Below, piece after piece: positions 1 through 34,945 of a stretch of 34,945 bases of DNA (within the stretch, counting starts at the first letter, position 1; each line of letters opens with the position of its first letter). Source of the stretch: a virus; IMG/VR virus record IMGVR_UViG_3300023084_000066, positions 1-34,945 of that record. The stretch is one strand, 5' to 3'. A program made the translations under genes and the position numbers. Under the pieces are notes generated by a model. The model was given only the letters and a program-made list of their open reading frames with translations, ran no database searches and was not told the DNA's origin.

Positions 1-1
1 T

Positions 2-3000
2 GATAACTTGAATAGTGCTGGAACAGAACCAGCAAATAAAGTTCACTCTCCTATTATTGGTTTTGCTTATGATGGCAATCCAATCTATGGACCTTTTGCA
101 CATCAAAATCCACTAGATCCACAATCTGCTATTGTTAGAATGACATCTGGTTATTCTATCAAGAATTCTCGTTCTGATGGTCCTTCTGTCAATACATATG
201 CACTTGGATCTTTTATTGATGACTATACTTATACTCATCGTAGCGGATCTTTAGACGAAAATAATGGAAGATTTTGTATTACTCCAGAATTTCCAAATGG
301 AGTTTATGCTTATTTCCTCACTATTGATAGCAATCAAACACCACAGTTCCCATATATTGTGGGTGCCAATTTCTATTCTCTCCCAGTAGATAGTAATTAC
401 AATTCTGACATTAATCAGAATGACATTCCAAAGAGTGCAAAGAGATATAATGTTCCTGGCATTTCCAGAAATGGAGAAGGACTTATTGCTACAGTTTCGG
501 ATGTTTCATCTGGCACCATTGATAACATCGATATTGTCAGATCATCTTCTAACTTCTCTGTAAATTCAAAAGTATATTTTGACAACCAAGGAACAGAAGG
601 TTCTGAGGTAGAGGCAAATGTTGCTTCTGTTAAAGGTAAGTCTGTCAATTATCTACAAAGCAAAGAGACAAAGGTAGTAAAACTTACAACAATTCAAACA
701 GCATTTTTATTTGCTGATGATACACTAAGACAACCATCTTCTGGAGCATCTGGTAAGATTGTTGGAACGGTAGCAAGTGATAATGTAATTGTTCTTAAGG
801 AAGTTGTTGGAACTTTTGATACCACGGGCACATTCTCTGCTGATATCAAGACATTTTCAATCTTAGTAGATCAAGATAGTTCATACACTGAAGGTGCTAT
901 ATTAAGTCTAACAGATGGCGTCAACATACCAATTGCTACAGCAGAAGTATTAGAAAGCACAAATCGTCAAAACGTTGTTAAAATTAAAGTTCTTACAGGA
1001 ACTTGGATTGTAGATGAGGATTACTTCATTCAGTCCAGCAATCTATTCAACACCATTGGATCTAGAATTGTAACGCTAACTTCGCTTAGCGATAATCTAG
1101 AACCATTCGAAGTCAACCAGAGTGTTGCTTTGGTTGAAACTGATGTTGCACATGGTCTTGGTATTGGTGACAAAGTAACTATTGATATCAATCCAGATGA
1201 TGCAACAAAGACAAAGACATATTATTTGAGAAAGAGACTATATCAAGAAGCAACTCTTATTGCTCCAAAAGTCAACACCACTATTAATGATACTGGTGTT
1301 GGTAGATTCCAGATATTGAATGGTGGTGCAGATTACACCCCTGGAACATATAATAATGTTCCTTTGACAGGAGGAACTGGATCTGGAGCAACAGCAAGCA
1401 TTGTTGTTTCTGATGCTGGTGTTGTTTCTAGTGTTCAAATTCAAACGAAAGGATCTGGATATAGAAAAGCAGATTATCTTGAGGTTGATGATGAAAGTTT
1501 GGTAAGATCGAGTGCTTCTTTAAGCACAATGCGTCTCGTTATCTATGTTGACCACGTTGGTTTTGCCGCAGGGTCCACTCAACTGATTGTTGATGATGCA
1601 ACTAAGTATGCGGAAGGAGATCTTATTTCTATTGGTAATGAGATTTTAGAGATTTCTTCAATTTCTGGCAATACTCTTACTGTATTTACCGCTAGAGAAG
1701 GAACTACAGCAATTGATCACTATGATGGACAATCAGTATCTTTGTATCAACCAAGATATAACTTTGATCCAAACTTCCAAATTTTTGCTGGTGCTAACTC
1801 TGGATATGTCCAATCATATGATAGAGAAACCCAAAAAATTGTAATTGTTTATGATTATGCTACGCAGACAACAAATGCAAATGAAGTAACTCTAAGTTCT
1901 AGTTTCTTCGATAGCAGCAGTCCCTCCAGACTTGTTGCTGTGAGATCTGCTGGTGCTTTAAATTATAAGTTTGAATTCTCTGAAGATAACATATCATTTA
2001 CCCCAAATCCAAACATCAATATTCAAGAGTTCTACAAGTATGTTTTTGATACTTCACACTCTTCTTTGACTGGAACATACTTTGATATGTCCCCAAGTAG
2101 AAGTTTCAACTTAGAAACTGTAGAGAAAACCGCATCTACAATTCTTCCTGGCAATGCAGGATCATTTACTGATGTCAAGTTTGGTTTTGGTGCAAGACTT
2201 GCTGGCAACACATATCAAACAAAAACTGGCACTAACTTTACCAATTTCTACTATTATGATAGAAAAGGTATTGTTCAGGCAGATGGTGCTTCGCTCAAAA
2301 TAATTACAGACCCACTACAAGGAGTAAAAACTCTCAATTATGTTACCCCAACTCGTTTTGTTTATGATATTAATAGCGAGCCTCTTTGGGATGGTTCTGG
2401 ATCCATTTCTTATACTACTACTGGTCAGTTCGCTATTGGTGAAATCAATTCATTCGCAGTCACAAATTTAGGATTAAATTACAAAAAAGTTCCAGTAATT
2501 AGTGGCGTAGATCCAAATGAGAACTTTAGAGCTTCTGCTACTGTTTTATTTGATATTCCCACCAGCACTATTGTTGGTATTAGAATTGACGAGAAAGGAT
2601 CAAATTATGTAAATCCAAAAGTTATCGTTACCAATGGCGATGGTGTTGATGCGAAGTTCAAAGTTGTTGTAAGAAATGGAGAAATTTTCTCTATTACTAT
2701 TGATAACCCTGGTGTAGGGTATACTTTTGCTCCAGAAGTTGCTATTGTTGAAAGTGATGTTGAAGCATTTGTAGAAAGTCAAACTATTGGTATTCCAAGA
2801 AGTGTTTCTATTGTCAATAATGGTGGAGCATTCCATAGAGATAGAACAGTAGCATCGACATTTAATACTAAATCAGTTCTATCACTTTCTAACTTCAATG
2901 GAGATTTTAGTAAAGGTGAGATTGTAGTTCAAAGAATTGGATCTACTGAAGTTGCTCGTGCTAAAGTATCCGAATGGAGATTTGGTTCTAACCTACTAAA

Positions 3001-6000
3001 AGTCGAGAATGTAGAGGGAATTTTCAGAGAAAATCAAACTGTTCAGTCTCTCAATTCTCCAGTATCTGCAACAATCAAAGCAATCTTTGTAAGCACATTT
3101 GCAGAACAAATCACTGGTTTCTATGACAACATTGGATATTTCAAGTCCGATAGAGGAAAACTTGGAGTATCAAATCAGAAGATCTTGGATAGCTTCTTCT
3201 ATCAAGACTATTCGTATGTTGTAAAATCTAAGACACCAATTGATCAATGGCGTGAATTAATTAAGTCTACAACTCACCCTGCTGGATTTAAACTATTTGG
3301 TCAAGTTGATGTTGAAGCGACTGCACCAGTTGAGATGCCAGCAGAAACACCAAAAGCATCTCATTTCTCAATCATTCAACTCTGGGATCCTGCAAAGAAT
3401 AAGATTACTGTAGAGAACACTACCAGAACTGTTACCCAGACTGTTCAAAAGGTAGAAAATCAGAGAATTCGTAGAGGAGTTGGTTCTGCTGCTACTAGCG
3501 AGTTCTTGTTCAATGAAATGCGTGCTTTTGAAGTATCGCTTGCTGCACCTTTTGATGGATACTATGATACTGACGGCAGATTACAAGGAACAACATCATT
3601 CCAAATTTTGAATGACAGCAGAGTTCCATTTAGTCCATACAGTGATAGAAATCTGGTAATTAGTCTAGATGGTGTATTACAAGAACCAGGAGTTGCTTTC
3701 ACTGTATCTGGTGATCGCATCATCTTCAGTCAACCACCTCTCGGACCATACCAGAAACAAACTGGTGAAGGACAGTCTGATATTACATATTATAATGGCG
3801 TTACTTTCTATGGAAAGTATGTTGCATTTAAAGATAATCAGTATAATGCAAGATACTTCAAGAAAATTAGAAACATCTTCCAACGTAATGGCAGATGGTT
3901 GGATGCTGCCAATCAGGTTGAAAGAAACCGTCAGTTCATTGTTGAAGAAACCATTGGATATGCAAAAGAAACATATCCATCTTTAGATTGGAGCACAAAG
4001 CAAGATGATTATGAAGTAAACATCGGTTCTATTCTTGATGCATATGAGCACGATCTTAGATTTGGTGGAAACATCAAAACTGTAGATTACACTTCCATCT
4101 TTAATACAGATAGTGATTATCTATACATCCAGAATAACAGATCTCAATCTACTAGTATCTTTAAGTATGCAGCAAGACTGGCAAAACTTGCCATTAGAAA
4201 TTGGGATTACACAGATAGTGGTGTAACATACATTCAGGGTTCTAGAACTATGAATGTTACGGATACCGAGAACTTAGCAATCGGCATGTTTGTAAGTTCT
4301 GGCAGAGCATTCCCATCTGGAACTTATATTGTTTCTATTGACAGTGCAACACAAGTCACTGTAAGTCAAAGTGCATTAGCAAACTCATCTGGTGGGGGTG
4401 GAGCTCCAGCAGGAACCACATTACTAAGCGGCGCAGCAACTGGAGGACCTCTTGCTACCAACACAGGTGCTGTTGCACCTGGAAATACTTTCTCTGTTCC
4501 ACCTGGCGTAACTGTTACTGCTCCAGTATCCTTCTCTGGAACCGATCAGGCAACCTTCTCATGGAGTGGTATTAACAATGGTACTTTCTACGATGCTGCC
4601 AATCTGATTGAAGCAAACAAAGCATATATTCAAGAGGAAACAATTGGATGGGCAGAAGCAACATATCCTGGTGTTGATTGGAATTCAAAAGGAACTAAGT
4701 GCCAAAGAGATCTTGGATTCTTAGTTGATGCATATGTTTACCATCTCCGTTTTGGTGGAAATGAGAAAGTCGTTGAATTTGGACAACTTTACTATGTAAA
4801 AGCAAAATACCCAGAATCAGAAAACCTATTATTCATCAACAACGAATTAACAGAAAGTCTTGCCGCATTTGAGTATGCAAAAGACTTGATGATCCAAGCA
4901 ATGAGAAACACTCTTGGTGCGGGAACTTATACTACTATTACACCAGTCGTTGACAACAATATTCTGGTTGATAGTCAAAGTCCTTATTGTGCTGAAGTAG
5001 AGGGTGCTCTCGATACTTACAATAGTATTGTTGACACCATTCTATCTGAGGGTAAGGGTCTAGTTAGCAAAACAAATCAAAATCCAAATAAGGCAGGTAA
5101 CTGGTCACAGACACTAACCTATTCTAATTACAATATTATTGGTGATCCTTTACTTCTAGCACAAGAGTGTAATGATGTAATTTCTTCTGTTGATTCTCTG
5201 ACTTCAAATGTCGATGATATTCTACAGCAAGAGGCAGTTACCAGAACACTCCCCGATTATATTGATGGCGAAACTAAAGAATTTGAGTTGTATTGGGAAG
5301 ATGGTTCCGAAGTAATTGTCGAAGAAGATGAAGATTTATTCTTGACAATTAACGCTGTATTACAAAGACCAAAGTATACAGAAAACTTCCCACTATTTGA
5401 TGCATACTTTATTGACAGAACAGTAATTCCAAACATCATTAAGTTTGACGTTGCTCCTATTTGGGATCAAGACTTTAGTGCAAAGAGTATTGGAGAACCA
5501 ACTGCTGTTGAAAAGATTGTTGGTGTTGGTGTAGGAAACTACAAGAGACTAACTATTGACTATGAATTGGTAGATGGCGTAAGAAATGGTCCTTTCTTAA
5601 TTCTAGATGTAGAGGATAATACTGTTCAAAGTATCGAATCGGAAGATAATCTCTATGTCTTCTTGGATGGTGTTCTACAAAGAAAAGGATATTCTTACAC
5701 AATTTCTGGTCCAAATATTTACTTTGATGTTCCTATTCAACCAGAAGTAAAGATTGACATGAGATATCTTTATGGTAGAGATGTTGGTCAAATTCTCAAC
5801 ATCTATGACTTTGCTCCAGACACTTATTACTCCAGAGCATCATTTGTAATTGAAGATATTACACCAAGTGTTCGCCAAGATTATACCACTTATTCATGGA
5901 TGGGTGATAAAGTCGGAACAGCAATCCATGTTTGGCAGCAAAGAGCGAATGGAACTTACAATGTTATTGGTGAAATTACAAATCCATTTAGAACAGCAAC

Positions 6001-8146
6001 TGGTCTCTCATTTGATCTAAAATCACATAACGCTGTTATTGAACCAGGATTGGATTTAACTTTTGCGGTTAATGGAGCATACACAAGAACATTCACATTA
6101 TCAACTTCTGATTTTACAACTGCAACTATAACATATCAAACAGATGATGTTGGTAGAAAACTACTAAAAGATGATAGTGCTTCTTGGAAAGGAACATTTA
6201 TTGGTAAATCATACAGAAATCCTTTTGTATTCTTGTCTGATGGTGATAAAATTAGCGTTGACGGAGAAGAAGGATTTAGATCTATCAAGAAACTTCCAGA
6301 AATTGCAACTAGCAAAGATGGAAGAGATGGAGAACCTCTATCAGATGATGCTTTTGGAACCGTTTCTGTCGAATCTTACACTGGAATTACGAGAGGAGAA
6401 GGTCTATCAGTAATTGCCAAAATCGAAAATGGATCTGTAGTTTCTCTAGAGTGGAACCAACGTAGTTATGATCCACTGACGCAACCAACTGCTTATCAAT
6501 ATTATACTCCTCCTGTTCTTAAGTTTATTCCTAAGAATGGTAATGGTGGTGGAGCAAGAGCAAATGTTCTTGTAAGTAAAGGTCAAGTTATTAGTGTTGA
6601 CCTCATTGATGGTGGATCTGGATATACAGAAGCACCCCAAGTTATTGTATCTCGTCGTTTTAACATTCTTTCCGAAAGAGATATTGGTATTTCTCTGATC
6701 AACATTGGAGTTAATCCATATGTTGAAACAGGCGGAATGAACGTCATTTCTACTATCAATGTTCTTGGCAATCAAGTTTCTGGTATTAATACATTTACTT
6801 CCATTCTATTCAACAGTCCAGTTGATTCGGCAAGAAAGATTACTGCACAAATTCAATTAGTAGAAGAAGTTGGTGATAAATTAGAAAGAGAAGGAATTGA
6901 ATTTGTAAATGATTACAATACAATTGCTGATCAAATTCAGATTATTGATGTATTCCCAGAAGCAACCGTTGTTTCTGCACAAATTCAAGATATTGTAACT
7001 ACAAACTCAATTTCAACTGTAAGTAGACAGATTACATCGGTTGTTCATAATATTATTCAGAACACCTCTCTATCTAATATTAATTACTTTGAAGTTGCTG
7101 CTCTATTGCAGGTTGATTTGGATCCTACAGATACTGTAATTTACATTGCAGATACTTCTAAGTTCAAGACTGCTGGTTTCTTACTGATTGGTAACGAAGT
7201 TGTTGCCTATATGAGAAAACTCTCTGATCGTTTCTTAATGGTCAAGAGAGGTGAAAATGGCACTACCCCACAATTCTGGCCTGCTGGAACTTATCTCAGA
7301 CAAATCCCAGAGACTGTATCTATTGCTCCTGGTGGAGTTGCTGTCATCAGTTCCGAAGCAGAAGTCAAGATGGTTTCTGCATCTGCCTCTGCTGGTGGAT
7401 TTGAAAGAACCACCCAAAGACAAATTTCGTCTCCTGCAGACTTCTCTATTACTAGAGAAGCACTAGAAGTTCTGATTATTCCACCACCAAGTGGTGTTGT
7501 TGATGGTTACCAAGAAGATGTCTTTATCTCAGATCCAGTTTCAACTAGATTAAACGGATTTGTTGATCTACTTGATGATTATGGTGTTGTTCAAAGAGAT
7601 GGAACTGTTATTTACGTAACTAACTTTGTGTTTGGAGTTGCGTCAGAATACATTGGACAATATACAAGAACCAATGTGGGACATAGAATTAGTCATTATA
7701 ATGGTATATTTGATGACGGAACGGCAAATGTTTCTGGATTAACACTACTCGAATTTGACACTTACTTCCCAGCAGTAACAATTAGAGACTTTACCGAAAG
7801 AAAAGATTCTAGTTACACAATTTCTGGAGTTAAGTTTAGTTTGATGCCACCATCAATTCAAAATCCAGTCCAAATTGCAACAAACACTACAACAATCACT
7901 GGTGGAAGTGCTGGCGGATCAGATACAGTAATTACTGTTGCAGATACTTATCTGTTCCCAGATAGTGGTCATCTACTGATCTATACAAGTGGTGTTGGAT
8001 TTGGAATGAATGTGATTTCTTATAGTGGAAAGACTTCAACATCGTTTACTGGTTGTCAAGTTATTCGTGAGCATGAAACTACACCTGGAAATGGAGGTTT
8101 CGTCATTGCAGGAACCACAGAGGTGCAACCAACGACAATTACCTAA
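2..8146 (+). CDS. Giant YHYH-domain virion/baseplate protein, 5'-truncated (T4 gene 7 position)
   Basis: The reading frame is open from the first base, so the true start lies upstream; the first possible in-window start (TTG at 8) is not convincing. Residues are counted from base 2. Residues 15-115 form a YHYH-type domain: HSPIIGFAYDGNPIYGPF, then SLDENNGRF near 83-91; YAYF at 102-105 replaces the family's YHYH. Downstream lie GSGY beta repeats, two F-x-x-GE modules and three RG-x-x-GT modules (two of them near the C-terminus). A segment at about 1065-1096 (FYQDYSY through HPAGF) resembles one I recall from large marine myovirus baseplate proteins. Also present are three DGVLQ-type beta modules and two helical CRRD/GGN-type modules at 1300-1401 and 1529-1637. 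The gene lies directly before gp8, the place of T4 gene 7 (1032 residues), but I see no convincing gp7 sequence match, so the gp7 role is positional inference. That it is structural is fairly sure. Confidence 0.85.
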   Translation, partial: DNLNSAGTEPANKVHSPIIGFAYDGNPIYGPFAHQNPLDPQSAIVRMTSGYSIKNSRSDGPSVNTYALGSFIDDYTYTHRSGSLDENNGRFCITPEFPNGVYAYFLTIDSNQTPQFPYIVGANFYSLPVDSNYNSDINQNDIPKSAKRYNVPGISRNGEGLIATVSDVSSGTIDNIDIVRSSSNFSVNSKVYFDNQGTEGSEVEANVASVKGKSVNYLQSKETKVVKLTTIQTAFLFADDTLRQPSSGASGKIVGTVASDNVIVLKEVVGTFDTTGTFSADIKTFSILVDQDSSYTEGAILSLTDGVNIPIATAEVLESTNRQNVVKIKVLTGTWIVDEDYFIQSSNLFNTIGSRIVTLTSLSDNLEPFEVNQSVALVETDVAHGLGIGDKVTIDINPDDATKTKTYYLRKRLYQEATLIAPKVNTTINDTGVGRFQILNGGADYTPGTYNNVPLTGGTGSGATASIVVSDAGVVSSVQIQTKGSGYRKADYLEVDDESLVRSSASLSTMRLVIYVDHVGFAAGSTQLIVDDATKYAEGDLISIGNEILEISSISGNTLTVFTAREGTTAIDHYDGQSVSLYQPRYNFDPNFQIFAGANSGYVQSYDRETQKIVIVYDYATQTTNANEVTLSSSFFDSSSPSRLVAVRSAGALNYKFEFSEDNISFTPNPNINIQEFYKYVFDTSHSSLTGTYFDMSPSRSFNLETVEKTASTILPGNAGSFTDVKFGFGARLAGNTYQTKTGTNFTNFYYYDRKGIVQADGASLKIITDPLQGVKTLNYVTPTRFVYDINSEPLWDGSGSISYTTTGQFAIGEINSFAVTNLGLNYKKVPVISGVDPNENFRASATVLFDIPTSTIVGIRIDEKGSNYVNPKVIVTNGDGVDAKFKVVVRNGEIFSITIDNPGVGYTFAPEVAIVESDVEAFVESQTIGIPRSVSIVNNGGAFHRDRTVASTFNTKSVLSLSNFNGDFSKGEIVVQRIGSTEVARAKVSEWRFGSNLLKVENVEGIFRENQTVQSLNSPVSATIKAIFVSTFAEQITGFYDNIGYFKSDRGKLGVSNQKILDSFFYQDYSYVVKSKTPIDQWRELIKSTTHPAGFKLFGQVDVEATAPVEMPAETPKASHFSIIQLWDPAKNKITVENTTRTVTQTVQKVENQRIRRGVGSAATSEFLFNEMRAFEVSLAAPFDGYYDTDGRLQGTTSFQILNDSRVPFSPYSDRNLVISLDGVLQEPGVAFTVSGDRIIFSQPPLGPYQKQTGEGQSDITYYNGVTFYGKYVAFKDNQYNARYFKKIRNIFQRNGRWLDAANQVERNRQFIVEETIGYAKETYPSLDWSTKQDDYEVNIGSILDAYEHDLRFGGNIKTVDYTSIFNTDSDYLYIQNNRSQSTSIFKYAARLAKLAIRNWDYTDSGVTYIQGSRTMNVTDTENLAIGMFVSSGRAFPSGTYIVSIDSATQVTVSQSALANSSGGGGAPAGTTLLSGAATGGPLATNTGAVAPGNTFSVPPGVTVTAPVSFSGTDQATFSWSGINNGTFYDAANLIEANKAYIQEETIGWAEATYPGVDWNSKGTKCQRDLGFLVDAYVYHLRFGGNEKVVEFGQLYYVKAKYPESENLLFINNELTESLAAFEYAKDLMIQAMRNTLGAGTYTTITPVVDNNILVDSQSPYCAEVEGALDTYNSIVDTILSEGKGLVSKTNQNPNKAGNWSQTLTYSNYNIIGDPLLLAQECNDVISSVDSLTSNVDDILQQEAVTRTLPDYIDGETKEFELYWEDGSEVIVEEDEDLFLTINAVLQRPKYTENFPLFDAYFIDRTVIPNIIKFDVAPIWDQDFSAKSIGEPTAVEKIVGVGVGNYKRLTIDYELVDGVRNGPFLILDVEDNTVQSIESEDNLYVFLDGVLQRKGYSYTISGPNIYFDVPIQPEVKIDMRYLYGRDVGQILNIYDFAPDTYYSRASFVIEDITPSVRQDYTTYSWMGDKVGTAIHVWQQRANGTYNVIGEITNPFRTATGLSFDLKSHNAVIEPGLDLTFAVNGAYTRTFTLSTSDFTTATITYQTDDVGRKLLKDDSASWKGTFIGKSYRNPFVFLSDGDKISVDGEEGFRSIKKLPEIATSKDGRDGEPLSDDAFGTVSVESYTGITRGEGLSVIAKIENGSVVSLEWNQRSYDPLTQPTAYQYYTPPVLKFIPKNGNGGGARANVLVSKGQVISVDLIDGGSGYTEAPQVIVSRRFNILSERDIGISLINIGVNPYVETGGMNVISTINVLGNQVSGINTFTSILFNSPVDSARKITAQIQLVEEVGDKLEREGIEFVNDYNTIADQIQIIDVFPEATVVSAQIQDIVTTNSISTVSRQITSVVHNIIQNTSLSNINYFEVAALLQVDLDPTDTVIYIADTSKFKTAGFLLIGNEVVAYMRKLSDRFLMVKRGENGTTPQFWPAGTYLRQIPETVSIAPGGVAVISSEAEVKMVSASASAGGFERTTQRQISSPADFSITREALEVLIIPPPSGVVDGYQEDVFISDPVSTRLNGFVDLLDDYGVVQRDGTVIYVTNFVFGVASEYIGQYTRTNVGHRISHYNGIFDDGTANVSGLTLLEFDTYFPAVTIRDFTERKDSSYTISGVKFSLMPPSIQNPVQIATNTTTITGGSAGGSDTVITVADTYLFPDSGHLLIYTSGVGFGMNVISYSGKTSTSFTGCQVIREHETTPGNGGFVIAGTTEVQPTTIT
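1300..1470 (+). repeat. GSGY beta repeats in the first gene
   Basis: NGGADYTPGTYNNVPLTGGT followed by GSGATASIVV and KGSGYRKADYLEV. It shares a 21-base exact DNA match (1377-1397) with the array in the cupredoxin gene (19013-19033). Further, more diverged units occur at about 2440-2760 and 6499-6640. Confidence 0.75.
3899..4204 (+). repeat. Helical CRRD/GGN module copy A (first gene)
   Basis: LDAANQVERNRQFIVEETIG, YPSLDW, ILDAYEHDLRFGGN and AARLAKLAIRNW. The CRRD cysteine is replaced by tyrosine (DDYEVN), and the downstream C-x-x-V helix is missing. Confidence 0.72.
4586..4912 (+). repeat. Helical CRRD/GGN module copy B (first gene)
   Basis: FYDAANLIEANKAYIQEETI, YPGVDW, KCQRDLGFLVDAYVYHLRFG, GGN and AKDLMIQAMRNT. 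It is followed by PYCAEVEGALDTYNSIVDTI, so both module cysteines are present. Confidence 0.76.
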
Positions 8147-8167
8147 ATATTGCTATAAATATAAATA
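8143..8167 (+). promoter_or_regulatory. Three stacked T4-type late promoter motifs upstream of gp8
   Basis: CTAAATA at 8143-8149 starts inside the stop codon of the preceding gene. It is followed by two overlapping perfect T4 late consensus boxes TATAAATA at 8154-8161 and 8160-8167. They lie about 40-60 bases before the gp8 start, a spacing repeated at other gene starts here. T4 late promoters consist of this single -10-like box read by the gp55-gp33-sliding clamp system; that this phage uses the same system is inference. Confidence 0.75.
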
Positions 8168-8204
8168 ACTCAGGCACAAATTACAACGTCGGACAAAGAA
8201 ACCC

Positions 8205-10016
8205 ATGGCTGCTATTATTTCTGATAAGTTTCGTATTTTTAACGCGAAGCAATTCCTAGAATCTCTCACTGAGGGCGCGACTGACACCAGTGCAGAGCGT
8301 TCACGAATGTATTTCTTCGTGGGTCGTCCACAACCATGGAGAGCATACTTAGAAGTCTACAACAAAAATGCAACGGCATTTACTGTAGGCGATGAAGTAT
8401 ATGTTGGAACGTATGGTTCTACTACTTTCCGTGCCACGATTGCTGCTGTTTATGATAGTGCCCTTCTACTGACCGACGTTTTTGGCAGCAATGGTGTTAA
8501 CTCTGCTCCTGCATTAGGTAGTGCCCTTAAGTGCCGCACTGGCGGTGCAGGAGGATCCGACACTGGTGCCACCGCAACTTCTGGTGTTTATCGCTACGCT
8601 GACGAGAACATCCCACCTCTTCCTCTAGACAATCAGAGAGAAAAGATTGCCCTCTATGACGAAATCATTGCTGCTAAGCGCATTACAGATTCGTATGCTA
8701 GAACTGTAGTTCGTCGTTACAACTGGGATCTAGTTGCAAACCCAAGATATGATATGTGGAAGCCTGACTACTCTGACACCCCAGGTGGCGGTGGTCAGAT
8801 TGGCAAATCAACTGCTACTGGTGCAACTAGCATTGCTGATGCTAAGTTCTATGTAATGAACTCCCAGTATGAAGTCTTTAAGTGCCTCTATAACGGTGAA
8901 GATCCTTCAAACACCACTGGTCAGGATGCAACCGAAGAACCATCAGTAGCTGGAGCAAACTATGATGCTGCTACTGGTCTCTATACAGAGACAACAGGTG
9001 CTGGTTACATCTGGAAGCACATGTATACCATTCCAACCGATGATGTCTTGAAGTTCCTTTCTTCTGACTTCATGCCAATCGTTCTTCCTTCCAACCCATC
9101 TAGACAAGCAGTAGGAGCACTTGCTGTTGCTGGTGCTATCGATGCAGTTGTTGTTGAAGATGCTGGTGCTGGACTACCTGTTTCACAAACTCTCTACACT
9201 GCAATCAAAGGTGATGGTTCAGGTGGTGTCGTAGAACTAGTAACTAATGGTGCAGGCACAATCACTTCTGCTAGTGTTCAAGCACGCGGATCTGGTTATA
9301 CCTACGGAAACATTCTTCTAGGAGTTGGTAATCTGTTCAGCGATGCTGGATTGAGCACTCCTGTCAATGGTTATTCTGGAAATGCTGCAATTGAGGCAAT
9401 TCTTCCTCCTCAGGGTGGTCATGGTTCTGATCACGAAACAGAACTTAATGGTAAGCGTGTTATGACGAACATTCGTCTAACCTACGCAGAAGGTTCAGGT
9501 GACTTCCCTGTTGACAACGACTTCCGTCGTATTGGTATCATTGCTGATCCTTACAACCAAGGAACCACAACATTTGCAACTGCAGATACTCTTTCTGGTC
9601 TCAAGTCACTCAAGATTACTGGAGCAACTGCAGATTTCAACGTTGATGAGAAGATCGTTCAGACAGTAACTGGCGGAACCGCATATGGAACCGTTGTTTC
9701 TTGGACACTCGATAGCGGTTCTACAACTGCTGGTGTTCTTAAGTATATCCAAACTAATGATGCACACACCGATCAAGGTGTTGTAAGAGCATTTGAAAGC
9801 AACGCAGCAAATGCAGTTACTGGAGAAACCTCCGCTGCATCAGGAACAGTTGACACTGGATATGCTGGTTCACTACTGGGCGTCACGTTTGCTGCTGGTC
9901 TTGCAAATACCGAGATTGAGAACAACTCAGGTGAGGTTATCTACATCGAGAACCGTCGTCTTATCACTCGTGCTCCTGACCAGATTGAAGACATCAAACT
10001 AGTCATTGAATTCTGA
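8205..10016 (+). CDS. 8: Baseplate wedge subunit gp8
   Basis: A T4 gp8 homologue: a wedge subunit that dimerises and packs with gp6, gp7 and gp10 in the baseplate. Segments match T4 gp8 in order: SDKFR near residue 6; FFVGRPQPW at 37-45 (T4 FGRSEPW); RRYNW at 170-174 (T4 RRDW); NSQYEVFKCL at 219-228; GAGYIWKHMYTIP at 265-277 (T4 GDGYVWEYLFEIP); FRRIGIIADP at 440-449; and the C-terminus SGEVIYIENRRLITRAPDQI at 575-594, nearly colinear with T4. It is 603 residues against 334 in T4. The excess sits in inserts at about 55-120, 305-400 (a GSGY module) and 462-572 (an F-x-x-GE module). Arginine is mostly CGN here, unlike the AGA-rich neighbours. The ATG at 8205 follows the late promoters; only a weak GGA precedes it. 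A terminator follows. Confidence 0.93.
   Translation: MAAIISDKFRIFNAKQFLESLTEGATDTSAERSRMYFFVGRPQPWRAYLEVYNKNATAFTVGDEVYVGTYGSTTFRATIAAVYDSALLLTDVFGSNGVNSAPALGSALKCRTGGAGGSDTGATATSGVYRYADENIPPLPLDNQREKIALYDEIIAAKRITDSYARTVVRRYNWDLVANPRYDMWKPDYSDTPGGGGQIGKSTATGATSIADAKFYVMNSQYEVFKCLYNGEDPSNTTGQDATEEPSVAGANYDAATGLYTETTGAGYIWKHMYTIPTDDVLKFLSSDFMPIVLPSNPSRQAVGALAVAGAIDAVVVEDAGAGLPVSQTLYTAIKGDGSGGVVELVTNGAGTITSASVQARGSGYTYGNILLGVGNLFSDAGLSTPVNGYSGNAAIEAILPPQGGHGSDHETELNGKRVMTNIRLTYAEGSGDFPVDNDFRRIGIIADPYNQGTTTFATADTLSGLKSLKITGATADFNVDEKIVQTVTGGTAYGTVVSWTLDSGSTTAGVLKYIQTNDAHTDQGVVRAFESNAANAVTGETSAASGTVDTGYAGSLLGVTFAAGLANTEIENNSGEVIYIENRRLITRAPDQIEDIKLVIEF
9208..9335 (+). repeat. GSGY beta-repeat unit inside gp8
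   Basis: GDGSGGVVELVTNGAGTITS followed by ARGSGYTYGNILL, at about residues 337-375. It lies in an insert absent from T4 gp8, between the GYIW core segment and the FRRIGIIADP segment. Confidence 0.7.
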
Positions 10017-10033
10017 TTAAAATACATATTATT

Positions 10034-10064
10034 AAGTCCCCCGAGAGATCGGGGGATTTTTTTT
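10034..10064 (+). terminator. Strong intrinsic terminator after gp8
   Basis: The stem CCCCCGA / TCGGGGG (10038-10044 with 10049-10055) closes a GAGA tetraloop. It can extend by A-T and G-T pairs on the outside and is followed by eight T residues (10057-10064). It lies 18 bases after the gp8 stop. It is the only clear rho-independent terminator I see in the window. Confidence 0.93.
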
Positions 10065-10071
10065 AACTCTA

Positions 10072-10078
10072 CTAAATA
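10072..10078 (+). promoter_or_regulatory. Late promoter motif CTAAATA before the DUF4815-like gene
   Basis: CTAAATA lies within the 10-mer ACTAAATACT (10071-10080), eight bases after the terminator T-tract and 41 bases before the ATG at 10113. The same heptamer precedes other genes in this window. The terminator-promoter pair implies that the following operon is transcribed separately from gp8. Confidence 0.65.
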
Positions 10079-10104
10079 CTAAAGACTGGATCCTAGTATT
10101 TGGC

Positions 10105-10108
10105 GGAG
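10105..10108 (+). promoter_or_regulatory. Ribosome binding site GGAG
   Basis: GGAG four bases before the ATG at 10113 supports this start over later in-frame ATGs. Confidence 0.6.
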
Positions 10109-10112
10109 TACG

Positions 10113-13100
10113 ATGCCTCAGAAGACTAACCTTAATGTAAATCCTTATTACGAGGACTTTGACGCGAGTAAGAATTTTTATAAGATTCTATTCCGTCCTG
10201 GATACTCTATTCAAGGTAGGGAGCTAACACAAGTTCAATCTATTCTCCAAAACCAAATTGAAAGTTTTGGTAAGTATGCTTTCAAGCAAGGTGAGCAAGT
10301 TATCCCTGGTGAGGTAGGTCTCAATACAAAGCTAGATTATGTCAAATTATCTTCTGTTTCTGAAGTTGCGGTTTCAGAAGGAGATGAGATCGTATATAAG
10401 AAATATGACATCACCCAGTTACTTGGACAACAGTTGCGTGGTCTGACTTCTGGTGTTGTTGGCACAGTATTGACAGCAAAACTAGCAACAGAAAGCACTG
10501 CTGATACTATTTTTGTAAGTTACATTAATAGTGGCAACTCAAATACAGAATCAACCTTCCGTCAAGGTGAAACACTAGAGGTAGTAGATGGTGTCAATAC
10601 ACCACTTCTCGTAGTAGGAACAGATGGTAGTGTTCTACCAACTAGTATTCAAGTAACTAATCCTGACACTGGAGAAGTAACTTCTCTAGAAAGTCCTGCT
10701 ATGGGATTTGCTTCTGCTGTTAAAGTTCAAGAAGGTATCTATTTTGTCAATGGATATTTTGTTCGTAACGAAGAGCAGATTCTTGTTATCGAAGAGTATT
10801 ATGATAAACCATCTGCTAAAGTAGGATTTACAATCAAAGAAGAGATTGTAACACCAGAAGCAGATGCATCTCTATATGATAATGCAATTGGTTCATCCAA
10901 CTATACAGCACCTGGAGCACATAGACTAAAAATTAGTCTAGAGATGAAAGAGTTTGCTCTAGATGCAATTACAGATAAGAATTTCATTCAACTCCTAACA
11001 GTAAAGAGAGGAGTTGTTCAAAGAAAAGTTTCTACAACAGATTTCAGCGTTCTTGAGCAAACTCTTGCTCGCAGAACATTTGACGAGAGTGGTGATTATG
11101 TTGTCGATAATTTTGATATCGATGTTCGTGAATGGGCACAGAAAGATGGCAACAAAGGTCTTTATGGTGCTGATGAATTTGGTCTATACAATGGATACAC
11201 TGCTAGTGAAGCTTCCAGAAAAATGGTTGCTAGCATTGGTCCTGGTAAGGCATACATTAAAGGATATGAGATTGTTAATAAAGAAACCAAGTATCTCGAA
11301 ATTAACAAGGCAAGAGAAAGTCTCACTAGTGATAACGTAACACTAAAGACTAAGGGACTTCCTACTTTTAGTATTACTAATGTCTTTGGCAGTGTTCCTT
11401 TGAACAAAGAAGGATCGGATCTAACTGCATATCCAGACATTTTCCTATACAGCACTTTCTCAGATGGATCCATTGGTGTAAATGGAACTGAGGCAACTAC
11501 TGATCATAGACAGACTATTTCAAGAAGAGGTCTTACTTTTACAGCAAATGATGCTATCAGAACAATCACTCTAGATGTTCTAGGTCTTAATGGACAACCA
11601 GCTCTTGGAGCATTGACTGATGCCAATTTCCAAACAGAATACAAGACCCTGTATTTCATCAAATCAAGAAGTGCTGATGGCACTGCTACAGATATTGGAA
11701 CTGTAACCACTCTTGCTTATGCTACTATTAACAGACCTGGCATTAGTGACAACGAGAACAAGCAGTTCTTGGAATTGACTGTATTTGGCAATAAAGCAGA
11801 ATTAGAAAACCTTCTTCTTGAATATGATGAGGGAGATTCTGAGAAAAAGAGAAAGATCTTCCTTTCAAACGGAGATGCTCAAGACAATAATGATTATTGG
11901 GCAGAGGTAGTAGACTACAGAAACACAATTACACCTGTTATTGGTAAAGTAAAACCAAGCAACTTCTTCCTTAAGAAAAGAGGTGAAGGATTTAATTCAG
12001 ATTCTGATGTAGTTCTATCGAAGGGTCGCTTGTCTGGTGGATCCGAAACCTATAATAGTATCTTTGGGTTCTCTTACTTTGATCCTCAGTTCTTCACCAG
12101 AATTCTACTAGAAACTGTTCCTGCTGGTTTCGATGAAGGTAAGTATGTATTTGGATTAGAGAGTGGTGCTTACGGTGTTGTCGAAGGACCAGCTTCTGGT
12201 GTTTACTCTACCGACAGACTTCTATTCGTAAAAACTATTTCTGGAAACTTCAAGTCTGGAGAAACAATCAGAGATGAAGATTCAAACACTGTAAAGATTG
12301 CAAAAGACAACACCATTTCTCACTTCATTGTTATCGAGAGAGGATCTGGTTATTCTGCTGGTGCAGAAATTCTATTGAACGGTGTTACTTATGATGCATC
12401 TAAGATTGAACCCACCGTGTATGGTGGTAAAATTTATAAGGTAGCAATCAACAATCAGGCTGCTTTAAGAAATCTAGAATTCACACAACCACCCGAAATT
12501 GTTGTTACTGGAACTACAGACAGTGCAGGTGCTGCTGCTGTTCGTGCAGTTCTTGTTAGAAACGCAGTTACAACATACACACCACAAAACGTAAAATCCA
12601 TTGGTGGTTCATACGGATCTGGTGGCAGTAATAAGTTTAATGCAGACTTGGTTGTAGACAATCAGGCATATTCGAATATTTCTGCTGTAACTGACTATAC
12701 TTTCTTTGGTAAGAAAGGCACCATGTTTGTCGAATCGACAAGTTTCAGTGCTGATGCTTCTAGCATTCTTCAACAGGGCGATCTAATTCAATTCTCAGAT
12801 CAAGATAACAATCTAGTTCGTGCAACTGTTCAATATGCAACTCAAGCGGCAGGTGCTGCTAAGACTAGAATTTATCTAGACACTGCACTTCCTGGTGACG
12901 TAACAAACACCAGTATCGTCCGTCTAAGACCCAGACCAGAAAACACTAACGGTGGCACACTGCTGTTCCCAACTGGAAGTAAGCAGGTTGAGCAAATTTC
13001 TGCTGGGGGAGATGATACCAAGATTAAGTATTACTTCCGTAGAGACTTTGTAACCACTGCTTCTACTTCTGGTGGAACTATTACATTCGCAGCACAGTTG

Positions 13101-16100
13101 CCATTTGGAACGCAAAGATTTGCAGCATTCAGCGAAGAAAATTATATTATTACTGTTCTAGATCCAGGCGATGCTCCAAGCATTGCAAAAGGTGATATCA
13201 TTTATGTTCCTACCGATGCTGTAGAAATTTCATCTTCTACTGATACTGCCAGTGGTCTCACTTCTGGATCTATTAGTCTACAACTAACATCTGATTATTT
13301 TGGAACCATTCCTTCCAATGGTGCGTTCCCTAAACTTAAGTTGACCGCAACCTTGGAAGTATCCAATGCAAAACCAAGACTTAAGACTGCCGTAAGAAAC
13401 AAGAGAATTGTTGTTACATCATCTGGTGACAGAGTTATTCCACTCAGAGGATCTGATTACGATACCGAAGTCATCGAAACTCTATCTTACTCCGATGTAT
13501 TCAAATTAAGATATGTCTACGAAGGAACTCCTTCCCAGGCTCCAGATGTTGATACTGCTGGAAATCTGGTATCTGGCACAGATGTAACTTCTCGTTATAC
13601 GTTCGATGACGGTCAGAGAGACACTGTATATGATGTTTCCAGACTAGTTCTCAAACCAGGATTTGAGGCATCTGTTGGTCAACTCGTGATTGCATTCGAT
13701 TACTTTGAGCAATCTCAAGGTGATTTTGTAACCATCGACAGCTATCTACATGAAGCAGGTGTCCCTGAAGATGAAATTCCTTCATTCAACTCACCTGTTC
13801 TTGGCAACGTAGAACTTAAGAACGTAATTGATTTCCGTCCTAAGGTAGACACAACAGCAATTATCCCAGGTTATCTTGACAAGTCTCTTCTAGAAGTTAC
13901 CGAAGGTTCGTTTGCTGGTCCTGGTGCTGTTGTATCAAGCACTCCTGCTCCAGATGCTGGTATCGAATATACATTCTCGTTCAGCCAAATCCAGTATCTT
14001 GATAGAATTGATGGAGTATTCTTGAACAAGAAGGGAGAGTTCCTAGTAAAAGAAGGTAACTCGTCTCTCAACCCATCCAAACCAGATCCTATTGAAGATG
14101 CTGTTCCTCTGTTCTATGCATATATTCCTGCTTACACTAAAACAAGCAAGGATGTAAGAATTACTCCAGTTGATAATCGCCGTTACACAATGCGTGATAT
14201 CGGCAAGTTGGAGAAGCGTATTGAGCGTCTTGAGTATTACACTACTCTCAGTATCCTTGAGCAGCAAGCTCTTAACATGCAAGTTAAGGATGAAGTAGGA
14301 CTTGACAGATTTAAGTCTGGTTTCTTCGTTGATAACTTCGAAGCACACTCTGTCGGTAACCTAACTTCACTAGACTATGCATGTGCTGTTGATCCTCAGC
14401 AATCCGTTCTTCGTCCACAATCAAAAGAAGACAGCATCAAACTAGTTGAGGTAAACGTAAGAGAAGATCAAAGAGCAGTTTCTGGTTATAAGAAAGTTAA
14501 TAATGTTGTCACACTACCATACTCGAATTTAAATCTCCTTGGCAATGGATTTGCATCGACAAACATCAATCCAAACCCATTTGTTGTTCTTCAGTATGTT
14601 GGTGATGGTGAACTATCTCCATCAATTGATCAGTGGTATGATCAATCAGAAGAACCACTAGTTGTTGATACAAATACAAGTCTCTTTAACATCTTCCTTG
14701 CAAAAGAGAACGTCAAGGAAAGTTTCTCCAGCATCCACAATTCTTTTGTAGTTAACTGGGTTGGTTCTTCCCCATCATTTACTGCTATCAATTCTTTAGG
14801 TGAAGTCAATAGTCAGCAGGCATCAACTAAAGTTAAGTCTGCTTCTGTTGCAAGTTCTTCTAATATCAGTCCACAGAACAATGATATTGGTAAAGGAATT
14901 CAGGCAAAAACTGTAAGGGGCAATCTGGTTTCCAATTCTCTATCATTCTTTGCAAGAAGTGTTCCTGTCAAGTATGTAATCAGAAGAATGAAGCCTAACA
15001 CCAAGATGTATGTCTTCTTGGAAGGTAGAGATATCAGTCGTTGGGTCAATCCTGATCTAAGATTTACTGGTATTGCTGGCAACTCTCTGTCTGCATTTAA
15101 TGGTCCTATCACCACTGATGAATATGGAAATGCATCTGGTTTGATCATTCTTCCTGCTGGTTATCCACCCATCGAAAATGCAACATGGGGAGGAAGTGTA
15201 GATACCGTATCGTATGACACAAACGCAGAAGAAGTATCAATTACATCTGGCATCTTAACGTTCAGATTTACTTCTAGTGCAACCAATGCACCCAAAGATG
15301 AAGTAGATAGCTACACTGAAGTTAAGTATTATGCTACAGGTATTCTCCCAGAGAACCCAGATAGCATTGTTTCTACAAAACCATCTTACTTCAAGTCAAA
15401 CGAAGGTGTTCAGTTAATCGAAAGCAATACTGACAATCCAGTCAGACCTAATCCATTGGCGCAAACTTTTAAGGTCGAGAACCTAGAGGGCGGTTGTTTT
15501 GTAACTGGCATTGATCTTTACTTCAGCAAGAAGAGCAGCAATATTCCAGTCAAGACGTATATTACTAATGTTGATGCAGAAAAACCAGGAAAGAATATTG
15601 TTCCTGGTTCCGAGAAAACTCTTTCTCCAAACACATTCCTTAAGTGTTATGCAAACGGTGACGTTGCAGTCTACAAGGGCGAGAGCGTAACTGGAGTAAG
15701 CTCTGCTGCTTCTGGTCCTATTCTCAAGATCTTTGACAAGAACAACGTAGAACTAGTCGCTTCTTCCTCTGGTAAGTATAGTCTAACTAATGAGCAAGTC
15801 TATACGTTTGTTCTAAGCAATCATAACGGTAAGTCATTTGTTCAAAATGAAGATCTGACTATTCCATCAGTGACCACGGCAAATGCTACTCAGGGAACTA
15901 CTGGAAAGATCACGATTGCTAAGGACAGTGGAAAAGTTTCTAAGGTCAGAGTTACTAACCCTGGTCAGAATTATGATAGTGCAATTCTAACTATTGAAAG
16001 TCCACAACTTCCTGGTGGTTCTACTGCTACTGCTGCAATTAAAGTCTCTGGCGGTAAGATCTACAATGCAGAAGTTTCACTCTCTGGTTTTGGATACACC

Positions 16101-18197
16101 GAAGCTCCTTCAGTCGTCGTCAAAGGCGTCGGAAATGGCGCTGGAGGATGCGAAATTCAAACCTTCATTGAGATTGACACACCTGCAGTTAGAATGGGCG
16201 TAGCGGTCGATAACGAAGGAGTTACGCAATCCACAACCCCAACACACTTTGCATTTGAATATCCAGTATACCTACAAAATGATACTGAGTATGCTCTGGT
16301 TGTAGAAACAGATTCAACAGATTATATGTTGTGGGCGTCGAAGTTGGGTGCTACTGATATTGCTACTAGCACCGTTATCACAACACAACCATCACTTGGT
16401 TCTGTTTATAAGTCACAGAATACTGAGAGTTGGACTGAAGATATCTTCGAGGATCTTAAGTTTGCACTATATCGTGCTGAATTTGACATCAGCAGACCAG
16501 CAGAACTTCTCCTTAAGAATGATAACTTGGGTTACGAACTTCTTGACTACAATCCATTTGAAACAAACGCTAGTGCAAACACTAACGCTACCTCAAAACT
16601 ATTCAAGAATAACAACTCAATCGTTAAGGTTTCCCATAGAGACCACGGATTTGAGACATCTGGTAAGTCGTATGTATTCTACAGAACTGCACAAGAAACT
16701 GGTGGTGTAACCGCCGATATCTTGAACAGCAATCTATTCAAGGTTGCAAACAGTGGTGTTGATACTTACAACATTACATCAACAGCAAATGCTTCTAGTA
16801 ATGCATTTGGTGGTGGAACAAATGTTTATGCATCACATAATAGAAAGTTCGAAACTCTATATCCTCAAGTCAACTACCTCTCATTTACTGGAACAAAACT
16901 TGAGAATTATGTAAAGACTACAAATGTGGTTCCTGTCGATTCGTCAACTACAAACTATACTTCATATTCGCAGACTGATTATGAAAGAACATTCTTGAAT
17001 GAACCACAATACTTCACTAACCAGAAGTTGATTGCATCCGAAATTAACGAGACACTCAATAACCTAGGTCAGTCATTGACATATAAAATGGTCATGACTT
17101 CTACTGTTTCTCACCTCTCACCGCTGATTGATCTTTCATCAGCATCTGTCAAGACATCTACGTCTAGAGTTGAGAATGCAAGTGGTCAAGAAGATAGATT
17201 TGGTAGAAGAGATCAAATTATCAAGTTCTACCCAGTATATCAATTCCAACTTGCTGGAAATGGCGGAACTGAAATTCAGGCTGGTCAGACAATTAAAGGA
17301 GTAACAACTAAAGCATCTGGAACTATTGCAAGAGTAAATGGTTCTGTTGTTTATGTCAGAGTTAAGACAGCACAGTTCTTCCAAATTGGAGAAACTGTTT
17401 CCTTGGGCAACCAAGCATCTCTAACTAATGTCACTGTCGATTCAAATCCAGTCGAATTGTTCTTCGATATCGCTGATGGCGCAACCATTGTTGCTAGAAA
17501 CCCATCGGTCATTCTCGAAACTTATGATAATAAGATCACTGGTAAAACAGTCCTTTGGAACAATAAGACCCAGGAATTGACACTAAGAGTTGATACCCAA
17601 CCAATCAGCAATGACTTCACTGGAAGAATTATTGACAATGTAGCATTTGCAAGAAACGCACAAACTTCTGAGCAAGTTTCTGATATCTTCCGTGTAGGAG
17701 ATTATGTCAAGTATGCTTCTCAGGATGACGTTGAAGCATCTTACTTGGAGGTAGGAAGCATTACATATTCCAATGGCATTGACTTTGTTTCCGAAGATTC
17801 TTCTAAGAACAGTTCTGCAGTTGCTAAGTATGTAACTAAGGAGGTTGCAATTGGTAATCCTGGAACATCTATTGATGTAAGACTTACCGCTAACATCAAG
17901 GATATCTCTAATATCAGAGTTCTCTACAGATTTAAGAAGGCATCCAGTCAAGAAAACTTCGAAGATATTGATTGGGAATACTTCAACTCTGATGGAGGTC
18001 CTGATAATTTAGAGATTGCATCCAGTGAGAACAGCATCTCTGGAACTGTTGAGAAGCAATCTTCATACCAAGAATTGAAGTATAGCGTTGCAGATCTTCC
18101 CGAGTTCTCTTCGTTTGCGGTCAAGATTGTAATGAAGACTGTTGACCCAGCATTCGCTCCTAAGGTTCAAGATATCAGAGCAGTAGCATCGTTCTAA
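10113..18197 (+). CDS. DUF4815-like giant virion structural protein (T4 gene 9/10 position)
   Basis: 2694 residues. The N-terminus (NPYYEDFDASKNFYKILFRPGY, then GRELTQVQSILQNQIESFGK and a Gly-rich turn by residue 75) matches my recall of the DUF4815 family found in tail proteins. A second conserved block at 1356-1395 (RRYTMRDIGKLEKRIERLEY, then LSILEQQAL) is predicted coiled coil. From 1781 (PLAQTF, GIDLYF) to about 2125 (PVYLQNDTEYALV, SQNTESW, EDLKFALYRAEF) there is a beta-sandwich-like domain often found in such proteins. Here it is interrupted at about 1941-2020 by two GSGY-type repeats. F-x-x-GE modules lie near 12130-12310 and 17270-17430. Following gp8 suggests a baseplate-periphery or fibre-attachment role like T4 gp9/gp10, but I see no homology to them. 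The start has GGAG and a late promoter. Confidence 0.88.
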   Translation: MPQKTNLNVNPYYEDFDASKNFYKILFRPGYSIQGRELTQVQSILQNQIESFGKYAFKQGEQVIPGEVGLNTKLDYVKLSSVSEVAVSEGDEIVYKKYDITQLLGQQLRGLTSGVVGTVLTAKLATESTADTIFVSYINSGNSNTESTFRQGETLEVVDGVNTPLLVVGTDGSVLPTSIQVTNPDTGEVTSLESPAMGFASAVKVQEGIYFVNGYFVRNEEQILVIEEYYDKPSAKVGFTIKEEIVTPEADASLYDNAIGSSNYTAPGAHRLKISLEMKEFALDAITDKNFIQLLTVKRGVVQRKVSTTDFSVLEQTLARRTFDESGDYVVDNFDIDVREWAQKDGNKGLYGADEFGLYNGYTASEASRKMVASIGPGKAYIKGYEIVNKETKYLEINKARESLTSDNVTLKTKGLPTFSITNVFGSVPLNKEGSDLTAYPDIFLYSTFSDGSIGVNGTEATTDHRQTISRRGLTFTANDAIRTITLDVLGLNGQPALGALTDANFQTEYKTLYFIKSRSADGTATDIGTVTTLAYATINRPGISDNENKQFLELTVFGNKAELENLLLEYDEGDSEKKRKIFLSNGDAQDNNDYWAEVVDYRNTITPVIGKVKPSNFFLKKRGEGFNSDSDVVLSKGRLSGGSETYNSIFGFSYFDPQFFTRILLETVPAGFDEGKYVFGLESGAYGVVEGPASGVYSTDRLLFVKTISGNFKSGETIRDEDSNTVKIAKDNTISHFIVIERGSGYSAGAEILLNGVTYDASKIEPTVYGGKIYKVAINNQAALRNLEFTQPPEIVVTGTTDSAGAAAVRAVLVRNAVTTYTPQNVKSIGGSYGSGGSNKFNADLVVDNQAYSNISAVTDYTFFGKKGTMFVESTSFSADASSILQQGDLIQFSDQDNNLVRATVQYATQAAGAAKTRIYLDTALPGDVTNTSIVRLRPRPENTNGGTLLFPTGSKQVEQISAGGDDTKIKYYFRRDFVTTASTSGGTITFAAQLPFGTQRFAAFSEENYIITVLDPGDAPSIAKGDIIYVPTDAVEISSSTDTASGLTSGSISLQLTSDYFGTIPSNGAFPKLKLTATLEVSNAKPRLKTAVRNKRIVVTSSGDRVIPLRGSDYDTEVIETLSYSDVFKLRYVYEGTPSQAPDVDTAGNLVSGTDVTSRYTFDDGQRDTVYDVSRLVLKPGFEASVGQLVIAFDYFEQSQGDFVTIDSYLHEAGVPEDEIPSFNSPVLGNVELKNVIDFRPKVDTTAIIPGYLDKSLLEVTEGSFAGPGAVVSSTPAPDAGIEYTFSFSQIQYLDRIDGVFLNKKGEFLVKEGNSSLNPSKPDPIEDAVPLFYAYIPAYTKTSKDVRITPVDNRRYTMRDIGKLEKRIERLEYYTTLSILEQQALNMQVKDEVGLDRFKSGFFVDNFEAHSVGNLTSLDYACAVDPQQSVLRPQSKEDSIKLVEVNVREDQRAVSGYKKVNNVVTLPYSNLNLLGNGFASTNINPNPFVVLQYVGDGELSPSIDQWYDQSEEPLVVDTNTSLFNIFLAKENVKESFSSIHNSFVVNWVGSSPSFTAINSLGEVNSQQASTKVKSASVASSSNISPQNNDIGKGIQAKTVRGNLVSNSLSFFARSVPVKYVIRRMKPNTKMYVFLEGRDISRWVNPDLRFTGIAGNSLSAFNGPITTDEYGNASGLIILPAGYPPIENATWGGSVDTVSYDTNAEEVSITSGILTFRFTSSATNAPKDEVDSYTEVKYYATGILPENPDSIVSTKPSYFKSNEGVQLIESNTDNPVRPNPLAQTFKVENLEGGCFVTGIDLYFSKKSSNIPVKTYITNVDAEKPGKNIVPGSEKTLSPNTFLKCYANGDVAVYKGESVTGVSSAASGPILKIFDKNNVELVASSSGKYSLTNEQVYTFVLSNHNGKSFVQNEDLTIPSVTTANATQGTTGKITIAKDSGKVSKVRVTNPGQNYDSAILTIESPQLPGGSTATAAIKVSGGKIYNAEVSLSGFGYTEAPSVVVKGVGNGAGGCEIQTFIEIDTPAVRMGVAVDNEGVTQSTTPTHFAFEYPVYLQNDTEYALVVETDSTDYMLWASKLGATDIATSTVITTQPSLGSVYKSQNTESWTEDIFEDLKFALYRAEFDISRPAELLLKNDNLGYELLDYNPFETNASANTNATSKLFKNNNSIVKVSHRDHGFETSGKSYVFYRTAQETGGVTADILNSNLFKVANSGVDTYNITSTANASSNAFGGGTNVYASHNRKFETLYPQVNYLSFTGTKLENYVKTTNVVPVDSSTTNYTSYSQTDYERTFLNEPQYFTNQKLIASEINETLNNLGQSLTYKMVMTSTVSHLSPLIDLSSASVKTSTSRVENASGQEDRFGRRDQIIKFYPVYQFQLAGNGGTEIQAGQTIKGVTTKASGTIARVNGSVVYVRVKTAQFFQIGETVSLGNQASLTNVTVDSNPVELFFDIADGATIVARNPSVILETYDNKITGKTVLWNNKTQELTLRVDTQPISNDFTGRIIDNVAFARNAQTSEQVSDIFRVGDYVKYASQDDVEASYLEVGSITYSNGIDFVSEDSSKNSSAVAKYVTKEVAIGNPGTSIDVRLTANIKDISNIRVLYRFKKASSQENFEDIDWEYFNSDGGPDNLEIASSENSISGTVEKQSSYQELKYSVADLPEFSSFAVKIVMKTVDPAFAPKVQDIRAVASF
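15933..16170 (+). repeat. GSGY-type pair inserted in the DUF4815-like protein's C-terminal beta domain
   Basis: KVSKVRVTNPGQNYDS, GGSTATAAIKVSGGKI and GFGYTEAPSVVVKGVGNGAG at residues about 1941-2020. They interrupt a domain whose halves are PLAQTF/GIDLYF and PTHFAFEYPVYL. Confidence 0.68.
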
Positions 18198-18206
18198 TTT
18201 CCGCGT

Positions 18207-18422
18207 ATGTCTTATATCAAAGTTGAAGGGCATGATGGTCTTGTCAGGGACGAGACCACAGGTGCCATCTTGAATTACAACGATTCTGCTATTGAAGCTC
18301 GTCGTAAAATGAAAAGGTTGAATTCCGCGTTAGACGACATAAATATGTTGAAGGATGAAGTCTCTGAAATCAAATCCCTACTTAGAGAGTTAATAAGAAA
18401 TGCCAGCAATTCAAGTCGCTAG
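18207..18422 (+). CDS. Small coiled-coil protein of the structural operon
   Basis: 71 residues. The N-terminal part (SYIKVEGHDGLVRDETTGAI, 2-21) looks like a short beta-rich piece. Residues about 35-65 form an amphipathic helix with heptad-spaced hydrophobics (LDDINMLKDEVSEIKSLLRE), so an oligomer is likely. The gene starts nine bases after the preceding stop and its end overlaps the next gene by 23 bases, so translation is probably coupled. I recall similar small ORFs near structural genes of marine T4-like phages, but cannot name a function. A chaperone or small baseplate/fibre component is possible. Confidence 0.78.
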   Translation: MSYIKVEGHDGLVRDETTGAILNYNDSAIEARRKMKRLNSALDDINMLKDEVSEIKSLLRELIRNASNSSR

Positions 18423-21400
18423 AACCGATACCTTTGAACAACAAAGGGTAAAAATTAATGAAATTGGATCGCAGATTTTTAATATTTCTGCTGGTGGTAG
18501 TGATTTAGCTACGGGTCTATTAAAAATTGGCGATGGTTCGAGATTAATCCCATCTCTATCTTTTACAAATGATCCCCAACTTGGTATCTATAGACCAGAA
18601 ATTAATACTTTAGGTATCGTAAGTTCAACAAAAAATATTGTTGATTTTTCAAGTCAATCTGTTTTTTATTACAGAGATTTAATTCTTAGAAAAAGAATTT
18701 TAGGAGATACAAACCTCACCATTAATAATGCTGGCAGTGGATATGATGCTGGTCAATACACAGATATATCTCTTATTGGTGGTTCTGGTGAACTTGGGAC
18801 AGTAGATATTGTAGTAACAGAATTTATTGGAACTATCAATAGTGAAGGAAGAAATTATACTCCAGGAACATATACAGCCGTTTTATTAACTGGTGGATCT
18901 GGTTCTGGTGCATCTGTTGATTTTCTCATCGATCCAATTACGGGTGATATTAATGATGGTGGATCTGCATATGTTCCAGGACAATATCAAAATGTTCCAC
19001 TTACTGGTGGTTCTGGATCTGGAGCAACAGCAAACATTACTATTGGCGGAGATACTACTCTCTCTGGTAGCGTTACTAACGCTGGTTCTGGATATACAGA
19101 TAATATTTACAGCAATATTCCGCTACGAAATGTTGCTACCGCTACTTATACGGTAACTACCGTAGCAAATCCATCTCCTCTACCAAATTCACTATATCAA
19201 ATTAATGGAGTAACTCAACAAACTCTTACTCTTGATAAAGGAAATACATATAGATTTGATATTTCCGATGCTAGTGTTAGTGGACATCCTTTTGGATTTC
19301 TTGATGGTTCTGGAAACCTATTAGATTTCCAATTTTACTTAATTAATAAAGTTGGTTCAGAGGGTAGTGCTGGTTCGTTTGTTGATCTTATTATTCTCCC
19401 AGAAGCTCCAACAGAAACAATTCAATATTATTGCACGTCCCATGCTGGTATGGGAGCAACAATTAGTGTTGTATCTGGAACTACTGGAGTTTATGGAAAT
19501 GGAGCATTAGCAAACTTTGAGGTTGTTGGCGGTGTTGTAACTAATTTTGTTTTAGCAGATCAAGGAAGTAGATATAAACAAAACGATCAACTAATAGTTA
19601 CATCAATTGATGCTGGTGGATCTGGATCTGGACTTGTTTATACAATTAATAACGTTGTTTTTACAGGAACCGTAAATGATGTACAAATTCAATCTTCTGG
19701 TCAAAATTACGTTCTTGGAGATCTTTTATCAGCATCCGATTCTGATTTAGGAGGTGGAGGAGGTTCTGGATTTGAGTTTGCTATATCTTCTTCTCCTGGA
19801 ATTATTAGAGACTTAAATTTCATCTCCAAGGGATCTGGATATCAAGTAGGAGATTTGTTAACACTATCAACAGGATTTACTGGTGTTACTGGAGACTTTA
19901 TTGTTAATATAAGTGGACTTGCTGGAAACGCAACTTCAGGATCAAACGTAGTAACTGTTGCTTCTACGGTTGGCATCTATTCTGGAATGCAGATTACTGT
20001 TCTTGGTGGATCTACGGGAGACTTCCCACCAAATGTAACAGTCGATCAAGTTACAGGAGGAACAACATTTACTGCTAGCGATGTTGCTAATGCTACTGGA
20101 GCGTTGTCAATGGATTTGACAAATCCAGGCAACCAAGAAGATGTTCTAGTTTCCTCTACTGCAAATATAAATCAAGGCGATATCGTAACTGTTGCATCTG
20201 GATCGGGAGCACTACCAGCAAATACAACAATCACTTCAGTTAATGAGTTGTCTGGTAGTATTACATTATCAAACACTCCTACTGCTGGTGGTCCAGTTGT
20301 TTTAACAATTAGTCCATCTTTTGGAGTAGGAACAACGCCATTTGAATATGAAGTTCAATCTCTTGGATCTGTAGAATCTTTTCTAGTAAATAATCCTGGT
20401 AATGGATACAATGTAAACGACCTACTAACAGTAGCACCCGAAGATTTAGTCCAACCAATTACATATACTGTTACTGCAAGATCTGTATTAACTATTACTT
20501 TCACCACGTCAGTTTCAGCGACATTCTTTAGTGTTGGTAATTTTATTGATTATGATAATGCTGGATTTATTAATTCTTATGAAATTATTCAAGTAAATAC
20601 TTCTGGATCAAATCTCCAATCGTTATTAATTGTTGGAGATAATTTAGATTCGGGAAGCGTAGTTGTAAAACAAGGCACATCATCTCCACAATTAACTGTC
20701 GATACATCAACTGCTGGTAATAGATTTTTGATAGATACGGGATCTGGACCTCAACTAACTCCAGATTTGACGTTGTATGTCGGAAACACTTATATTTTTG
20801 ATACCACAGATTCAAGTAACGATTCGCATCAGTTTGCGTTTTCAGAATTTAGAGATGGTATTCACGCACCAAGTTTAGTAGAAAATGTATCTACTACCCT
20901 GTCTTCTACATCTGCAGTAATTACTGTTGCTTCTACAACAGGAATTCTTGCAGGTATGCAAGTTACTAAGATAACTGGATCTGGTGAAATTCTACCTGGA
21001 GTTACGGTAGAAAGTGTTGATTCTGCAACTCAAATTACATTATCACAAATACCAACCGTAAGTGGAAATGTTGTTCTTAGTTTTTCTGGCGTAGAATACA
21101 CCTCTGGTATAACAAGAACTGCAGCAGCGGTGACAATTAAAGTTGTAGATACAACACCAAACCTTTATTATTATTGTAATAATTCTGGTGCCACACATGC
21201 AGATATGGGTGGTATTGATAATCAAGAAGCAACTGTTACTATTGATCCAAATAATCCAAAAACATTTGGAAGTGGATTTCAATTAATTGCAAATACTATT
21301 AGCTCCAGCGATACACTAACTTTTGATATTCTAGATGGCGAAATAACTTCAGAAAATATTGTTACGGATGACATTAACGCCACAGAAGGAACTATTGCAA

Positions 21401-23271
21401 CATTTAATGCAACAACTGGAACAATTCCAACTTTAAATACGAATGTCATTACATCTGGTTCGGAATTAGTAATTAGCCCAACTACAAGATTTTCATCTAC
21501 TGTAAATATTGGTTCGAACAATATTACACTAAATCATCTGAATGGTAATATTACAACTCCTGGAATTATAACCACCAACAATTCTTTGAATGTAAATTCT
21601 AAACTTACTATTGTTGACGCAGAGATTTCTTCTATTGGATCCAATGATTTAGAACTTACAGCAGCTCCTGGATATTTAACAAAAGTAACTGGAACTGGTT
21701 CGTTTGTTATTCCTTCTGGAAATACATTAGAGAGACCAATTTTTCTAGCATCGGAAGGAAATGGCGCAATTAGATTTAATACCACAACAAATCAATATGA
21801 AGGTTATAGTCAAATTTCCAGTTCTTGGGCTTCTTTAGGTGGTGTAAGAGACACTGATGGAAATACTTATATTATTGCTGAAGAATCTGTTACTCCATCA
21901 CCAACTAATGATAATCGTCTGTGGTTCTATAATGATGGACAAAATAGTTTTAGATTTACGAACCAATATCAAGAATTCATGACAGCAAAGAGAGTTAGAT
22001 CTCTCAATGTTAATGCTCCAGATTATACAGAATGGGCAGCAAATACCCCTGTTAATGTTGGGGATTATTTAAAATATAACAATGACATTTATGAAGTTGT
22101 AGGTGCTGGAGGAACTGGAACTAGTGGAAATGAACCCAATGATCAGTCAGGCAATCCATTTGTTAATGGAACTGCCACGTTGCAATATTCTACGACTGCA
22201 GTAGGTCCAATTACATTTGAACAAGTTTCGCAAATTAACATTGGACCAACTATTTCGGTTCCAATGGTATTCCAAAATGATCTCCGCATCACGAAAAATA
22301 CTATTGCTACTGATGTTACAGATCTTGAATTCAAACCAAATACTGGTAGAAGAATTATTTGTACTTCTAAAACTCACTTACAAATTCCAGCAGGAACAGA
22401 GAGTGAGAAGAGCACAGGAACTGCAAAGAATGGTTCTATTCGATACAATACAACCAATCAGGTTTACGAAGGTTTTAGTGAAACTACTCAAACTTGGGGA
22501 TCTCTTGGTGGAGTAAAAGACGTAGATCAGAATACTTATATTATTCCAGAACTAGGTCCTGGAACTAACGAAAACATTCTCTACTTCTTCAATGACAATG
22601 TTAATACTCTTCAACTAACAACAACTACACTTGATTTTACAAATATCAATACAGTTTCTTGTTCGTTTGATGATAGTTTAGAAATTACTGCGTCTACAGT
22701 AACATTTGACAATTCATCCACAACTATTGATAATACTGTTTCTGATAGAACATTTATCCACACATCTAAAGATAAGTTGGATCTTGGTCTATCAACTGGA
22801 TTGGTTGTAGATCCACTGTTGAGACTAGATGATCAAGGTGATGTATATTATAATGTTGGGTTTGGATCTGGTTCAGAATCACTAGTCAGAATTTTTGACA
22901 AAGAACTTGCTAACCTAGAAATTTCTAAGTATAGAATTACTACAAGTAATGCTGCTCTATTGAAAGGAACTACTAACAATGGTTCTGCAGTGATCTATGC
23001 ACCATCTACAGAACTTTCTGCTAAGGTTGAATTGGTTGCTCATAATGCAACCACTGGCGCAAAAGAAGTTATTGAGTTCTCTGTTATAGATAATGGTAGC
23101 GATATTTTCTACACTGAGGTAGGAACCATTCAATCAAATGGATCTATCATCGATTATACATTTGATTTTAATGTGAACAATGCTGTTCGTCTAAATTACT
23201 CTCTTGCTACTGGAGTTGCCAACGCAAACGCTGTTAATGTAACTGTTGTCTCAAACGTAATTAAGAAGTAA
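18400..23271 (+). CDS. Modular fibre-like virion protein with two cupredoxin-like domains
   Basis: 1623 residues. The N-terminal 90 residues (IQVARTDTFEQQRVKINEIG; LGIYRPE near 65) are probably the attachment part. Then come: GSGY beta repeats (108-244); cupredoxin-like domain 1 (246-359) with His296, Cys345, His348 and Met351; more GSGY repeats (360-505); two VTV/GM beta modules (about 508-640); cupredoxin-like domain 2 (768-949) with His810, Cys926, His933 and Met936, split by a third VTV module at 832-897. A fibrous region rich in Thr, Ile and Asn follows (about 960-1110). After it come two copies of a fibre module with W-[AG]-SLGGV-[RK]-D (1119-1187 and 1340-1406) flanking a TPVNVGDY/NG-x-ATLQY module. 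This looks like a tail fibre or baseplate-attached fibre. Copper binding is inferred from ligand spacing only. Overlap with the preceding gene supports the ATG at 18400. Confidence 0.85.
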   Translation: MPAIQVARTDTFEQQRVKINEIGSQIFNISAGGSDLATGLLKIGDGSRLIPSLSFTNDPQLGIYRPEINTLGIVSSTKNIVDFSSQSVFYYRDLILRKRILGDTNLTINNAGSGYDAGQYTDISLIGGSGELGTVDIVVTEFIGTINSEGRNYTPGTYTAVLLTGGSGSGASVDFLIDPITGDINDGGSAYVPGQYQNVPLTGGSGSGATANITIGGDTTLSGSVTNAGSGYTDNIYSNIPLRNVATATYTVTTVANPSPLPNSLYQINGVTQQTLTLDKGNTYRFDISDASVSGHPFGFLDGSGNLLDFQFYLINKVGSEGSAGSFVDLIILPEAPTETIQYYCTSHAGMGATISVVSGTTGVYGNGALANFEVVGGVVTNFVLADQGSRYKQNDQLIVTSIDAGGSGSGLVYTINNVVFTGTVNDVQIQSSGQNYVLGDLLSASDSDLGGGGGSGFEFAISSSPGIIRDLNFISKGSGYQVGDLLTLSTGFTGVTGDFIVNISGLAGNATSGSNVVTVASTVGIYSGMQITVLGGSTGDFPPNVTVDQVTGGTTFTASDVANATGALSMDLTNPGNQEDVLVSSTANINQGDIVTVASGSGALPANTTITSVNELSGSITLSNTPTAGGPVVLTISPSFGVGTTPFEYEVQSLGSVESFLVNNPGNGYNVNDLLTVAPEDLVQPITYTVTARSVLTITFTTSVSATFFSVGNFIDYDNAGFINSYEIIQVNTSGSNLQSLLIVGDNLDSGSVVVKQGTSSPQLTVDTSTAGNRFLIDTGSGPQLTPDLTLYVGNTYIFDTTDSSNDSHQFAFSEFRDGIHAPSLVENVSTTLSSTSAVITVASTTGILAGMQVTKITGSGEILPGVTVESVDSATQITLSQIPTVSGNVVLSFSGVEYTSGITRTAAAVTIKVVDTTPNLYYYCNNSGATHADMGGIDNQEATVTIDPNNPKTFGSGFQLIANTISSSDTLTFDILDGEITSENIVTDDINATEGTIATFNATTGTIPTLNTNVITSGSELVISPTTRFSSTVNIGSNNITLNHLNGNITTPGIITTNNSLNVNSKLTIVDAEISSIGSNDLELTAAPGYLTKVTGTGSFVIPSGNTLERPIFLASEGNGAIRFNTTTNQYEGYSQISSSWASLGGVRDTDGNTYIIAEESVTPSPTNDNRLWFYNDGQNSFRFTNQYQEFMTAKRVRSLNVNAPDYTEWAANTPVNVGDYLKYNNDIYEVVGAGGTGTSGNEPNDQSGNPFVNGTATLQYSTTAVGPITFEQVSQINIGPTISVPMVFQNDLRITKNTIATDVTDLEFKPNTGRRIICTSKTHLQIPAGTESEKSTGTAKNGSIRYNTTNQVYEGFSETTQTWGSLGGVKDVDQNTYIIPELGPGTNENILYFFNDNVNTLQLTTTTLDFTNINTVSCSFDDSLEITASTVTFDNSSTTIDNTVSDRTFIHTSKDKLDLGLSTGLVVDPLLRLDDQGDVYYNVGFGSGSESLVRIFDKELANLEISKYRITTSNAALLKGTTNNGSAVIYAPSTELSAKVELVAHNATTGAKEVIEFSVIDNGSDIFYTEVGTIQSNGSIIDYTFDFNVNNAVRLNYSLATGVANANAVNVTVVSNVIKK
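18721..19131 (+). repeat. GSGY beta-repeat array, N-terminal side of cupredoxin 1
   Basis: About four tandem units in the 1623-residue protein. They follow the pattern G-S-G-Y, x-x-x-Y-x-N-V-P-L, T-G-G-S-G-S-G-A, then a short strand with gG-x-V/I. The last unit stops after YSNIPLRN, where the cupredoxin sequence begins. Degenerate DNA repeats (GGTTCTGGATCTGG-like) underlie it. Confidence 0.8.
19135..19476 (+). other. Cupredoxin-like domain 1 (protein domain within the 18400-23271 gene)
   Basis: Residues 246-359 read as strand TYTVTT, the NTYRFDISD strand, SGHPFGF with His296, then a strand and YYCTSHAGMGA with Cys345, His348 and Met351. The C-x2-H-x2-M spacing is that of amicyanin-type blue-copper sites. 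All four classical type-1 ligands are present. Function in copper binding is inferred. Confidence 0.72.
19477..19920 (+). repeat. GSGY-type beta repeats after cupredoxin 1
   Basis: The first unit (GNGALANFEVVGGVVTNFVL) looks like the second half of the repeat broken by cupredoxin 1. Further units carry QGSRY, SGQNY and KGSGY turns, each followed by a -x-x-D-LL- strand. They lie at about residues 360-505. Confidence 0.7.
19921..20316 (+). repeat. Two VTV/GM beta modules
   Basis: Two adjacent copies of a roughly 60-residue module: VVTVASTVGIYSGMQIT with PPNVTV, and VLVSSTANINQGDIVTV with PANTTITSV and GSITLS. The same module recurs at 20893-21090 (nested in cupredoxin 2) and at about 4236-4395 in the first gene. 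Confidence 0.68.
20701..21246 (+). other. Cupredoxin-like domain 2, split by an inserted module
   Basis: Residues 768-949. LTLYVGNTYIFDTTDSS leads into SHQFAF with His810; the C-terminal ligand loop is YYYCNNSGATHADMGG with Cys926, His933 and Met936. The Cys-His gap (six residues) is longer than in domain 1, but H-x2-M is kept. Between DGIHAPSL and VEYTSGIT the fold is interrupted by a 66-residue VTV/GM module at 20893-21090, so the ligand spacing His-to-Cys is 116 residues against 49 in domain 1. Confidence 0.65.
21754..21960 (+). repeat. Fibre module copy 1 (IRFNTTTNQYEGY...SWASLGGVRD)
   Basis: Residues 1119-1187 contain GAIRFNTTTNQYEGY, SSWASLGGVRDTDGNTYI and LWFYND. Copy 2 lies at 22417-22617. 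The first half is related to the N-terminal mini-module of the two terminal adhesin genes. Confidence 0.75.
22417..22617 (+). repeat. Fibre module copy 2 (IRYNTTNQVYEGF...TWGSLGGVKD)
   Basis: Residues 1340-1406 contain GSIRYNTTNQVYEGF, TWGSLGGVKDVDQNTYI and LYFFND. They align with copy 1 without large gaps, indicating an internal duplication. Confidence 0.75.
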
Positions 23272-23272
23272 A

Positions 23273-23782
23273 ATGGCAAGCACACTAAAAAACTTTGACA
23301 GCACTGGTGGTCTTTCAATAGATACCGTAACTGTTGTAGATGAAAACAAAAATTTCAAGAATGTCAATTCTTTAGAAATCAAAAACTCATTTTTTGATGA
23401 AGCTAGAACAACAAATTATGTTCTAACTGGTCAAGATACTGCCATCTTGACGATCAACGATGTTTTAGGATCTATTGTCCTCAGAGCAAGCAGTCTCAAT
23501 TTTATCAATACACATGTTGCTGCAGTAAACTCCACTGGTGTAGGTGTATTGACATTAAAATTAGAAAGTGCTGTTAGTTGTGATAATGTAGGTGTAATAT
23601 CAGAGTTATCTACAATGAGAACCATTATTAGAGATGGTGTCCCTTCTGGAGAAAACTGGGATATTGATTTGTATACTGGTGGTGCTGCTTTCAACTTTAG
23701 TTATACAACTACAAAAGCAGGAACTGGAGCGGTTGTTAAGTGGTTTGCATCTGTTCAGGTAGTTAGTATCGACTGGACCTGA
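23273..23782 (+). CDS. Small virion-associated protein, unrecognised
   Basis: 169 residues, ATG one base after the preceding stop with only a weak AAGAAG before it, so translation is probably coupled. The sequence is beta-rich with no signal peptide or membrane segment. Features: TLKNFDSTGGLSIDTVTVVD at 4-23, a pair of beta strands at about 62-100, and a C-terminal NFSYTTTKAGTGAVVKWFAS near 140-160 followed by VQVVSIDWT. I do not recognise a family. Its place between two fibre-like genes suggests a fibre connector, cap or minor structural protein. A late promoter follows its stop codon within three bases. Confidence 0.75.
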   Translation: MASTLKNFDSTGGLSIDTVTVVDENKNFKNVNSLEIKNSFFDEARTTNYVLTGQDTAILTINDVLGSIVLRASSLNFINTHVAAVNSTGVGVLTLKLESAVSCDNVGVISELSTMRTIIRDGVPSGENWDIDLYTGGAAFNFSYTTTKAGTGAVVKWFASVQVVSIDWT

Positions 23783-23784
23783 TG

Positions 23785-23791
23785 CTAAATA
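23785..23791 (+). promoter_or_regulatory. Late promoter motif CTAAATA before the giant tail fibre gene
   Basis: CTAAATA lies 43 bases before the ATG at 23828, nearly the same distance as at 10072 (41 bases). It sits in the only sizeable intergenic gap between 18197 and 33238. Confidence 0.65.
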
Positions 23792-23819
23792 GATAAAGGA
23801 ATATTTTGCGGCTGAGGCT

Positions 23820-23823
23820 AGGA
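23820..23823 (+). promoter_or_regulatory. Ribosome binding site AGGA
   Basis: AGGA four bases before ATG 23828, the same spacing as GGAG before 10113. It supports the chosen start. Confidence 0.5.
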
Positions 23824-23827
23824 TCTA

Positions 23828-26800
23828 ATGAGTTTTCAGATAAATTCAGATAGAGAAAGAATTACTGGTGCTAAGACAAGCATTCTTGGCACAGATGAAG
23901 TAACTATTCGTTCTGGCGATGGAAATTTCGAAACTGAAATTTTTAGAGCGCAGTTAGATCCAGTAACTCGATTGCCACGTATTGGTATTAACAGATCTGG
24001 AAACAGAGTTGAAAGTATTGTTGTAACCAATGGTGGTTCTGGATATACACAGCAACCAACAGTAAACATTGATCCACCTCCAGCTGGTGGTCAGCAGGCA
24101 TTTGCTAGTGCTCAATTTTCCAATGGTGTTGTCACTGGTATTCTTGTCAACGATAGTGGTAGTGGATACATTACTGCACCAGGAGTAACAATTACTGGTG
24201 GAAATGGAAACGGTGCTACCGCAACATCAAATCTCGACACTATTGATTTTGAACTTGATGTTAATGGTGCTATTAGAACATCAACTTCTATCATTTCAGA
24301 TACTGCAAGAATTCTGAACATTGATATTGATAATGTTGTGACACCAGACCTTGTATTGAGAGGTCCAAACTTTAAAACTTACATGAACAATACTGGCACC
24401 GAATGGTTGCCAAGCACTAATATTGATGCTAACGAATATCGTTATTATGCTGGTAATGTTTACCAGACTTTAAATAGTGGAACAACTGCTAACCAAGCAA
24501 ATCCACCACTGCATACCGATGGAATTGAATTGAACGGCAACGTTCAAATGAAGCATATTGGTATTCGTGTTGATAACCCCGATGCTTTTGCATACAACGA
24601 AACTGGTGATGCGGGTGTCTTCCCACGATCTATCACACCTCTACTAGGAGATAGATCAGATAAGATTGCAACTACAGAATACGTCCTTAATCTAGCAACG
24701 AATGACGTTGGTGGTCGTATCTATGTTTCTGAGCAAATTGGTAATGATGCCAATGACGGTCGCTCGGCAGTAAACCCAGTTAGAACTATTAAGAGAGCAG
24801 CACAACTGGCGTGGGCTACTCCTGGCGTAAAGGAATCACTTATTGTCTCTGGTGGCAACTACATCGAAGATAACCCAATTTCACTACCACCCGATTGTTC
24901 GGTTGTTGGTGACAACCTTCGTCTTGTAATTATCAGACCAAACAATCCAAGAAAACACATCTTTAAGTTTGGCGATAAGAACTATGTTATTGGCGTAACA
25001 TATAGAGACTATGTTGATGCTGCCGATCGTTCAGTTCACACCTGGGATTATGCCATGGTGTTTGACGATAAGCAGAGAATGACATATGACGCTACCACTG
25101 GTGGCGACTTCCCTCTCAGCTTTCCAATTGGACACCAGATTTTTGGTCAACAAACATATAGATCAACCTTTGTATCCAACACTGGTTTAACAGCACTATC
25201 TGCTGGACAAGTTCTAGTTGGCGCAACTTCTTCCGCATTAGCAACTTCACTCACAGTTACATTTGATGAGACTGATACCAATGTAGCCGATCACCATGTG
25301 ACTGGCACAATGGACTTCAAAATTGATGCTGGTTCATTCTCATCTACTGACGTATTTAAATACGGTGGTGCAGGATCTAAATTGTATGCAAACGATATTG
25401 CATATGATCTTGGCGATATTGTTTGGACGCCAGATTATACTTATGAAGTAACTATTGCTGGCACTTCTCCTTCAGCTGGTGCTCCTACCCACTCTACTGG
25501 AGCTGTAACTCTAGGAACAGTTGAACTTACTTTTGTAAGAGAGACATATAGTTTCACATCACAAGACGTTATTTCAACTAGACCTGAAGGTGAAGTTGTA
25601 TTTACTGGAGAAGATAACGAAACTGTTCTCCCTATTACAAGAATTGACTTCAGTCTTCAAGGCACATTTACTGACGGATTTGGAGATCCTACTGCAGGAA
25701 TTTTTGGTCCAGAAGAAGATCTTGGTGGTATTGTTATCTACACAAACCAACTACTAGGTTTTGCAAATACTCACGATTATAAAGAAGGAGATGAAGTTTA
25801 TCTTTCTGGCATTCCTAGTCCAGAAGGTGATGTTCTTAATGGTTATCAAAGAATTTACAAAGTCTTAGAAGACGCCGATGGTCGAGCAAGACGATTTGTT
25901 ATTCCCAAAAAGATGCCAGCATCTGAAGGTTATGCAAATACTTCAGAGTATCTTCCTGGTGCAAATGCGTCTGTTAGATCTGCATCTAAGTCGGTTACAC
26001 TATCTCTCTTAAACTCACCAAACGAGTTCCCTGTAGCAACTCCTCTTGCTAGAAGATATCAAGATGCTTCACTACAAATTAGAAACAACTTAGACTTTAT
26101 TGCAGATGAAGTTGTAGGAAGAATTAACGAAGAGTTTGCTAAGTTCTATTATTCAGTATACGATGTTAACATTAATGGTGATGGTGATACTGAATTCAAG
26201 ATTTATCTAGGAACTTCGACATATGCACACACATATGTTAGTGGCGGCACAGTAACATATGGTGGAACTGTATACAACATTATTAATTTTGATTGGGAGA
26301 ACTTCACTACTGGAGTTGCTACGATTACATGTGCGCTAATGTCTCCTTCTCCTGCAGAAGATGACACTGTAAGAATTGATGATATCTTACTAAATTGCAG
26401 TCTTGGAGATAAAGAGTATCCAAGTTTCAGCATCCCTGTTAGCGACGACAAGTGCCGTAGAGACATCAAGCACTACCTCAATGCTATCTTAAGAGACCTA
26501 GAATTTGGTGGCAACTATAACGTCATCGATGCTGCTAAGAGATATGTTGAAGGAACACAGATTGGTCTTGTAGATACTGAGATCGTTCAGACAGTTCGTG
26601 CTTTAGAATACGCAAGAGAACTCGCCATTTATGCAATGCGTAAGTGGAGAACTGGAGATGATGGTTATGGTTCAACATACGTTAAGAAGTATACACAACT
26701 ATTCCCATATATTGATGCTACTGTCATCGATACAGACCCACAAACAGAACCAGAATCTTGTGCAAATGTAAGAGCTGCTATTGATACATTAGCATATCTC

Positions 26801-29800
26801 TTTGTCGATGTTGTTACCAATAACGCATCAGGAACATATCTAGATGCTGGTTATTTGATTGCAAGAAACAGACATCTCATTGCCGATGAAGCATACAAGA
26901 GAGCGATTGCACAGTATCCATCCCTAGCACTAACTGATGTTCAAGAGAGAAAGTGCCGTAGAGATATCAACTATGTTATTACTGGATTACTAAGAGACTT
27001 AGTTTTAGGTGGCAATGCTGGTATTGTTGGTGCTGCTGAAAGTTATTATTCTGGAACTGCTCTCGCTGGTATTCCTGCTGGTCAATTAGATGCCACTGTA
27101 TACGCATTCCAGCAAGCAAGAGACTTATTCATCCAAGCGATGCGTAACTGGTCTGATGGAACGATTGCCGAAGTATCTCCACTAAGTGCTACTTATAACT
27201 CAACCACTGGTGAAGTAACGGTATCTTTCCCAGATCCCACAACTGCTCCAACTACTTCTGACAGAGTTGCATTCAAGGAAGGAGCACTAACATTTAACTG
27301 TGCATCTAACGGTGGTGGAGATCTAGCAAGTCCAGTAGAAGGAGATGCTAACTTTGGTAGAAGTCAACCCATTACCAATGTTTCATCTGCTGGTGGTGTG
27401 ACAACTATCACATGTAACGTTGGAGATGCTGGCACTGCTGCTGGTGTTGCACACACATTCGTAAGCGCACTTGCTAACGGAACTATCCTCATTTATGATC
27501 CCGTAATTCCAGCAAACTCTACAATTCCAACGTTTGAAGACTGGAATATTCTAACATATGGTTCAAATCCACTATGTGCTAACGTAGAATCCACCATCAC
27601 AACTGCGATGGCGTTGTTTGAGGATATTCTAGATGGATCGATTGTTCCTGGTGGAACTATCAGAACATATGGAACTCTATATGTTACAGATAATATAATC
27701 TCATATCCAACTGGAACACTTTATGATGCTGAGGGTAGGATCTTTACACCAAGATCTGATTATGATGATTATCCAATTATTGAAGCATCACCATATACTC
27801 AGAACTCTTCTGTTATCTCTTTCCTAGGTGGTAGTGGTGCTCTAATTGATGGATCTAGAGTTAAGCAACCAAACTGTCCAAAGCCTGGTCTTGAGGCAGA
27901 TCAAAGCGCAACATTCCCCAACCAGGGTAAGTCAATGGTTGCTTCTGCATTCACCATTGTCTCCCAAGGTGGTAATTCTACTGGATATAGAATTACCAAT
28001 GATGGATATGTTCAGTTGGTTTCTGTATTCTGTATTTTCTGTGCAGACGGTGTTATTGCCGAAAGTGGTGGTTATGCATCTATCACCAACTCTGCTACCA
28101 ACTTTGGTGGTGCTGCTCTAAGAGCAACTGGATATAGAGATGAAGCATATATATTTGACTCTGGTAATGGCACAGGTACTGGTTTTGTAAGGGCAACAGT
28201 CTCTAGCATGGTTGCTACCATCACAAACAGAACTGAAGTCGCTGTTACTGGTCTTGGCAGAGCTCCACTTGAGCATTACATCTTCAAGATTGACGGATAC
28301 GAACCAGAAGATCCAGATATCGAATACTTTATCGACAGCATTGATGCTACCAGTGTTTCTAACTCTGCTCCTTTTGCTGCAAGATTTATTCTTTCAGATG
28401 GAACTGGAACTGGACCCGCATCATTCAGAGATAAAGCAACTGGAACTATTGTTGATCCAATTAACCTCGTTGATTATCACCTTGCTAACTATGGTGGTGT
28501 TCCAACATTTGCTCTACACAGACCATCTATCGTTAACTCTTCTTCCCACACTTGGGAATTTGCTGGTTCTGGAACAGACTACAATGCGCTACCAGAGAAC
28601 GGTGGCACCAAAGTAGAATCGCAGGAACAGGTTTCTGAAGGATATGGTCGTGTTTATGTCTCTGGTACTGATGAACTTGGAGACTTCAAGGTTGGAACGT
28701 TTGCACAGATTGAAAACAGAACTGGTAATATCACCTTTACTGGAACGGTTACCATCTCCGAAGTTGAATTCCTCAAACTGAAAGGTGGGGACGTTGTTGT
28801 TACTGGTTTCGATGCATCTTCTACTCTTGGAGGATCTGGTGCTTCTAACTCCAAATTACCAACACAAAAGGCAGTTAGAGACTTCATCACCAACAACCTT
28901 GGTGCATATCTAAACAAACCATATTCAACAAACCCAATCCCCAGAGCTCTGGTTGAACTTACAGATTCTGGTAAGATCTCAGAAGACCAACTTCCTGCAG
29001 TTAAACCATTTACTGTATACACAGTTGGTGATGAAACAGAAAGACTGGCGATTGAAGGTGCGCTCGCAGGTTCTATTGCTATTCAGCAAGATAATAACTC
29101 TTCCTGGATCCTTAATAATGACGTAGATAGTTTGTTTGTAACGTTTGACGTTGATCCAACCATTCAATTCACTCTTGGTGATATCTTCACTGGTGAGTTT
29201 AGAGATGATGGCGCAACTCCTGGATCTGGATCACGTATTCAAGCAACAGAATACAGAACTGGTGTTCTGTATTCTATCACATTAACTGATCCTGGTTCTG
29301 GATATGTTACTGCTCCAACTATTACAATCACTGGTGGTAATCCTGGATCTGGTGCTGTTGCTGCTCAAGCATCATGTACAATTGCTGGTGGTGAAGTTGT
29401 AACTATTACCATTGAACTCTTCAATGGATACTATGGCGGTAAAGGATATACCACACCACCTCAGATTACATTCTCGGCACCTCCTGGATCTGGAACAACT
29501 GCTCAGGCAGATGCTCTGATTGAAAGCAGATTGTATGGTGATATTGTCAATGCCATTAAGATGGTTGAGACTGATAGTATCTTGACAAGTGACACACCAG
29601 CGGTAAGAGTTCCTATTGATAGAGTTGTTAATACATCTGCTTCTGATCTCAATAACTGGGTATCTCTATCTGCACAAAGTATTGCTGCTAATGATATTAC
29701 ATCTGGTGTTATTTCAACTGCTAGACTTGCTCAAAACTCTGGTGCTGCAAACTCGTTTACATTCCTCAGAGGAGATTCCTCCTTCGCTCTAGCAGTTCAA

Positions 29801-32800
29801 TCAATAAAGGGTGCTGAAACAAGATACTTTGGAGCACTCTCATCTTCATCTCCAACTAACTCACAATCTCTTGAGTTTCCAGCAAGTGGTAACTACGTTA
29901 TTGGACACCAATTAGTTGAAAGGAATGGTGTTCCTGCAGATACTTACATTAGCGCAGTATTGACGGAAGGAAATACTACGACCGTAACAATTGACCAAGC
30001 ATTAACAGCGACACTACCAGCTGGAACAGTTCTTGAATTTGATAGGGGTTCATCTCCTGTGCTATTTGATGCATCATATACTCAGGGTGAATTTATTGAT
30101 GACATTGTTATTGTTAATGGTGGATCTGGATATGCTTCCGATTTGGGAGGAAACAACACCTTTAATGGAGTAGAACTCTTCGGTCCACAAGGAACTGCTG
30201 GATCTGGATTAAAAGCAACTATCAAGGTTGAAGGTGGTGTAATCACAACTGTTATTGTTACTGATAGTGGATCTGGATATACTGATGACTTTACTTGCCT
30301 AACTCCAGCAATTCTTGGTAATGGAACTGGTCTTTCACTTGCTGCTAAAGTATCTACTGTTAACAGAAACTATGCAAACGTTTCTATTGACGTTGCCAGA
30401 GCAGGCGGCGAAGGATCCACAATCAGTACCGATCCATATGGAACGGTGGGTGTTGTTAGACTGAAGAAATCTCAGTTTAATATTGGTGTAGACGGAAATG
30501 GTTCCGTAGAACTCAAGACTGGTATTGGTAGTGGTCTAAACGCAGACTTCCTCGATGATAGAGACGGTTTGTTCTATCAGACCGCAACCAACCAGCTGTA
30601 TGGTGTTCTTCCTAGAGGAAGATTGGATGGAGACTACGATATCAGTATCACTGGCACCGCAGATGATGCTAAGATTTTGAATGTTGCTAATGACCAGAGC
30701 ACTGCAACTGTTCAGCAATCCCCAACTCTCTATATTGAGGGTATGTCAGCTGAGAGTAAGTTTAACAATGCAAACATCACTGGATCTTCCACAAACTACT
30801 CTCTATATGCTGCTTGGCCAGAAGTTGGTTTAAACTCACAGCAGACTGGTGGTAACGTAGGAAGACACTTCTTGGTGACTATGAGACCTGGCGGAACATC
30901 CGCTGATACCACATATGGTGGTCTCAAGCAATTGGCATTCTCCGATGATAATAGCATCGGAACAAATATGTATCTTCGTGGTACAGGATTTGGTGTTACC
31001 ACTTGGAAAGACTGGGCAAAAGTTTGGACTTCTTCCAACGATGGTGATGGTTCTGGATTGGATGCTGATAGATTAGATGGAAAGCAATTATCTTGGGTAA
31101 CTGATGTAACACATCACAACGAAGGCACCATGTTTGACACAAGGTTGCCAGGTTTCATGAGCGCCAAAGTATTTGATGAAAAGATTGAAGTTGCAGAACC
31201 ACTAGCAACATCACAAAATGCTGCACTCAATGGAAAGAAAGCATACAGAATTCTATTTGATGGAGTTCTTCTAGACGCTGCTGAATACGGAACCATTTTT
31301 AGTAACGGAACCACTATTAACATGTATGATATCACTGGTGCTCAAGCACTAGGATCTCTATACATCGTCACCATGACGCCATATCCAGATGCAAATGATC
31401 CAACCAATAACTATTCCGAAATTATTGGTGTTCTTGTAACTGGTACAACAATTGATGGTAGTGTTCAGTTTGGTTTAGCAAACAGCCCAGCAGTAACTAA
31501 GTATGCAAAGTGGACTGATTATTCGCTAGCAGATTATAACACGGGTGTTGGTGCTACATTAGAGGTTGTTTCTGGAACTGCAAACCTCAAGTTAGGTAAG
31601 AGAGTTGCTGGTAATACAGCAACCTCTCCTGGAATTTACTTCAGTTCCAGTGCTTCACCTGCACCAAACTACAACTCCGCTATTGTAGCATCTGCTGGTT
31701 CTACTACAGATGGAAGCGGACAACTAAACGTAATTGTTGGTGGAACTACCGCATTTACAGTTAATAGCAACCCAGTATACCATCAGGGCAATACAGTCTT
31801 CACAGATGGCATTGGACAGTCAACATATAATGCTCAAAATGTTCTAACACTAAGAAACGCAGTAATGCGTGATGAGACTGGTAGCTTTGAAGCACATAAG
31901 ATTACTCTAGTAACTTACACAGATCCTAGTAATAATGTAATTCCTGGTCAGATTATTGGTGCAGCATCACTCAACGTCCTTAAGGCGGGTGATGACATGA
32001 CAGGAACTCTCAACATCCTCAATTCTGGGGGTGCTGGAGATCCTACATCTGATCTATATGTTCAGGGTGATATTTCAACAGACCTTACAATGTCTGTTGG
32101 AACTGACCTTACAGTCGGAACTAATGTTCTATTTGTAGATCAGTCTGAGGGAAGTGTTAATATTGGCACTGCTACACATGCTGAGGGAATTAAGTTACAA
32201 GTAAATGCTGGATCTTCAGTAGCAGAAGCTCTTATCACTGGTGGTGGTGGCAATATTGCATCTACACTATCATTTGAGCACCAAGGTGGTGGTAGCAGAA
32301 CCGAAGTAAATGGTAGATGGAACATCGGTTTCGGTTCGGCAGAAAGTGATTTTGGTTCAACTGCTCAAACAGTTGCTGCTACAGAAGGTCTATACTTCTG
32401 GCATTTTGATAGTTCAACAGAAACTACAAATGTTCCTCTGATTGCTAGAAGAGACAAAGAGGTTATTGTAACTGGCAGACTTGGTGTTGCTGGTCGTGCA
32501 GGAACATACACATTAAATGTTAAAGGCAATGCATATGTAGACACCAGTATCCAAATCAGTGATAACGCTAACAATGATGGCGCAACATTATTGTTCACGG
32601 GTGCTGATGGTGGAACTGCAGGCGATGGAGATGGTCTCTATAACTATAGACTTTCTAACCAGACATTTGGAGATGGTATCTTTGCTATTCAACCAAACAT
32701 CTTTACTGGTGCTGGTGCTGGTGCTACCGCATGGGATGCAACACCTGCTATCGCTATTCGCGGTAGGAAAGTTGCTATCAACACCGATGAATTTAGTGGA

Positions 32801-33238
32801 ATTGATGAGACTGATGCTCAAAATCCAATCAATAGAGACTATCAGTTAAATGTTCAGGGCGATATCAATATTAATGGTATTTTATACCAAGATAATGCAC
32901 CATTTGTTACTTCAAGATGGACTGAAGCAGCAACAACATTATTAGACCCAAATAACATTATTAAAGATATCTACAGACTATCTGCTGTTGGTATCAATCA
33001 ACCTCAACCAGCATATCCATTAGATATTGAAGGAGATGCTAACCTAACTGGAAAACTTTACGTCAAGGGTGTAGCACAGTGGTTAGATAGTGGCGGTATC
33101 ATTAGAACTGCAGCAAATCTTATTGATGAGGATGTAAATATTCAAGCAAACTTAACCGCTGTAAGTTTTGGTAGAATTGAACTAAATACTGGTAGAACCA
33201 TGACAATTGGTTCTGGAGCAGTTTGGAAGATTATCTGA
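23828..33238 (+). CDS. Giant tail fibre / beta-helix virion protein
   Basis: 3136 residues. Residues 1-135 hold an N-terminal attachment segment and two GSGY repeats. SDKIATTEYV near 280 is a common fibre motif. At 295-437 a beta-helix-like start (IYVSEQIGNDANDGRS, RTIKRAAQLAW, SLPPDCSVVGDNLRL) is broken off and resumes at about 1310-1445 (NSSVISFLGGSGALIDGSRV, GKSMVASAFTIVSQGG, GYASITNSATNFGG). Between them lie F-x-x-GE, TPTH-type and two helical CRRD/GGN modules. LPTQKAVRDFI near 1677 and ERLAIEGALAGSIAIQQDNN are typical upper tail-fibre signatures. More GSGY pairs follow, then DRLDGKQLSW and KAGDDMTGTLNI (about 2715; phage fibre repeat type). The C-terminus (GRIELNTGRTMTIGSGAVWK) suits a trimeric fibre tip. 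Likely a receptor-binding or long fibre; which T4 fibre it replaces is unclear. Confidence 0.88.
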   Translation: MSFQINSDRERITGAKTSILGTDEVTIRSGDGNFETEIFRAQLDPVTRLPRIGINRSGNRVESIVVTNGGSGYTQQPTVNIDPPPAGGQQAFASAQFSNGVVTGILVNDSGSGYITAPGVTITGGNGNGATATSNLDTIDFELDVNGAIRTSTSIISDTARILNIDIDNVVTPDLVLRGPNFKTYMNNTGTEWLPSTNIDANEYRYYAGNVYQTLNSGTTANQANPPLHTDGIELNGNVQMKHIGIRVDNPDAFAYNETGDAGVFPRSITPLLGDRSDKIATTEYVLNLATNDVGGRIYVSEQIGNDANDGRSAVNPVRTIKRAAQLAWATPGVKESLIVSGGNYIEDNPISLPPDCSVVGDNLRLVIIRPNNPRKHIFKFGDKNYVIGVTYRDYVDAADRSVHTWDYAMVFDDKQRMTYDATTGGDFPLSFPIGHQIFGQQTYRSTFVSNTGLTALSAGQVLVGATSSALATSLTVTFDETDTNVADHHVTGTMDFKIDAGSFSSTDVFKYGGAGSKLYANDIAYDLGDIVWTPDYTYEVTIAGTSPSAGAPTHSTGAVTLGTVELTFVRETYSFTSQDVISTRPEGEVVFTGEDNETVLPITRIDFSLQGTFTDGFGDPTAGIFGPEEDLGGIVIYTNQLLGFANTHDYKEGDEVYLSGIPSPEGDVLNGYQRIYKVLEDADGRARRFVIPKKMPASEGYANTSEYLPGANASVRSASKSVTLSLLNSPNEFPVATPLARRYQDASLQIRNNLDFIADEVVGRINEEFAKFYYSVYDVNINGDGDTEFKIYLGTSTYAHTYVSGGTVTYGGTVYNIINFDWENFTTGVATITCALMSPSPAEDDTVRIDDILLNCSLGDKEYPSFSIPVSDDKCRRDIKHYLNAILRDLEFGGNYNVIDAAKRYVEGTQIGLVDTEIVQTVRALEYARELAIYAMRKWRTGDDGYGSTYVKKYTQLFPYIDATVIDTDPQTEPESCANVRAAIDTLAYLFVDVVTNNASGTYLDAGYLIARNRHLIADEAYKRAIAQYPSLALTDVQERKCRRDINYVITGLLRDLVLGGNAGIVGAAESYYSGTALAGIPAGQLDATVYAFQQARDLFIQAMRNWSDGTIAEVSPLSATYNSTTGEVTVSFPDPTTAPTTSDRVAFKEGALTFNCASNGGGDLASPVEGDANFGRSQPITNVSSAGGVTTITCNVGDAGTAAGVAHTFVSALANGTILIYDPVIPANSTIPTFEDWNILTYGSNPLCANVESTITTAMALFEDILDGSIVPGGTIRTYGTLYVTDNIISYPTGTLYDAEGRIFTPRSDYDDYPIIEASPYTQNSSVISFLGGSGALIDGSRVKQPNCPKPGLEADQSATFPNQGKSMVASAFTIVSQGGNSTGYRITNDGYVQLVSVFCIFCADGVIAESGGYASITNSATNFGGAALRATGYRDEAYIFDSGNGTGTGFVRATVSSMVATITNRTEVAVTGLGRAPLEHYIFKIDGYEPEDPDIEYFIDSIDATSVSNSAPFAARFILSDGTGTGPASFRDKATGTIVDPINLVDYHLANYGGVPTFALHRPSIVNSSSHTWEFAGSGTDYNALPENGGTKVESQEQVSEGYGRVYVSGTDELGDFKVGTFAQIENRTGNITFTGTVTISEVEFLKLKGGDVVVTGFDASSTLGGSGASNSKLPTQKAVRDFITNNLGAYLNKPYSTNPIPRALVELTDSGKISEDQLPAVKPFTVYTVGDETERLAIEGALAGSIAIQQDNNSSWILNNDVDSLFVTFDVDPTIQFTLGDIFTGEFRDDGATPGSGSRIQATEYRTGVLYSITLTDPGSGYVTAPTITITGGNPGSGAVAAQASCTIAGGEVVTITIELFNGYYGGKGYTTPPQITFSAPPGSGTTAQADALIESRLYGDIVNAIKMVETDSILTSDTPAVRVPIDRVVNTSASDLNNWVSLSAQSIAANDITSGVISTARLAQNSGAANSFTFLRGDSSFALAVQSIKGAETRYFGALSSSSPTNSQSLEFPASGNYVIGHQLVERNGVPADTYISAVLTEGNTTTVTIDQALTATLPAGTVLEFDRGSSPVLFDASYTQGEFIDDIVIVNGGSGYASDLGGNNTFNGVELFGPQGTAGSGLKATIKVEGGVITTVIVTDSGSGYTDDFTCLTPAILGNGTGLSLAAKVSTVNRNYANVSIDVARAGGEGSTISTDPYGTVGVVRLKKSQFNIGVDGNGSVELKTGIGSGLNADFLDDRDGLFYQTATNQLYGVLPRGRLDGDYDISITGTADDAKILNVANDQSTATVQQSPTLYIEGMSAESKFNNANITGSSTNYSLYAAWPEVGLNSQQTGGNVGRHFLVTMRPGGTSADTTYGGLKQLAFSDDNSIGTNMYLRGTGFGVTTWKDWAKVWTSSNDGDGSGLDADRLDGKQLSWVTDVTHHNEGTMFDTRLPGFMSAKVFDEKIEVAEPLATSQNAALNGKKAYRILFDGVLLDAAEYGTIFSNGTTINMYDITGAQALGSLYIVTMTPYPDANDPTNNYSEIIGVLVTGTTIDGSVQFGLANSPAVTKYAKWTDYSLADYNTGVGATLEVVSGTANLKLGKRVAGNTATSPGIYFSSSASPAPNYNSAIVASAGSTTDGSGQLNVIVGGTTAFTVNSNPVYHQGNTVFTDGIGQSTYNAQNVLTLRNAVMRDETGSFEAHKITLVTYTDPSNNVIPGQIIGAASLNVLKAGDDMTGTLNILNSGGAGDPTSDLYVQGDISTDLTMSVGTDLTVGTNVLFVDQSEGSVNIGTATHAEGIKLQVNAGSSVAEALITGGGGNIASTLSFEHQGGGSRTEVNGRWNIGFGSAESDFGSTAQTVAATEGLYFWHFDSSTETTNVPLIARRDKEVIVTGRLGVAGRAGTYTLNVKGNAYVDTSIQISDNANNDGATLLFTGADGGTAGDGDGLYNYRLSNQTFGDGIFAIQPNIFTGAGAGATAWDATPAIAIRGRKVAINTDEFSGIDETDAQNPINRDYQLNVQGDININGILYQDNAPFVTSRWTEAATTLLDPNNIIKDIYRLSAVGINQPQPAYPLDIEGDANLTGKLYVKGVAQWLDSGGIIRTAANLIDEDVNIQANLTAVSFGRIELNTGRTMTIGSGAVWKII
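24005..24228 (+). repeat. GSGY beta repeats, N-terminal pair in the giant fibre
   Basis: Two units: NGGSGYTQQPTVNI and DSGSGYITAPGVTITGGNGN, each followed by G-x-G/A-x-A and a short strand. They directly follow the N-terminal attachment segment. Confidence 0.78.
24401..24562 (+). repeat. GTT/PPLHTDG beta module, copy in giant fibre (first)
   Basis: EWLPSTN, YRYYAGNVYQTLNSGTTAN, PPLHTDG and LNGNVQMKHIG. Related copies are at 25382-25537 (APTHSTGAV, LGTVELTFV) and 22021-22188 in the cupredoxin gene (TPVNVGDYLKY, NGTATLQY). The pattern is W-x-x-x-T ... Y-x-G-x-x-Y ... G-T-x ... P-x-H-x-x-G ... N-G-x-x-x-L-x-Y. Confidence 0.6.
26057..26647 (+). repeat. Helical CRRD/GGN module copy C, split by a beta insert
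   Basis: The first helix (YQDASLQIRNNLDFIADEVV) is at residues 744-770. The second part (DKCRRDIKHYLNAILRDLEF, GGN, then ARELAIYAMRKW) is at about 875-940. Between them is a roughly 104-residue beta-rich insert (26138-26449) absent from the other copies. A Cys-bearing helix ESCANVRAAIDTLAYLFVDV follows. Confidence 0.72.
26840..27151 (+). repeat. Helical CRRD/GGN module copy D
   Basis: Residues 1005-1108 contain DAGYLIARNRHLIADEAY, KCRRDINYVITGLLRDLVLG, GGN and ARDLFIQAMRNW. This is the compact form of the module. After a beta insert, it is followed by PLCANVESTITTAMALFEDI. Confidence 0.78.
29269..30357 (+). repeat. Two pairs of GSGY repeats in the giant fibre shaft
   Basis: Pair 1 (29269-29520): DPGSGYVTAPTITITGGNPG and GGKGYTTPPQITF. 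Pair 2 (30094-30357): NGGSGYASDLGG and DSGSGYTDDFTCL. A non-repeat segment of about 190 residues lies between them. Confidence 0.72.
33182..33188 (+). promoter_or_regulatory. Candidate intragenic late promoter CTAAATA
   Basis: The heptamer lies inside the end of the giant fibre gene, 66 bases before ATG 33248. The surrounding 10-mer ACTAAATACT is identical to the one at 10071-10080. The following gene has no other visible promoter and no Shine-Dalgarno-like sequence. The motif is short and could be chance. Confidence 0.4.
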
Positions 33239-33247
33239 TTTATACCA

Positions 33248-34108
33248 ATGGCAAGATATTATTCATCTAGATTTCAATCAGAAAGAATTAATTCTTCTGA
33301 TGCATTGCAAGTCCCCATCTACGAAAACGACCAAGACCTCTTGGATGGTGAAGATGGGGAAATGATGTATATTGAAGGTCAGATGCAATATTATTATAAT
33401 GGATCTTGGCAAAACATCAAAGTAAAAAGAAGAGATGGAAGTTCAGCTGCGTCTGCTGCTTTAAATGCAACTGATTTAAAATCAACTCTCGGAGCAAATG
33501 CTGTTAATGGATCATATTGGTATCAATTCAATGATGGATCACAGCAACAACTTTGGACAGACTTCACATCATATGCTCCATATAATTTTGTAATGGTTCA
33601 AAGAACCAGCAATACTACAAATTCTCAATATCAAACTGGATCATTAAATCCTACAGATCTTGCATTAGCTCCAAATGATACTGCACCAACACAAGTTGCA
33701 AAATTATCAGATTTGAATCAAAGGGACATTACTACCAGTGGAACTGTTCGATGGGTTATTGCTGGCGCTGGTCAGATGTGGTATAAAATGGTAGGAGATC
33801 CAGATTGGTATTCTGATTTTGGAGTTGCTGCTTGTTGCTCATGTAATAATCCAAATTTTTATGATGGATATGCTACTCCATCATCAACTCCTATTTGGGA
33901 ATCTGGAATTATTCATAATGGTGGTTGTGGTGGCGGACAAAATAGTGCTGGCGGATGGCTAGTCCTCTCTGGTATTCACCTTAATGATAATAACTACCTA
34001 GGTGGTTATAATGGAGCCTCTACTGGAGTTGGTTCAACTATTTCTCCGTATCTGTGTGGCGGTGGCACAGGTTGGGGTCTCAATGGTTATGTTTTGATGT
34101 CTTGGTAA
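33248..34108 (+). CDS. Short tail adhesin-like protein, possible fibrinogen-like C-terminal domain
   Basis: 286 residues. The N-terminal 60 residues contain GEMMYIEGQMQYYYNGSWQN, a fibre mini-module also seen in the next gene and the cupredoxin gene. The C-terminal 190 residues start NGSYWYQFNDGSQQQLWTDF, then NFVMVQRTSN, a cysteine cluster AACCSCNN near 195, and end in Gly-rich CGGGTGWGLNGYVLMSW. The Y-W-x-x-x-x-D-G ... VQR layout recalls fibrinogen-related/intelectin carbohydrate-binding domains, but the match is distant. No ribosome binding site is visible; the ATG lies nine bases after the preceding stop. It is probably a receptor-binding tip or fibre accessory. Confidence 0.78.
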   Translation: MARYYSSRFQSERINSSDALQVPIYENDQDLLDGEDGEMMYIEGQMQYYYNGSWQNIKVKRRDGSSAASAALNATDLKSTLGANAVNGSYWYQFNDGSQQQLWTDFTSYAPYNFVMVQRTSNTTNSQYQTGSLNPTDLALAPNDTAPTQVAKLSDLNQRDITTSGTVRWVIAGAGQMWYKMVGDPDWYSDFGVAACCSCNNPNFYDGYATPSSTPIWESGIIHNGGCGGGQNSAGGWLVLSGIHLNDNNYLGGYNGASTGVGSTISPYLCGGGTGWGLNGYVLMSW

Positions 34109-34114
34109 TAAATA
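34107..34114 (+). promoter_or_regulatory. Late promoter-like AATAAATA before the last gene
   Basis: AATAAATA overlaps the stop codon of the preceding gene, matches seven of eight bases of the T4 late box, and lies about 32 bases before ATG 34140. Confidence 0.5.
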
Positions 34115-34139
34115 TTAAAAAGTAGGTCTGATTTCTATC

Positions 34140-34945
34140 ATGGGAATTTTAAATGTTGGTATTTCAAAAGCGAACTCATCTATATTGCTGCCACAAATTT
34201 CAACGGCACAAAGAAATGCCCTACCGCCAGAAAAAGGACACATAATTTTCAATACAGATGATTTTGAAGTTCAATTCTACAACGGAGTAGAGTGGAAAAA
34301 TGCAGGAGCTGCTCCATTTGAAGCAAATGGTGGAACAGTGACAGATGTTGGCGGATATAGAATTCATACTTTCACTGGAGATAATGCGTTTAACGTTACC
34401 GCTGGAACTGGACTTGTAGAATACCTAATTATCGCTGGAGGCGGTGGCGGAGGCGGCTGGGGCGGCGGCGGAGGCGCTGGTGGTTATAAATCCTCTGTTC
34501 AAGGAGAATTATCTGGTGGTGCAACAACAGCAGAAGGAGCTTTATTAGTAGAAGTAGGATCATATTCAGTTAAAGTTGGTCAAGGAGGATCAAGAGGAAC
34601 TACTGCATACACTGGAGGTGGTGCTGGTGGAGATTCTTGGATTATTGGTCCTGGCGGAATTAATATCACATCTTTAGGTGGAGCTGGTGGCGGTTGGTGG
34701 CAAGGTAATGTTCCTCCAGTAGGTGGTTCTGGTGGTGGTGGATCAGGAACTGGCAATGGTTCTGCGGGAACTGCTGGTCAAGGAACTGCTGGAGCTGCTG
34801 GTCAAGGTAATCAATCTAGTCCTTATCTAGGTCATGGTGGAGGTGGAGGAGCTGGTCAAGCAGGATCTCAAGGTTCTGGTGTTACTGGCGGTAAAGGTGG
34901 AGATGGTTTGACCTCCGCTATCACTGGATCTGCTGTTCAACGTGG
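34140..34945 (+). CDS. Glycine-rich tail adhesin, 3'-truncated
   Basis: An ATG frame open for 268 codons to the window end. Residues 1-55 form a fibre mini-module (TAQRNALPPEKGHIIFNTDD, VQFYNGVEW). A short strand region follows (GGYRIHTFTGDNAF, EYLIIAGGG), then a strongly Gly-rich domain with runs of GGGG, GGAGG and GQGT from about residue 99 to the end. The layout EYLIIAGGGG ... VGSYSVKVGQGG is that of phage glycine-rich tail domains; polyglycine-II packed adhesins such as gp38 of T-even-like phages are a functional analogy, not shown homology. It is likely a host-recognition protein. The C-terminus is outside the window. Confidence 0.82.
   Translation, partial: MGILNVGISKANSSILLPQISTAQRNALPPEKGHIIFNTDDFEVQFYNGVEWKNAGAAPFEANGGTVTDVGGYRIHTFTGDNAFNVTAGTGLVEYLIIAGGGGGGGWGGGGGAGGYKSSVQGELSGGATTAEGALLVEVGSYSVKVGQGGSRGTTAYTGGGAGGDSWIIGPGGINITSLGGAGGGWWQGNVPPVGGSGGGGSGTGNGSAGTAGQGTAGAAGQGNQSSPYLGHGGGGGAGQAGSQGSGVTGGKGGDGLTSAITGSAVQR

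Follow-up and report, generated by a model that had tools for sequence, protein, structure and literature searches.

We identified a domain of a large virion protein, encoded by a T4-like marine cyanophage, that is probably a cupredoxin with an intact type-1 ligand set kept under selection. The domain (residues 246-359) most likely binds a single copper, and it appears to represent a module shuffled among the particle proteins of marine phages. The window, by which we mean the whole stretch of DNA analysed, is a virus record of 34,945 bases. The features concerning this domain, hereafter copy 1, are given below; residues are described as invariant with respect to alignments A1 and A3, from both of which the known ligand-less rows had been left out (L034 and L035 from A1; L235, plus annotated phage loci, from A3).

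18400..23271, plus strand: 1623-aa virion structural protein (phrog_6005, E = 0, 1715 bits)
19135..19476, plus strand: cupredoxin domain copy 1 with the complete blue-copper ligand set, aa 246-359 (AlphaFold2 model, PDB fold matches, alignments A1 and A3)
19285..19287, plus strand: His296, proposed first copper ligand, in GHPF (invariant in A1 and A3)
19432..19434, plus strand: Cys345, proposed thiolate ligand (invariant in A1 and A3)
19441..19443, plus strand: His348, proposed second His ligand (invariant in A1 and A3)
19450..19452, plus strand: Met351, proposed axial ligand (invariant in A1, at least 90% in A3)

These four residues had been singled out in an earlier note on this DNA, and their positions in the 1623-aa open reading frame (ORF) are confirmed. 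As read from the sequence, the loop between Cys and Met is short and amicyanin-like. We infer that copy 1 binds a metal and that the metal is copper.

The 1623-aa protein belongs to phrog_6005, the profile of which matches four stretches over most of its length (the best being aa 724-1623), and this best match carries the PHROGs category 'head and packaging, virion structural protein'. A second match is to a baseplate wedge family (phrog_32294, 1.3e-61), and the copy-1 domain by itself matches tail-fibre and connector families (5.9e-13 and 1.5e-8). The earlier description of a fibre or baseplate protein is thus true of many relatives and plausible here, although the best PHROGs class of the window protein is head and packaging. 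Upstream lies a large ORF at 10113 (phrog_358), whose counterparts in relatives are annotated as 'baseplate wedge initiator' gp7 (ACG-2014h) or 'DUF4815' (Sf-CH1b), and a small virion protein (phrog_473) also precedes the 1623-aa ORF. No enzyme family was found above the Pfam cut-off in the 1623-aa protein; matches of the whole protein to PLDc and CBM families fell below the cut-off and were rejected. Elsewhere in the window (33248-34108), a 286-aa ORF without a PHROGs match at E <= 0.01 contains a cysteine cluster, ACCSC.

Among the eight ORFs scanned in the window, the pattern C-x2-H-x2-M occurs solely in copy 1 of the 1623-aa protein. At the DNA level, TGY-N6-CAY is no commoner than chance (87 matches versus 92.8 expected), so the C-H motif by itself means little, and DNA-level motif counting was rejected as uninformative. 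The motif rises above chance because it is conserved in homologues. In A1, which comprises the window and 24 homologues sharing 28-58% identity with it, seven columns never vary (Y, F, H, Y, C, H and M), and all four ligands are among them. Across 208 non-identical copies found with the A1 profile, and counting those with letters at the position, the first His is present in 207/208, Cys in 205/205, the second His in 205/205 and Met in 204/205. We also used a profile of reduced circularity, in which the first His was hidden and the C-H-M loop omitted. With this profile, 221 of 224 non-identical copies were assessable (three were too short and were dropped: L196 and, for L018 and L020, the second copy), and the full set H...C-x(n)-H-x(n)-M/E was present in 214 of the 221, as the sum of an automated count of 211 and three recognized by eye (L206 second copy, L210 and L237). 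The axial residue of these 214 sets is Met in 210 (L024 included) and Glu in four, each of the latter belonging to a copy 2 or a similar extra copy. When copies were clustered at 60% identity, the 32 representatives had the first His in 31, Cys with the second His in 30 of the 30 with letters, Met in 29 and Glu in one.

Departures from the full set are few. L034, L035 and L239 keep the first His and are devoid of Cys, His and Met; L235 has no ligand set; L240 retains Met alone; and the second copies of L241 and L242 are without the first His and end before the loop. No copy with a readable loop has Cys without the second His, or the reverse. The C-x2-H-x2-M spacing itself is found in 21 of 24 rows from 20 loci, one of them a shortened repeat of another row, and of the three exceptions two are pieces of copy 2 and the third is another copy. 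As a point against the copper reading, the first His is in most cases followed by Pro, where phage plastocyanins have Asn. Viral and genome contig loci were found with short peptide patterns, some of which contained the first His, Cys, second His or Met, and counts on these loci therefore lean towards conservation. Phage loci obtained by tblastn are free of this pattern bias, though a similarity search still favours complete relatives. By inspection of their translations, 30 phage loci, drawn from overlapping lists of 52 and 64 records (60 of the latter listed) with duplicates (L022 and L025 are near-identical), have the full set in 26 cases and are without it in four (L034, L035, L239 and L240). 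Taken across A1, the 60% clusters and the 214 of 221 copies, copy-1 homologues do not freely lose the ligands; such loss had been named beforehand as an outcome that would speak against the copper interpretation. As a separate observation, the ligand-less L034, L035, L239 and L235 have the string GTEYT in common; they comprise tail fibre or structural proteins from phages P-RSM6, S-SZBM1 and S-WAM1, plus one protein from a Nonlabens contig.

The predicted fold of copy 1 is that of a cupredoxin, a Greek-key beta-sandwich, according to AlphaFold2, Foldseek and VIA-align. The AlphaFold2 model of aa 244-367, built with 57 sequences, has a mean pLDDT of 92.1 and a pTM of 0.85, and its nine strands bear out the beta-rich character ascribed to this region before. 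In model numbering, H53 lies just before strand 55-58, C102 ends strand 96-102, and H105 and M108 lie in the turn preceding strand 109-115; the ligands as modelled fit the topology of type-1 copper cupredoxins in order and placement. Foldseek returned 14 PDB matches at E <= 0.001, comprising rusticyanin (8), three-domain copper nitrite reductase (4) and FLT3 Ig domains (2, with TM lower than those of the copper proteins). The best were rusticyanin (5.5e-5) and the Hyphomicrobium three-domain copper nitrite reductase (5.9e-5), with amicyanin and short-loop azurins at ranks 26, 36 and 40 and FLT3 Ig domains and copper oxidases in between. Among VIA-align rows shown with Z >= 8 (22 rows, 27 chains) are multicopper oxidases, two-domain laccases and three-domain nitrite reductase only, with a best Z of 8.9 and rmsd of 3.4-3.6 over 103-116 residues. 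Rows below Z 8, a level that may reflect just a common arrangement, include unrelated beta-sandwiches such as the SO1698 peptidase (Z 7.4). Several of the laccase rows match what we take to be a laccase domain without the type-1 site, and fold similarity alone is for that reason no proof of a site. When the model was compared with viral models, many matching rows were unnamed and the named ones included tail-fibre and virion proteins of cyanophages. This search also matched the model to small proteins from Pithovirus and Marseillevirus that are named 'beta-sandwich proteins' (E about 1e-6 to 1e-5).

Direct sequence comparison gave little connection between copy 1 and known copper proteins. The single copy-1 domain matched no Pfam family above cut-off and no PDB entry by sequence, and Pfam Copper-bind (PF00127) matched neither the window protein nor the domain; against the rows of A3, PF00127 matched 6 of 57 at E up to 0.1 (best 0.0046). 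In profile searches of the PDB, A1 found a SUMO chain first (0.0064) and plastocyanins at about 0.7. A3 found an Ig chain first (0.19), followed by pseudoazurin (0.23), nitrite reductase (0.73) and plastocyanins (1.2), such that blue copper proteins at E 0.2-1.2 were mixed with antibody and Ig chains. Compared directly with the profile of phage plastocyanins, A3 reached a probability of only 3.6%.

A connection emerged through an intermediate family. We searched Pfam Copper-bind in seven cyanophage genomes, chosen from those fetched, and found a separate plastocyanin-like gene above the cut-off in six of them (L245-L250), as well as four matches below the cut-off (18.1-19.8 bits versus 21.2) inside large open frames of 671-1842 aa, which constitute the bridging family A6. 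The A3 and A6 profiles match with a probability of 98.2% (E 5e-14), their alignment pairing all four ligands (His, Cys, His and Met), and A6 in turn matches rusticyanin (2.3e-5), plastocyanin (4.2e-5) and amicyanin (0.0015) in the PDB, the four ligands being aligned in the best of these matches, rusticyanin. By these profile comparisons the copy-1 family is homologous to type-1 copper cupredoxins, through the intermediate A6 only, the direct tests having failed or been weak. It could be argued instead that the motif arose by chance in a fibre domain of Ig-like fold that has no relation to blue copper proteins, as single-domain sequence searches find no copper protein and some Ig chains occur among the fold and profile matches; yet the fold ranking, the conservation and the A6 bridge with its ligands in register all contradict this reading, which we regard as extremely improbable. 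The interpretation of copy 1 as a copper-binding cupredoxin domain, put forward in the earlier note, is accordingly one that sequence comparison and predicted structure support.

The 1623-aa protein contains a second copy of the module, missed in the earlier note, that is split by an inserted domain.

20707..21270, plus strand: second, split cupredoxin-like copy (copy 2), aa 770-957, with H810, C926, H933 and M936 (model pLDDT 86.8; VIA-align Z 7.2 to 2dv6)
20869..21093, plus strand: insert within copy 2, aa 824-898 (8eci_1 aligns with residues 55-129 of the model)

In the window, the Cys-to-His loop of copy 2 is longer than that of copy 1. The halves of copy 2 align to nitrite reductase 2dv6 in VIA-align (Z 7.2, rmsd 2.8, 91 residues; further Z 7.1), values at a level that may reflect just a common arrangement, and its model had no Foldseek match in the PDB at E <= 0.001. 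The inserted domain resembles chain 8eci_1 of Arthrobacter phage Bridgette (Z 8.3, rmsd 2.1, 69 aligned), and it recurs in the same protein at window 19933-20100, the two being 46% identical across some 55 aa. The axial residue of copy 2 is Glu in contigs L003, L006 and L010. Each of the five named phages examined (S-H9-1, ACG-2014h, S-RIM32, S-H9-2 and Syn1) has a copy 2 that has lost Cys, His and Met, and in three of the five its first His is also gone. Given the lower-confidence model, the lack of a Foldseek match and the relatives without ligands, we rejected the general claim that copy 2 is also a functional copper site. In these five proteins, none of the four residues is missing from copy 1. 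Because copy 2 persists after losing Cys, His and Met, the module and its fold do not need the four residues, and the combination of loss in copy 2 and retention in copy 1 within the same proteins therefore suggests that the copy-1 site has a function, most simply the binding of copper.

The persistence of copy 2 without ligands would also suit a different explanation, in which the site would hold a different metal, zinc for instance, or stay empty in the particle, the fold serving as a sticky beta-sandwich with ancestral ligands. Cupredoxins can take other metals, and cytoplasmic assembly offers little copper; the supply of copper at that stage is indeed a difficulty for the copper reading. 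Relics, however, would not remain invariant in copy 1 at 28-58% identity while copy 2 loses them, and Met as an axial ligand is unusual for zinc, which leaves this explanation quite unlikely.

The module is widespread among marine phages. By tblastn, relatives of the domain were found in 52 of 50,697 phage records, and two related queries found 64 and 34. Those records that were listed belong to phages infecting Synechococcus, Prochlorococcus, Pelagibacter and Methylophilales or to phages from marine metagenomes, with a marine or estuarine habitat or host where given, and the relatives are annotated as tail fibre, baseplate wedge, virion structural protein or hypothetical. An orthologue of the window protein is present in seven cyanophages (1618-1717 aa, with the domain at aa 258-364 versus 246-359 in the window). 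For two other members, IMG/VR contained at least 600 and 422 related stretches (the best 80 of each were kept). The L027 relative had no match among plasmids at 1e-5. Single genomes have up to five A3-profile matches, some of which are two parts of one split copy, and P-SSM2 has four separate copies.

The protein contexts of the domain are varied. The gp7 baseplate wedge proteins of P-HM1, S-CAM22 and P-SSM7 contain it with ligands intact. In T7-type tail fibres on SAR11 genome contigs it lies towards the C-terminus (in L213 at aa 437-534 out of 587), and in three more fibres at 0.78-0.87 of the length; across the 25 proteins measured, its position ranges from 0.10 to 0.94 of the length. Two SAR86 genome contigs (L216:4764-5312 and L223:4767-5312) encode the domain with its four residues in a protein of 181-182 aa, the N-terminus of which is lipoprotein-like (a hydrophobic stretch, Cys and glycines). 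Gene order is shared between these contigs, with a 966-976-aa protein next in both, and we read the lipoprotein-like proteins as cellular genes. In phage MED4-213, the domain (L030:1501-1719) lies mostly between two genes annotated as 'baseplate wedge subunit', an arrangement that looks like one long gene annotated in pieces. Copying and the shuffling of domains have probably carried the module into the tail fibres, baseplate proteins and further particle proteins of marine phages. Since related full-ligand domains recur in particle proteins of many of these phages, copper may be present in their virions.

The cupredoxin family is an old one, and blue copper domains are known from textbooks as electron carriers and as parts of enzymes. 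Rusticyanin (1rcy, 1e30), the closest by fold to our model and by sequence to A6, differs in being a stand-alone protein with a longer Cys-to-Met loop, found outside virus particles. Amicyanin, which we take to have the C-x2-H-x2-M spacing, and short-loop azurins (2gb2, 2fta and 3fs9, with the loop letters in the titles of the latter two) have the same loop as copy 1, but they are small soluble electron carriers with a Foldseek E of only 0.003-0.008, and in copy 1 Pro follows the first His. The N-terminal domain of three-domain copper nitrite reductase (2dv6, 6tfo) is likewise a cupredoxin module embedded in a longer polypeptide (19-20% identity; Foldseek E 5.9e-5; VIA-align Z 8.9 with an rmsd of 3.4 across 103 residues), although there the domain is part of an enzyme. 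Cyanophage plastocyanin, the gene for which we take to be petE, brings the blue copper ligand set to the same kind of phage as a separate frame of 109-131 aa with a signal-peptide-like start. Copy 1, being inside a 1623-aa virion protein, is not a small exported stand-alone carrier of the plastocyanin or amicyanin type, and its distinctness from phage plastocyanin, asserted beforehand, is upheld by the plastocyanin-like gene that six of seven related genomes have besides the domain. Two different uses of the blue-copper ligand set thus occur within one phage genome in these six cyanophages. PMC10436341 lists petE for its cyanophage, so phage plastocyanin genes are already known. Among the open-licence papers listed by our text searches, judged by title and the beginning of the abstract, we found no report of a cupredoxin or blue copper domain as a building block of virus particles.

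We tentatively suggest that copy 1 could be an accessory domain, exposed on the particle, that aids attachment to the host surface. Its copper would then serve as a rigid staple instead of a disulphide, and possibly also as a feature recognized by the host surface. The many positions of the domain within proteins fit such a general module rather than one precise role in a machine. For this reason, among others, we think it very unlikely that the site is a redox switch, in which copper would become oxidised while the particle is in open sea water and reduced once it meets the host envelope, the change altering the fibre or baseplate and helping to start infection. Some points would suit a switch: the ligands of type-1 sites are adapted to one-electron exchange, copy 1 retains every ligand down to the Met, and the gp7 proteins of P-HM1, S-CAM22 and P-SSM7 have the domain with ligands. 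Against this, the domain is found in different proteins and positions, and type-1 copper sites barely move on reduction. A further alternative is a copper Trojan horse, whereby the loaded domain would be recognized by a host protein for copper uptake or handling. The burial of type-1 copper, except for a His edge, makes this distinctly unlikely, despite the marine or estuarine origin of the phage records listed (by name, host or source, where stated) and a precedent for iron. According to PMC11705849, phage tail fibres have iron-binding HxH motifs, for which an iron Trojan-horse idea has been advanced. These motifs resemble the copy-1 site in being a metal site in a marine phage tail protein and differ in using iron and paired His rather than a Cys-His-Met set.

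At its broadest, the role of the accessory domain in holding the host would extend to tails and baseplates of abundant marine phages that bear many functional blue-copper centres, of several kinds in each particle and used in adsorption through copper-dependent or redox-sensitive attachment. We consider this unlikely as a whole; if true, free virus particles would be a pool of strongly bound copper in the ocean. More generally, if copper is bound by the conserved copy-1 site, marine phages would be metalloprotein particles for copper, besides the iron already proposed, with a bearing on the attachment of cyanobacterial and SAR11 phages and on trace-metal chemistry.
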